From Chiayiivirga flava (GTDB lineage: Bacteria; Pseudomonadota; Gammaproteobacteria; Xanthomonadales; Xanthomonadaceae): a stretch of 64,000 nt of DNA. Each line of letters starts with the position of its first letter. Position 1 is the stretch's first letter. A program made the position numbers and the translations under genes. The stretch is from assembly GCF_014202825.1 (NCBI RefSeq), contig NZ_JACHHP010000003.1, positions 84,229-148,228 of the forward strand, given 5' to 3'. The notes beneath the pieces are model-generated. The model searched no databases. It was not told the DNA's origin and saw only the letters and a program-made list of their open reading frames with translations. This document shows, in pieces, positions 1-64,000 of the stretch.

Positions 1-1976
<1,976 letters not shown>

Positions 1977-2102
1977 GCTCCGCTTCCTCCCTGTTCGTGT
2001 TTCGACTGCTTCTTTTTGAACGACCGCTGCGCGTGAAACGTGCGGAACGCGGCTTTTCAAGGATTGGAGCACACGCCCCCCACCCCTGCAAGGCGATCTT
2101 TC

Positions 2103-2564
2103 GTGAAAGACACGACCAATCGATGGCTCGGTGCGACGGGCCGCAGCGTCGCCCTCGTCGTGCTGTTGTGCATGCTGCTTGCCGGCTGCGGCAGGGCGCC
2201 GGCGGAGGAGCGCCTGCGCGATCGGTTCGAGGCCATGCGCACCGCGATGCTCGAGCGCAGGCCGGGCGATTTCATGGACGGCGTGGCCGAGGATTTCGTG
2301 GGCGAGGGCAATGCCGATCGTGCTGCATTGCACAACATCCTGCGCGCGCAGTTGCTGCGCAACAGCAGCCTGGGTGCCACGATCGGTCCGCTGGACATCG
2401 TCGTGGACGGCGACCGTGCCACGATGCAGTTCACGATGGTGCTCACCGGGGGCGCCGGCGGGTTCATTCCCGAACGCGCGAACGGCTGGTCGGTGAAGAG
2501 CGGCTGGCGCGACGGCGACGACGGCTGGCAGGTCTACTTCGCGCAGTGGGAACCGGTGTTGTAG
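2103..2564 (+). CDS. Small predicted lipoprotein, NTF2/SnoaL-like
   Basis: The product is about 153 residues. Near the N-terminus is a hydrophobic stretch ending in a lipobox (LLAGC, Cys at about residue 29), so it is probably an outer-membrane or periplasmic lipoprotein. The rest ([24 protein letters not shown]... and ...[13 protein letters not shown]) looks like an NTF2/SnoaL-type alpha+beta fold, often found in small exported proteins of unknown role. The GTG at 2103 is preceded by an AAGGCGA stretch and places the signal peptide correctly; an ATG at 2040 would add 21 residues. It is convergent with the MOSC gene. Function is unknown. Confidence 0.75.
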
Positions 2565-2589
2565 CCGGACCGGGCGCGCGCGGCGCGGA

Positions 2590-3390
2590 TCATGCCGGCT
2601 CCAGCACCTCGACCGGATCGCCGACGCGCACCGTGCCGATGCCGCGCGGGATGAGATTCTGGCCGAAGGTGACCCCACCAGGACTGCGGCGGTAGCCGAC
2701 GAGCGTGCGCAGCGGTTCGCCGGCCGGGTCGCGCTCGCCGGTCGCGGGGTCGACGGTGGTGAAGACGCAGCGCGTGCAGGCCTTGACCACGTCGAACTCG
2801 ACCGCGCCGATGCGGATGCGGCGCCAGCGGTCTTCCGCGTGCGGTTCGGTGTCGGACACGACGAGGTTGGGCCGGAAGCGCTGCATCGTCACCGGCGTCG
2901 CCAGTCTGGCGTTGAGGGCGTCGAGCGCGGCCTGCGAGAGCAGCAGCAGCGGAAAGCCGTCGGCGAAGCTCACCTCGTCCCCCGCGACGGCGTAGGCCGG
3001 ATCGACCGGGCGCCGCGCGCCGTCGTCCATGAACACCAGACGCGCAGGCCGATCGAGCAGGCGGCTGATCCACGCGTCGGCGTCGGCATCGGCGGCGATC
3101 GCGTCCACCGTCGAACCCCAGACCGTCACGCGCGGACGCGGGGCGGCGTACTGCGGGTGGGCCCGGAGCGAGGTTCCGGAGGCGTCGAGCACCAGCACGT
3201 CACCCTCCGCATCGGCGCGCAACAGCACGAGCCTGCCGAGCTCGCGGCCGGTGAGAGCTCGCCCCGACATGTCGACGACCATCCAGCGGCGGTCCTGCGA
3301 CAGCCCGCGGGGCGTCACGTCGACGGCATCGCACGCCTGCGCGGCGGCGGACTTGAGCGGGTAGCGGTACAGCGCGGACAGCCGGGCCAT
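2590..3390 (-). CDS. MOSC domain protein (YcbX-like)
   Basis: This 266-residue protein has an N-terminal MOSC-N beta-barrel domain ([14 protein letters not shown]...) and a C-terminal MOSC domain. The C-terminal half carries the [16 protein letters not shown] segment, with the cysteine conserved in the YcbX/YiiM branch, and ends [13 protein letters not shown]...[10 protein letters not shown]. Family members bind molybdenum cofactor and can reduce N-hydroxylated compounds with an electron donor. No ferredoxin domain is fused here, so the donor must be separate. The ATG at 3390 begins the conserved domain directly, and the upstream open frame has no homologous features. Confidence 0.9.
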
Positions 3391-3496
3391 GGCACGTGTT
3401 CGGCAGATGGGGGCGCGCATGGTCGCACGATGTCCGGATTCGCGACGCTGTGCTGTTTGCTTCCGGTGTCCTTCCCCAGCACGAGGCTGACCCTCC

Positions 3497-4570
3497 ATGT
3501 CCGGATTCCTGCGGTTGCTCTGCATCGCGGCGCTGGCGCTGACGTTTCCGGCGCAGGCCGCGCCCGTCGGCACCGCGTTCACTTACCAGGGCGAGCTGCG
3601 CCTCGCCAACGCGCCCGCCGACGGCACGTTCGACTTCGAGTTCGCCCTGTTCGACGCGCCCGATGCCATCGCACCGCTGGCCACGTCCGCTGCGCCCGAC
3701 ACGCCGGTGCAGGGCGGCCTCTTCACCGTGGCGCTCGATTACACCGACGTGCCGTTCGTGCAGGCGCAGGCCTATTTCCTCGAAGTCCGCGTGCGCTCCG
3801 GCAGCGACAGCGGCGGCTTCCAGGCATTGTTGCCGCGGCAGCCGATCACGCCGGTGCCCTACGCGATCAGCGCGCGCAGCGTGCAGCCCGGCGGTGTGGA
3901 GGCCGCGGCCATCGCGCCGCGGGCGGTCGGACAGGCGCAGCTTGCGGACGGCTCGGTCACGCTCGACAAGCTTGCGTTCGTGCCCGGCGACATCCAGGCA
4001 GTGGTTGCCGGCGACGGGTTGCTCGGCGGTGGCGGCAGCGGCGTCGTGGCGCTGACCATCGACCCGGCCTACACGCAGCGCCGCATCGGCAATGCGTGCG
4101 CACCGGGGTCGTACATCACCTCGGTGGATGTGCAGGGCGTGGCGACGTGCGGCGCGCCGAACGCGCAATCGCGCGTCGCAGGCACGCAGTTCATCGAGGA
4201 AAACTCGCTGATCGCGATTCCCTCGCAGCAGTTCGTCCAGCTCGCGCAGGTCGCGCTGCCGGCGATCGCCAGCGGCGCTATCGCCGTCACCGGGCACGTG
4301 CGTCTGGAGCATTCGGGCACGGCGCGCGAGTTGGTTCGCCTGACGATCTTTTCGGGCGGCTGCCCGCCGACATCGACGAGCCGCATCGGCGAGGCGCTGC
4401 ACACCTTGCCGACCCGCGCGGCCGGCGCCGCGGACAGCCACCTAGTGTCGATGACAGGATTCCGCACGGGCAACTATTCGGGCGGCGGCGTGGTGGCGCT
4501 CTGCGCGTACCGCAACGGTGTCGCGGGTGCGGTGTCGGCGTCGACACGCGGCCTGGTGGTGCATTGGTGA
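3497..4570 (+). CDS. Exported hypothetical protein, fibre-like repeats
   Basis: The product is 357 residues with a clear signal peptide (cleavage after about residue 21, FPAQA/AP). The first third, from about residue 28 (AFTYQGELRLANAPADGTFDFEF), is a beta-rich domain. It is followed by segments of the type PGGVEAAAIAPRAVGQAQLADGS, which resemble short repeats in exported tail-fibre-like proteins of Lysobacterales and myxobacteria. The C-terminal part is beta-rich with cysteines. It is translationally coupled to the next gene by a 4-bp GTGA overlap. Secreted or surface location is inferred; function is not known. Confidence 0.7.
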   Translation: MSGFLRLLCIAALALTFPAQAAPVGTAFTYQGELRLANAPADGTFDFEFALFDAPDAIAPLATSAAPDTPVQGGLFTVALDYTDVPFVQAQAYFLEVRVRSGSDSGGFQALLPRQPITPVPYAISARSVQPGGVEAAAIAPRAVGQAQLADGSVTLDKLAFVPGDIQAVVAGDGLLGGGGSGVVALTIDPAYTQRRIGNACAPGSYITSVDVQGVATCGAPNAQSRVAGTQFIEENSLIAIPSQQFVQLAQVALPAIASGAIAVTGHVRLEHSGTARELVRLTIFSGGCPPTSTSRIGEALHTLPTRAAGAADSHLVSMTGFRTGNYSGGGVVALCAYRNGVAGAVSASTRGLVVHW

Positions 4571-4866
4571 GCGCCGTCCGTCGCTGGCGATGGGCGATGC
4601 TCGGCGGGGCGATCGCGGCCGTGTTGCCGATGGCGTGGCAGGCCGCGATCGCCGCCCCGTCTGTGGGCGACGTCTACGTGCTGCAGCCGTCGCGCCCGCT
4701 GGGCGGTGGCGGCGCGTCGGCGGGTGGACTCTACCGGTTGCAGGGCGCCGTCGCGCAGCACGACGCGTCGGTCACCAGCAGCGGCGGCGCGTACGCGGTG
4801 CACGGCGGCATCCGCCGTGCGCGTGCCGCGCCCGCGTCGGCGCTGTTCTCCGACGGCTTCGAATGA
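4567..4866 (+). CDS. Small exported protein with LFSDGFE C-terminal tail
   Basis: This 99-residue product starts at a GTG that overlaps the stop of the preceding gene (GTGA), so the two are probably co-translated. It has an N-terminal signal sequence (about residues 8-31), a glycine-rich core, and ends SALFSDGFE. A nearly identical tail (LFSDSFED) ends the unrelated secreted protein at 17771-19396. I know of C-terminal ...DGFE tails on exported proteins of Lysobacterales but not of an assigned function. No domain is recognised. Confidence 0.7.
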   Translation: MSAVRRWRWAMLGGAIAAVLPMAWQAAIAAPSVGDVYVLQPSRPLGGGGASAGGLYRLQGAVAQHDASVTSSGGAYAVHGGIRRARAAPASALFSDGFE

Positions 4867-4871
4867 ATTCC

Positions 4872-4904
4872 GTGCGGTCGGCCCGGTGACGGCGCCGACC
4901 GCAC
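4872..4904. terminator. Stem-loop between convergent genes
   Basis: A perfect 11-bp inverted repeat (GTGCGGTCGGC at 4872-4882, GCCGACCGCAC at 4894-4904) with an 11-nt loop sits between the exported-protein gene and the end of acnA. There is no T tract, but position and stability suit a bidirectional terminator. Confidence 0.6.
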
Positions 4905-4913
4905 GACTGTGCG

Positions 4914-7670
<2,757 letters not shown>

Positions 7671-7880
7671 GGAAGGCTCCTGTGGCTGTTGGGTGGCGGC
7701 CTCGACGGGCATGCGCAGATTCGCGCAACTGCAGCGACCTGCGGGCATTATTGCCTATTCGTTGCGGAACCGATCATTGTGGGTGGTGTGCAGGTTGCGC
7801 ATGTGTCCGGGCGGTACGGTTTTTTTTGCGTTCTCCCCGTTCTCCGCTTTTCCCAGGCTCTGCGCCGCGGAACGGAGTTT

Positions 7881-8088
7881 TCCTTCTCCCCGCGGGAGAA
7901 GGTGCCGGCAGGCGGATGAGGGCGGCACGTTGAGGTTCTCCTCGCGCCTGCACCTCCGCGCCTTGGAGATGATTCCACCGATGCGGCTCGCTTTTTGCGA
8001 CAGCTGAATTCATTCGTGTGGTGTCTGGGCAACCTGTTGCGTGACGCCCTCATCCGCCTGCCGGCACCTTCTCCCGACGGGAGAAGGA
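7881..8088. repeat. Inverted pair of REP-like elements, copies b and c
   Basis: The gap from 7671 to 8186 holds no gene. Copy b (7881-7925) reads CCTTCTCCCCGCGGGAGAAGG, then GTGCCGGCAGGCGGATGAGGGC. Copy c (8044-8088) is the reverse complement of the same unit, so the two face each other 118 bp apart, as in a bacterial interspersed mosaic element. A T8 tract at 7820-7827 has no stem next to it. The acnA promoter should lie between 7671 and about 7800, but I could not place it. Confidence 0.8.
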
Positions 8089-8131
8089 ATGTTCCGTCCT
8101 GCGTCGCGGTCGCGAGGCGATCGGGCCGGCT

Positions 8132-8171
8132 TTGAGTATGCCTCTAAAGGTATGTACAATTCATGCATACT
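8132..8171 (+). promoter_or_regulatory. Promoter and operator of the toxin-antitoxin module
   Basis: TTGAGT (8132-8137), a 17-bp spacer and TACAAT (8155-8160) form a sigma70-like promoter just before the antitoxin gene. A perfect 7-bp inverted repeat, AGTATGC (8135-8141) and GCATACT (8165-8171), brackets the -10 hexamer, and a partial GTATG copy lies between. This is a plausible site for autorepression by the antitoxin. The predicted transcript start near 8167 lies downstream of an ATG at 8163, supporting translation from 8187. Confidence 0.65.
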
Positions 8172-8186
8172 TCAAGGGTGCCCGTC

Positions 8187-8471
8187 ATGGAAGCCACCGT
8201 CGCCGAACGCGGTCAGATCACGCTCCCGAAAGCCGTTCGCGATGCGCTCGGCCTGACCAAGGGCAGCGTGCTGAAGGTCGAGCTGGAGGGCAGCCGGATC
8301 GTCCTGCGCAAGAGCGTCGACGACGCGATTTCGCGCGCGCGCGGCCGCTTCAAGCTCGACGGTTTCGACACCACCGACGACGCCATGCGCGCCGTGCGCG
8401 GCCGTGCCCCCGGCGATCCGCTCGATCCGCCCGCCGCCGGGTCGGCCACGTCCGTCAAGCCACGCAAGTGA
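8187..8471 (+). CDS. vapB: AbrB/MazE-type antitoxin
   Basis: This 94-residue protein has an N-terminal SpoVT-AbrB swapped-hairpin DNA-binding domain (ATVAERGQITLPKAVRDALGL) of the kind found in VapB antitoxins. Its disordered C-terminal half (FDTTDDAMRAVRG...) probably wraps and inhibits the toxin. The ATG at 8187 follows AAGGG with suitable spacing and lies downstream of the predicted transcription start; the ATG at 8163 does not. It overlaps the toxin gene by 4 bp. It probably represses its own promoter at the inverted repeat around 8135-8171. Confidence 0.88.
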   Translation: MEATVAERGQITLPKAVRDALGLTKGSVLKVELEGSRIVLRKSVDDAISRARGRFKLDGFDTTDDAMRAVRGRAPGDPLDPPAAGSATSVKPRK

Positions 8472-8869
8472 TCGCGATCGATTCTTCCGTACTGGTCGAC
8501 CTGCTCGCCGACGGCCCGCAGGCCGACGCGGCCGAAGCCTGCCTGCGCCAATGCCTGACCAGCGGCGCCGTGGTGCTGTGCGGCGTGGTGCTGGCGGAAG
8601 TCTGCAGCGCACTGAAGGACGGCGCCGACGTGCTCGGCGTGCTCGAGGACATGGGCATCCGCGTCAACGCGATGGAAGCGAAATCCGCTCTGCGCGCCGG
8701 CGAGATGCAGCGCCGCTACCGCCAGCGCGGCGGCGAACGCACCCGCGCGGTGCCGGACTTCCTCATCGGCGCACACGCGCTGCTCCAGTGCAACGGCCTG
8801 ATCACGCGAGACGACCGCTTCTACCGCGACTACTTCAAGGGGCTGAAGCTGATCGTCCCGGCCGTTTGA
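8468..8869 (+). CDS. vapC: PIN-domain toxin (VapC-like RNase)
   Basis: This 133-residue PIN-domain protein starts at a GTG inside the antitoxin stop (GTGA). The acidic metal-binding residues expected of a PIN nuclease are present: Asp5 in IAIDSSVLVDLL, Glu44 in LAEV, Asp97 in VPDFLIGA and Asp116 in LITRDDRF. The toxin is therefore probably active as a Mg-dependent RNase. VapC toxins typically cut initiator tRNA or the sarcin-ricin loop; the target here cannot be read from sequence. It ends 75 bp before acnB, and no terminator is seen between, so some read-through into acnB is possible. Confidence 0.9.
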   Translation: MIAIDSSVLVDLLADGPQADAAEACLRQCLTSGAVVLCGVVLAEVCSALKDGADVLGVLEDMGIRVNAMEAKSALRAGEMQRRYRQRGGERTRAVPDFLIGAHALLQCNGLITRDDRFYRDYFKGLKLIVPAV

Positions 8870-8944
8870 ACCGATCCCCTGCACGAATCGCCACTCCATC
8901 CCGAACCCCGCATCCCGCCCGCTTCCCAGCAAGGACACCCGCAC

Positions 8945-11530
8945 ATGCTCGCCGCCTACCGCACCCATGCCGCCGAACGCGCCGCGCTCGGCATCCCGCC
9001 GCTGCCGCTCACCGCGCAGCAGACGGCCGACGTCATCGAACTGCTGAAAGCGCCGCCGGCAGGGGAGGAGGCGTTCCTCGTCGATCTCATCACGCATCGC
9101 GTGCCGGCGGGGGTGGACGACGCCGCCAAGGTGAAGGCGTCGTATCTCGCGGCCATCGCGTTCGGCACCGAAACCTGCGCGCTGATCCCGCGCGAACGCG
9201 CCACCGAGCTGCTCGGCACCATGCTCGGCGGCTACAACATCCATCCGCTGATCGACCTGCTCGACGACGCCGCCGTCGGCAGCATCGCGGCCGAGGCGCT
9301 GAAGAAGACGCTGCTGATGTTCGACGCCTTCCACGACGTGAAGGACAAGGCCGACCGTGGCAACGCGAACGCGCAGGCCGTGCTGCGCAGCTGGGCCGAC
9401 GCCGAATGGTTCACCTCGCGCCCGGAAGTTCCGCAATCGCTGACCGTCACCGTGTTCAAGGTCACCGGCGAAACCAACACCGACGACCTCTCGCCTGCAC
9501 CCGATGCCACCACGCGTCCGGACATTCCGCTGCACGCGCTCGCGATGCTCAAGAACAAGCGCGACGGCATCGTGCCGGAGGAGGACGGCAAGCGCGGCCC
9601 GGTCGCCTTCATCGAATCGCTCAAAGCCAAGGGCCATCTCGTGGCCTATGTCGGCGACGTGGTCGGTACCGGTTCGAGCCGCAAGTCCGCGACCAACTCG
9701 GTGCTGTGGTTCACCGGCGAGGACATTCCCTTCATCCCGAACAAGCGTTTCGGCGGCGTGTGCCTCGGCAACAAGATTGCGCCGATCTTCTACAACACGA
9801 TGGAAGATGCCGGCGCGCTGCCGATCGAACTCGACGTCTCGCAGATGCACATGGGCGATGTGATCGAGCTGCGCCCGTACGAGGGCAAGGCGCTCAAGAA
9901 CGGCCAGGTCATCGCCGAATTCCGGGTCAAGTCGGACGTGCTGTTCGACGAGGTGCGCGCCGGCGGCCGCATCCCGCTGATCGTCGGCCGCGGCCTCACC
10001 GCGAAGGCGCGCGAGGCGCTGGGCCTGCCGCCGTCGACGCTGTTCCGCCTGCCGCAGAATCCCACGGACACCGGCCGCGGCTACACCCTGGCGCAGAAGA
10101 TGGTCGGTCGCGCGTGCGGCCTGCCGGAAGGCACCGGAATCCGCCCGGGCACATACTGCGAACCGAAGATGACGTCGGTCGGCTCGCAGGACACCACCGG
10201 GCCGATGACGCGCGACGAGCTCAAGGATCTGGCGTGCCTGGGCTTCAGCGCGGATCTGGTGATGCAGTCGTTCTGCCACACCGCGGCCTATCCGAAGCCC
10301 GTCGACGTGAAGACGCACCACGAGCTGCCGGCCTTCATCAGCAACCGCGGCGGCATCTCGCTGCGACCCGGCGACGGGGTGATCCACTCGTGGCTCAACC
10401 GCATGCTGCTGCCGGACACGGTCGGCACCGGCGGCGATTCGCACACGCGCTTTCCGATCGGCATCTCGTTCCCCGCGGGCTCCGGGCTCGTCGCATTCGC
10501 CGCAGCCACCGGCGTGATGCCGCTCGACATGCCCGAATCGGTGCTCGTACGCTTCAAGGGCGCGATGCAGCCGGGCGTGACGCTGCGCGACCTCGTCAAC
10601 GCAATCCCCCTCTACGCGATCAAAGCCGGCCTGCTGACGGTGGCGAAGCAGGGCAAGAAAAACATCTTCTCCGGCCGCATCCTCGAAATCGAAGGTCTGC
10701 CGAACCTGAAGGTGGAGCAGGCGTTCGAACTGTCCGACGCCTCGGCCGAACGCTCCGCCGCCGGTTGCACGGTGCGCCTGGACAAGGCCCCGATCATCGA
10801 ATACATCAACAGCAACATCGCGCTGCTGAAGTGGATGATCGCGCAGGGCTACCAGGATCCGCGTTCGATCCGGCGCCGCATCGAGAAGATGCAAGCGTGG
10901 CTGGCCGATCCGCAGCTGCTCGAACCCGATGCGGATGCCGAGTACGCCGCCGTGATCGAGATCGATCTTGCCGACATCCACGAACCCATCCTCGCGGTGC
11001 CGAACGATCCGGACGATGTCAGGACGCTGTCGGAATGTTCTGGCGTCAAGATCGACGAGGTGTTCATCGGCTCGTGCATGACGAATATCGGTCATTTCCG
11101 CGCCGCGTCGAAACTGCTCGAAGGCAAGCGCGACATCCCGACGCGTCTGTGGGTGGCGCCGCCCACCAAGATGGATGCGAGCGAGCTGACCCGCGAGGGC
11201 CACTACGGCGTGCTCGGCGGTGCCGGTGCACGCATGGAGATGCCCGGCTGCTCGCTGTGCATGGGCAACCAGGCGCAGGTGCGCGAAGGCGCGACGGTGT
11301 TCTCGACCAGTACGCGCAACTTTCCGAATCGCCTCGGCAGGAACTCGAACGTGTACCTGGGTTCGGCCGAACTCGCCGCGATCTGCTCGCGCCTCGGCCG
11401 CATCCCGACCAGGGACGAGTACATGGCCGACATGGGCGTGCTCGACGCCAGCGGCACGGAGATCTACCGCTACATGAATTTCGACCGGATCGAGGAGTTC
11501 CGCGACGCGGGCGAACCAGCCGCGGCGTGA
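8945..11530 (+). CDS. acnB: Bifunctional aconitate hydratase 2 / 2-methylisocitrate dehydratase
   Basis: This 861-residue protein has AcnB's characteristic domain order: an N-terminal HEAT-like domain (about 1-160), then the swivel domain ([15 protein letters not shown]), then the catalytic domains. The [4Fe-4S] ligands are in SCMTNIGHF and CSLCMGNQ. The substrate segment [12 protein letters not shown] is near the C-terminus. It catalyses citrate-isocitrate conversion and, in many bacteria, 2-methylcitrate-cycle dehydration. Length equals the family norm (about 865). The ATG at 8945 follows AAGGACACC. Confidence 0.97.
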
Positions 11531-11547
11531 CGGCACGCGCCGACAGA

Positions 11548-11565
11548 CTGGCGCTGCCGCGCCAG
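11548..11565. terminator. Short hairpin between convergent acnB and rapA
   Basis: CTGGCGC (11548-11554), a TGCC loop and GCGCCAG (11559-11565) form a 7-bp stem in the 97-bp gap between the ends of acnB and rapA. No T tract follows, so this is a weak call. Confidence 0.4.
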
Positions 11566-11627
11566 CCTGCCGGCGGCATCGCTTGGAGCCCGCGCGCGGT
11601 TCAGCCCATCCGGCCCGGCGACGCGAC

Positions 11628-14483
11628 TCAGCTGCGCAGCGCGAGAAAATCCGGGCTCGCCACCAGGCGAAGCGCATCGAGACGGGGACGCGCGGTGGGC
11701 AACACGGCCAGCAGCGCCTCGCGTTCCTCGCGCAGCGCCACGATTTCTTCCGGATGCACCGCAGGATTCACCCGCGCCAGCGCCTCCAGCCGCGCAAGTT
11801 CGTGGCCCAGCAGTTCGTCCGCATGCGCGAGCGCCTGCTCGATGGCCTGCTGCGATTCAGTCGCGGCTTCCTGGTTGGCGCGCTTGAGCATCGGCGGCAG
11901 CAACGCGGCGAGGATCTTGCGGTACTTCACCAGATCGATGGGGCGATCGTTGGAGCGCTGCAGCGCGCGCGCGCCGGGCACGAAATCCGGTCGCGACGTC
12001 AGTCGCGTGTCGATCACGCAGCGGATCGGCAGCGTCGGCAGATAACGCGCGACCTGCAGCCGCTTCTGCGCGACGCATTCGAGCACGAACACGCATTCGA
12101 GCAGCACGCTGCGCGGCGGCAGGTTGTCGTCGACGAGGAAGGCCGCATTGCCGGTTTCGCCCGACAGCAGCAGATCCTGCGCCGCCAGCAGCAGCGGATG
12201 ATCGTCGCGCAGGTAGAGCACGTCGTCGCGCGCAAGCGCCGTGCCGCGGTCGGTCGTGGCCTGGCGCGGTCCTGACTTGAACTCCTCGAAGGCGTCGATG
12301 GTGAGGTATTCCGGATCGAGCAGGACGATGTGCGGCGACAGCGATTCGTGCTGCACGCCGAACTGCTCGAGCAGGCGCCACGCGAAGTCGTCGTTGGTCG
12401 CATTGCGGTCGTCGCGTGCGAGCGCGTCGCGCAGCAGGCCCTGTTCGGCGCCGCGACGGCTCGCGAGCTCGAGCAGGCGGTCGCGACCGCCGGCGATGAG
12501 CGCGCTCAGTTCGGCATGGGCGACGCGGGTGTCCTCGAGCAGTTGTTCGACGCGCGGTTCGCGCGACGACGCATCCTCCTGTGCGAGTGCCACCAGTGTT
12601 CCGCCGAAGCGGCGCATCAGTTCGCGGCCGTCGGCGCAGACCTGGGTGAACGCATCCAGGCCGTCGTCGTACCAGCGCAGCAGCAGCTCCTGCGCACTGT
12701 CGATCAGTGCCGCCGCATGGATGTGCACATCGCCGCGCTGGCCGATGCGGTCCAGGCGCCCGATGCGCTGTTCCAGCATGTCCGGGTCCAGCGGCAGATC
12801 CCACAGCGCAAGATGCTGGGCGAACTGGAAGTTGCGGCCTTCGGCGCCGATTTCCGAGGCGATCAGAAGCCGCGCTCCGTCCTCGACCTGGGCGAAGTAG
12901 GCCGCGTTGCGGTCGCGCTGCAGCAGGTTCATGTCTTCGTGGAAACGCGCCACGGCAACGCCCGAACGCAGCCGCAGCGCTTCTTCCAGCGCCTGCACCT
13001 TGGCGCGCGAGCGGCACAGCAGCAGCAGTTTCGCCGGCGCGATCTCGTCGAGCAGGCCAAGCAGCCAGTCCATGCGCGGGTCGTGCGTGTAGTCGTGCTC
13101 GGGCTCGATGTGACCCGGCGTGCCGACATCGGCATGGAACTCGGTCAGCAGGCGGCCGGGTCGCGACGGATCGTCGCCGACCGGATCCAGGCGTGCGAGG
13201 TGTTTCACGCGTTGCGGAAAACCGCCGACCGCGGCCCGGCGGTTGCGGATCATCACGCGGCCGGTGCCGTGGCGATCGATGAGCATGTCGATCAGCGCGT
13301 CGCGCGCGGCGTGGTTGCCGCTCTCGATGCGCGCCAGATGGGCGGGCAGGGCATCGGCATCGGGACCGAGCAGCGCGGCGAGCGTGTCGATGTCGTGCGG
13401 CAGCAGCGGATCGCCGTGCAGCAGTTTTTCCACCGTGCCCGACAACGCGACGAAGCCGTGCGTCTCGGCCTCGAACGCACGCAGATCGGAGTACCGTGCC
13501 GGATCGAGCAGGCGCAGGCGCGCGAAATGTCCGCCGAGGCCGAGCTGCTCCGGCGTGGCGGTCAGCAGCAGGGCACCGGGAATCTGCGCGGCGAGCGTCT
13601 CCACCAGCGCGTACTCCGGGCTGATCGCGTCCGCGGACCAGGCCAGGTGATGCGCCTCGTCCACCACGAGCAGATCCCAGCCGGCGTCGAGCAACTGGCG
13701 TCGACGTTTCGCATCGTTGGCGAGCCAGGACGTGGCGGCGATGACGCCCTGTTCGTCCTCGAACGGGTTGGCGTCCGGTTGCGCGGTTTCGATCGACTCG
13801 CAACGCTCCTCGTCGAAGATCGCGAACCGCAGGTTGAAGCGCCGCAACAGTTCGACGAACCACTGGTGCACGAGGCTTTCGGGCACGAGCACCAGCACCC
13901 GCGCCACGCGCGCGGACGCGAGCTGCTGCGCGATGACGAGGCAGGCTTCGATCGTCTTGCCGAGGCCGACCTCGTCGGCCAGCAGCAGGCGCGGCGGACG
14001 GCGTTCACCCGCGGTTTCGGCGGCGCGCAGCTGGTGCGGGATCAGATCGATGCGCGCGCTCTGCACGCCGGCGCCGGGATGCTGCTGCGCGCCGGCGCGG
14101 CGGCGCAGCAGTTCGAGACGGAAGTCGAACTGGTCGTTGCGGTCCACGCGGCCGCCGAGCAGGCGCGCATCGGCTTGCGAGACCGGCTGTTCGGCGTCGA
14201 GTTCGCCCTCGGCGATGGCGCGGTCGCGGCTGCGGTAGGTCAGCAGGCCGGCCGATGCGTCGATCGCTTCGACCTCGTACTCCTGCCCATGCGCACGAAT
14301 GCGATCGCCGATTCGGAACTCGGCGCGCGCCATCGGCGCGGATTCCATCGCGTACTGGCGCACGACGCCCGAGCCGGTGAAAACGATCTGCACGCTGCGA
14401 CCGGCCAGGCGCAGCACGGTGCCGAGGCCGAGTTCGGGCTCGGCGGTGGAGAACCAGCGCTGCCCGGGAACGAAAGGTGTCAT
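11628..14483 (-). CDS. rapA: RNA polymerase-associated helicase RapA (HepA)
   Basis: This 951-residue SWI2/SNF2 ATPase binds RNA polymerase and helps recycle it after transcription. The order is N-terminal Tudor-like RapA domains (about 1-110), then the ATPase core with Walker A GLGKT (residues 173-177) and DEAH box (275-278), then a helicase C lobe with QRIGRLDRIGQRGDVHIH, and a RapA-specific C-terminal region. Length matches E. coli RapA (968). The start is MTPFVPGQRWFSTAEPELGLG at 14483. It lies alone between convergent acnB and the M13-like gene. Confidence 0.96.
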   Translation of the reverse strand: MTPFVPGQRWFSTAEPELGLGTVLRLAGRSVQIVFTGSGVVRQYAMESAPMARAEFRIGDRIRAHGQEYEVEAIDASAGLLTYRSRDRAIAEGELDAEQPVSQADARLLGGRVDRNDQFDFRLELLRRRAGAQQHPGAGVQSARIDLIPHQLRAAETAGERRPPRLLLADEVGLGKTIEACLVIAQQLASARVARVLVLVPESLVHQWFVELLRRFNLRFAIFDEERCESIETAQPDANPFEDEQGVIAATSWLANDAKRRRQLLDAGWDLLVVDEAHHLAWSADAISPEYALVETLAAQIPGALLLTATPEQLGLGGHFARLRLLDPARYSDLRAFEAETHGFVALSGTVEKLLHGDPLLPHDIDTLAALLGPDADALPAHLARIESGNHAARDALIDMLIDRHGTGRVMIRNRRAAVGGFPQRVKHLARLDPVGDDPSRPGRLLTEFHADVGTPGHIEPEHDYTHDPRMDWLLGLLDEIAPAKLLLLCRSRAKVQALEEALRLRSGVAVARFHEDMNLLQRDRNAAYFAQVEDGARLLIASEIGAEGRNFQFAQHLALWDLPLDPDMLEQRIGRLDRIGQRGDVHIHAAALIDSAQELLLRWYDDGLDAFTQVCADGRELMRRFGGTLVALAQEDASSREPRVEQLLEDTRVAHAELSALIAGGRDRLLELASRRGAEQGLLRDALARDDRNATNDDFAWRLLEQFGVQHESLSPHIVLLDPEYLTIDAFEEFKSGPRQATTDRGTALARDDVLYLRDDHPLLLAAQDLLLSGETGNAAFLVDDNLPPRSVLLECVFVLECVAQKRLQVARYLPTLPIRCVIDTRLTSRPDFVPGARALQRSNDRPIDLVKYRKILAALLPPMLKRANQEAATESQQAIEQALAHADELLGHELARLEALARVNPAVHPEEIVALREEREALLAVLPTARPRLDALRLVASPDFLALRS

Positions 14484-14550
14484 CCGCGCATGTTAACGCG
14501 CGCAGCGGTGCGATGTCGCTGCGCGCTACGCGCGCAGCGACGCCCGACGA

Positions 14551-16560
14551 TCACCACACCGACACGCGATCCTTCTCCGCGCGCAGCATCGACGCCTTGC
14601 CGACCTTGCACTGGAAGCTCTCGGCGAACGGCGTGAGATTCGACAACGGTCCGTTGACGCGATACTTCGCCGGCGCATGCACGTCGGTGGCGACGAGCAG
14701 CTGCAGTTCCTCGTCGGTGTAGTTGCGTCGCCACACCTGCGCCCACGACAACCAGAAGCGTTGCGCCGGGGTCAGTCCGTCGACTTTCTGCGTCCCGGGA
14801 TTGCTTGCCTGGAACGCGGCCCACGCGGTCTGCAGGCCGGCGAGGTCGGCGATGTTGGACCCGAGCGTGAGGCGACCGCTGACCTTCACCGGGCCGAACG
14901 CCGAGTACGCGTCGTACTGCAGCTCCAGCGGCTTGGTGCGCAGCGCGTAGGCGTTCGCGTCGGCGGTCTCCAGCCACGGCGCGATCCTGCCGCCGGCATC
15001 GAAGGTGCTGCCGATGGTGTCGTAACCGCGCATCAGTTCGTGGCCGACCAGCGCGCCGAGTGCGCCGTAGTTCAGTGCGGCGTCGGCAGCGGGATCGAAC
15101 AGCGGCGGCTGCAGGAATCCCGCCGGCAGCACCAGCTGGTTGCGCGCAGGGTCGTAATAGGCGTTGACCACGTGTGCCGGCTGCGGCCACTGCCAGTCCT
15201 CGCGCGGTTTGTCGACAGTCGCCATCAGGCGCTTGTGCACGTACGCGATGATGGCGAGCACATTACCGGCATAACTGTCGCGCGACAGCGTCAGTCCTTC
15301 GTAGCCCGGCCCGTGTTCGGGCGCGCCGATCTTCAAGTCGAGCGCATCGATCTTCGCCAGCGCCGCGGTGCGTGCCGCCGTGCCGAGCCACGGCGCCCGC
15401 TCGATCTGCGCGCGCTGCGCGGCGCGCACCGATTCGACCAGCGCCACCGCTTTCGCCTGCGCATCGGCCGGCAGGTACTGCTGCGCATAGCGCTGGCCGA
15501 GCGCGTACCCGAGCAGGGCGTCGACGCTGTCGCGCACCCGGCGCCAGCGCGGCAGCGCCTCCTTGGTGCCGCGCAGCGTGCGCAGATACAGCGCCTCGTG
15601 TGCCTGCACGAACGGCGACGAAAGATACGGCGCAAGCACATGTGCCACGTGGAAGCGCAGATACGCGCGCCACTGCTCGAGCGGCACTGCGGCGAGCGCG
15701 GCGCCGGCTTCGGTGAAGAACGAGACGTGCGCGAGCGACACGCTGTCGACCTTCCCCAGCCCTTGCGCCTTCATGAACTTGCGCCACTCGAACGCAGGGA
15801 AGGTCTTGTCCAGTTCCTTTACCGCGACCAGGCGGTAGGAATTGCCCGGATCGCGCAGCTGCAGCAGCGTGAGCGACTGGCGCGCGAGGCGCGATTCGAT
15901 CGCCAGCACCGCATCCGCCTCCTGCGCGGGGTTTGCGCTGCCGCTCAGCGTGAGCAGGCGCTCGACGTAGGCCTCGTAGGCGGCGAGCAGGGTGCGCGTG
16001 TCGTTGTCCTCGCGCAGGTAATAGTCGCGGTCGGGCAGGCCCAGGCCACCCTGGGTGATGTAGGCGATGCGGCGCGAGGGATCCTTCAGGTCGTCGTTGA
16101 TGCCGAAGTCGAACAGCAGCGGGAGTCCGCGCGCGTGCAGATCGGCGATGGCCGGGGCGAGATCCTTCGGCTTTCTGATCTTCGTGATGCGCTCGAACAG
16201 CGGCGCGAGCGGTGCGGCGCCGGCTGCCTCGACGGCGGTCTCGTTCATGCCGCTGGCGTAGAGATCGCCGAGCAGGCGCGTGGTGTCATCGTCGGCGGCG
16301 CTGGTCGCCGCCTCCAGCAGCGCGCGTTGCTGCGCGATGCCGCGCAGCTGCAGTTCCTCGAACGTGCCCCAGCTGCCGTGGCCCTGCGGCACCGGATTGG
16401 CCTTGAGCCAACCGCCGTTCGCGTACTGGTAGAAATCGCTGCAGGCCGCGACGTTGCCGTCCAGATTGCGCGCATCGAGCCCGCGCTCGTTGGTTTGCGC
16501 AGTTGCGGCCGCGGCGGCCGAAATCAGCAATGCGAATTGCAATGGGCGGAACACGCGCAT
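14551..16560 (-). CDS. M13-family metallopeptidase homologue lacking two zinc ligands
   Basis: This 669-residue exported protein (signal peptide about residues 1-22) has the full M13 (neprilysin/PepO) layout. These features are the N-terminal GNVAACSDFYQYANGGW, the NAYYDPARNQLVLPAG segment and the C-terminal domain. The zinc-binding HExxH is HELMR (residues 507-511), with Arg for the second His. The third ligand in the GENxADxGG motif is Ser568 (GSNIADLAG). The catalytic Glu508 is kept. The nearby paralogue at 19598-21640 has both motifs intact. The reading frame is otherwise undamaged, so this looks like a pseudoenzyme rather than a decayed gene. Confidence 0.9.
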   Translation of the reverse strand: MRVFRPLQFALLISAAAAATAQTNERGLDARNLDGNVAACSDFYQYANGGWLKANPVPQGHGSWGTFEELQLRGIAQQRALLEAATSAADDDTTRLLGDLYASGMNETAVEAAGAAPLAPLFERITKIRKPKDLAPAIADLHARGLPLLFDFGINDDLKDPSRRIAYITQGGLGLPDRDYYLREDNDTRTLLAAYEAYVERLLTLSGSANPAQEADAVLAIESRLARQSLTLLQLRDPGNSYRLVAVKELDKTFPAFEWRKFMKAQGLGKVDSVSLAHVSFFTEAGAALAAVPLEQWRAYLRFHVAHVLAPYLSSPFVQAHEALYLRTLRGTKEALPRWRRVRDSVDALLGYALGQRYAQQYLPADAQAKAVALVESVRAAQRAQIERAPWLGTAARTAALAKIDALDLKIGAPEHGPGYEGLTLSRDSYAGNVLAIIAYVHKRLMATVDKPREDWQWPQPAHVVNAYYDPARNQLVLPAGFLQPPLFDPAADAALNYGALGALVGHELMRGYDTIGSTFDAGGRIAPWLETADANAYALRTKPLELQYDAYSAFGPVKVSGRLTLGSNIADLAGLQTAWAAFQASNPGTQKVDGLTPAQRFWLSWAQVWRRNYTDEELQLLVATDVHAPAKYRVNGPLSNLTPFAESFQCKVGKASMLRAEKDRVSVW

Positions 16561-16836
16561 GGACGCTCACGGAAGGGAAAGACGGACGATTCTAACAGGG
16601 CGCGTCGCCGTGCCCGCTTCCGTTCCAGACCCCGCTCGCGTAGGCCTGCACTGCTGGGGCGCGGCGACAGGCGCATTCGTGCCGCGGCAACGATGCAACG
16701 GACTTTCGCCGCCTCCGCGACATGCGGAATGCAAGCCGCGCTCGTCGCATTCTGCACGCGTTGCGTCGCCAAACGGAGTCTCTAAGATCGCCGCGATCGC
16801 GTGACCCCGGCGCGAAGAAGACTCAGGAGATCATGC

Positions 16837-17676
16837 ATGCGTCCAGCCCTGTTACACGCCGCACTTGCACTGTCGCTCGGCGGCATCGCGACCGTCGCGT
16901 CCGCCGCCGACGACGACCGTTTCACCTTCCGCGCCAGCGCGTTCGACACCGATGCGAGCATTCGCGTCGGCGCCAACGGCACCGTCGGCAACGAGGACAT
17001 CAACGCCACGTTCGACGACGTGGGTGTCATCGACGGCAGCGAAACGGCGCTGCGGTTCGAAGCCGTCTATCACCCCGCCGAACGGCATCGCGTGGCGCTC
17101 AACTACTACGACCTCGAGCCACGCGAGTCCTACGTGCTCGACCGTGACATCGGCTTCGAGGAGTTTCCCGAATACACCCTGCCGGCCGGCAGCCGGGCCG
17201 ATGTCGGTATGGACTTCAAGCTCGCCACGCTGATGTACGAATACGCCTTCGTCGAAAGCGACACGTGGACGGTCGGCGGCCAGGTCGGCGTGCATTGGGC
17301 GCAGCTGATGGCGTTCGGCAGCGTCGACATCCCCGACATCGCCAGCGACCGCGTCGAATGGAAGCGCACGAAGCGGGCGATCGCGCTCGGTGCACGCGCG
17401 CAGTATCGGCCGAGCGACCGCTGGCGTTTCGGTCTGGAAGTGCAGGGCTACGACACCTCGTGGGGCAATTTCGTGTCCGAGAACGGACACTTCGAGCGCG
17501 CCGGGTTGCTCGCGGAATACCGCTTCACCGACACGTTCGGCGTGCATGTCGGCTACGACTGGTTCCGCCTGAAGCTGCGCGACGTGGCGGCCGACGAGGA
17601 CGAGTACTACTCGGTGCTGCTCGACGGCGAACTGAAGGTGCACGGGCCGACGGCGGGACTCACGCTCGCGTTCTGA
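16837..17676 (+). CDS. Predicted outer-membrane beta-barrel protein
   Basis: This 279-residue protein has a signal peptide (MRPALLHAALALSLGGIATV...ASA). Alternating aromatic and polar strands follow (RFEAVYHPAERHRVALNYYDL, GLLAEYRFTDTFGVHVGYDWFRLKL). It ends in phenylalanine (AGLTLAF), the usual recognition signature for the BAM complex, so it should be an 8-10 stranded barrel. No substrate or partner is evident. The ATG at 16837 follows AGGAG; a start at 16801 would precede the ribosome-binding site. It is divergent from the M13-like gene across a 276-bp gap that must hold both promoters. Confidence 0.75.
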   Translation: MRPALLHAALALSLGGIATVASAADDDRFTFRASAFDTDASIRVGANGTVGNEDINATFDDVGVIDGSETALRFEAVYHPAERHRVALNYYDLEPRESYVLDRDIGFEEFPEYTLPAGSRADVGMDFKLATLMYEYAFVESDTWTVGGQVGVHWAQLMAFGSVDIPDIASDRVEWKRTKRAIALGARAQYRPSDRWRFGLEVQGYDTSWGNFVSENGHFERAGLLAEYRFTDTFGVHVGYDWFRLKLRDVAADEDEYYSVLLDGELKVHGPTAGLTLAF

Positions 17677-17710
17677 GCACGCGCCTCCGCGGCTTCGCCG
17701 ATGCCCGAAA

Positions 17711-17745
17711 CGCAACAGGCCCGGACGGTGTCCGGGCCTGTTGCG
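17711..17745. terminator. Strong bidirectional terminator hairpin
   Basis: A perfect 16-bp inverted repeat (left arm 17711-17726, right arm 17730-17745, sharing the CAACAGGCCCGGAC core) with a 3-nt GGT loop lies between two convergent genes. It is the strongest hairpin noticed in the window. Confidence 0.85.
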
Positions 17746-17770
17746 TCGAGCCGTGGCAGGTGCTGTGTCG

Positions 17771-19396
17771 TCAGTCTTCGAAGCTGTCGGAGAACAGCAT
17801 GAAGTCGACCGACAGCACACTGTCGGCGCAGAAGTTGTTGCTTTCGATCGACTCGTTTTCCACCGCATTGTCCGGATCGATCATGCAGCCGCCCTGTTCG
17901 CGAGGATTGGTGTAGGACCCGAGGCTCTGCGGAAGGACCGGAAGGGTCACCGTCGCGCTTGCGCCCGGCATGAAGGACAGCGCGCTCGTCGCCGTGCAGA
18001 CGAGATCGAAATTGGCGATCTGACACGATGCGGTGCCGCTTACCTCCGGACTGTTGCCTCCCGCAACCAGGCTCAAAACGGGCAGGCCGTAGGCGACATC
18101 GACGTCGGGAAGTCGGTCCAGCAATATGCGATCGCCGGGCGCGAAATCCGCGGGCGCGGTGGCGGCCGGGTCGTTGCGCAGCTCGATGATCCAGTTCCAT
18201 CCGTCGATGTCTGCCGCCTCGTTGTCGGTGTCGTTGGTCTTTGAGATCTGAAGATCGCTGAGCAGAAGATTCACGCTGGTTGCAATGGTTGCGGTGTTGT
18301 TGCCGGGCGCGATGTCGGAGATGTCCGGCGAATCGACCGTCGCGCTTGCGACGACTTGCGGCGGAGACCCTGCGGCAGGAACGACGCGCAGCGAAACCTC
18401 CCGCATGGCCCCGGCCTCGATGTCTCCCAGATCGCACTCGGGATAACCGAGTGGGTCATTGACGCAGCCGATCGTTCCGACGACGTCGATGCCCGGAGCG
18501 AACGGGCTGAATTCGATCGAGGCGCCGGGCGCCGGTAGGGCGGACTGGTTGGACACGACGATTGTGTGATCCAGAGGCATCCCTTGCGTGACCGGATTCG
18601 GAGTCGATTCCATCGAAATGGACAGATCGGGATTCAACGCAGGACGGTTGATGGAGAATCGCACAGAGAAACTCAGGCTCTGGCCGGGCCCGAGCACACG
18701 ATTGCTCCATTGCACGCCCGACGTGTAGTCGCTGTCGCCGGACGGCACCGAGCTCTCGAAATCGTCCAGGGAATCGTCGTCGAGCGCGAAGAAGACATCG
18801 TCAGGCCCGATGGTACGGATCGCGAAACGATCCGCGTCCTCCGCGTAGTAGTAACCTACGTCGCCGAATTCGTCGTCGAAACGCATCGTCGGCGTGTCCC
18901 CCGATGCGATGAGTTGGGCGGTGTCTCCCACACCGGATCCCCCGACATCCATGTCGATCACATGGAATACGTCAAGGGTCACGGGTTCGGACAGGCTCAG
19001 ATTCTGTACCGTGAGCCGCATCACGACCGAGCCGGACGGCGATCCCGTGATGTTCTGGCCACCGATCACGGTGCTCGTCTCGACAGCGCGGAACAGTCCT
19101 CGTCCCGCGACATCGTTCCATTGCATTTCCGACACCGCGCCCTCGTACTGTTGGACGTCGGGCTTGGGAAGAAAGGTCTCACGCGTATCGTCGCCGACAC
19201 GGAAGGCCCAGCCTGTCTGGTACACGTGATCGTTCGTGGGAGTCTGCGAGACGCCGGTCAGATCGGCTGCCGGCGTCGAATCCCATGGCGATTCGCCGCG
19301 GATGAACGTGGCATTCCCGTCATTGATCGCGCCTTGCGCGTGGACAAGGCCGGACGCTGCGGCCAGCAAAACGGCAACAAAGGATGCACGGTACAT
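17771..19396 (-). CDS. Secreted DUF11-type protein with LFSDSFED tail
   Basis: This 541-residue protein has a signal peptide (MYRASFVAVLLAAASGLVHA). The N-terminal half (about 22-270) is an acidic domain of unknown type. Beta-sandwich domains of the DUF11/CARDB kind follow, visible as PDLSISMESTPNPVTQG...LDHTIVVSNQS and LLLSDLQISKTNDTDNEAADI. The last residues, LFSDSFED, closely match the end of the 99-residue protein at 4567-4866. A cell-surface or secreted location is likely. The ATG at 19396 follows GGAG; upstream codons lack a signal peptide. Confidence 0.75.
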   Translation of the reverse strand: MYRASFVAVLLAAASGLVHAQGAINDGNATFIRGESPWDSTPAADLTGVSQTPTNDHVYQTGWAFRVGDDTRETFLPKPDVQQYEGAVSEMQWNDVAGRGLFRAVETSTVIGGQNITGSPSGSVVMRLTVQNLSLSEPVTLDVFHVIDMDVGGSGVGDTAQLIASGDTPTMRFDDEFGDVGYYYAEDADRFAIRTIGPDDVFFALDDDSLDDFESSVPSGDSDYTSGVQWSNRVLGPGQSLSFSVRFSINRPALNPDLSISMESTPNPVTQGMPLDHTIVVSNQSALPAPGASIEFSPFAPGIDVVGTIGCVNDPLGYPECDLGDIEAGAMREVSLRVVPAAGSPPQVVASATVDSPDISDIAPGNNTATIATSVNLLLSDLQISKTNDTDNEAADIDGWNWIIELRNDPAATAPADFAPGDRILLDRLPDVDVAYGLPVLSLVAGGNSPEVSGTASCQIANFDLVCTATSALSFMPGASATVTLPVLPQSLGSYTNPREQGGCMIDPDNAVENESIESNNFCADSVLSVDFMLFSDSFED

Positions 19397-19548
19397 GGGC
19401 GACACTCCGGAATGAGGGCTTCCGGAAGACGTTCGGGATGCCAAGGGCCCAGGGGTCGCGCGTCGGACACCACTAGGCGGCGTCGATGCACCGCCGGTCG
19501 GGCGCGGCCCGTTGCTCGCCGCCAGTGACGGCAGGCAACGGAGGGCAC

Positions 19549-19572
19549 GGGCACGCCGTGTGCGCGGCGTGC
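19549..19572. terminator. Hairpin downstream of the M13 peptidase gene
   Basis: GGCACGCCG (19549-19557) and CGGCGTGCC (19564-19572) form a 9-bp stem with a 6-nt loop, 26 bp past the stop of the minus-strand peptidase gene. The nearby T tract (19582-19585) is on the plus strand, so termination of the minus transcript rests on the stem alone. Confidence 0.45.
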
Positions 19573-19597
19573 CGTTGCCCGGTTTTCGCCGCTTGTG

Positions 19598-21640
19598 CTA
19601 CCAGATCAGGATCTGCTTGTCCCCGCCGCGCACCATCGGCTGCCCGGGCTTGCACGCGAACGCCTGCGCAAACGCGCCCATGTTCGACGGCGCGCCGATG
19701 GCGCGGAAGTTCGCGGGCGCGTGCGAGTCGGTCTTGAGGCGCACCTGCAGCTCCTCGGGCGTGAAGTGGCGGCGCCACACCGTGCCCCAGTTCATGAAAA
19801 AGCGCTGGTCCTGGGTGTAGCCGTCGATCATCGGGTCCTTGAAGTCCGGTCCCTGCGCACGCTTCATTGCATCGTGCGCGACCGCAAGACCGCCCAGGTC
19901 GGCGATGTTCTCGCCCAGTGTCAGCGTGCCGTTGACCTTCGCGCCGGGTGCCGCCTCGTAGTCGTCGAATTGCGCAACGAGTTTGGCGGTGAGTTCCTCG
20001 AAGCCCTTCTTGTCCTCGTCGGTCCACCAGTTCTCGAAGTTGCCGGTGGGGCCGAAGCGGCTGCCCTGATCGTCGTAGCCGTGGATCATCTCGTGTCCGA
20101 TCACCGCGCCGATGCCGCCGTAATTGAGCGCGTCGTCGGCCTTCGGGTCGAAGAACGGCGGCTGCAGGATCGCCGCCGGGAACACGATCTCGTTCTGCTG
20201 CGGGTTGTAGTAGGCGTTCACCGTCTGCGGCGTCATGCCCCACTCGGTACGGTCGACCGGCTTGCCGATCTTCGCCAGGTTCCACTTGTAGTTGTATTCG
20301 ATCGCCGCGGCGACGTTGTCGACGTAGCTCTCGCGCGAGGTCTTGAGGCCGGACCAGTCGCGCCACTTGTCCGGGTAACCGATCTTGGGCGTGAACGAAG
20401 CCCACTTCTCGAGGGCCTTCTTCTTGGTCGCGGGGCTCATCCACTCGAGATTCTCGATGCGCGTCTTGAGCGCGGCGCTGAGATTGCCGACGAGTTCCTC
20501 CATGCGCGCCTTCGATTCGGGCGGGAAGGCCTGCTTGACGTAGGCCTGGCCGAGCGCCTCGCCGGCCATGCCGTTGAGCGTGTTGAGCGTGCGCTTCCAG
20601 CGCGGCAGCTGTTCCTTCTGGCCACGCAGGGTCTTGGAGTAGAAGTTGAAGTTCTCCGTGGCGAACGCATCGCTCAGGAACGGCGACGCGTTGTCCACGG
20701 TCTGGAAGCGCAGGTAGGCGCGCCAGTGCGCGGGGTCCTCGTCCTGCAGCATGGTCGAGACTTCCTGGTGGAACTGCGGAATGGCAAAGGAGAACATCGC
20801 CGGCACCGCGACGCCCTGCGACTGGAAGAACGTCGTCCACGGAAAGTTCGGCGTGAGCTTGTCGGCTTCGGCCGGTGTGATCGGGTTGTAGAACAGCGAC
20901 ACGTCGCGCGAGAGTTCCTCGCTCGACTTGGACACCTTTGCCAGGCGCGTTTCGAACGCCATCACGTCCGTTGCCTGCGACGCGGCCTCCGCCGCCGGCA
21001 CGCCGGACAGTTCCAGCACCTTGGCGATGTGCTTGACGTAGGCCTCGCGCTGCGCGGCCTTGTCTTCGTCGAAGTAGTAGTCGCGGTCCGGCAGGCCGAG
21101 TCCGGCCTGGGCGACGTAGGCGATCTGCATCGACGAATCCTTGAAATCCGCCGACGGGCCGAAGCCGAACAGGAAACCGCGGCCGCGCGCGTAGTTGGCG
21201 CGCAGCCAGTCAGCGATCTCCGCGCCCGAGTCGAGCGCGTCGATGGCGGCGAGATCGGCCTCGAGCGGTTCGATGCCGAGCGCGTTCGCGCGCGCCTCGT
21301 CCATGCCGGTGGCCCAGAAGTCGCCGACGATGCGGTCGATGCTGCCGGTTGTGGCGTCGCCCTTTTTCGCGATGGCCGCGGCGATTTCCGCCTGCACCTG
21401 CAGCGAGCGCTCGCCGATCACCTCGAAGCTGCCCCAGGTCACGCGATCGCCGGGAATCGGGTTGGCCTTGAGCCATTTGTCGTTGACGAAGCGGTTGAGG
21501 TCATCGCATGCGGCGATGTCGCCGTCGAGTTGGCCGGCATCGAAGCGGATCGGTTCGATCGCCGACGCCGGACTGGACACGCCGGCAGCGAGTGCGAGGC
21601 CGAGCGCGAGGCTCAACGGCGAGAGAAGCAGTGATTTCAT
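19598..21640 (-). CDS. M13-family zinc metallopeptidase (PepO/neprilysin type)
   Basis: This 680-residue exported endopeptidase has a signal peptide (MKSLLLSPLSLALGLALAAG...ASA). M13 peptidases cleave short oligopeptides. The zinc motif HEMIH is at residues 516-520 and the third ligand Glu577 is in LGENIADLGG. The NAYYNPQQNEIVFPA substrate-binding segment and C-terminal RxDSHxPxxxR region (LKTDSHAPANFRA) are present, so it should be active. The ATG at 21640 follows a GGAG. Its closest neighbour in kind is the inactive-looking paralogue at 14551-16560. It is divergent from the phosphatase-family lipoprotein gene. Confidence 0.95.
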   Translation of the reverse strand: MKSLLLSPLSLALGLALAAGVSSPASAIEPIRFDAGQLDGDIAACDDLNRFVNDKWLKANPIPGDRVTWGSFEVIGERSLQVQAEIAAAIAKKGDATTGSIDRIVGDFWATGMDEARANALGIEPLEADLAAIDALDSGAEIADWLRANYARGRGFLFGFGPSADFKDSSMQIAYVAQAGLGLPDRDYYFDEDKAAQREAYVKHIAKVLELSGVPAAEAASQATDVMAFETRLAKVSKSSEELSRDVSLFYNPITPAEADKLTPNFPWTTFFQSQGVAVPAMFSFAIPQFHQEVSTMLQDEDPAHWRAYLRFQTVDNASPFLSDAFATENFNFYSKTLRGQKEQLPRWKRTLNTLNGMAGEALGQAYVKQAFPPESKARMEELVGNLSAALKTRIENLEWMSPATKKKALEKWASFTPKIGYPDKWRDWSGLKTSRESYVDNVAAAIEYNYKWNLAKIGKPVDRTEWGMTPQTVNAYYNPQQNEIVFPAAILQPPFFDPKADDALNYGGIGAVIGHEMIHGYDDQGSRFGPTGNFENWWTDEDKKGFEELTAKLVAQFDDYEAAPGAKVNGTLTLGENIADLGGLAVAHDAMKRAQGPDFKDPMIDGYTQDQRFFMNWGTVWRRHFTPEELQVRLKTDSHAPANFRAIGAPSNMGAFAQAFACKPGQPMVRGGDKQILIW

Positions 21641-21871
21641 CGGGTTCTCCAGGGGGAATCGGACGCGGCGCGTTAGGGGCCGAAGGGCAGGGCGTCGCGC
21701 GGGCACGACGCAAGGTGGCGGCATGCTAGTGGCGTGCCGGAACGGCAAGCAGTGTCGAAGGTCACGGGGGACGGGGGCCCAGGGGTTGGATCGGCGTCGA
21801 TCGTTGCAGAATCGACGACGATCGCGACGCAATGTCGCAAAATTGCCCCATTGGCGTGGCACACTGGGCGC

Positions 21872-23083
21872 ATGTCGCGCCTGTTCCCCATTCTACTGCC
21901 TGTGCTGCTGATCGCGCTTGCCGCGTGCGACGGCGGCGACCGCCAGGCGTCCGTTGCCGTGCGGGAGACCGCCATGCCCCCACCGGCCGTACCCGCGCTG
22001 CGGGTGATGACCTACAACACCTCGCTGTTCGACGCCACCGATGGCGCGCTGATCGCGCGTCTAGCGAGCGGCGACGACAATGCGCGCCGCATCGCGGCGG
22101 TGATCCAGCACCTGCGCCCGGACGTCCTGCTGCTCAACGAATTCGATCACGACAGCGCGGAGCGTGCGGCGGAACTCTTCCAGCGCGAGTACCTGGAAGT
22201 GCCGCAGGCGGGCCAGGCGCCGCTGCGCTACGACTTCCGCTTCAGCGCGCCGGTCAACACCGGCGTGCCGAGCGGGCTCGACCTCGACGGCGACGGCGCC
22301 TCCGACACGCCGAACGATGCCTGGGGCTACGGCAGGCATCCGGGGCAATACGGTCTGCTCGTGCTCTCGAGGTACCGCATCGACGCGGCGGCGGTGCGCA
22401 GCTTCCAGCACCTGCGCTGGGCCGCGATGCCGGACGCGCGCAGGCCGTTGCGCGAGGACGGCACGCCGTTCCACTCCGATACGGTCTGGCAGCAATTGCG
22501 GCTCTCCTCCAAGTCGCACTGGGACGTGCCGATCCATGCGCCCGGCGGCGTGCTGCATTTCCTCGTCGCGCATCCGACGCCGCCGGTGTTCGATGGCCCG
22601 GAGGATCGCAACGGGAACCGCAATTTCGACGAGATCCGCCTGTTCGCCGAGTACGTGTCGCCGGGCGAGAAGGCGTGGCTGTGCGACGACGCGGGCCGCT
22701 GCGGCGGTGTGCCGGCCGACGCGCGCTTCGTCATCGCGGGCGACATGAACGCCGATCCGTCCGATGGCGACGGTGTGCCCGGTGCGATCGCGCAATTGCT
22801 GCAGCATCCGCGCGTCGACGCCGGGTTCGTGCCGCGCAGCGCCGGCGCCGTGGCGCGCGCGCGCGGCTACGGGCTTGCGTTGCGTGGCGATGCGGCGAGC
22901 AAGACCGGCGACTATGGCCCGCGGACCGGCGTGCTGCGGCTCGATTATGTGTTGCCGTCGCGCGGATTCGTGGTGCGCGACGGCGGCGTGTTCTGGCCGA
23001 CGGACGATGCCCGTGCGGCGGATTGGCTGACCGCGTCCGACCACCGCCCGGTGTGGCTCGATCTGGAGGTCGCCGGGCCCTGA
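21872..23083 (+). CDS. Endonuclease/exonuclease/phosphatase family lipoprotein
   Basis: This 403-residue protein has a lipobox (ALAAC, Cys19), so it is probably membrane-anchored in the periplasm. The EEP fold is recognisable from VMTYNTSLFD (start), LLLNEFD (metal-binding Glu), FVIAGDMNADP (catalytic Asp/Asn) and the final TASDHRPVWLDLEV (catalytic His). Relatives include DNase I-like nucleases and phosphodiesterases, often annotated as exported phosphatase-like. The substrate is not deducible. The ATG at 21872 is the first that gives the signal peptide. Confidence 0.88.
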   Translation: MSRLFPILLPVLLIALAACDGGDRQASVAVRETAMPPPAVPALRVMTYNTSLFDATDGALIARLASGDDNARRIAAVIQHLRPDVLLLNEFDHDSAERAAELFQREYLEVPQAGQAPLRYDFRFSAPVNTGVPSGLDLDGDGASDTPNDAWGYGRHPGQYGLLVLSRYRIDAAAVRSFQHLRWAAMPDARRPLREDGTPFHSDTVWQQLRLSSKSHWDVPIHAPGGVLHFLVAHPTPPVFDGPEDRNGNRNFDEIRLFAEYVSPGEKAWLCDDAGRCGGVPADARFVIAGDMNADPSDGDGVPGAIAQLLQHPRVDAGFVPRSAGAVARARGYGLALRGDAASKTGDYGPRTGVLRLDYVLPSRGFVVRDGGVFWPTDDARAADWLTASDHRPVWLDLEVAGP

Positions 23084-23125
23084 GCCGGCAGCGCGCGCGC
23101 TGCGACCCTGCGACGCGATCCGCCG

Positions 23126-23416
23126 TCAGGTTGCAGGCGTCAGATGGCCGCGGAATCCGAACTGCGCGCCGTCGCCGCGCACCGAGACCACGAGCAGGAT
23201 CATCGCCAGCGGCAGCATCAGCTCCACCTCGACCGCGTTGCCGCTTGCGTCCCGGCCCACGAGCAGCATCTCGCACAGCGCGCCGCCGGTATCGAGTTCG
23301 CTGCAGACAAGGTGCGGCGCGTGATCGCCCGGCGCCAGATAGGGCTTGATCGCCTCGCCCAGCGTCTCGACCGCCTGCGGGTGCAGGAACACGGCATACA
23401 TCGGTTTGTCGCTCAT
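23126..23416 (-). CDS. Hypothetical protein downstream of purT
   Basis: The product is 96 residues (MSDKPMYAVFLHPQAVETLGEAIKPYL...). It has no signal peptide and no domain I recognise. A hydrophobic stretch, LMLPLAMILLVVSV, near residues 66-79 could be a buried strand or a short membrane segment. It starts 22 bp after the purT stop in the same direction, so the two are probably co-transcribed. A conserved small protein is plausible because codon use matches the neighbours. Confidence 0.6.
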   Translation of the reverse strand: MSDKPMYAVFLHPQAVETLGEAIKPYLAPGDHAPHLVCSELDTGGALCEMLLVGRDASGNAVEVELMLPLAMILLVVSVRGDGAQFGFRGHLTPAT

Positions 23417-23438
23417 GACGGGTCCCTGTCTGCGGCTG

Positions 23439-24638
23439 TCAGGCCGGTGGATCGAACGGGTCGAGGGTGATGCCGACGGCCGCGGCCGCGGCGCGCGCCT
23501 TGGCGCGTGCGGTGTCGATCGAGTCGCCGCGCGCCAGGGTCACGCCCACGCGGCGCTGGCCGTCCACGCGCGGCTTGCCGAACAGGCGCAGGCCGGTTTC
23601 CGGCGCCGACAGCGCATCGGGCACACCGTCGAAGCGCGGCACGCCATGGCCGTGCGCCAGCAAGGCACACGAGGCCGACGGACCCAGCTGGCGAACCCCG
23701 GGCACCGGCAGGCCGAGAATCGCGCGCGCGTGCAGCGCGAATTGCGACAGGTCCTGTGAGATCAGCGTCACGAGGCCGGTGTCGTGCGGCCGCGGCGACA
23801 CCTCCGAAAACCACACCTCGTCCTCGCGGACGAACAGCTCCACGCCGAACAGCCCGTGCCCGCCGAGGGCGTCGGTGATCGCGCGCGCGATGTGCTGCGA
23901 GCGCTGCAGCGCGAGTGGACGCATCGGCTGCGGCTGCCAGCTCTCGCGGTAGTCGCCGTCGACCTGCAGGTGCCCGACCGGATCGCAGAAGGTGGTGCCG
24001 TTGCGGTGGCGCAGGGTCAGCAGCGTGATCTCGTAGTCGAAGCGGACGAAGCCCTCGACGATGACGCGGCCCTGCCCGGCGCGGCCGCCGCGCTGGGCGT
24101 GGTCCCACGCCGCATCGATGTCGGCGGCCTGCTTCACCAGGCTCTGACCCTTGCCCGACGAACTCATCACCGGCTTCACCACGCACGGCAGGCCGAGCGC
24201 CGCGACGGCGGCGCGGTAATCGTCGACGCTGTCGACGAAGCGGTACGGCGATGTCGGCAGGCCCAGCTCCTCGGCCGCGAGGCGACGGATGCCCTCGCGG
24301 TCCATCGTCAGCCACGCCGCGCGCGCGGTCGGGATCACACGCAGCCCGCGCTCGCGTTCGAGTTGCATCAGCGTCGGGGTATGGATGGCTTCGATTTCAG
24401 GCACCACGAGGTGCGGATCGACCTCGTCGATCAGAGCGCGCAGCGCGACCGGATCGAGCATGTTCAGCACGCGGCTGCGATGCGCCACCTGCATCGCGGG
24501 GGCGTCGGCGTAACGGTCGGCCGCGATGATCTCCACACCCAGGCGCTGCGCCTCGATCGCGACCTCCTTGCCGAGCTCGCCCGAGCCGAGCAGCAGCAGG
24601 CGCGTGGCGCCGGAGGTGAGCGGTGTTCCGAAGGTCAT
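23439..24638 (-). CDS. purT: Formate-dependent phosphoribosylglycinamide formyltransferase
   Basis: This 399-residue ATP-grasp enzyme formylates GAR using formate and ATP in the third step of purine synthesis, the folate-independent alternative to PurN. The start [20 protein letters not shown] gives the nucleotide-binding fold. The ATP-grasp core includes [12 protein letters not shown] and [22 protein letters not shown], typical of PurT. The C-terminal [19 protein letters not shown] segment is also typical. Length (E. coli 392) fits. Confidence 0.96.
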
Positions 24639-24774
24639 GGCGAGGCTCGTGGGTGGTGCTGCGGCATTCTAAAGCGCGGAGCGGCCGGGGGCGCGGCCGC
24701 GGCGTGCCCGAGCCCGTCGGCGGACGCCGCCGGTGCGGCACGCGATGGCGGTGGGCCCGCCGTGGGGCGTTGCG

Positions 24775-25629
24775 TCACTCTTCCAGCTGCGACAAGGCAA
24801 ACGCGACATCGAGCTTCTCCATCGCGTCGCGCGGCTTGAGCTTGGCAGCCTTCTCGTACGCGGCGGCGGCCTCGTCCTCCTTGCGGTCGCCAAACAACAG
24901 CAACAGGCCGTTGCCGTATTCGATGTGCGCGATCGGCGAGGCCGGCGTCAGCTTCAGCGCGGTCTTCAGGTGCTCCTCGCCGGCGGCGGCCTTTGCGCCG
25001 TACGTGAGGCCGCCGATCATCGCGCCGACCTTGTTGATGATCTCGGCGTGGTAGAGCCCGAGCGCGGTGTGCGCTTCGGCGTGTTTCGGGGCGAGTTTGA
25101 GCGCCTTGTCCAGGCTTTGCTTCACCTTGCCGGCGAGTCCCTGCGACAAGGCCTTGGCGATCGAGATGCCCTGGCTGTAGCGGCCCAGCGCGAACGCGTG
25201 CCGGTAGTGGGTGTTGGCGTCGTCCGGCCAGGCCCTGGCCGCGGCGTCGGCGAGCGCTGCGAGTTGCTCGAAGCGCTTGAGCTGTTCCTTTTCGTCGTCC
25301 ACGAGGTAGACCGCGTGGATCCCGCCGGCCTTCACCGCGACCGACGCACCAAGCGGGCCGAGCGCCGAGCCTGCCTCGAACGCGTCCTGGAAGTCGCCGC
25401 GGTGATGGCTGCGCCACGCGTCCTGCAGCTGCGCCGCGAGCTGGTCCGCCTGTGCGGCCTTGCCCAGGGCCGGAGTCTTCCGGATCGCGCCGGCAACGCG
25501 TGCGGCGTCGGGGAACGGTTCCGCATCGCCGCCGTGCAGCGTGTCCCACGCCTTGGCGAGTTTGTCGCCGCCGTAGTCGAAGGCCTTGCTCTCGTACGGA
25601 AACGCTGCCCAGCGCTTGCTTGCGGCCAT
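24775..25629 (-). CDS. TPR-like repeat protein
   Basis: This 284-residue cytoplasmic protein has no signal peptide. The second half has tetratricopeptide-like helices (ALKLAPKHAEAHTALGLYHAE, LKLTPASPIAHIEYGNGLLLL, EDEAAAAYEKAAKLKPRDA), which usually serve protein contacts. The N-terminal part (MAASKRWAAFPYESKAFDYGGD) is unassigned. The ATG at 25629 follows AGGGGGAA. It is divergent from the DUF1631 gene across 199 bp. The partner is unknown. Confidence 0.75.
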   Translation of the reverse strand: MAASKRWAAFPYESKAFDYGGDKLAKAWDTLHGGDAEPFPDAARVAGAIRKTPALGKAAQADQLAAQLQDAWRSHHRGDFQDAFEAGSALGPLGASVAVKAGGIHAVYLVDDEKEQLKRFEQLAALADAAARAWPDDANTHYRHAFALGRYSQGISIAKALSQGLAGKVKQSLDKALKLAPKHAEAHTALGLYHAEIINKVGAMIGGLTYGAKAAAGEEHLKTALKLTPASPIAHIEYGNGLLLLFGDRKEDEAAAAYEKAAKLKPRDAMEKLDVAFALSQLEE

Positions 25630-25828
25630 CGTCGTTGTTCCCCCTGCGATCGAGCGTCGAGCTTCGCCCAGCGCTGCCGCGGTGGCAAGACGCGGCGCAG
25701 CGCATCGGCCTGCCGATGAGCTCCGGCACGCGGTTGCGGCGTATGCCCTCACGACGGCGAGCTGCGCTCGGGACGCGGCTCGGCGAGGACCTTGCGGGAA
25801 CGGAACCCGCCATCGAGCAGGGAGCGCC

Positions 25829-28225
25829 ATGGAAAGCCAGCACCGTCACGATCCGGCCCACGATGCGGGCACCGTTGCGGACACGCACGCCCGCACCGCC
25901 GCCTTGCTGTTCGCGCAGGTGATGCATTCGGTCACGGACCGACTCGAACCGGTGCTGGAAAAAGCGCTCGAACGTCTCGGCCGCCAGCTGTTCGCGCGTG
26001 CCGAGAGCGGGCGCGGCGGCGAGCAGCATGTCGCGCTCGATGCGCTGCGTCATCTCAACCGCACCCGTGCCGATCTGTTGCCGGAACTGCTGCGTGCCGT
26101 GCAGCACGCGGCCGACGCCATGCGCAATCCGCGCACGGCGCCCGACGCGCCCGGCGACACGCCATCCGACAGCTGGTGCCTGCTCGACAACGCCGTGGTG
26201 GAGGAGGCCGGGCTGATCGACAGCCTCGGCGGATGGCTCGAAACGCGACTGCATCTGCCGCTGCATCTGCTGGCCGAGCGCATCGGCGTCCTGTTCGGCC
26301 GCGAGGTGCCGTCGGCGCGTGCGCTCGCCTGCGGGCCGCACGCGCTGCTGTCGGCCACGCGCGCGGCCGCGCGTGCGCTCGACATGGGCTTCGAGGCGCG
26401 TTCGATGCTGCTGTCGCAGGTGGCGGCCGAGCTCGACGCAACGCTGCCGGCCTGCTACGACCTCGCGAATGCGCGTCTGCGCGCGGCCGGCGTGCTGCCC
26501 GACCTGGCCGGTTACCGGCCGAAGGCACGCATCGGCCGTCAGCGGACGACGGCCGGGTGTGGATCGAAGATGGATGCGGACGCACCTGCAGCGCCGCCAG
26601 TGACCGACACGTCCGCACGACCGCCACTCACCGGGCGGCCGCCGCTGCGGCCGTTCGCGGCGTGGCTCGATCTTGCCGACACCGGTGCCGTTCCCGCACC
26701 CGAGGCCGAGCGCACCATCTTCGACGTGATGCGGCATCTGCTCGGCGGACGGCGCGCCTTTCTCGGGCGCGGCGCCGACACGGGCGCGGTGCCGGCACAC
26801 CGCGTCGACCCCGCGCAGGTGCAGGCCTCGTTGCGCGACCTGCAGCGCACATCCGCGCCCGGGCCGCAGACCCAGCCGCAGGTCGGCGCGCTCAAGCCTG
26901 CACTGATGCGGCGCCTGCAGGCCTGCATTCCGGACGGCATGGTTCCGGATCTGGACGCAGTGCAGGCGGACACCATCGAGCTCGTCGACATGCTGTTCGA
27001 GCATCTGCTGCACGACGTGGCGCCGCACGGCACCGGCGCGGCCCTGCTCGCACGCCTGCAGGTGCCGCTGCTGCGCGTCGCGCTGCAGGACAGCGGGTTC
27101 TTCACCCGCAAGCAGCATCCGGCACGTCGCATGCTCGACACGCTGGCCGACGCCGGCCTGTTCTGGCTCGACCCGGCGCACGATGGCGATGCGGCATTCG
27201 CGGCGGAACTCGACGCGCTGGTGGACGGCATCGCATCCGGCTTCGATGGCGACCTCGATGTGTTCGAGTCCGCGGCGACGCGGCTGCAGCGCCAACTGGA
27301 CGAACGCGTGCGCCGTGCCGCACTGATCGAGCGCCGCCACGTGGAAGCCGAGCAGGGACGCGAACGACTGGAGCTGGCGCGTTCCGCCGCAACCAACGCC
27401 ATCGCGATGGCGGTCGGCGCGCATCGGTTGCCGGCGCCGCTGCACGCGCTGCTCACCGGCGCATGGACCGATGCACTCGCGCTTGCGGCGCTGCGCGACG
27501 ACCCCGGCGGCGCGCTGTTCGATCGTCGTGTCGCGGCCGCCGTGGCGCTCGTGCAACGTGCGCATTCCGCGCGTCCCGGCGTCGCGCCGGAGGCGGAGGC
27601 CGGAGGGGCCGCGCGGGCGGATGCGTCCACCCTGCGCGCGGTACTGGTCGAGGGCCTGCGTCAGGTCGGTCACCTCGAGGACGCTGCGGCAGCGCTCGCG
27701 GAGACCGCGCTCGCGCAGGCGACGGGCATGCCGGATGCCGCCTCGGGCGGCGCGGGGTCCGACACGGCGCAGGCGGAGCACGCACCGGACTTCGCGTCCG
27801 CGGCTCGCGTCTCCGGCGAGGCATCCGCTGCGGACGACGCAGCGCAACCCGTGCACGAGCGCGCGGCGTCGCCGCTGCCGCACCCGCCCGCCGCCGAAGC
27901 GGCGCTCGGCAACGAGGCCCGGCAGCATCTGGAACGCCTGCGTCGCCTGCCGTTCGGAACCTGGTTCGATCTGGACCTCGGCGACACCGCGCGGTGCCGC
28001 TGCCGCATGTCGTGGTTCAGCCCCGTCACCGGCCGCTGCCTCTTCGTCAACGCCCGCGGCCAGCGTGTGGGCGACCACACCCTCGCGTGGCTCGCGCAGG
28101 CGATGGCGGACGGGCGCGCGACCCTCGTGCGCGAGGCGCACGCATCGGTCGTCGATATCGCATGGCAGTCCATCCTCGGCGTGCTGCGTTCGCTCACCGG
28201 CGGACCGGTCGCAAGCCCGGCCTGA
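25829..28225 (+). CDS. DUF1631 family protein
   Basis: This 798-residue cytoplasmic protein matches the DUF1631 layout. The first block (QVMHSVTDRLEPVLEKALERLGRQLF) is helical, a long helical middle follows, and the end (LRRLPFGTWFDLDL...CRCRMSWFSPVTGRCLFVN) resembles the PilZ-like C-terminus of the family. Members are sometimes mis-annotated as thymidine phosphorylase. Around residues 580-690 it is Ala-rich and low in complexity. ATG 25829 follows AGGGAG. Possible cyclic-di-GMP-linked function is inference only. Confidence 0.75.
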   Translation: MESQHRHDPAHDAGTVADTHARTAALLFAQVMHSVTDRLEPVLEKALERLGRQLFARAESGRGGEQHVALDALRHLNRTRADLLPELLRAVQHAADAMRNPRTAPDAPGDTPSDSWCLLDNAVVEEAGLIDSLGGWLETRLHLPLHLLAERIGVLFGREVPSARALACGPHALLSATRAAARALDMGFEARSMLLSQVAAELDATLPACYDLANARLRAAGVLPDLAGYRPKARIGRQRTTAGCGSKMDADAPAAPPVTDTSARPPLTGRPPLRPFAAWLDLADTGAVPAPEAERTIFDVMRHLLGGRRAFLGRGADTGAVPAHRVDPAQVQASLRDLQRTSAPGPQTQPQVGALKPALMRRLQACIPDGMVPDLDAVQADTIELVDMLFEHLLHDVAPHGTGAALLARLQVPLLRVALQDSGFFTRKQHPARRMLDTLADAGLFWLDPAHDGDAAFAAELDALVDGIASGFDGDLDVFESAATRLQRQLDERVRRAALIERRHVEAEQGRERLELARSAATNAIAMAVGAHRLPAPLHALLTGAWTDALALAALRDDPGGALFDRRVAAAVALVQRAHSARPGVAPEAEAGGAARADASTLRAVLVEGLRQVGHLEDAAAALAETALAQATGMPDAASGGAGSDTAQAEHAPDFASAARVSGEASAADDAAQPVHERAASPLPHPPAAEAALGNEARQHLERLRRLPFGTWFDLDLGDTARCRCRMSWFSPVTGRCLFVNARGQRVGDHTLAWLAQAMADGRATLVREAHASVVDIAWQSILGVLRSLTGGPVASPA

Positions 28226-28386
28226 GCTCGCCCCGGCCACGGCGGCGGTCGTGACGCGACGCGAGCCGCCGTCGCTAGTGTGATTGCTCCAGCCTCGCTG
28301 CCTAGCATGCGTTCGGTCTTGCGACATCCCGCAGCACGGCCGGCCACGGACGGTCATCTCTCTCCCGATTCATCGAGGTAACGATC

Positions 28387-28824
28387 ATGGTCAAGAAAGT
28401 CGTCAAACGTCCGGCGGCGACGTCCGCTCCCGCGCTCGACGCCCGCGATCTGTGGCTGGCGGGCCTCGGTGCCGTCTCCCTGACGCGCAAGCAGGGCATC
28501 CGCTTCTACGGCACCCTGCTCGAAGAGGGCCGGCAGTTCCAGGGTCGCGCCGAGGCCGCCATGGGCGATCTGCAGGGTCAGGCACGCGCCGGCGTGCAGC
28601 GCGTTCGCGCGCAGATGAACGCTGTCGTCGCGCCGCTGCGCGAGCGTGCGGAAGCGACGTTGAGCACGGTGCGGTCCGAAGTCGAGAGCCGCCTCGCGCC
28701 GGTGCTCGACAGGCTCGGCGTCAAGCGCAAGCCCGCCACGCGCGCGCGCGGCGGTGCCAAGCGCGTGGTCCGCAAGGGCAAGGCCGCGACCAAGCGCGCG
28801 GTACGCAAGGCCCGCGCCGCCTGA
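28387..28824 (+). CDS. Phasin family protein with basic tail
   Basis: The product is 145 residues. Residues 1-95 are phasin-like amphipathic helix (DLWLAGLGAVSLTRKQGIRFYGTLLEEG), as in PhaI/PhaF granule-associated proteins of polyhydroxyalkanoate storage. The last 40 residues are Lys/Arg/Ala-rich (KPATRARGGAKRVVRKGKA...), resembling the DNA-binding tail of PhaF. No PHA synthase is in the window. A GAGGTAA site precedes the ATG. A strong terminator hairpin follows at 28853. Confidence 0.8.
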   Translation: MVKKVVKRPAATSAPALDARDLWLAGLGAVSLTRKQGIRFYGTLLEEGRQFQGRAEAAMGDLQGQARAGVQRVRAQMNAVVAPLRERAEATLSTVRSEVESRLAPVLDRLGVKRKPATRARGGAKRVVRKGKAATKRAVRKARAA

Positions 28825-28852
28825 TCGGTCGCCCGCGCACGCTGCCTGCGAC

Positions 28853-28880
28853 GAACGCCCCGGCTTTGGCCGGGGCGTTC
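28853..28880 (+). terminator. Terminator after the phasin gene
   Basis: A perfect 12-bp inverted repeat GAACGCCCCGGC / GCCGGGGCGTTC with a 4-nt loop lies 28 bp past the phasin stop. It is followed by TGCGTTTG, a weak T stretch. Confidence 0.75.
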
Positions 28881-29062
28881 TGCGTTTGAGGGCCATCGAT
28901 CCGTATTGCCGGCGACGCGAGACCGCGAGACCGCGAGGCCCGTTGCCTGCCTTCGATGCGGCTGCGCGAGCGCGGTCTCGCGCTCCGCGACACATCTAAG
29001 ATCGGGGGCGCAAATGGAAACGCCTGCGCCGCGTCCGCATCGACACCGCACAGGCCGCGCGA

Positions 29063-29692
29063 TCAGGGGCGCAGATACGCCTGCGCCAGCGTGTTGAGAT
29101 GCAACCGCTCCGCATCGCGCAGGAACGGCGCCAGCAGCATCATCACCTGATGGATGCCCAGACGGATCGCTTCCTGCTCGTCGCGTTCGCCGCGCACGGC
29201 GCTGAAATTGAGCCAGAACGTCGCGATGACGAGGATGTTGTTGGCGGTGGCCGTGAGTTCGTCGTGCGACGCGCGCATCACGCCGGCCTGCACGAGGCCG
29301 CGCATCACCCCGGTGGCGTTGTCGGTGGCGCGCTTCATGATGCGCGCGAAGTGCATGCGCAGCTTGCGGTTGCGGGTCAGGATGTCGACGAGGTCGCGGT
29401 ACAGGAAGCGGTATTCCCAGATGCACTCGTAGACCAGGTGCAACTGCAGCCAGATATCCTCCAGCCCGGGCAGGCGGTCGCGCGGTGCCATCAGCGCGCG
29501 GTCGATGCGCTCTTCGTACAGCGCGAAGAGCTGCTCGATGATGTCGTCCTTGTTGCGGAAGTGGTAGTAGAGATTGCCCGGGCTGATCTCCAGCTCGTCC
29601 GCGATGTGGTTGGTGGTGACGTTGGGTTCGCCGCGGGCGTTGAACAGCGCAAGGCTGGTCTCGAGGATGCGTTCGCGCGTGCGTCGGGCCAT
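29063..29692 (-). CDS. TetR-family transcriptional regulator
   Basis: This 209-residue regulator has a TetR helix-turn-helix at about residues 5-50 (RERILETSLALFNARG...TTNHIADELEISPGNLYYHF), followed by a helical ligand-binding domain. Length is typical. It lies next to an acyl-CoA-binding protein gene on the same strand and close to the phasin gene, so control of fatty-acid or PHA metabolism is a reasonable inference. Its ligand is unknown. No clear palindromic operator was identified. Confidence 0.88.
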   Translation of the reverse strand: MARRTRERILETSLALFNARGEPNVTTNHIADELEISPGNLYYHFRNKDDIIEQLFALYEERIDRALMAPRDRLPGLEDIWLQLHLVYECIWEYRFLYRDLVDILTRNRKLRMHFARIMKRATDNATGVMRGLVQAGVMRASHDELTATANNILVIATFWLNFSAVRGERDEQEAIRLGIHQVMMLLAPFLRDAERLHLNTLAQAYLRP

Positions 29693-29735
29693 CGTGCGGA
29701 GCGGGGGCGTCGGCCTGCGGCGGGCGCGGCGCGGC

Positions 29736-29993
29736 TCAGCCGCGCAGCTTCTTCACGAGGTCGACGTACTTTTTCTGCGCCTCGTCCGGCGCGGTGCCCT
29801 TGAGCTTGCTCCAGGCCTCGTGCTTGGCCGTGCCGACGAAATCGAAAAAGCCGGGCTTGGGGCCGTTGACGTCGCCCTCGGAGCCTTGCTTGTAGAGCGC
29901 GTAGAGCTTGAGCAGGGTGTCGTTGTCGGGACGCTCGCTGAGGTCCTTGACGTCCTTGGAGGCTTGCTCGAACTGGGCTTTGAGATCGGCCAT
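29736..29993 (-). CDS. Acyl-CoA-binding protein
   Basis: This 85-residue protein has the four-helix ACBP fold. The conserved features are MADLKAQFEQASKDVKDLSE, LLKLYALYKQGSEGD with the Tyr and Lys that contact CoA, and PGFFDFVGTAKHEAWSKLKG. It binds medium- and long-chain acyl-CoA in the cytosol. The ATG at 29993 follows GGAG; an extra 20-residue basic extension upstream is rejected. It lies 43 bp upstream of the TetR gene in the same direction, probably as one unit. Confidence 0.93.
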   Translation of the reverse strand: MADLKAQFEQASKDVKDLSERPDNDTLLKLYALYKQGSEGDVNGPKPGFFDFVGTAKHEAWSKLKGTAPDEAQKKYVDLVKKLRG

Positions 29994-30209
29994 GACGGGC
30001 TCCGGCTGCGTGACGATGCGCCGACGCGCGGCGCTGCGACGGTTAGAGTACACGCGGGGCGCGCATCGGGGAACGGGTGCGGCGGGGCCGTTCTGCGGAC
30101 GCGCGCGCGTCGCCGCGTACGGGGCGACGGTGCGTCTGCACAGAGGAGACTTGCGGCGACACGCCCCCCGTGTCGCGGATCGCCGGCGCGTCCGGCGAGG
30201 ACGTGCCGC

Positions 30210-30428
30210 CTACTTCATGCGGTACGTGATCCGACCCTTGGTCAGATCGTACGGCGTCATTTCCACCTTCACCTTGTCGCCGGTGAGGATGCGGATGTAG
30301 TTCTTGCGCATGCGGCCGGAGATGTGTGCGGTCACTACGTGGCCGTTCTCCAGCTTCACGCGGAACATGGTGTTGGGCAGGGTCTCGAGGACCGTGCCTT
30401 CCATTTCGATCGAGTCGTCTTTGGACAT
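30210..30428 (-). CDS. infA: Translation initiation factor IF-1
   Basis: This 72-residue IF-1 is a single S1/OB-fold domain ([21 protein letters not shown]...). It binds the 30S A site and works with IF-2 and IF-3. Length and sequence are standard. It lies 127 bp downstream of aat, the neighbour also seen in many gammaproteobacteria. Confidence 0.97.
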
Positions 30429-30555
30429 TCGTGCTCGGGGCGGAGGCTCGGGATGGGCGGCAGGGCCGCAGATTGACGGAACATTATGCCACGTCGCCCG
30501 GTCCCAGACCAGTTCGGCGCCGCGCGGACCTACGCGCGGCACGCGGCGCGGCCGT

Positions 30556-31287
30556 TCAGGCGAGCGAGGCGGCGTCGAACGGCGCGATCGCGTCGCACCA
30601 CGGCGCCACCGGCAGCCGTCCCGGCTCGGCGTGCCGCAGGTGGTGCAGGTAGCGCGAGCGCGCCATCGGTTGGGCGCCGAGGCGCGCGAGGTGCGGATTG
30701 GGGACCTGTGCATCGAGCAGGTCCACCCCGTGTCCCGCCAGCACGCGGCAGATCGCCGCAAGCGCCACCTTCGATCCGCCGCTGCGCGCGCTGAACATCG
30801 ATTCGCCGCAGAACACGCCGCCCACCGCCACCCCGTACAGGCCGCCCGCGAGCTGGCCATCGGCCCAGACCTCGGCGGAATGCGCGTGGCCGAGTCGGTG
30901 CAGCGCGCCGTAGGCCGCCTGCATCGCCTCGGTGATCCAGGTGCCGCGCTGGCCCGCGCGCGGCGCGGTGGCACATGCGGCAACGACCTGCGCGAAGGCA
31001 CGATCGAACGTCACCGTCCATGTCGATCCGCGCAGCGTGCGCCTGAAGCGACGCGGGAGTGCGAAGCGCCCGGTGTCGAACACGCAGCGCGGATCGGGCG
31101 ACCACCACAGGATCGGCTCGTCGTCCGAGTACCAGGGAAAGATGCCGTGGCGGTAGGCGTTGAGCAGACGGCGCGGCTGCAGATCGCCGCCGAACGCGAG
31201 CAGGCCGTCGGGTTCGTGCAGTGCCGAATCCACCGGCGGAAACGGCGCGTCCGGATCGTCGGACAGACGCGGCAGGCGCAGGCTCAC
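30556..31287 (-). CDS. aat: Leucyl/phenylalanyl-tRNA--protein transferase
   Basis: This 243-residue enzyme transfers Leu or Phe from tRNA to N-terminal Arg/Lys of proteins in the N-degron pathway. The Aat signature is clear: [37 protein letters not shown], and [27 protein letters not shown]. It starts at a GTG that overlaps the stop of the upstream acyltransferase gene by 4 bp, so the two are translationally coupled. The pairing with infA downstream is common. Confidence 0.96.
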
Positions 31288-32435
31288 GGCGGGGCGGGCG
31301 TTTCGGCGCGGAACGGGGAATGCGCGAGCACAGCGTCGCGGTAGCGATGCACCGAGTCGCGCTCGTCCGCGCACCAGCCGCGCAGTGCGTCGGCGAAGTC
31401 GGTGTCGGCGATGAAGTGGCGGCTGTGGGTGAGCACGGGCAGGAAGCCGCGCGCGATCTTGTGCTCGCCCTGCGCGCCCGGTTCGAAACGCGTCAGGCCT
31501 TCGCGCAGGCAGTAGTCGATGCCCTGGTAGTAGCAGGTTTCGAAGTGCAGGCCGGGGGCCGCGTCGTCGCTGCCCCAGTAGCGGCCGTACAGCGTGTTGC
31601 CGCCGCGCAGGCACAGCGCGCCGGCCACCGTGCGGCCGTCGCGTTCGGCGAGGATCAGCACGAGCCGGCGCGGCAGCGTGCGGGCGAGGTGCCGCAGGAA
31701 ATCGAGCGTGAGCGCCGGCGAGTTGCCCTTCTCGGCGAACGTCGTCAGGTAGAACTGGTGCATCGCGAGCAGGTCTGCGGCGGTGGCCTCATCGCCATGC
31801 ACCACGCGGAAGCCGAAGCCGGCGCGGGCGACCTTCTCGCGTTCCTGCCGGATGGCCTTGCGACGCTTGTGCACGAACGCGTCGAGGAAGTCCGGGAAGT
31901 CGCGCCATCGCGGCGTGCCGTCGGCGCCGTTGCGCCAGTGGAACTGCACGTCGCAGCGCGACAGCCAGGCTTCGCCGGCCAGCGCGTCCTCGTGCGCGGG
32001 CAGGAAGTTGATGTGCGCACCCGACATCCGCGTGTGCGTGGTCTGCGATGCAAGCGTGTCGAGCAGGAGGCGTCGCGTCGCGTCGTCGCGCGCCAGCAGT
32101 CGCGGACCGGTGACGGGCGAGTAGGGCACGCCGAGCAGCCATTTCGGATAGTAGGCGCGACCGTAACGCTGCCACGCGGCGGCCCAGGCGTGGTCGAAGA
32201 CGAACTCGCCGTGCGAATTCATTTTTTCGTAGCCGGGCACGGCGCCGATCAGCGCATCGCCGTCCCACAGCGTCAGATGCTTCGGCGTCCAGCCCCAGCC
32301 GGGGCGCAGGCAGCCGGTGGTTTCGAGGCCGGCGAGGAAGGCGTGTTCGACGAAGGGGTTGCTGCGGTCGTGCAGCGCGTTCCAGTCGGCTGCGGGAAGG
32401 TCTTCGAGAGAGCGGAACAGGCGCACGGTGGTCAT
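31284..32435 (-). CDS. FemAB-like GNAT acyltransferase (PF04339 type)
   Basis: This 383-residue cytoplasmic protein belongs to the FemAB-like GNAT superfamily, sometimes annotated as peptidoglycan biosynthesis or DUF482. Visible landmarks are PFVEHAFLAGLETTGCLRPGWGW, the GFLPVLTHSRHFIADTDFADAL C-terminal stretch, and YGRYWGS...LHFETCYYQGIDYCL. Substrate is not established. It is coupled to aat by a 4-bp overlap. Its ATG at 32435 is followed at once by the domain. A REP-like repeat lies just upstream. Confidence 0.85.
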   Translation of the reverse strand: MTTVRLFRSLEDLPAADWNALHDRSNPFVEHAFLAGLETTGCLRPGWGWTPKHLTLWDGDALIGAVPGYEKMNSHGEFVFDHAWAAAWQRYGRAYYPKWLLGVPYSPVTGPRLLARDDATRRLLLDTLASQTTHTRMSGAHINFLPAHEDALAGEAWLSRCDVQFHWRNGADGTPRWRDFPDFLDAFVHKRRKAIRQEREKVARAGFGFRVVHGDEATAADLLAMHQFYLTTFAEKGNSPALTLDFLRHLARTLPRRLVLILAERDGRTVAGALCLRGGNTLYGRYWGSDDAAPGLHFETCYYQGIDYCLREGLTRFEPGAQGEHKIARGFLPVLTHSRHFIADTDFADALRGWCADERDSVHRYRDAVLAHSPFRAETPAPP

Positions 32436-32446
32436 GGCGTGCGGAC

Positions 32447-32490
32447 GCCCCCTTCCGGCTGCCGCCTTCTTCCGCTGTGTGGGAGAAGGG
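32447..32490 (-). repeat. REP-like palindromic element, copy d
   Basis: This is a diverged copy of the TTCTCCC/GGGAGAA repeat family: CCCCCTTCCGGCTGCCGCC, then TTCTTCCGC...GGGAGAAGG. It lies immediately upstream of the acyltransferase gene in a 234-bp gap before trxB. Confidence 0.6.
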
Positions 32491-32669
32491 CGCTTCGACG
32501 ACGGCTCCGCAGGGGGGAGCCGTTGCCTGCTTTGCTGCGGGCGAGCGCGGAAAACTCGATGGCGGTTCCACAGACAACCTGTGCGGCCAAACTCGCCGCG
32601 TTGCACGCAATCGATGCAAGCGCGCATGTCTCGGCATGCGCGGGGCGCGACGGCGCGCGTGCCACGCGA

Positions 32670-34932
<2,263 letters not shown>

Positions 34933-34980
34933 CTCCGCGCCGCGCGCTCCGCGACTGCAAATCCCGAAGCCCGCTCCTGT

Positions 34981-35233
34981 CCTTCTCCCGCCGGGAGACG
35001 GTGGCGCGGCAGCGCCGGATGAGGGTTCGGGCGGAGCGGCGCGCTGGCAATCGCCAAAATAGTGTTCCGTATGAGGCCGGTGTGGACGCGAAGCGCTGAA
35101 ACGGAGACCCATCGAAACAGGCGACTCAAAGTGGGATACGACAGGTAGTAACCGCGGCTCGCAATAGGTGAGTTGCAACGTCGCAACCTTCGCCGGACCC
35201 TCACCCCAACCCCTCTCCCGGCGGGAGAGGGGC
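34981..35233. repeat. Inverted pair of REP-like elements, copies e and f
   Basis: The gap 34933-35375 between ald and ftsK has no gene. Copy e (34981-35027) has core CCTTCTCCCGCCGGGAGACGG and a tail ending GGATGAGGG. Copy f (35197-35233) faces the other way and is shorter: CCCTCACCCCAACCCC then TCTCCCGGCGGGAGAGG. The arrangement repeats that at 7881-8088 and 39101-39274. Confidence 0.75.
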
Positions 35234-35375
35234 TCACGTTGCGGGTTTGGGTCGGGCGCGTTGCGGAGACGGCGAGAGGGGGCATACGCGCCGCCTCGTG
35301 TTCCAGCGACAGCAGTCCATCCAACCTGCAGTAACATCAGCAATTAACCGCAACAATCTGAGGTCCGGTCTCACG

Positions 35376-37703
35376 GTGGCACGCGCGCAGGGTGAAGTCA
35401 GGAAAGCAGCAGCAAATCCGCATCGACGCAGGGTCTGGCGCGAGAGCCTGATCCTGCTTGTGGTGCCGGTGCTGCTGTACCTGCTCGCATGCCTGCTGAG
35501 CTTCAGCAACGCCGATCCGGGCTGGTCGCATTCGGGCAGCGTCACCGGCGAGATCCAGAACTTCGGCGGCCTGGCCGGCGCCTATTTCGCCGACATCGCG
35601 CTGTCGTTCTTCGGCTTCGCCGCGTATGCGCTGCCGCTGCTGCTCGGCCTCATCATCTGGGCCGCGCTGCGCGGGCGCGAGGGCGACAACGAGACCGCGC
35701 TGACGCCCGCGTTGCGCCTCATCGGCGTGTTCGGATTCCTCATCGCCGCCTCGGGCATCGCGCACCTGCACCACAGTCCGGCCGGGGCGGATCTGCCGGT
35801 CGGCGCCGGCGGCCTGCTCGGCCAGCTTGTCGGTTCGCTGCTGCTGCGCGGCTTCGGCTTTCTCGGCGCCACGCTGTTCGTGCTGGCGCTGCTGCTGGTG
35901 TCGGTGACGCTCGCCACCGGCATCTCGTGGTTTGCCGTGATGGACCGCATCGGCCGCTTCGTGCTCTCGCTCGGCGGGGTGCTCGGCCGCAGCGCGAACA
36001 AGGCCGACGAATGGCGCGCGGCGCGCGCGGCCAAGGCCGAGCGCGAAGAAGTGCGGCGCGAGGACACGATCAAGCGCGCGAAGCGCGAGCCGGTGAAGAT
36101 CGAGCCCAAGCTGCCGCCGCCGGAAAAAAGCGAGCGTGCGCAGCGCGAGCAGCAGATTCCGCTGTTCAGCGTCAGCACGACGGCCACCGGCCTGCCGCCG
36201 CTGTCGCTGCTCGACGATCCGAAGGAGCAGCCGAAGGGCTACTCGCCCGAGACGCTCGAAACGCTCTCGCGCCAGATCGAGTTCAAGCTCAAGGATTTCC
36301 GCATCGAGGCGCAGGTGGTCGGCGTCTATCCCGGACCGGTGATCACGCGCTTCGAGATGGAACCGGCGCCCGGGGTGAAGGGCAGTTCGGTGTCGAGTCT
36401 GGACAAGGACATCGCGCGCGGGCTCAGCGTGAAGTCGGTGCGCGTGGTCGACGTGATCCCGGGCAAGAGCGTCATCGGCCTGGAAATTCCCAACGCCAAC
36501 CGCGAGATCATCTACCTCTCCGAGATCCTGCGCTCGAAGGAATACGACAAGGCCGCGAGCCCGCTGACGCTGGCGCTCGGCAAGGACATCGCCGGCCGGC
36601 CGACGGTGGCCGACCTGCAGCGCATGCCGCATCTGCTGGTGGCCGGCACCACCGGCTCGGGCAAGTCGGTGGCGGTCAACGCGATGGTGCTCAGCCTGCT
36701 CTACAAGGCCACGCCCGACGACGTGCGCATGCTGATGATCGATCCGAAGATGCTGGAGCTTTCGGTCTACGAAGGCATCCCGCATCTGCTCGCGCCGGTG
36801 GTCACCGACATGAAGGAAGCCGCCAACGGCCTGCGCTGGTGCGTGGCGGAGATGGAGCGGCGCTACAAGCTGATGTCGGTGTGCGGCGTGCGCAACCTCG
36901 GCGGCTTCAACAAGAAGGTGCGCGACGCGGCCGAAGCCGGCCAGCCGCTGATGGACCCGCTGTTCAAGCCCAATCCCGACCTCGGCGAAGCGCCGCGCGA
37001 GCTCGAGCCGCTGCCGTTCATCGTCGTCATCATCGACGAATTCGCCGACATGATGATGATCGTCGGCAAGAAAGTGGAAGAACTCATCGCGCGCCTGGCG
37101 CAGAAGGCGCGCGCCGCCGGCATCCACCTCGTGCTCGCGACGCAGCGCCCCTCGGTGGACGTGATCACCGGCCTGATCAAGGCCAACATCCCGACGCGCA
37201 TTGCGTTCCAGGTATCGAGCAAGATCGACTCGCGCACCATCCTCGACCAGAGCGGCGCCGAGACCCTGCTCGGTCACGGCGACATGCTCTACCTGCCGCC
37301 CGGCACCGCGATGCCCGAGCGCGTGCACGGCGCATTCGTCAGCGACGAGGAAGTACACCGCGTGGTGCAGCACCTGCGCGAAAGTTCCGGCGGGCCGAAA
37401 TACCTCGACGGTGTGCTGGAAGAAGTGCAGACGATGGCCGACGGCCAGGTGATCGGCGCCACCGGGCTGCCCGAGGCCGCGCCGTCGAGCGGCGATCCGG
37501 AAAGCGACGCACTGTACGACCAGGCCGTGCGCATCGTCTGCGAGACGCGGCGGGCGTCGATTTCCGGCGTGCAGCGCCGGCTCAAGATCGGCTACAACCG
37601 CGCTGCGCGTCTAATCGAGGCGATGGAGGCCGCGGGCATCGTTTCGCCGCCGGAGCACAACGGCGACCGCAGCGTGCTGGCGCCGCCGCCGCCGCGGGAT
37701 TGA
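35376..37703 (+). CDS. ftsK: DNA translocase FtsK (short form)
   Basis: This 775-residue hexameric ATP-driven DNA pump resolves chromosome dimers at the septum. The N-terminal region has four transmembrane segments ([21 protein letters not shown], then three more to about residue 195). A short basic linker and then the RecA-like motor follow, with Walker A GTTGSGKS at residues 424-431 and Walker [16 protein letters not shown]. The winged-helix gamma domain binds KOPS ([37 protein letters not shown]). The linker is much shorter than in E. coli (1329 aa). The GTG at 35376 was chosen as the start because it directly precedes the membrane region. The 5' end is uncertain by some tens of bases. Confidence 0.94.
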
Positions 37704-37900
37704 TCGGGGCGTCGCCGCGGTCGCAAGCACAGCCGGTGACGTGGGCCGCCGGTTGTCGCTGATCCCGCCGCGTTCGATGTTGCGGCGGTTCGTGGCGTCT
37801 CACCGGCACGACCGCGTACCGCTGTCGGCAGCAACGCGCGCGCCCACCGCATCGCAGAGCGCGCCGATCCGTCCGGATCGAGCGCGTCGTCGCGACGCAT

Positions 37901-38171
37901 CCTTGTCCACACATGCTGTGGACAACCCTGTGCGCCGGGTTGTGGACGCACGCCTGCAGGCAAGGCGCCATGCGGGCTTGCGGCATTTCGAGCACATGTT
38001 GATCGCCCCGATGCGCGCCCCGTTTCGAGACGGCGGCGCGCATTCCCCGGAGTGCGCCCCGCCTTGTCCACACAGTCTGTGGACAACCCTGTGCGCGGGC
38101 GTGTGGACGCGCGTCTGCGAGCGAGCCCGGGTGCGGGTTTGCGGCAGTTCGATCAATTGTTGACCACGCCG
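37901..38171. repeat. Tandem array with DnaA-box-like sites
   Basis: The gap 37704-38320 contains two ungapped copies of a 110-bp unit (37901-38010 and 38062-38171), about 79% identical (23 mismatches) and 161 bp apart. Each begins with a pair of convergent nonamers, TTGTCCACA and TGTGGACAA separated by 5 bp: 37903-37911 with 37917-37925, and 38064-38072 with 38078-38086. Degenerate TGTGGACGC follows at 37941 and 38102. TTGTCCACA differs from the consensus TTATCCACA at one position. No gene is present. DnaA binding is inferred. Confidence 0.75.
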
Positions 38172-38320
38172 CATCCGCCCACCGATGAGCGATCCCGGGG
38201 CCTGTGATGCCGGACGCCCGGCGCGGAGAACCGCGCGGGCCGTCGCGGGCGCGCGTGTCGCCACGCCCGCGATTCATCGTGGCGATGGCACACTGCGCAC
38301 CCCTTCCGAGGACGCCCTCC

Positions 38321-38986
38321 ATGCGCACGTCGTCTCGCTTCCTTCTGCTCGCCGCGGCGCTGCTGGCCAGTACGCTGCCGGCCATCGCATTCGGCGATGC
38401 GCGCACCACGCTGCAGCAGTTCACCGACGGGCTGCAGGGCCTGGACGGCCGCTTCGTGCAGCGCGTCTACGATGGCGCCGGCCGCATGAACGAGGAATCG
38501 CAGGGGCGAGTCGCGCTGTCGGCACCGCGCCAGTTCCGCTGGGAATACGCCGATCCGTTCCCGCAGCTGATCGTCGCCGACGGCGACCACGTCTGGATCT
38601 ACGACCCGGATCTGGAGCAGGTGCAGGTGCGCACGCAAAGCTACGAGGAGCAGTCGAGCCCGCTCGCGGCGCTGATCGATCCGGCCGAACTCGACCGTCA
38701 GTTCGACGTCTCCGACGGCGGCCCCGGCGATGGCGTGCAGTGGGTGGTCCTTGCGCCGAAAAGCGAGGACGCGCAGTTCGACAGCGCGCGCCTGGGCTTC
38801 GCGGGCGGTCAGCTGCAGCGCATGGAAATGCGCGACGGCCTGGGCCAGCGGACCGAAATCACGTTCGACGGCTGGAAACGCAATCCGTCCTTTGCCGCGG
38901 ACACCTTCCGGTTCGAACCGCCGGCGGGCGTGGACGTGATCGGCGAGGTCAAGAGCGGCGCGGAAGTGATGCCGCTTGCCGACTGA
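38321..38986 (+). CDS. lolA: Outer-membrane lipoprotein carrier protein LolA
   Basis: This 221-residue periplasmic chaperone carries lipoproteins from LolCDE to LolB. It has a signal peptide (MRTSSRFLLLAAALLASTLPAIAFG). Family features are GLDGRFVQRVYDGAG, SQGRVALSAPRQFRWEYADPFPQLIVADGDHVWIYDPDLEQV and PFAADTFRFEPPAGVDV (FAADTF typical). The ATG at 38321 is chosen for the signal peptide; earlier in-frame Mets lack one. Sits between ftsK and rarA as in many gammaproteobacteria. Confidence 0.95.
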   Translation: MRTSSRFLLLAAALLASTLPAIAFGDARTTLQQFTDGLQGLDGRFVQRVYDGAGRMNEESQGRVALSAPRQFRWEYADPFPQLIVADGDHVWIYDPDLEQVQVRTQSYEEQSSPLAALIDPAELDRQFDVSDGGPGDGVQWVVLAPKSEDAQFDSARLGFAGGQLQRMEMRDGLGQRTEITFDGWKRNPSFAADTFRFEPPAGVDVIGEVKSGAEVMPLAD

Positions 38987-39100
38987 TCGGCGCTGCGCAG
39001 CGTCCCGTTTCATCCGCGTGGGAAGCAAGCACTTCCGTGATATGTCGGAACAACCGCCGCAATGGCGTTTCGGAACAGCCGCAGCCTCGCCAGCCTGGAT

Positions 39101-39274
39101 TCCTTCTCCCCGCGGGAGAAGGTGGCGGCAGCCGGATGAGGGCGCCACTTCGCAAGCTCACTCAAACGTTCGAGCAGGAGGGCCAGAAAAATCGGATCCG
39201 CTGACAGGACTCCGAAATGCCACGCGTGGCGCCCTCATCCGCCCTGCCGGGCACCTTCTCCCGGCGGGAGAAGG
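39101..39274. repeat. Inverted pair of REP-like elements, copies g and h
   Basis: The gap 38987-39364 between lolA and rarA has no gene. Copy g (39101-39145) reads CCTTCTCCCCGCGGGAGAAGG followed by TGGCGGCAGCCGGATGAGGGC. Copy h (39231-39274) is the reverse complement of the family unit, 85 bp away. Between them is a stretch with no evident function. Confidence 0.8.
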
Positions 39275-39364
39275 ATGTGCACCCCTTGGGGCGCGGCGAC
39301 GTTGCGCAGAATGTATCGCCGCTAGAATGGCGGCATGAAGCGCAGACCCACGCCAGGGCCAACC

Positions 39365-40690
39365 ATGTCCGAGCTCTTCGACGCCCCGGCCGCGCTCAAA
39401 CCGCTGGCCGAACGCATGCGCCCGCGCATGCTCGACGACATGGTCGGCCAGCGTCGTCTCGTCGCACCCGGCAATGCACTGCGGCGTGCGATCGAATCGG
39501 GCAACGTCCACTCGATGATCCTGTGGGGCCCGCCCGGCTGCGGCAAGACCACGCTGGCGCTGCTGCTGGCGCAGTACGCGGACGCCGAGTTCGTCGCCAT
39601 CTCCGCCGTGCTGTCGGGGCTGCCGCAGGTGCGCCAGGTGCTGGCCGAGGCCGAAACACGGTTCGCCGGCGGTCGCCGCACGGTGCTGTTCGTCGACGAA
39701 GTGCATCGCTTCAACAAGGTGCAGCAGGACGCGTTCCTGCCGCACATCGAGCGCGGCACCATCGTCTTTGTCGGCGCCACCACGGAGAACCCGAGTTTCG
39801 AGCTGAACTCGGCGCTGCTGTCGCGCTGCCGCGTGCACGTGCTCGAAGCGGTGTCGCAGGAGGACATCGTCGCGGCGATGCAGCGCGCGCTCGACGACGC
39901 CGAGCGCGGCCTCGGTGGCCGCGGCCTCCGTATCGATGCGGCCAATCTGGCATCGATCGCCCAGGCCGCCGATGGCGACGTGCGCCGCGCGCTCACGCTG
40001 CTGGAGATCGCCGCCGAGCTGGCCGAAGGCGAGGGCGGCGAAATCAGCGCGGCAACATTGTCACAAGTGCTCGCCGACCGCACCCGCCGCTTCGACAAGC
40101 AGGGCGAACAGTTCTACGACCAGATCTCCGCGCTGCACAAGTCCGTGCGCAGCTCCAACCCCGATGCCGCGCTCTACTGGCTGTGCCGCATGCTCGACGG
40201 CGGCTGCGACCCGATCTACCTCGCCCGCCGCATCACGCGCATGGCGGTCGAGGACATCGGCCTCGCCGACCCGCGCGCGCTGCCGATGGCGATCGACGCC
40301 TGGAACACCTACGACCGCCTCGGCAGCCCGGAAGGCGAGCTTGCGCTCGCACAGATCGTCATCTACCTCGCCAGCACGGCCAAATCGAACGCGGTCTATG
40401 CCGCGTACAACGCCGCGCGTGCCGACGTTGCGCAGCTCGGCACGCAGGACGTGCCGCTGCACCTGCGCAACGCGCCGACCAGGCTGATGAAGGAGCTCGG
40501 TTACGGCAAGGCCTACCAGTACGACCACGACGCCGACGGCGGCATCGCGCTGGACCAGACCGGTTTCCCCGATGCGATGGGCGAACGCGTCTACTACGAC
40601 CCGCCCGCGCGCGGACTCGAAATCAAGCTCAAGGACAAACTCGACGCCTTGCGCGCCGCGCGCCGCGCCGCGCGCGAGGGCAAGGCGTGA
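39365..40690 (+). CDS. rarA: Replication-associated recombination protein A (MgsA)
   Basis: This 441-residue AAA+ ATPase of the RarA/WRNIP1 family acts at stalled replication forks. Walker A GPPGCGKT is at residues 55-62, followed by Walker B VLFVDEVHRF, sensor 1 GATTENPSF, sensor 2 DGDVRRALTLLE and the tetramerisation domain. ATG 39365 follows CAGGGCC. An ATG at 39335 would add 10 residues and cannot be ruled out. It overlaps crcB by 4 bp. Confidence 0.95.
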   Translation: MSELFDAPAALKPLAERMRPRMLDDMVGQRRLVAPGNALRRAIESGNVHSMILWGPPGCGKTTLALLLAQYADAEFVAISAVLSGLPQVRQVLAEAETRFAGGRRTVLFVDEVHRFNKVQQDAFLPHIERGTIVFVGATTENPSFELNSALLSRCRVHVLEAVSQEDIVAAMQRALDDAERGLGGRGLRIDAANLASIAQAADGDVRRALTLLEIAAELAEGEGGEISAATLSQVLADRTRRFDKQGEQFYDQISALHKSVRSSNPDAALYWLCRMLDGGCDPIYLARRITRMAVEDIGLADPRALPMAIDAWNTYDRLGSPEGELALAQIVIYLASTAKSNAVYAAYNAARADVAQLGTQDVPLHLRNAPTRLMKELGYGKAYQYDHDADGGIALDQTGFPDAMGERVYYDPPARGLEIKLKDKLDALRAARRAAREGKA

Positions 40691-41082
40691 ACACGATGTG
40701 GTGGCAGCAGCTCGGCCTCGTGGCCTGCGGCGGTGCGCTCGGCGCCGGGGCGCGCTTCATCGTCAGCGGCTGGATGCTGCGCGCCGCCGGCACCGGCTTT
40801 CCGTGGGGTACGCTGGCGGTGAACCTGCTCGGCTGCTTTCTCGCCGGCCTGCTGCTGGTGTGGCTGGAGGAGCGCGGCCCGTCGGCGCTGTGGTGGCGCG
40901 CGTTCCTGATGGTCGGCGTGCTCGGCGGGCTCACCACGTGGTCGGCGCTCATCGTCGAAATGACCTTGCTCAACCGCACCGCCGGGCCGAGCTGGGCGGC
41001 CACGTATCTGGCCGCGAGTCTGGTCGGCAGCCTGCTGCTGATCTGGCTCGGGCTGCGCATCGGCAGCGCGTTGCGCGGCTGA
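40687..41082 (+). CDS. crcB: Fluoride-specific ion channel CrcB (Fluc)
   Basis: This 131-residue protein has four transmembrane helices and exports fluoride by dual-topology dimer. Family motifs are GGALGAGARF, GTLAVNLLGCFLAG and GGLTTWSALIVE (the last near GGLTTFSTF). The GTG start overlaps the rarA stop (GTGA); an ATG at 40696 is an alternative. No fluoride riboswitch is visible upstream because the gene begins inside rarA, so control is presumably constitutive through rarA. Confidence 0.93.
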   Translation: MNTMWWQQLGLVACGGALGAGARFIVSGWMLRAAGTGFPWGTLAVNLLGCFLAGLLLVWLEERGPSALWWRAFLMVGVLGGLTTWSALIVEMTLLNRTAGPSWAATYLAASLVGSLLLIWLGLRIGSALRG

Positions 41083-41172
41083 CGAGCCGCTTGGATGGTC
41101 GCTGGAGGTCTTGATTGTCCCGTGCCGTTGCCAGTTCGCGTTTAGTACCATTGTCGCGCGCTTCAACGGCGC

Positions 41173-41191
41173 GATAACGATAATCATCGGG
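41173..41191 (+). promoter_or_regulatory. Fur-box-like site before the DUF805 gene
   Basis: GATAACGATAATCATCGGG matches 14 of 19 positions of the Fur consensus GATAATGATAATCATTATC and includes GATAATCAT. It ends 9 bases before the start codon and overlaps the GGGGAG ribosome-binding site. Actual Fur binding is not shown. Confidence 0.45.
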
Positions 41192-41200
41192 GAGTACAAT

Positions 41201-41596
41201 ATGGATTGGGGAAAATTCCTGTTTTCGTTCAATGGTCGGATCAGCCGCAAGGCGTTCTGGATCTTTCTGCTCGTCATGATCGCGATACAGGTCGTGATCG
41301 CTTTCCTGTCGCCCGCTCCTGTAGTCGATCCAGCCAACACGGATCCGATGGCCGCGATGACGGCCGCCTACGCCGCCACCCCGTGGTGGAGTTGGCTGCT
41401 TTCGGTGCTGTTTCTGTATATCGGCCTGGCGGTCTACGCCAAGCGCTGGCATGACCAGGACCGCTCGGGCTGGTGGAACCTCCTGCTCCTGCTCACGCCG
41501 CTGCTGTTCATCGGACCGCTGATTCTCATCATCATGTGCGGCTTCATCGCCGGCACGCCGGGTCCGAACCGCTTCGGCGAAGCACCGATGGCGTAA
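41201..41596 (+). CDS. DUF805 family membrane protein
   Basis: This 131-residue inner-membrane protein has three hydrophobic segments (about residues 18-35, 60-78 and 90-115). DUF805 hallmarks RISRKAFW and AKRWHDQDRSGWW are present. DUF805 members occur widely, with no established function. ATG 41201 follows GGGGAG within 9 bases. A Fur-box-like sequence overlaps the leader, so iron-linked control is possible. Confidence 0.9.
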   Translation: MDWGKFLFSFNGRISRKAFWIFLLVMIAIQVVIAFLSPAPVVDPANTDPMAAMTAAYAATPWWSWLLSVLFLYIGLAVYAKRWHDQDRSGWWNLLLLLTPLLFIGPLILIIMCGFIAGTPGPNRFGEAPMA

Positions 41597-41662
41597 GTCG
41601 CGTCGCGCGGGGACGGAGCGATCCGTTCCCGCGTTGCCACCGCGCGCCCGGGGCGCGGATAA

Positions 41663-42973
<1,311 letters not shown>

Positions 42974-43084
42974 CGCAGAAGCGCCGGCAAAAGCCCGCGC
43001 TTGAAGCTGACAGCGCCGGCGCAGGCGTGGACAATGGTCGCACGGCTACCACGCCGTGCCCGCCGCGACGGCGGGGAAGACACC

Positions 43085-43174
43085 GGAGAGATGGCCGAGC
43101 GGTTTAAGGCAGCAGTCTTGAAAACTGCCGTGGATTTGCGTCCACCGTGGGTTCGAATCCCACTCTCTCCGCCA
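43085..43174 (+). tRNA. tRNA-Ser (anticodon UGA)
   Basis: This 90-nt tRNA has a 7-bp acceptor stem (GGAGAGA / TCTCTCC), discriminator G and encoded CCA end (43172-43174). The anticodon stem is GCAGT/ACTGC around loop CTTGAAA, with anticodon TGA at 43119-43121. The long variable arm, TGGATTTGCGTCCA, is typical of serine tRNAs. The T loop GGTTCGAATCC is standard. It reads UCA. Confidence 0.97.
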
Positions 43175-43215
43175 GCTTCGTGCCGTCGATCGATCCGTGG
43201 ATCGACCGATCGACG

Positions 43216-43527
43216 TCAGCGCGCCATCGACCCTGCCAGCGGGCGGCCGCGACGCGGCGGGTTGGTGCCCTTCCGGCGCGGCGGGGCGCGCGGGGGCAGT
43301 TGCGGTTCGATCGTCGTCGGACGCGCGAGCGCGAAACGCGTGGGCACGTACAGCGCCACGTCGTCGGCCTGACGCATCTTGTTGAGCGAGTCCATGCAGT
43401 CGGCATAGGTGCGGAAGCGGGCGGCGCTGAAGGCGACCAGCTCGCCCGATGCACCGCGGTAGCGCCACTGGAAGCCTTCCTCGCCGATCGTTTCGAAGAT
43501 CTCGTAATGCGGAAAGTGTTGGTCCAT
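43216..43527 (-). CDS. DUF1508 (YegP-like) protein
   Basis: The product is 103 residues. The first 60 residues match the small YegP-like DUF1508 domain (YEIFETIGEEGFQWRYRGASG, SAARFRTYADCMDSLNKMR). The remaining 40 residues are a basic, Pro/Arg-rich tail. The start has a strong AGGAGG site upstream at 43533-43538 (minus strand). Function is unknown; it might bind nucleic acid. It lies 41 bp from the tRNA-Ser, antisense. Confidence 0.75.
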   Translation of the reverse strand: MDQHFPHYEIFETIGEEGFQWRYRGASGELVAFSAARFRTYADCMDSLNKMRQADDVALYVPTRFALARPTTIEPQLPPRAPPRRKGTNPPRRGRPLAGSMAR

Positions 43528-43757
43528 TGCGTGTCCTCCTGTCTCGGACGATAGATCTGCTTCATGCAGACGCAATCTCTCACCGTGGTCAGCGCGGCGT
43601 CCGGTTGCACGAGGCGTCCATGCGCGCAGCATCCATCCGGCACCGTACGTGCGAGCATTCCAGAAAACGGGATAAAGATCATCCGTTTACGGACGAATGG
43701 TCATTTCGGTCACGCAATTTCGTGCAGTTTCGCCGTTTGTCGGCGGTTTTGATCCGT

Positions 43758-44645
43758 TCAGCTTCGCGGGGCCCGGCGTCGGTCTGGGCCTCGGGCCGGC
43801 GCGCGATCGCGTGCGGTCGCAGACCGCAGCCGGGCGCCGCCCGCCGGGGAACTGCGCTTCGCGGCCGCGGTAACGGGCGCCAGCGTGATCCAGGTCGGGG
43901 CATGGTCGCTGGCACCGGGTTCGCCGCGCACCCAGGTGTCGACGCCTGCGTCGCGCAGCCGGGGCGCGAGCACCGCGCTGAGCAGCAGGTGGTCGATGCG
44001 CAGGCCGGCGTTGCGCTGCCAGTGCTGGCGGAAATAGTCCCAGAAGGTGTAGATCGCGGCGTCCGGATGCGTGGCACGGATCGCGTCGGTCCAGCCCTGC
44101 GCGAGCAGGCGGCGGTACGCCTCGCGGCTCTCGGGCTGGAGCAGGGCGTCCTTCTTCCACGAGCGGGTGTCGTAGATGTCCGCGTCGGTGGGCACCACGT
44201 TGTAGTCGCCGGCGAGCACCACCGGGGCGCCGCTGTCCCAGAGCGTCTGCGCGTGCGCGATCAGGCGTTCGAACCAGGCCAGCTTGTACTCGAACTTCGG
44301 TCCGGGCTGCGGGTTGCCGTTCGGCAGGTAGAGGCAACCGACCAGCACGCCGTCCACCGCGGCTTCGAGGTAGCGGCTTTGGGCCGGGTCCGGATCGTCC
44401 GGCAGGCCGCGGCGGCTCTCCAGTGGCTGCGTGCCGCGCGCAAGGATGGCGACGCCGTTCCACGCGCGCTGGCCGTGCCACAGCGCGCCGTAGCCGGCGG
44501 CGTCGAGTTCCGCCGCGGGAAACAGCGCGCTGTCGGCCTTCAGTTCCTGCAGGCAGACCACATCCGGCGCTTCGCGCGCGAGCCAGTCGAGCAGCCGCGG
44601 CAGGCGCGAGCGGATGCCGTTGATGTTGAACGTGGCAAGTTTCAT
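43758..44645 (-). CDS. xthA: Exodeoxyribonuclease III
   Basis: This 295-residue EEP-family AP endonuclease/3'-5' exonuclease acts in base-excision repair. MKLATFNINGIRSRLPRLLDWL (Asn7), VVCLQELKAD (metal Glu), VVLAGDYNVVPTDADI and GASDHAPTWITL (catalytic Asp-His) are intact. The core ends near residue 258. An extra tail of about 35 residues, Arg/Ala-rich (AKRSSPAGGARLRSATARDR...), is unusual. The ATG at 44645 follows GGAG. It is probably its own unit. Confidence 0.95.
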   Translation of the reverse strand: MKLATFNINGIRSRLPRLLDWLAREAPDVVCLQELKADSALFPAAELDAAGYGALWHGQRAWNGVAILARGTQPLESRRGLPDDPDPAQSRYLEAAVDGVLVGCLYLPNGNPQPGPKFEYKLAWFERLIAHAQTLWDSGAPVVLAGDYNVVPTDADIYDTRSWKKDALLQPESREAYRRLLAQGWTDAIRATHPDAAIYTFWDYFRQHWQRNAGLRIDHLLLSAVLAPRLRDAGVDTWVRGEPGASDHAPTWITLAPVTAAAKRSSPAGGARLRSATARDRAPARGPDRRRAPRS

Positions 44646-44740
44646 CGGCGGCTCCGGTGTCGGCGGAGGCGCAGTGTTGCCGTCGGCGGCGGAACCCGGG
44701 CGGAACGAGGACGCGTGCCGCGCGGCCGGATGCGCGCGGC

Positions 44741-45925
44741 TCAGGCCTTGCGCTTGCGTGCCACGGCGCTGTCGGACCAGTGCGTGCGTTCGGGCGCGCC
44801 GGCGTCGAGCACCGGTGCCGCGAACGGCGCCGGCCCGGGCGTGCGGCCGAACTTGATCGGATGCGCGACGCCGCGATAGCGCCCCACCACCGGATGCTCG
44901 AGCGTCGCGATCATGCCTTCGGCGAGCGTCTGCGGGTGCTCGAACATGTCCTCGATGCGCCGCGCCGCCGCGCTCGGCACCTCGTCGCCGAACAGCGCTT
45001 CCCATTCGTGCGCATCGCGCGCGGCGAGCGCGGCGTGCAGCGCGGGCACGATCTCGTGCGCCAGCGCGGCGCGTTTGCGCACCGTGTCGTAGCGTGCGTC
45101 GCCGGCCAGCGCATCGAGTCCGGTGCGTTCGCACAGCGCTTTCCAGAAGCGCGCGGTATTGGCCGAGATGTAGATGTAGCCGTCGCGCGTGGGATGGATG
45201 CCGGTGACGCCGCCCGAGCGCATGTCGCGGCCGATGTCGAGCGATTCGCCGTCGACCCAGATCATGCGTGCGGACTGCATCGTCAGCGCGCTGCGCAGCA
45301 GCGACACGCCGACGAACTGGCCCAGACCGCTGCGTTCGCGTTCGAACAGCGCGCTGGCGACGCCGGCGGCGAGCAGCGCGGCCGCGTAGTAGTCCACCAC
45401 CGAGCCGTAGATCACCTCCGGCGGCCCGCCGCGCTTGCCCTGCAGCGCGCACATGCCGGTCATGGTCTGCAGCACCTGGTCGTACCCGGCCTTGTCCTTC
45501 ATCGGGCCGTTTTCGCCGTAGCCGGTGACCGCGCAGTAGATCAGGCGCGGATTGAGCGGCGTGAGCTGCTCGAAATCGATGCCCAGCCGCGCCGGCACCG
45601 ACGGGCGGAAGTTGTGCACCAGCACGTCGGCCTCGCGCACCAGACGCAGCAGCGCAGCGTGATCGTCGGCGCGTTTGAGATCGAGCACGATGCCGCGCTT
45701 GCTGCGGTTCACGCCGAGGAACGCGCGGCTTTCGCTCGCGAGCGTGGACGGATACTGGCGCAGGTTGTCGCCCGCGGGCGGTTCGATCTTGATCACGTCC
45801 GCGCCCTGGTCGGCGAGCAGGGTGCAGCCGTACGGCCCGGCGATATACGCGCTCAGGTCGAGCACGCGCACGCCGGCGAGCGGGCCGTGGCCGTGCGGCG
45901 GTGGCGGGGCGGGCGGAGAATCCAT
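44741..45925 (-). CDS. CaiB/BaiF (class III) CoA-transferase
   Basis: This enzyme of about 394 residues belongs to family III CoA-transferases, which move CoA between carboxylates. Signatures include GPLAGVRVLDLSAYIAGPYG, ADVIKIEPPAGDNLRQ, SKRGIVLDLKRADD and the catalytic-region GYDQVLQTMTGMCALQG. The start is uncertain: an ATG at 45925 or a GTG at 45961. It lies 109 bp after the GH127 gene in the same direction, so a role in the catabolic locus is inferred. Substrate is unknown. Confidence 0.9.
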   Translation of the reverse strand: MDSPPAPPPPHGHGPLAGVRVLDLSAYIAGPYGCTLLADQGADVIKIEPPAGDNLRQYPSTLASESRAFLGVNRSKRGIVLDLKRADDHAALLRLVREADVLVHNFRPSVPARLGIDFEQLTPLNPRLIYCAVTGYGENGPMKDKAGYDQVLQTMTGMCALQGKRGGPPEVIYGSVVDYYAAALLAAGVASALFERERSGLGQFVGVSLLRSALTMQSARMIWVDGESLDIGRDMRSGGVTGIHPTRDGYIYISANTARFWKALCERTGLDALAGDARYDTVRKRAALAHEIVPALHAALAARDAHEWEALFGDEVPSAAARRIEDMFEHPQTLAEGMIATLEHPVVGRYRGVAHPIKFGRTPGPAPFAAPVLDAGAPERTHWSDSAVARKRKA

Positions 45926-46034
45926 CGGGCTGGGCGGGTATCCGGTGAGCGCGTGTTTCACTCTGGGCGAAGCCGCGCCAAAGAAACAGGCGCGGGCGAT
46001 ATGTTCTGGCGCTACGAATTCTTGCGCCAGCCGG

Positions 46035-47879
46035 TCACGGTGGCGCGTCGTCGTCGGGGGCCAGCGCCATCCACGTCAGCCGCCACGCCCCGTCGACCCG
46101 ACCGCCGGCGCGATACCACGGCTGGAACACCAGCGGCGCACGGCCGGGCGGTGCGAAGGCGATGGCGGGCGCGTCGTCCGCGTCGTCGGACGGCAGCAAC
46201 GCGAGTGCGGTGTCGGCATCGGGCGGGGGGCGCACGGTCTCGGACGTCTTGTATCCGTCGACGAGTCCGGTGGCGTACACCAGCGGGCCGCGGCTGAGCG
46301 CGAGATAGTCGAAGCGCAGTACCTGCTGTTCCACCGCGCTGCCGTCCGGCGCGCGCGACACCTGCACGTTGCGTTGCGTGGCGCGATGCGTGCGGGGACG
46401 CATCGGCAGCACCAGCGTCACGGTCTCGCCGCCGGACCAGCGGCGTTCGATGTGCGCGTGCTGTCCCGCATCGATGCGTGCGTCCGCGGCTTGCCCGTCG
46501 ATCTGCAGGGTGGCGCCGTCGGCCCACGCCGGGATGCGCACGCGCAGCGCGAACGTGGCCGCGCGTTCGACATCGATGTGCAGGTCGATCTCGCCGTCGG
46601 CGGGGTAGGCGGTGGTCTGCTCGATGCGGACGCGGCCGGCGGCGGCGGTGTCGAAGGTTGCGCTGCCGGGGCCGAGCAGGTTCACCGTCAGCGTGCCGTC
46701 GGACGCGCAGGCATAGGCGATCTCCGGCAATTCCTCGATCGCCATCGCGCCGCTCGACTTGCAGCAGCGCCAGTACGTGGTGTGCACGCGCCTGCCGTTC
46801 GGGAATACGTAGTAGCACCAGTCCTCGCCGTTCGGCGCCTGCGCGCCGAGCAGATCGTTGTAGGCGCTGCGTTCGATCTCGTCGGCGTACATGGCCTGTC
46901 CGGTGAGCCGCAGCAATTCGCGGTTGAGCTGGATCCATGCCAGCGTGGAACAGGTTTCCACGTAGCCGTGCGGATCGAAGACGCCGGCCGGGTTGAACAC
47001 CTCGCGCGAGCGATGCGCGACCCCGCCCCACGGCCCGCCGCCGAGCGACAGATGCGCATCGCGGATGTTGCGCCACAGGTGCTCGACCGCGCTGCGGTAC
47101 GCCGCCTCGCCGGTGACGCGATGCAACTTGGCCAGGCCCACCAGGTTCCACGCCAGCTGGTAGGCCTTGCCGGTACCGATCTCGGACGCATCGGCTCCGG
47201 CGAGCGCGCGCGTGAGCAGCGCGAGGTTCGGCTGGGTGTCGGCCTGCGCAACGATGGTCTGCGCAAGAGCGAGGTAACGCGGCTCGCCGGTGGCCTCGAA
47301 CAGGTCCACCATCGGATCCATCAGAACCGTGGCCGACATGCCGAAGTGGTTGCCGAGTTCGGTGATGTCCAGGCCGTGTGCACCGATCACGCTGCAGCAC
47401 AGGTCGCCGATGCGGCGCGCGGCGTCCAGCCAGCGGGGTCCGCCGAAGCGGCGATGCGCCTCGATCAGTCCGAGCACGAGATAGGCGTGCGTCCAGATGT
47501 CCCAGGTGCGCACGCTGGGCTCGCCGTTCCACGACACTGGCTTGGGCGGCTGCGGTCGCATGAAGCGGCGTTCGGGCGCATACGTGCCGAGGTAGCCGTC
47601 GTCCTCCTGCACGCGGACAAGATAGTCCGCGACGCGGTGCACGCTGGCGGTGAGCGCTGCATCGCCGCTGCGCGCAGCCGCCTTCGACGCGGCCACGAGC
47701 CACTTGCCCGCGTGCTCTCCATACCAGTCGCCTTCGACGTTGCGTGCACGCACGTCCGGGGCGAACAGCACGATGGCCGGGCTGGTTTCGTCGACGATGA
47801 AGTGCGACAGGCGGCCGCGCAGGTTGGCGTCGAGCGCATCCCCGAGCAGGCCACGCAACTGGATGCGGGGGGCGGTCAT
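46035..47879 (-). CDS. GH127 / beta-L-arabinofuranosidase-like protein (DUF1680)
   Basis: This 614-residue protein has the (alpha/alpha)6 barrel layout of GH127 (formerly DUF1680). Members are typified by bifidobacterial HypBA1, which cleaves beta-L-arabinofuranosides with a catalytic cysteine and zinc. Here the adjacent Cys372 and Cys373 (RCCKSSG) and EDWC at 352-355 resemble that site. No signal peptide is seen, so it is probably cytoplasmic. The ATG overlaps the preceding gene's stop (ATGA). Other GH127-like specificities are possible. Confidence 0.85.
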   Translation of the reverse strand: MTAPRIQLRGLLGDALDANLRGRLSHFIVDETSPAIVLFAPDVRARNVEGDWYGEHAGKWLVAASKAAARSGDAALTASVHRVADYLVRVQEDDGYLGTYAPERRFMRPQPPKPVSWNGEPSVRTWDIWTHAYLVLGLIEAHRRFGGPRWLDAARRIGDLCCSVIGAHGLDITELGNHFGMSATVLMDPMVDLFEATGEPRYLALAQTIVAQADTQPNLALLTRALAGADASEIGTGKAYQLAWNLVGLAKLHRVTGEAAYRSAVEHLWRNIRDAHLSLGGGPWGGVAHRSREVFNPAGVFDPHGYVETCSTLAWIQLNRELLRLTGQAMYADEIERSAYNDLLGAQAPNGEDWCYYVFPNGRRVHTTYWRCCKSSGAMAIEELPEIAYACASDGTLTVNLLGPGSATFDTAAAGRVRIEQTTAYPADGEIDLHIDVERAATFALRVRIPAWADGATLQIDGQAADARIDAGQHAHIERRWSGGETVTLVLPMRPRTHRATQRNVQVSRAPDGSAVEQQVLRFDYLALSRGPLVYATGLVDGYKTSETVRPPPDADTALALLPSDDADDAPAIAFAPPGRAPLVFQPWYRAGGRVDGAWRLTWMALAPDDDAPP

Positions 47880-50656
47880 TGGAGGAACCTTGCGACGTCT
47901 TCGATCTGCTCGGCGCTGAGTCCGGTGGCGTGCACGCGCATCACGCCGTGCGTCAGCGCTTCGACGATGCGCGCGTGCGGGCGCGATGCGATCACGCTGC
48001 GCGGCGGGATATTGCCGACGGGATTGTCGTGGCAGGCGGCGCAGCGCTGGCGGTAGATGGCGGCGCCGTCGAGTCCATCGGCCGCGGGCGCCGCCACCGG
48101 CACGACGGCCGTCGCGCGCGTGCGGTGCGGCAGGCTGCGGCCACCGCTGCCGAAGGCCTGGATGCGATCGGTGCCGACGAACACCTGCCCGCCGCCGAAG
48201 CCGGGCGTGTTGTACTTGCCGCTGGTGAACAGCGCACCGGGCGCGCTTCGCCACAATACGCGCAGATCGTCGGCGGAAAATGCGTAGAGCACCGGCTGCG
48301 GTGCGTCGTCGCCCGCCAGCAGGGCGCTGCGCGGCGCGTTTTCGTCGAGCACCCACACCACCGCGTCGCGCGCGCCGTTGCTCGTGACCACCGGCGAGCC
48401 CGGGTTGCCGAACACCACCGTGTCGTTCGCCGCGGCGATGCGCAGATAGGGTGCGTCGGCGTCGCCGGCGACCTCCAGCCGGACGAGCGAGGGCGGGATG
48501 CTTTCGGCCGAGCCGGTGGCGCGTTTGGTGTTGCCCGTGACGAACAGGTGCAACCTGCCGTCCGCGGCGCGGAATGACGCCGGCACCGAGCGCGCACGCG
48601 CAAGATCGAGCGCGGCGTCGTCTTCCGAATACGGGCCGAACACATTGAGCGGTCCGCGCGTGCCGAACTGCGGCTGCGTCTGCGGCGGCAGCAGCGAGGC
48701 GTCGGTGGAGGCGTCCGTGGTACACGGCGGGCGGTGGTCGAGGCGGCCGGGCAGGCGGTCCGCATCGAGCAGGTAGACGTTGCCCTGCTTGCCGCCGACC
48801 GCGAGCAGCTGCATGGCGTCGTCGTTTCCCGACGGCAGCAGCATCGCGCCGCCCGCGCCGAGATCGATGTCCATCTTCGCCGAGGTGCAATGGTTGAACG
48901 GCGTGTAGGTGCCGCGCAGGGTGAAGCCGTCGGCGTCGTGCGTGAGCTGCAGCAGCGATTGCGTCCAGTCGTGTGCGGACTGCTGGTGGCCGTCGAAGCC
49001 GCTGCCGGTGACCACGTGCACGCGGCCGCGCGCGTCGACCGCCGGCCCGCCCGCGCCCCAGATGCCGCCGCTGCCGCGGTGCGGCATCGCGACCGCGGCG
49101 AAGGCGCTGGCAACGCGCGCCGTCGTGGTGTCCACCGACACCAGCCAGCCGGTTTCCGATTCGCCGAACACCACGTACAGCCGGCTGCCGTCGGGGCTCA
49201 GGTTCAGGGCGCCGCGCTGCACGCGGAAATCGAAGCGCCGCTTCGGCGGCACGCGCGTCGGGCCGGCGTTGCGGTTCAGGGTGTTGAAGGTGTCCTCGTC
49301 GAGCGTCACCGGCCAGCCGGGCAACACGGCGCCGCTGGCGATGTCGATCGCGTACGCCTGCCAGCGCGACACCGGATCGCAGTGCGTCACGTACAGCACG
49401 CCGCGGCCGATGTCGACGATCGGCGTGCTCAGGATGCCGGTGGGCACGCCGTCGAGCGGCGCGGGCTGCAGCCGGCACGCGTCGCCGAGCCGCGTGCGCC
49501 ACAGGATGCGCCCCGGCGCGAGGTCGCCGCTGCGCGCCGCGTTCACGGCGATCACGTCGCCGTGGTTCGTGGCGGCGAACACCGCCGCAAACGTTTCGCC
49601 GCGATGCGGGCCCTGCGACATCGTGACGCCGTCGACATGCAGCGGCGAGGCATACAGCCGCGCCGGCGTGCCGTCGGCCCCGTCGAGTGGCGGCGATTCC
49701 CAGACCTGGCCGAAGTTCGCGTCGGCGACGATGTCGGGCGACAGCACGGTTTCGTCGGCATGCCAGCCGCTGCGCGCCCGATCGCCGTGGAACGTGGCGA
49801 CGGCGCCCGTGCGCGCAGGCCGCGGCGCTGCGCGCGGCGGCTCGGCGCGCGCGGGCGCGGCGGCCCGCAAGCCGTATGCGGGCACTTCGCGTCGCGCGGT
49901 CCACGCCACGGCATTGAGCAGCAGCGTGCGCAGTCCCGGCTGATCGAACGCGGTGGAAAAGTGCGCGCCGGTGAACACGAATGCGCGGCCGCCGTCGTCG
50001 CGTTCGAATGCCCACGCCACCGGGTGGCGCTCGGCGACGTCGTCGAGCAGCGCATGTCCGTCGCGGAACTGCGGATGCAGCGTGGCCGACAGGATCGGCG
50101 TGGTCGGCCGCGCCGTGGAATCGCGCTGCACGGTCGGATAGAACTCGTCGCGATACTCGATGGCGCCGACGCCGCGCAGCAGCGGGTGCGTGGCCGTCGC
50201 AGCTTCGAGGCGGGTCCATTCGGTGGTGCGGTCGTACAGCCCGCGCCGCGCCGCGCCGAGCGCGCGCGGCACGCCGAGGTCGTCGTCCACCGGCACGGTC
50301 GAGGCCTGGTGCAGTGCGATGACGCCGACACCGCGTTGCAGTGCGCGCTCCCATGCCGCGCGGTGCGACGCGTCGCGGAGCGGGTGCGCGTTGTTGCCGT
50401 CGAAGTACCACAGCACCGTGTCTGCGGCATCGAGCGCGTGCGGGTTCTCCGGCCAGCCGTCCGGATAGGACGTGACGCGCAGATCGTGCGCGGCATCGGG
50501 CGAGGATTCGAGCAGGGTCTGCAGCGTGCGCACGCCAACGGGATAGTCGTGCCGGCCCGGACCTTCGCTCGCAGGGCCGCCGATCAGCACCACGGTCTGC
50601 GCCGACACACCGGCGCAGGACACCGCCGCCAGCAGGAGCGCAACGAGTCGACTCAC
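47876..50656 (-). CDS. ThuA-like/quinoprotein-like/cytochrome c fusion protein
   Basis: This 926-residue exported protein has a signal peptide (MSRLVALLLAAVSCAGVSAQ). Residues about 21-240 are a ThuA-like, glutamine-amidotransferase-type fold (WYFDGNNAHPLRDA, VGVIALHQAS). An Ala/Pro/Arg linker (about 255-285) leads to a long beta-propeller, probably PQQ-type (SRLYVVFGESETGWLVSVDTTT). A C-terminal class I cytochrome c has CAACH at 872-876. This suggests a periplasmic oxidoreductase. It starts at a GTG overlapping the upstream gene by 4 bp and overlaps the GH127 gene by 4 bp. Confidence 0.82.
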   Translation of the reverse strand: MSRLVALLLAAVSCAGVSAQTVVLIGGPASEGPGRHDYPVGVRTLQTLLESSPDAAHDLRVTSYPDGWPENPHALDAADTVLWYFDGNNAHPLRDASHRAAWERALQRGVGVIALHQASTVPVDDDLGVPRALGAARRGLYDRTTEWTRLEAATATHPLLRGVGAIEYRDEFYPTVQRDSTARPTTPILSATLHPQFRDGHALLDDVAERHPVAWAFERDDGGRAFVFTGAHFSTAFDQPGLRTLLLNAVAWTARREVPAYGLRAAAPARAEPPRAAPRPARTGAVATFHGDRARSGWHADETVLSPDIVADANFGQVWESPPLDGADGTPARLYASPLHVDGVTMSQGPHRGETFAAVFAATNHGDVIAVNAARSGDLAPGRILWRTRLGDACRLQPAPLDGVPTGILSTPIVDIGRGVLYVTHCDPVSRWQAYAIDIASGAVLPGWPVTLDEDTFNTLNRNAGPTRVPPKRRFDFRVQRGALNLSPDGSRLYVVFGESETGWLVSVDTTTARVASAFAAVAMPHRGSGGIWGAGGPAVDARGRVHVVTGSGFDGHQQSAHDWTQSLLQLTHDADGFTLRGTYTPFNHCTSAKMDIDLGAGGAMLLPSGNDDAMQLLAVGGKQGNVYLLDADRLPGRLDHRPPCTTDASTDASLLPPQTQPQFGTRGPLNVFGPYSEDDAALDLARARSVPASFRAADGRLHLFVTGNTKRATGSAESIPPSLVRLEVAGDADAPYLRIAAANDTVVFGNPGSPVVTSNGARDAVVWVLDENAPRSALLAGDDAPQPVLYAFSADDLRVLWRSAPGALFTSGKYNTPGFGGGQVFVGTDRIQAFGSGGRSLPHRTRATAVVPVAAPAADGLDGAAIYRQRCAACHDNPVGNIPPRSVIASRPHARIVEALTHGVMRVHATGLSAEQIEDVARFLQ

Positions 50657-52890
50657 ACCGCGTCCTTCACGCAGCGGAAGCCGACCATGCCCGAGCGATC
50701 CTTGCACGGCGCCATCAGCAGGTACTTGCCGTGCCGGTCGAGGCGGTGCGCCTGCGGGAAATACCAGTGCGAGGTCTGCGGCCGGTACAGGCTGCCGCCG
50801 CGCAGCACGGCCGCACGCGTGTGGTCGTCGAGATACTCGTCGGTCCATTGCCACACGTTGCCGACGAGATCCAGCACGCCGAACGGGCTCGCGCCGGCGG
50901 GATGCGCGTCGACGTCGTCCGGCGCGCGCAGCGTGCGCGCGATGCACGGCGCCGGCACCGCATCGTCGCGCCAGGCATCGCCCCACGGGTAGCGGCGGCC
51001 ATCGCGTCCCTGCGCGGCGTACTGCCATTCCCACTCGCGCGGCAGCCGTTTGCCGGCCCACGCGGCGTAGGCGCGTGCATCCTCGATCGACACCCAGCGC
51101 ACCGGCTGCCGCTCGCTGCCGGGCGCCGGCGCGCCGTCGATCCAGTGCCGCAGGAAGTTGTGCGTATCGCGCGGTGCGTAGCCGCTGGCCGCGAGGAACT
51201 GCGCGAACTGCGCGTTGCTGACGTTGCACCGGTCGATGAAGAAGCGGCGCATTGCCATGCGGCGCCGGTGAGTGCGGCGCGGACTCGGTTCCCACGGATA
51301 CTGCACGTCGACGCCATCCCAGCTCTGGCCCTCGATCGCGACGCCGCCGACGGCAAACTCGAAGTCGCCGGCGGGGATCTCCAGCATGCCGTCGGGTGCG
51401 TCGTCTGCCGGCGCGGTGGCGTCGATCGGCACCAGCGTCTGCGGAAGCGAACGCCATGTCGCGGACAACGATTGCAGCGGCGTTCGCGCGCGTTCGCGCA
51501 TGGCGGACAGGAACGCGTCGAGGCCGTCGACACGCGCATCGGCACGCAGCGCGACCACGGCGCCGAAGCCGTGCGCTTCGAGCCCGAACGCGAGCACCGC
51601 GCGCCCGCCGTCGATGCGCGGCTCGAGTTCCACGCCGTTCCACGCATCGATGTAGCGCGTGCCGTGTGCGTGCGGGACGGCAAGCTGTTCGCCGTCGACA
51701 GCGGATTCGAAGCGGTTCACGAGGGTCCACAGCGTCAGCGTCGCGAGCGGAAAGCGGCTCGCGAACACGCCGGCCTGCAGCGTCTTCTCGTACGGCCGCC
51801 AGTCCATGCTGACGACGGCGTCGGGGAACATGCGGTAGATCGCCGCGATGCGGCGCAGCGTTTCCGCGTCGCGCGGCGTGAACTGGTTCCAGATGCCCCA
51901 GACGTTTTCCCAGGCGTTGTAGCCCACGCCGTTGAAGAAGCAGTACTGCAGATCATGGCGGCGATCGCGGCCCCAGCGGTTCTCGTAGTTGATCATGTGG
52001 CGCGGTTCGAGCCACTTGAACTTCGCCACCGGCGGCACCGGCTCGTTCGGCGCCTTCTTGCCCCAGCTCTGCACGTTCCAGATCAACTGCTCCTCGGCGC
52101 TGATGGTGGACTCGGGCTGCAGCACCACTGGGCATCCCGCGGCATCGCAGGCGTCGAAGAACGCACGCGGCACGCCGTTGTAGGTGTCGCCGTTGATGCC
52201 GTCGGCGCCGATGGCGACGACGAGTTTTGCCATCGTGCCCCAATCGGTGTCGTCGGGCGGGCGGGTGCCGTGGTCCCACGGCATCGTCGGCAGGAACACG
52301 CGCACGCCGCGCGCGTGGAACGCGTCGACGGCGCGCTTCACTCCATCGATGCCACCGGGAAGATCGTGGAAGTGATCGGTCTTGTTGCGGTCGTCGATGC
52401 CGATGTTGGGATAGACGAACCACAGCAGCACGCTGTCGATGCCGCCGAAGCGCGCCTGCAGATCGTCGAGGTAGCGATCGACCGTGTATCGGCCACTGAC
52501 GGGATCGAAGAAGTGGCGGTCCTCGACCATCATCTGCGCGTGCACGAAGTTGCGCTGCGCCCACTGCAGCTCCGGGCGGCGGTAGTTGCCGTCGTCGTAA
52601 CCGATGCGCACCAGGTGCTCGCGGCGCCAGTCGGCGAGTTCCGCGACCCAGTCGTCGGCGCTGTCGTTGGGGTCGATCATCCAGTGACCGATCTCGGCGA
52701 ACGGCCAGCCCGGCGCGCCGCCCGGCGTCGGCAGGTAGCGACCGGTGGTGACGTGCGAGAACTTGTATTCGCGCTTCACCGCGGTGCGCTCGTCCTCGGA
52801 CGGGAGCATGTGGGGCGACAGGTTTCGGGTGTCTTCAGGGATCATCGGTTCGTATCGGGCGCGCGCGGAAGGCGCGGATGGTTTGCTCAT
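50653..52890 (-). CDS. TIM-barrel-like protein fused to SUMF1 domain
   Basis: This 745-residue protein has two parts. Residues about 45-480 look like a glycosidase TIM barrel (GGIDSVLLWFVYPNIG, FLPTMPWDHGTRPPDDTDWG, QPESTISAEEQ). Residues about 500-740 are a formylglycine-generating-enzyme-like SUMF1 domain (MLEIPAGDFEF, FFIDRCNVSNAQFAQFLAASGY, GKRLPREWEWQYAAQG, GMVGFRCV). The paired active-site cysteines of true FGE are not seen at the expected place (QTSHWYFPQAHR), so sulfatase maturation is doubtful. No signal peptide is seen. The start is uncertain because no good ribosome-binding site precedes 52890. Confidence 0.75.
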   Translation of the reverse strand: MSKPSAPSARARYEPMIPEDTRNLSPHMLPSEDERTAVKREYKFSHVTTGRYLPTPGGAPGWPFAEIGHWMIDPNDSADDWVAELADWRREHLVRIGYDDGNYRRPELQWAQRNFVHAQMMVEDRHFFDPVSGRYTVDRYLDDLQARFGGIDSVLLWFVYPNIGIDDRNKTDHFHDLPGGIDGVKRAVDAFHARGVRVFLPTMPWDHGTRPPDDTDWGTMAKLVVAIGADGINGDTYNGVPRAFFDACDAAGCPVVLQPESTISAEEQLIWNVQSWGKKAPNEPVPPVAKFKWLEPRHMINYENRWGRDRRHDLQYCFFNGVGYNAWENVWGIWNQFTPRDAETLRRIAAIYRMFPDAVVSMDWRPYEKTLQAGVFASRFPLATLTLWTLVNRFESAVDGEQLAVPHAHGTRYIDAWNGVELEPRIDGGRAVLAFGLEAHGFGAVVALRADARVDGLDAFLSAMRERARTPLQSLSATWRSLPQTLVPIDATAPADDAPDGMLEIPAGDFEFAVGGVAIEGQSWDGVDVQYPWEPSPRRTHRRRMAMRRFFIDRCNVSNAQFAQFLAASGYAPRDTHNFLRHWIDGAPAPGSERQPVRWVSIEDARAYAAWAGKRLPREWEWQYAAQGRDGRRYPWGDAWRDDAVPAPCIARTLRAPDDVDAHPAGASPFGVLDLVGNVWQWTDEYLDDHTRAAVLRGGSLYRPQTSHWYFPQAHRLDRHGKYLLMAPCKDRSGMVGFRCVKDAV

Positions 52891-52925
52891 TTGCGAGGTT
52901 GTTCGCTCCGGCCACCGCGCACTCC

Positions 52926-52950
52926 GTCATGCCGGCGAAGGCCGGGGTCC
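52926..52950 (+). repeat. Second interspersed palindromic repeat type
   Basis: GTCATGCCGGC, GAAG, GCCGGGGTCC is a short palindromic element of the kind scattered in many Lysobacterales and other genomes. It differs from the TTCTCCC/GGGAGAA family. It lies in the 135-bp gap between the ribokinase gene and the SUMF1-fusion gene. Confidence 0.55.
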
Positions 52951-53025
52951 GTTGCCCTTGTCTTCCGGCACGAGAGCAGGAAACCGGATACCGTCCTTCG
53001 CCGCGATGACGGATGGAAGGTCGCG

Positions 53026-53970
53026 TCATTCCGGAATGCCGCAGTAGTGCGCGAGATGCTGTCGACCGGTTGCAGTTGCGTCGACTGTCGCGAGCAGTGC
53101 ATCGACCTCGCCGACGTTCGGAATGCTTGCCTGCGCACCGGCACGTGTGCACGCGATCGCACCGGCGGCGCAGGCACGGCGCAATCCGTCCTGCAGCGTC
53201 GCACCCTGCGCGATCGCCGCGGCCAACGTGCCGGCAAATGTGTCGCCAGCCGCCGTGGTGTCGACCGGCGTCACCGCGAACCCGGGCTGCAGCAGCCACG
53301 CAGCGCCATCGCGTGCGCAGCAGCCGAGGTGGCCGAGCGTGACGATGGTGCACGGCACGTCGAGCGCGGCGAGGCGCTGCGCGATGCTGCCGTCGTTGCC
53401 GGCGATGGCCGCGAGCTCGCCTTCGTTGACGATGAGCACATCGACGGCCGCGAGCAGATCCGGCGGCAGCGGCTGCGCGGGCGCGGCGTTCAGCAGCACG
53501 CGCACGCCGGCGGCGCGCGCGGCGCGTGCCCACGCCGTCACGCTGGACAGCGGCGATTCGAGCTGCATCAGCAGGCTGTGCACGTCGTCGAGCGCGGGCA
53601 GGTCGGCGGGTTCGAGTGCGAGGTTGGCGCCGGGCGCGACGGTGATCGCGTTTTCGCCGCTGTCGGCCACGCAGATGAAGGCAACGCCGGTCGGTTGCGT
53701 GGTGCAGCGCTTGATGCGGCAGTCCACCCCGGCCTCGCGCAGCGAGGCTTCGAGCGACGCCGCCTGCGCATCGTCGCCGAGCGCCAGCAGCATGCGCGTG
53801 CGTGCGCCGCCGGCGCGCGCCGCCGCGACGGCCTGGTTCGCGCCCTTGCCGCCGGGGAAGGTGGCCGAATCGCGCCCGAGCACGGTTTCGCCCGGCGCCG
53901 GCACGTGCGAGGCACGCACCACGAAATCGAGATTGGCCGAGCCCGCCACGAGCACCACGTTGTGCGTCAT
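53026..53970 (-). CDS. Ribokinase-family sugar kinase
   Basis: This 314-residue PfkB-family kinase should phosphorylate a pentose or related sugar in the cytoplasm. The N-terminal signature is FPGGKGANQAVAAARAGG. The C-terminal anion-hole and catalytic Asp signature is DTTAAGDTFAGTLAAAIAQG, with a complete fold. It starts at an ATG that overlaps the serine hydrolase stop (ATGA). It is the best hint that the locus handles a pentose, though PfkB kinases also act on nucleosides. Confidence 0.9.
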   Translation of the reverse strand: MTHNVVLVAGSANLDFVVRASHVPAPGETVLGRDSATFPGGKGANQAVAAARAGGARTRMLLALGDDAQAASLEASLREAGVDCRIKRCTTQPTGVAFICVADSGENAITVAPGANLALEPADLPALDDVHSLLMQLESPLSSVTAWARAARAAGVRVLLNAAPAQPLPPDLLAAVDVLIVNEGELAAIAGNDGSIAQRLAALDVPCTIVTLGHLGCCARDGAAWLLQPGFAVTPVDTTAAGDTFAGTLAAAIAQGATLQDGLRRACAAGAIACTRAGAQASIPNVGEVDALLATVDATATGRQHLAHYCGIPE

Positions 53971-55241
53971 GGCAGCAGCGCCTGCGGCACGAGCGCCTGG
54001 AACCGGCGCGAGATGCGCGGCAGGTCGTCCGGCTTGCCGTTCGGAAGATGCTGCAGCAGCAGGATGGCAAGCAGTCGTTCCTGCGGATCGATCCAGTACG
54101 CGGTGGACGCGGCGCCGGTCCAGCCGAACTGGCCGGGCGAACCCGGCACGCCGCGTGCCGCGGCATCGATCACCACGTAACCGCCGAGGCCGAAGCCCTC
54201 GGACGCGCTGAACTGCGTGACCGGCGGATCGAGCATGGTCAGGTGGTTGCGCAGCATCAGCTCGACCGTCTTGCGGCCGAGGATGGATGCGCCATCGAGC
54301 GTGCCGCCGTCGAGCAGCATCTGCGCGAAGCGCGCGTAGTCGGCCGCGGTCGAATACAGACCGCCGGCACCGCTGGGGTAGGGCGTCAGCGCTTCGCCCG
54401 GCGCGCGTGCGCTGACGCCGTCGTCGAGCACGAGCGTGCCGTCGTCGCCCATCACGGTGATGTCCACCACGCGCTCGCGCTGCGAACGCGGCACGGTGAA
54501 CCCGGTGTCGGTCATGCGCAGCGGCGTGAAGATGCGCGCCTGCAGGAAGCGGTCGAACGGTTCGCCGGACACTACTTCCACCACGCGTGCCAGCACGTCG
54601 GTGTTGGCGCCCTCGTAGCCGAAGCGGGTGCCGGGGTCGGCGGCGAGCGGGGCCTTCGCGAGCCGCTCGACCACGCCGCGCAGGTCCGTCGCGGCGCGTG
54701 TGTCGACGCGCTCGCGCAACTCGCCGGCAATCTCGTCGCCCGGGAGTCCCGCCGCGAATCCGGCGGTGTGCGTGAGCAGCATGCGCAGCGTGATCGGCGT
54801 TGCCGGCGCGCGCAGCACGGGCGTGTCGGCGGTACCGCCGTCGACCACCTGCAACACCGCAAGCTCGGGCAGATAACGCGTGACCGGGTCCTCGAGCCCG
54901 AGCCTGCCGTCCTCCATCAGCATCAGGACCGCGACCGACGTGATCGTCTTGGTCATCGAATAGATGCGGAAGATGTCGTTGCGCTGCATCGGTTGCGCGC
55001 GTGCAAGATCGCGGTGCCCGTATGCCTGCCAGTCGACGAGCCTGCCGCCGCGTGCCACCAGCGTCACGCCGCCGAGATAACCGTCGTCGTCGGTCGCCTC
55101 GCGCATGAACGCGTGCAGGCGCTCGAGCCGTGGTGCGGACATGCCCGCGTCCGCCGGATCGGTCTGCGGCAGCGGCGGTGCCGCGGTCGCGGAGCACGCC
55201 GCGAGCAGCAGCGGGAGAAGCCATCGGAATCGTGTCGGCAT
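53967..55241 (-). CDS. Serine hydrolase, beta-lactamase/EstB type lipoprotein
   Basis: This 424-residue protein has a lipobox (LLAAC, Cys16), so it is probably a periplasm-facing lipoprotein. The class C beta-lactamase-like fold has the catalytic SMTK at residues 95-98, a YEGAN motif (the family's Tyr element) and GWTGAAST near the C-terminus. Similar proteins are esterases or D-peptidases; beta-lactam hydrolysis is not implied. The ATG at 55241 is selected because an ATG at 55304 would lie within the terminator hairpin at 55258-55293. It overlaps the kinase gene by 4 bp. Confidence 0.88.
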   Translation of the reverse strand: MPTRFRWLLPLLLAACSATAAPPLPQTDPADAGMSAPRLERLHAFMREATDDDGYLGGVTLVARGGRLVDWQAYGHRDLARAQPMQRNDIFRIYSMTKTITSVAVLMLMEDGRLGLEDPVTRYLPELAVLQVVDGGTADTPVLRAPATPITLRMLLTHTAGFAAGLPGDEIAGELRERVDTRAATDLRGVVERLAKAPLAADPGTRFGYEGANTDVLARVVEVVSGEPFDRFLQARIFTPLRMTDTGFTVPRSQRERVVDITVMGDDGTLVLDDGVSARAPGEALTPYPSGAGGLYSTAADYARFAQMLLDGGTLDGASILGRKTVELMLRNHLTMLDPPVTQFSASEGFGLGGYVVIDAAARGVPGSPGQFGWTGAASTAYWIDPQERLLAILLLQHLPNGKPDDLPRISRRFQALVPQALLP

Positions 55242-55257
55242 CGGAGTGTCGTGTCGG

Positions 55258-55293
55258 AAAAAAAACGACCGCGGCCAAGCCGCACCGCGGTCG
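55258..55293 (-). terminator. Intrinsic terminator after the TonB receptor gene
   Basis: On the minus strand CGACCGCGG, a 10-nt loop and CCGCGGTCG are followed by eight Ts (genomic A at 55258-55265). It sits 35 bp past the TonB receptor stop and 17 bp before the serine hydrolase start, so it should limit transcription from the receptor gene into the hydrolase-kinase pair. Confidence 0.85.
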
Positions 55294-55327
55294 GGGACAA
55301 GCATGCCAGTGCCGGATCAGCGCCGCA

Positions 55328-57517
55328 TCAGAAATTGATCGTGTGCGACACGGAGAACACGCGGCCGCGACCGGCAAAGTAGTTGCGGTAGAAGTCGATC
55401 TGGGCCCAGCTCAGGATGTAGTACCTGTTGGTCAGGTTCTCCACGCCCACCTGCAGTCGGCCGTATTCGTTGAGATCGAAGTTCGCGGTGAGGTCGAACA
55501 GCGTGTAACCGGTGGTGTGTTCCTCGTTGCCGCGGCCTTCGTTGATGTCGCGGTCGAGCAGCATGGTGGCGCCGAGCACCACGTTGCTGCCGGGTGCGAA
55601 CCGCCAGTCCACCGAAGCGCCGATCTTGTCCGGGCTGATGTCGTTGACGCCCATTTCGCGGATCAGCGGGCCGGTGCTGCCGTACGTGGTGAGTCCGCGG
55701 ATGCGCGAATACAGCGCGCTGACCTTCCAGTCGTCGGCGAGGATCATTTCGGCCGTGGCCTCGTAGCCCTTGATCTCGGTGGGGGCACGCACGAGGATGA
55801 AGTCTTCGGTTTCCGGATCGACCACGAGCGAGGAGCCGAAGTCGGACTCGGAAATGTAGTGCGAGGCGCCGAACGAGAAGCGCTCGCCGCGGTAGTTGAA
55901 GCCCACCTCGCGGTTCTCCACCACCAGCGCCTGCAGATCGACGATACCGTCGACGCCGATCGGCGGATCGTTCGGGCAACCGTCCGGCTGGGTGCCGTCG
56001 GGGCTGTCGTTCGAGCACTGGATGTTGCGCAGCGGGATGCCGACGTTCGGCAGGCTGAAGCCTTCGCCGTACGAGGCGAACACGGTCCAGTCCTCGCCGA
56101 TGCGGTAGATGCCGCCGAAGTTGAACAGGTCTTCCTTGTAGTCGAGCGTGCCGCCGCTGACGAAGCGGCGGTCGCGGAACCACGTGGTGGTGTAGTCGTC
56201 GACGGTGAGCTCGCCGTCCTCGCGGCGGTAGCCGCCGGAGAGCGTGAGGTTGCCGATGTCCCACGACAGCTGGAACCACGGCGCCTTGCTCTCGTAGTTC
56301 ATCGGCGGCACCCAGATGCGGTTGGTGAGCGCCAGGCGCTGCTGTGCCTCGTCCTCGACGACGTCCAGGCCGGCGCGCAGTTCCAGACCTTCGGCGCCGA
56401 ACAGGTCGTAGTAGGAGTACGAAGTCTTCACGCCGTTCTTCTTCGAGAAGATTTCCGACTGGTCGATGAGATCGCCGATCGGCGCGATGTCCGGATCCTG
56501 GCGGTCGCTGCCGTTTTCGGTCGGGTACCGCATCGCCTGGTCGGCGCGATACAGGTCCACGCGCAGCTCGCCGCCGGCAAGATCGTTGTTCATGTAGCGC
56601 AGCACGTACTGGCTGAAATCGTTGAACTCGGTTTTCGAACCCAGCGGCGGGATGCGCACCGCCTGGTCGGGAATGCCGAGCTCGCGGTTGCCCTCGAGCC
56701 AGGTGTAGTTGCCCTTGCCGGTGATGTTGAATTTCGCGCCGCTGAATTCGACGCGCTGCATCTCGTCTTCGCCGAAGTTGAAGCCGAGCTTGATGAAGAG
56801 ATTGTCGGCTTCCGAGTCGTTGGTCGAGCCGCTCGCGTTCTGGCCGATGGTGTTGTCTTCGCCGTCGTAGGCGATGCCGCGGTCCAGGAACGAGGCCGCG
56901 CCAATCATGTCGAAGCGATCGTTCTTGTGGGTCCAGCCCAGGCCCACTTTCCACACCTCGCTGTCGTCCTCGAACTGGGTCGAATAGCGCGTGCTGAGCG
57001 TGCCGACGGTGCCGTCTTCGGTGGGCACCTTCGACAGATAGTTGATGATGCCGCCGGCGGCGCCGATGCCTTCGGACGCGGACGGCCCGTTGATCACCTC
57101 GATGCGCCCGACGATACCCATGTCGGTGAACGTGCCCTGGCGGTTGCCCTCGCGCAGCGGCGAACCCTGCGGGATGCCGTCGAACAGGCGCAGCGCGGTG
57201 CGGCCGCGCAGGGTTTCGCCGGCGTTGCTGAGCGACTGCGACGATTCGGAATAGCCCGGCACGGTGCGCGCGAGCACCGCCGTGGCGTCTTCGGTGAGCG
57301 CGAGGGTGCGCTGCACTTCGGCTTCCGAGACGACGGTCACCGCGCCCGGAATCTTGTCGACCGATTTGGGACTGCGCGTGCCGGTGACGACGATCTCGTC
57401 GAGGCGTTCGGCGTCCAGCCGCTCCTCGGCCGACGTGGCGGTGTCCTGCGCCAGCACCGGCTGCGCGAACGTGGTCAGCAACGCGAGTGCGATCGCGGCG
57501 GAAAGGGGTGTCTTCAT
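55328..57517 (-). CDS. TonB-dependent outer-membrane receptor
   Basis: The product is 729 residues, with a signal peptide (to about residue 24). It has a TonB-box-like DEIVVTGTRSP (about 40-50), a plug domain (to about 170) and a 22-stranded barrel ending FSVSHTINF with the terminal Phe. It takes up a large or scarce ligand across the outer membrane using the proton gradient. Its place in a glycosidase/kinase locus suggests a glycoside ligand. Siderophores are a weaker option because no Fur-like site was seen. The LysR gene lies 231 bp upstream. Confidence 0.93.
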   Translation of the reverse strand: MKTPLSAAIALALLTTFAQPVLAQDTATSAEERLDAERLDEIVVTGTRSPKSVDKIPGAVTVVSEAEVQRTLALTEDATAVLARTVPGYSESSQSLSNAGETLRGRTALRLFDGIPQGSPLREGNRQGTFTDMGIVGRIEVINGPSASEGIGAAGGIINYLSKVPTEDGTVGTLSTRYSTQFEDDSEVWKVGLGWTHKNDRFDMIGAASFLDRGIAYDGEDNTIGQNASGSTNDSEADNLFIKLGFNFGEDEMQRVEFSGAKFNITGKGNYTWLEGNRELGIPDQAVRIPPLGSKTEFNDFSQYVLRYMNNDLAGGELRVDLYRADQAMRYPTENGSDRQDPDIAPIGDLIDQSEIFSKKNGVKTSYSYYDLFGAEGLELRAGLDVVEDEAQQRLALTNRIWVPPMNYESKAPWFQLSWDIGNLTLSGGYRREDGELTVDDYTTTWFRDRRFVSGGTLDYKEDLFNFGGIYRIGEDWTVFASYGEGFSLPNVGIPLRNIQCSNDSPDGTQPDGCPNDPPIGVDGIVDLQALVVENREVGFNYRGERFSFGASHYISESDFGSSLVVDPETEDFILVRAPTEIKGYEATAEMILADDWKVSALYSRIRGLTTYGSTGPLIREMGVNDISPDKIGASVDWRFAPGSNVVLGATMLLDRDINEGRGNEEHTTGYTLFDLTANFDLNEYGRLQVGVENLTNRYYILSWAQIDFYRNYFAGRGRVFSVSHTINF

Positions 57518-57747
57518 GATCGGGTTGTCTCTCTGGTCCGGTGGTCCGGTGTAGCGGGCGTGCAGCCCTGGCGTCGTTCGATGCTGCGGCGTGGAGCCGG
57601 CATCGCGGCGTCTCCCGGCGCCGCCAACCCCCTGCGGGTCGAGGCCAGACTATGCGCACGCAGGCACGCATCAAACAGTTGCGGCCTATGTTCAGAGAGC
57701 AGGTTTTCTAACGACTCACGCAGCGAAAACTATGTTGCGCTGCAGCA

Positions 57748-58632
57748 TCAGGCCGCGGCGTCGCTGCGCACCACCTTGCGCGCTTCCTGCAGCAGCACGT
57801 TCACCAGTCGCACGCGCACGCTCGAGCGCGACCACACCACGCCGATGCGGCGCGGTTCGGACGGCAGCGGCAGCGGCAGACAGACGAGCTTGAGACCCTC
57901 GGGCCACGGTCGCGCCCAGTCCGGCACGATCGACACGCCGAGCCCGCGGTCGACCATCACCGCGATCGCATTGAGCGCATTCACCTCGAAACGCTCGCGC
58001 GGCACGATGCCGGCGCGGCGCAGGTAATCGTCGGCCTGGCGTCCGCCCCACTGGTGCCGGTCGTAGCGGATCAGCGGCTCGCTCGCGAGCAGCTGGTGCG
58101 GATCGGCACCGGCCATGTGTGCCGGTGCGAGCACCACGAGCGGTTCCTCGCGCAGCAGCTTCCATTCGCAGGTCTTGGGCAGCGTGAACGGCGCCTGCAG
58201 CACGATCGCGGCGTCGAGGTCGTTCTCCTCCACCGCGCGGTACAGGTCGGCCGAATAGCCGGGCTTGATGAACACGTTGATCGACGGGAACGCGTCCACC
58301 ATGCGCGCCAGCACGTCCGGCAGCATGCCGGCGAGCGCGGTGGGGCAGGCGCCCAGGCGCAGTTCGCCGGAGATGGCCGAATCGTTGGCGATGCTGCGCA
58401 GGTCCGCGATGCCGCGCAGCAGTTCGCGCGCGCGCTGCAGGATGCGCGCGCCTTCCTCGGTCACGCTCACGGTGCGGCCGACGCGCGCGATCAGGGGTGC
58501 GCCGAGCTCGCGTTCGATGGTGCGGATCTGCTGCGCCACGGCGGCCGGCGTGATGTTGAGCACGCGCGCGGCGGCGGCCATCGAGCCGCTGTCGACGACG
58601 GTGACGAAGGTGCTGAGGAACTGTGTTTCCAC
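57748..58632 (-). CDS. LysR-type transcriptional regulator
   Basis: This 294-residue regulator has an N-terminal winged helix-turn-helix at about residues 1-60 (FLSTFVTVVDSGSMAAAARVLNITPAAVAQQIRTIERELG). A periplasmic-binding-protein-like effector domain follows. It starts at GTG 58632. It is embedded between the symporter and TonB receptor genes in the same direction, unlike the usual divergent setting, so it may control both its own transcript and the receptor promoter just downstream. The effector is unknown. Confidence 0.93.
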   Translation of the reverse strand: METQFLSTFVTVVDSGSMAAAARVLNITPAAVAQQIRTIERELGAPLIARVGRTVSVTEEGARILQRARELLRGIADLRSIANDSAISGELRLGACPTALAGMLPDVLARMVDAFPSINVFIKPGYSADLYRAVEENDLDAAIVLQAPFTLPKTCEWKLLREEPLVVLAPAHMAGADPHQLLASEPLIRYDRHQWGGRQADDYLRRAGIVPRERFEVNALNAIAVMVDRGLGVSIVPDWARPWPEGLKLVCLPLPLPSEPRRIGVVWSRSSVRVRLVNVLLQEARKVVRSDAAA

Positions 58633-58687
58633 GGGAAGCTCGCAGGGGTCCGGTGCGTCGTGCCCGCGTGCGCGGACGCTGCCGAGT

Positions 58688-61129
58688 CTAGTCCGTTCCC
58701 GCGGCGCGGGGGGCGGACGCGGGCAGATCGCGGTAGATCGTCAGGCCGGCGAGCGAACGCGTCGGCGCCGGGAACAGCAGGCTCGCGAGATAGCCGATGA
58801 CGATGCACAGCAGGATCGAGATCGCGAGGTAGAAATACGGATGCACGAGGTCCACCGCCCACGCGATCAGGGTCAGGCACAGGCTGCTGCCGATGCCGAT
58901 GGCAACGCCGGGCGCGTTCGCGCGGCGCGTGAACATGCCCAGCGTGTAGGCGCCGGCAAACCCTCCGCCGAGCACGCCGAACAGCTGGATCGAGGTGTCG
59001 AGCAGCGAATGGATGTCGTAGCGCGAGAGCAGCAGCGCCACGCCGATGCCGAACAGGCCCACCATCACGCCGCTCCACTCGGCGAAGATCACCGCACTGC
59101 GCTCGCTGCGCCTGCGCCCGATGCGCTGGAAAAAATCGACCGAGAGCATGGTGGACACGCTGTTGATGATGCTCGACAGCGTCGACATGGCCGCGGCGAA
59201 GATGCCGGCGATGATGATGCCGGTGACGCCGCGGGGCAGCTCGGCGGCGATGAACAGCGGGAAGGTCGCGTCGATCGGCAGCAGCGGGTTCATCCGCTCG
59301 GGATTGGACTGGTAGTAGACGAACAGCGCGGTGCCGATGAGGTAGAACAGCACGCCGCCGGGAATCATGATGGCCGCGAACATCCACACCGAACGCCCGG
59401 CCTCGCGGTCCGAGCGCGTGGACAGCACGCGCTGCATCAGCACCTGGTCCTTGGGGAAGGTGAGCACCACATCGAACAGCACCAGGAAGACGAAGCCCCA
59501 GATCGTCGCCTTGGTGAGATCGAAGCTGAAGTCGAACAGGCGCAGCTTGTCCTGCGCCAACGCCGTGTCGACGAACTGCACGGCGCCGCCGTCGAGGTTG
59601 AACACGATGAACGCGACCGCGAACAGGGCGCCGCCGAACATCACGAACACCTGCGCGAAGTCGGTCCAGATCACCGCCTTCATGCCGCCGAGCGTGGTGT
59701 AGAGGATGGTGAAGCCGCCCATCAGCAGGATGCTCCACACCACGTCCAGTCCGGTGATGGTGGCGATGGCGAGCGAGGGCAGGAACAGGATCACGCTCAT
59801 GCGCGCGCCGATCTGGGTGAGCACGCACAGCGCGCTCGCGATCATGCGGATGCCGGGGTGGAAACGCAGCTCCAGGTACGAGAACACCGACATCAGGTCG
59901 AGCCGGCGCAGCACCGGCACGATCCAGATCGCGACAAACATCAGTCCCAGCACCGCCATCAGGTTGTTCGACAGGTACTGCCAGTTGGTCTCGAAGGCCT
60001 TGGCCGGAATCGCGATGAAACTGATCGAGCTGACGTTGGTGGCGTACAGGCTGATGCCCGCCGCCCAGAACGGGATCGTGCGGCCGCCGACGAAGAAATC
60101 GTCGGTCGAGCCGCGCGTCTGGCGCAGGTAGAAATACAGCCCGATGCCGATCATGCCGAACAGGTAGACCGCGATCACCGTCCAGTCGAGCACGCTCAGC
60201 AGGTGCTTGCGTGCCTGCACCTGCGCCGCGACGAGCTGCGTTGCGCCGGCGGCGTCGCGCGCCAGCCACGCCACGCCGTCCGGCCACGGCAGCGAGGCGA
60301 GCGGGCTGTCGGGCACCGCGCCGGGCAGGGTGGCCCAGCTGCCGGTGATGGTCTGGAAGGTGGCGGCCACGGCGCCGCCGTCGGCGCCCTGCAGCAGGTA
60401 GAGGACGTGGGCCTGTCCGATCGCATGCCCGGAACCCGCCAGCACGCGGCCCGGCACCTGCGTGCGTGCGATCCAGCCGGTGTCGGCGGTCCAGCCCCAG
60501 ATCGATTCGTGGCCTGCGTCCGCCACGCTCGCGTACAGGCCGCTGCCTTGTGCCGCGAGCGAGGTCGCGGGCGCCGCACCGGGCCAGACGGGCAGCGTCG
60601 TCCACGCCGGGGGGGTGGCCGAGGTGTCGATGCGGTAGAGGCGCGCGGCGTTGCCCGCGTCGCTCCCGGCGACGCTGACGATGCCGTTGCGGAGCGTGGC
60701 ACGGGTCGCGCTCAGTGCCAGCGGCAGCGGCGGCAGCGGACGGCGCGCCAGCGCGTCGCCATCGAGCGCGACGTCAGCGAGCGCCACGGTCGTGTCGCGC
60801 CCGGCGCCGTCGTCGCCGAGCAGCACAAAGGCCCGGGTGTTGTCGCCGAACGCGCCGACGATGCGCGGCGGCGCCTCCGCACCGGCCCAGCGCGCGGCCT
60901 GCCACGCGCTGCCCCCTGCGGCGAGCGTGTGCGCGCCGCCGTCGGCATCGAAGGCCACCAGCGTGCGCCCGAGCGAGACCAGCATCGGTGCCGCGCCGTC
61001 GGTGCCGACGGGCGGGGCGGGCAAGACCTCGGCGCGCAGCGGCGTCAGTGCGTCGCCGCGCGCGGATGCCGGTGCCAGGACAGCCACGGCGCCGAGCAGC
61101 AGCGCGGCGACGGCGTGCCGGACCGTCAC
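58688..61129 (-). CDS. Sodium/solute symporter fused to an N-terminal propeller-like domain
   Basis: This 813-residue protein has a signal peptide (MTVRHAVAALLLGAVAVLAPASARG). About 280 residues of repeated beta-rich sequence follow (LVSLGRTLVAFDADGGAHTL..., RLYRIDTSATPPAWTTLPVWPG), resembling a Kelch/NanM-type propeller. From about residue 312 an SSS-family transporter follows (STDDFFVGGRTIPFWAAGISLYATNVS), with about 13 transmembrane helices. The periplasmic domain may bind or isomerise the substrate before uptake. It starts at a GTG overlapping the upstream gene by 4 bp. Confidence 0.85.
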   Translation of the reverse strand: MTVRHAVAALLLGAVAVLAPASARGDALTPLRAEVLPAPPVGTDGAAPMLVSLGRTLVAFDADGGAHTLAAGGSAWQAARWAGAEAPPRIVGAFGDNTRAFVLLGDDGAGRDTTVALADVALDGDALARRPLPPLPLALSATRATLRNGIVSVAGSDAGNAARLYRIDTSATPPAWTTLPVWPGAAPATSLAAQGSGLYASVADAGHESIWGWTADTGWIARTQVPGRVLAGSGHAIGQAHVLYLLQGADGGAVAATFQTITGSWATLPGAVPDSPLASLPWPDGVAWLARDAAGATQLVAAQVQARKHLLSVLDWTVIAVYLFGMIGIGLYFYLRQTRGSTDDFFVGGRTIPFWAAGISLYATNVSSISFIAIPAKAFETNWQYLSNNLMAVLGLMFVAIWIVPVLRRLDLMSVFSYLELRFHPGIRMIASALCVLTQIGARMSVILFLPSLAIATITGLDVVWSILLMGGFTILYTTLGGMKAVIWTDFAQVFVMFGGALFAVAFIVFNLDGGAVQFVDTALAQDKLRLFDFSFDLTKATIWGFVFLVLFDVVLTFPKDQVLMQRVLSTRSDREAGRSVWMFAAIMIPGGVLFYLIGTALFVYYQSNPERMNPLLPIDATFPLFIAAELPRGVTGIIIAGIFAAAMSTLSSIINSVSTMLSVDFFQRIGRRRSERSAVIFAEWSGVMVGLFGIGVALLLSRYDIHSLLDTSIQLFGVLGGGFAGAYTLGMFTRRANAPGVAIGIGSSLCLTLIAWAVDLVHPYFYLAISILLCIVIGYLASLLFPAPTRSLAGLTIYRDLPASAPRAAGTD

Positions 61130-61965
61130 GGCGCGGCCGCCACCAGCGCCTGCGCGCGCTTGAGAAAGGGCAGGTCGACCATGCGCCCGTCCACGACGAA
61201 CGCGCCGGCCTGCGTCCGCCCCGCGGCGTCGACGATGCGTCGCGCCTGCGCCAGTTCCGCGTCCGACGGGGCAAACGCCGCGTTCGCCAGCGGCACCTGC
61301 CGCGGATGCACGCAGGTCTTGCCGATGTAGCCCAGGCGACGCGCCATCGCCGCTTCGGCAGCGTACCCGTCGGTGTCGTCGAGCGCGGCCCAGGCCGAAT
61401 CCATCGCGAACACGTCGGCGCGCGCCGCGGCCATGCGCAGCGCGAACATCGCGGCGTGCACGTTGGCCGGGTCGTGGCGCGCGATGCCGTGCGGTTCGAA
61501 CATGTCGGCAAGGCCCAGCTGCAGGCCGGCCACGCGGGCACTGGCGCAGGCGATGTCGAACGCGTTGGCGAGCGCGCGCGGCGTCTCGATGTTGACCAGC
61601 AGGCGCAGCGGCGTGTCGACGCCGGCTTCGGCCTCGGCGCGCGCGATCACGGCCACCGCGGCACGCAGCGCCGCAGCCGTCTCGACCTTCGGAATGTTCA
61701 GCAGGCCGATGCCGGTGCCGGCGAGGGCGGCCACGTCGGGCCCGAACTGCGGCGTGTCGATGCCGTTGGTGCGCACGATGAGCACCTTGGCGGCCGCACG
61801 CGCGGCATCGGACGCGACGAACTGCGCCACCGCGCGCCGCGCCGCGTCCTTTCCGTCGGGTGCGACGGCGTCCTCCAGATCGAACGACAGCGCGTCGGCA
61901 TCGCCGCCGAGCGCCTTGGCGAACAGCTCCGGGCGCGAGCCGGGGACGAAGAGCTTGCTACGCAT
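61126..61965 (-). CDS. CoA ester lyase (HpcH/HpaI, citrate lyase beta-like)
   Basis: This 279-residue TIM-barrel lyase cleaves or forms 3-hydroxyacyl-CoA type esters. Key segments are RSKLFVPGSRPELFAKAL, DALSFDLEDAV (substrate and metal region), LLVNIETPRAL (metal-binding Glu) and LGYIGKTCVHPRQV. Relatives include CitE-like malyl-, citramalyl-CoA and HMG-CoA-like lyases. It overlaps the symporter gene by 4 bp and heads the minus-strand locus. Exact substrate unknown. Confidence 0.92.
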   Translation of the reverse strand: MRSKLFVPGSRPELFAKALGGDADALSFDLEDAVAPDGKDAARRAVAQFVASDAARAAAKVLIVRTNGIDTPQFGPDVAALAGTGIGLLNIPKVETAAALRAAVAVIARAEAEAGVDTPLRLLVNIETPRALANAFDIACASARVAGLQLGLADMFEPHGIARHDPANVHAAMFALRMAAARADVFAMDSAWAALDDTDGYAAEAAMARRLGYIGKTCVHPRQVPLANAAFAPSDAELAQARRIVDAAGRTQAGAFVVDGRMVDLPFLKRAQALVAAAP

Positions 61966-62081
61966 GGTCGGAGGCCGTCATGCGCGGAAGTGTGACCGAT
62001 GGGACACAAGCGATTCGATATGTCCGGCACTTTCAGTCGATAGCTTCGCTTCGTTTTCTGCGGTCCGGCGCGTGTCCGGCG

Positions 62082-62408
62082 TCAACCGCCGTTGGCGGCC
62101 GCGCGATGCGCTTCGCGGTTCCTGCGATTGTGGTCGAGCGTGGTGCGCAGTGCGGCGAGGGTGCTGTCGATCGCCTGGCGCGAGGCCGGCGGCCAGCCCT
62201 GCGACTGTCCGGCGAGCTGCTGCGCGATCTGCGCGATGGCCGTTTCGCAATGTTCGGGCTGGACGTGGGTGGCCAGAAGCGCGTGCACCACGGCATTGGT
62301 GGCGGTCTGGGTGCCGCGCAGGACGTCGATTTCGCTGCGCAGCGCCGCGATCAGCTGGCGGTTTTCGCTGGCGAGGCGGGCGGCGTCGGTCGGCGGGGTG
62401 GAGTTCAT
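62082..62408 (-). CDS. Small hypothetical protein with coiled-coil-like N-terminus
   Basis: The product is 108 residues, rich in Ala and Gln, with no signal peptide or membrane segment. The first half (DAARLASENRQLIAALRSEIDVL) looks helical, perhaps a coiled coil. No family is recognised. The ATG at 62408 follows GGAGG, and codon use is like the neighbours, so it is probably real. It starts about 170 bp from the divergent M36 gene. Confidence 0.6.
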   Translation of the reverse strand: MNSTPPTDAARLASENRQLIAALRSEIDVLRGTQTATNAVVHALLATHVQPEHCETAIAQIAQQLAGQSQGWPPASRQAIDSTLAALRTTLDHNRRNREAHRAAANGG

Positions 62409-62575
62409 GGGCTGCCCTCCGTCGGGCGTGGGAGTGTCGGCCGCCCAGAGTAGCAACGACCGGCGCCGGTTCCGAGCGCCCGGTGCGCGATCCCCGCCTC
62501 GCGCGTCTGCGTATGTCGCGTTTCGTCGCCCGACAGCGTACTACCGAGCTGGTCTGGGACATTCTGGAGTGCGAC

Positions 62576-64000
62576 ATGGTCGGGTCGATGCGATACGGTC
62601 TGCTGAGTCTGGTGCTGCTGGCGGGATGGGCCGGGGCGGGGATGGCCGCCACGCAGGGGCAGGGGCGCGAGGATTACGACATCCGGCTCGACAGCGGCAA
62701 GTCGGCGTCCGGCCTGCGCGAGGCGTTCCGCGCCCGCGCCGGCAAGCGCGTGGAGGCCGATGCGCGCCGCGCCGCCGCGATCGACGCGGACCTCGCGCGC
62801 CTGCGCGCCGACGTGCCGTCCGGCACGGCCTCGTCCGCCGCGCCGGGCGAGGTGCCGCAGGTGATCGCGCGCCGCCCGGGCACGCGGCACTTCCTCACCG
62901 CGCCGTCGGACCGGCCACGGGTCGCGCTCTTGCGCGATTTCCTGCGGCGCTATCCCGCGCTGTATGGCCTGCAGTCGAGCCAGGTGGACGCGCTCGCGGT
63001 CGAGGCCGACTACGTCAACCCGGACGGGCAGCTTGCCTGGGTGATCCTGCAGCAGCGCGTGCACGGGGTGCCGGTGTTCCAGGGCGAGGTGCGCGCGGGT
63101 TTCACGGCGCGCGGCGAGCTGATCCGCACGGTGGCCTCGCTCGCGGCCGATGTCGACGCCGCCGTGCCGGACGCCTGGCACGATCCGGCCGATGCCGTTG
63201 CCGCCGCCGCGCGTTCGGTCGGCTACGAGGTGCTCGCGGGCCAGCTCGCGCGCGTGGCGCGCAGCGTGCATGCGGACGATGTCGCACGGTTCGAGCGCGG
63301 GCCGTTCGCCGACACCATCGAGGCCGAGCGTTTCTATTTTCCGATCGAGGCCGGCGTGCTGCGGCCGGCCTGGCGGGTGCTGCTGTGGGAAGACGTCGAC
63401 GCCTGGTACGTGCTGGTCGACGCAGAGAGCGGCGCAGTGCTGTGGCGCAACAACCTCACCGCGTTCCAGACCCAGGCATCGACCTACAACGTCTATGCGA
63501 ACCAGAGTCCGGCACCGCTCGAACCGCCGCCGACCTCTCCGAACGGCGCGCAGCCGGTCGGCACGCAGTCGCGCACGAGCTTCACCCTGATCGGCGCGCC
63601 GTTCGACAACCTCGGCTGGATCACCGACGGCAACAACACCACCGACGGCAACAACGTCGAGGCGGGCGTGGACCTGGTGGCGCCGAACGGCGTGGATCCC
63701 GGCGGCACCGCGACCGGCGTGCCGGCGCGCACGTTCAATTTTGCCTACGACCCGTACCCGGGCGGCACCGCACCGACCGATGCATCGCTGCGCAACGGCG
63801 CGGTGACCAACCTCTTCTACTGGGCCAACACCTTCCACGACCGCACGTACGCGCTCGGTTTCACCGAGGCGGCGCGCAACTACCAGAACGACAATTTCGG
63901 TCGCGGCGGCATCGGCGGCGACCGGCTCTCGGCGGAAGTCCAGGATTCCGCGACACCGAACAACGCCAACTTCTCGGCGCCTGCAGACGGCGGACGCGGG
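62576..64000 (+). CDS. M36 (fungalysin-type) metallopeptidase, 3' end outside window
   Basis: The reading frame runs open from ATG 62576 (GGAG 6 bases upstream) to the window end, 475 codons, with no stop. A signal peptide is at the N-terminus (MRYGLLSLVLLAGWAGAGMAA). Then comes a fungalysin/thermolysin propeptide region (GVPVFQGEVRAGFTARGELIRT). From about residue 412 it has the M36 signature LFYWANTFHDRTYALGFTEA, followed by NDNFGRGGIGGD. The zinc HExxH motif must lie beyond 64000. It is probably a secreted protease made as a zymogen. Confidence 0.9.
   Translation, partial: MVGSMRYGLLSLVLLAGWAGAGMAATQGQGREDYDIRLDSGKSASGLREAFRARAGKRVEADARRAAAIDADLARLRADVPSGTASSAAPGEVPQVIARRPGTRHFLTAPSDRPRVALLRDFLRRYPALYGLQSSQVDALAVEADYVNPDGQLAWVILQQRVHGVPVFQGEVRAGFTARGELIRTVASLAADVDAAVPDAWHDPADAVAAAARSVGYEVLAGQLARVARSVHADDVARFERGPFADTIEAERFYFPIEAGVLRPAWRVLLWEDVDAWYVLVDAESGAVLWRNNLTAFQTQASTYNVYANQSPAPLEPPPTSPNGAQPVGTQSRTSFTLIGAPFDNLGWITDGNNTTDGNNVEAGVDLVAPNGVDPGGTATGVPARTFNFAYDPYPGGTAPTDASLRNGAVTNLFYWANTFHDRTYALGFTEAARNYQNDNFGRGGIGGDRLSAEVQDSATPNNANFSAPADGGRG

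Follow-up and report, generated by a model that had tools for sequence, protein, structure and literature searches.

DnaA-reactivating sequences (DARS) are described, in the sources cited here, from E. coli and its near relatives, and the DARS2 homologues named in the legend to Fig. 8 of PMC8682772 come from seven E. coli-proximal species, of which Vibrio and Shewanella are the farthest. The DARS core, as presented in PMC8682772, consists of three DnaA boxes, boxes I and II being opposed and in contact head to head, an arrangement given in PMC5742627 as a prominent DARS feature. In E. coli DARS2, boxes I and II are reported as crucial and box III as needed for full activity (PMC4585315). PMC5742627 also refers to DnaA-box clusters of the datA type outside E. 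coli. In titles and abstracts of the open-licence literature, no description of a DARS beside priA, or in the family studied here, was found.

For comparison, the E. coli MG1655 regions were taken where PMC5742627 places the DARS sites (0.81 and 2.97 Mb), and box numbers were assigned by us from position and orientation. On this numbering, DARS1, in the bioD-uvrB spacer (NC_000913, approximately 813,107), reads TTATCCACT-N5-TGTGGATAA-N3-TGTGTATTA, while DARS2, in the rppH-mutH spacer (NC_000913, approximately 2,969,135), reads TTATTCACC-N5-TGTGGATAG-N3-TGTGAAGAA.

The window analysed here, a stretch of 64 kb, contains a pair of repeats that are probably satellite copies of a DARS-type module, a reading drawn from sequence comparison. 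Both repeats lie in the 617-bp spacer between two co-directional genes, with the following features:

35247 to 37703, plus strand: ftsK (name from the original prediction), upstream neighbour, open frame from TTG (putative start), adjoining lolA in 32 of 36 loci of relatives
37901 to 38010, plus strand: module copy 1, a 110-nt direct repeat (79%), matched by the family priA-module profile at 37900-37954 (E 2e-5)
37903 to 37911, plus strand: predicted DnaA box I of copy 1, TTGTCCACA
37917 to 37925, minus strand: predicted DnaA box II of copy 1, facing box I across N5
37929 to 37937, minus strand: box III position of copy 1, TGTGCGCCG, degenerate, N3 past box II
37941 to 37949, minus strand: box IV of copy 1, TGTGGACGC, N3 past box III
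37990 to 38004, no strand assigned: Fis consensus of copy 1, GAGCACATGTTGATC, at +87, perfect GnnYAnnnnnTRnnC
38062 to 38171, plus strand: module copy 2, a 110-nt direct repeat, matched by the profile at 38062-38110 (E 5.1e-6)
38064 to 38072, plus strand: predicted DnaA box I of copy 2, TTGTCCACA
38078 to 38086, minus strand: predicted DnaA box II of copy 2, N5 spacer
38090 to 38098, minus strand: box III position of copy 2, TGTGCGCGG, degenerate
38102 to 38110, minus strand: box IV of copy 2, TGTGGACGC
38151 to 38165, no strand assigned: Fis consensus of copy 2, GATCAATTGTTGACC, at +87, perfect GnnYAnnnnnTRnnC
38321 to 38986, plus strand: lolA (name from the original prediction), downstream neighbour, matched in 193 of 198 family genomes

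The two 110-bp copies, 79% identical, gap-free and 161 bp apart from start to start, had been noted in the original prediction, and both its coordinates and its figures were reproduced. The convergent nonamer pair with a fixed 5-bp spacer is indeed the exact TTGTCCACA / TGTGGACAA in both copies, and the degenerate third site noted at the time corresponds to TGTGGACGC at +38, the weaker sites at +26 being additional to it. Each copy is laid out as TTGTCCACA-N5-TGTGGACAA-N3-TGTGCGC, followed by box IV and then by the perfect Fis consensus; with the start of box I taken as +0, box II lies at +14, box III at +26, box IV at +38 and the Fis consensus at +87. The N3 separating box II from the box III position is CCC, and at the latter position TGTG is kept in each copy, with 4 of 9 bases fitting a DnaA box by our reading. 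As this weak +26 site sits between them, the minus-strand boxes II, III and IV follow each other head to tail with a 12-bp period. Identity between the copies is complete in boxes I, II and IV, falls to 8 of 9 bases in box III, 28 of 40 in the linker and 14 of 53 past +107, and the likeness thus ends just past the Fis consensus.

The nonamer TTGTCCACA is the usual DnaA box of some GC-rich bacteria. It occurs nine times in the 4.07 Mb genome, compared with 11 occurrences of the reversed-pattern control, and is therefore not enriched genome-wide; four of the nine fall in the ftsK-lolA spacer, a clustering with a crude probability of approximately 5e-11. No cluster of like density was found in the rest of the genome; such clusters had been named in the original prediction as a point against it. 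The core pattern TNTNCACN-N5-TGTGGANAN-N3-TGTG has three matches in the genome (none for the reversed control), namely the two window copies and a site on contig C2 (G000:C2:488026) that has priA on one side and a sigma-70 region 4 gene on the other. The genome's single DnaA match lies on contig C2 and not on that of the window, so that the ftsK-lolA array is not the dnaA origin, as had been supposed from the start. The dnaA-dnaN spacer of this genome carries one exact TTATCCACA, and no pair was found in its folP-miaA region.

The third site, the genome's own priA module, is a single copy with TTATCCACA boxes, a full box III and a Fis-like site at +87. The window copies share its core spacing and the Fis-like site at +87 and differ from it in their boxes, their degenerate box III, their duplication and their neighbouring genes. 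In the family, 188 of 198 genomes, from 51 of 54 genera, carry the looser pair TNTCCACA-N5-TGTGGANA, with the reversed control matching in one genome. The G-variant pair, searched with spacers from N0 to N20, was present in 16 of 297 family genomes, and all 39 listed pairs had exactly N5. PriA adjoins 48 of the 55 single-site family loci that were fetched, folP adjoins two and neither gene adjoins five, one of which is at a contig end. By these counts the priA module occupies the conserved chromosomal place expected of a DARS, which the ftsK-lolA pair does not. Across the class, the core pattern was detected in 224 of 369 genomes and 172 of 272 genera, without a reversed-control match among the matches listed; in the 30 class loci that were fetched, PriA adjoins seven and DnaA lies within approximately 1.5 kb of none.

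A DNA profile built from 41 priA-type family modules, leaving out the genome's own priA copy, matched that copy with an E value of 5.8e-25 and returned many matches to array modules (to approximately 5e-11), while only the two copies were matched in the 64-kb window. The same profile matched E. coli DARS1 over 90 aligned nt (E 2.7e-7), and it had no match at E<=1 to the DARS2 core and none to the genome's own dnaA-dnaN region. An exact pair in one relative (L033) reached an E value of only 0.33. The profile also weakly matched the DARS2 stretch directly before box V (E 0.026), which, from its place by box V in PMC8682772, would represent FBS2-3. In this stretch (L068 3814-3858), GGTTGGCGAAAGATCAACC before box V was observed to resemble the Fis-like palindrome of the priA modules.

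The window copies have the same head-to-head boxes I and II across N5, followed by N3, as E. coli DARS1 and DARS2. DARS1 carries TTGGCG approximately 85 bp from box I, likewise seen in the family priA modules; unlike the window pair, it is a single copy with TTATCCACT/TGTGGATAA boxes between different genes. At +86 it departs from the Fis consensus by 4 mismatches, and its IHF match at +121 has 2 mismatches; both agree with the cited DARS papers, where only DARS2 needs IHF and Fis. DARS2, for its part, uses Fis and IHF beside its core (PMC4245941) and so resembles the priA modules, yet its Fis region lies approximately 180 bp from the core, compared with 87 in the window copies, and its IHF sites IBS1-2, described as essential, have no counterpart in them. 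The window copies are consequently not filed as DARS2, given that their best IHF match has 2 mismatches, the Fis element being present by sequence. Boxes I and II of the window also depart, by a G at position 3, from the E. coli consensus TT[A/T]TNCACA quoted in PMC8682772.

The Fis consensus GnnYAnnnnnTRnnC (PMC4245941) has 70 matches in the window and is therefore weak when taken alone; its strength lies in position. The 15-mers of copies 1 and 2 differ at 4 bases and both fit the consensus. The 119 modules in all are kin, so that their counts are not independent; the perfect Fis consensus is found at +85 to +87 in 30 of them, whereas the offsets from +35 to +83 average 0.08 each. A TGG...CCA palindrome is present at +82 to +89 in 44 of the 47 priA-type modules, where the fit to the Fis consensus (no mismatch in 5, one in 10, two in 29 and three in 3) makes it Fis-like only; in the 72 other modules 25 are perfect and 34 have one mismatch. 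An IHF consensus with at most one mismatch occurs at +118 to +127 in 42 of the 47 priA-type modules (17 perfect; 3 of 47 at a control offset). The genome's own priA module is among the five without it, its best match having 2 mismatches, and no IHF site with at most one mismatch was detected in the ftsK-lolA spacer. In the 30 class loci, a perfect Fis consensus was found at +85 to +87 in 10, and an IHF consensus with at most one mismatch at +118 to +122 in 16, other offsets being occupied as well. Separately, a second peak was seen at approximately +51 of the priA-type modules, where the sequence of 35 departs from the Fis consensus by at most one mismatch but is GC-rich, and a TGCGC-type motif is seemingly conserved.

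Extra copies and tandem arrays arose at other loci, mainly between folP and miaA. Pairs at folP-miaA were found at 14 loci in four genera (g12, g16, g42 and g45), with at most 11 pairs per array. Box III of the arrays, in the correct orientation, is mostly TGCGGACAG or TGCGGACAC, at N3. Arrays of up to 11 pairs lie at L027 5386-7473 and L025 5540-7617 in genus g16, and show the arrangement of the window pair writ far larger. Eight g16 loci hold a single pair between genes for a luxR-type regulator and a hybrid kinase, and two g16 genomes hold a further array of five pairs (L130 4770-5545 and L131 5103-5878), which in L130 has UPF0093 and alkaline phosphatase genes as neighbours. By the miaA start of L013, L016 and L027, a degenerate TTCTCCACA-N5-TGTGGAGAA was observed exactly 114 bp past the pair nearest miaA.

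Conservation of the nonamer pairs in relatives, on which the original prediction also depended, thus holds for the pair and not for its location. The profile (E<=1) was applied to 36 ftsK-lolA loci, seven from named relatives and 29 from among the 192 other family genomes in which LolA was matched; no module was found in the 32 loci with the gene pair, and it was absent from all seven LolA loci of the named relatives. By LolA, the best named relatives belong to the order Lysobacterales, and Arenimonas to the family Lysobacteraceae, which is the probable placement of the genome itself. The lack of a profile match at these 36 loci indicates that the ftsK-lolA placement is, as far as we have looked, special to the genome's own lineage.

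In four relatives with both places listed (G038, G100, G137 and G172), lolA lies at 0.44 to 0.48 of genome length from dnaA, and the window pair is therefore probably terminus-proximal. The position is read from relatives only, as the window's own contig (C3) shows a weak GC skew and a search for dif-like sites, allowing up to 7 mismatches to the consensus, found none. Among single-contig relatives, six (G038, G095, G100, G137, G172 and G251) have the priA module at 0.27 to 0.69 Mb from dnaA, and G292 has it at 2.75 Mb. In the latter, a single-contig g16 genome, the priA, miaA and luxR loci all lie at distances from dnaA unlike those of its relatives, by rearrangement or as an assembly effect.

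The genome encodes Hda (220.2 bits, curated cut-off 194.8) and Fis (104.1, curated cut-off 99). Domain IV of its DnaA is identical to that of E. coli at 62 of 94 positions, and the E. coli DnaA-box contact residues that were checked are unchanged except for K443, which is V; opposite E. coli R227 the alignment shows Q, and opposite H136 a gap.

The original prediction had offered three functions for the array, those of datA, of DARS and of ftsK/lolA control. The DARS branch is favoured because the window copies share their spacing with both E. coli DARS sites and because one profile matches them as well as DARS1; on these grounds the window pair may reactivate DnaA in the cell. The full module, with TTATCCACA boxes, Fis-like palindrome and IHF site, would be ancestral beside priA, and the ftsK-lolA pair a second platform, specific to the lineage and built on weaker boxes of the G variant. 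Such boxes, the weak box III and the loss of the IHF site point to a site of reduced strength or different tuning, or to decay.

Decay is the most serious of the alternatives, albeit an unlikely one: copies of the priA module would have jumped or been duplicated into this spacer and would now be inactive. The degenerate box III, the missing IHF site and the emptiness of the location in 32 relatives are all consistent with this, but the copies do not differ in boxes I, II and IV, and both Fis consensuses are perfect, where the linker and the sequence past +107 have diverged. A datA-like site for DnaA titration or ATP hydrolysis is less probable again. As with the window pair, datA is a chromosomal DnaA-box cluster away from oriC, such clusters exist beyond E. 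coli, as mentioned above, and the two copies together place eight box positions in 208 bp; however, the head-to-head pair has DARS spacing, and datA fits worse because its DnaA boxes enclose the IHF site (PMC5742627), whereas the best IHF match in the window spacer, between boxes or elsewhere, has 2 mismatches. DnaA/Fis-dependent control of ftsK or lolA transcription, to which the intergenic position between co-directional genes would lend itself, is improbable given that the module adjoins unrelated genes in relatives (priA, folP-miaA, the luxR-type regulator and hybrid kinase, UPF0093 and alkaline phosphatase); no sigma-70-like promoter or terminator was found in 37680-38340 either, although GC-rich genomes may use other signals. 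An RNA hairpin, a REP-type palindrome or a binding site for some unknown dimeric regulator would account for the perfectly complementary box I/II arms and 5-nt loop in the window, and is very improbable: boxes I and II vary separately, on which ground the RNA hairpin is rejected, the arms cannot pair fully in 8 of the 30 class loci, box I of E. coli DARS2 (TTATTCACC) departs from TGTGGATAG, the genome holds no further copies of the pair, and the only Rfam match of the window at gathering thresholds is a tRNA gene (43085-43171).

An RNA element, a phage origin and a coding role were also set aside. For 16 loci of relatives, Rfam at a relaxed threshold returned one tRNA, together with miRNA, snoRNA and sRNA matches that were weak and fell below gathering scores; blastn against the phage collection returned nothing; and open frames run over the repeats, whose 161-bp period is not divisible by three.

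If the window repeats are DARS-type satellites, ADP-DnaA would dock head to head on boxes I and II via its AAA+ domains, and boxes III and IV would recruit more protomers head to tail. Fis would bend the DNA and aid the complex, upon which ADP would leave DnaA and the freed DnaA would take up ATP again.

On a wider scale, we consider it an even proposition that the module represents a compact DARS type of approximately 135 bp (I-N5-II-N3-III, Fis at approximately +86 and IHF at approximately +121), ancestral by priA and spread in the Gammaproteobacteria, which in this Lysobacteraceae-like family seeded G-variant satellites and arrays of up to 11 modules, including the ftsK-lolA pair, as second, later-replicating platforms for recharging DnaA. 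Should the module prove functional, the recharging of DnaA by DNA would be far older and wider than E. coli and its near relatives, and its usual address would be beside priA. As the module can be copied into arrays, its dose would then be comparable between natural genomes, while the fixed sites at +86 and +121 make it a short and portable object for understanding how Fis and IHF help the release of ADP from DnaA.
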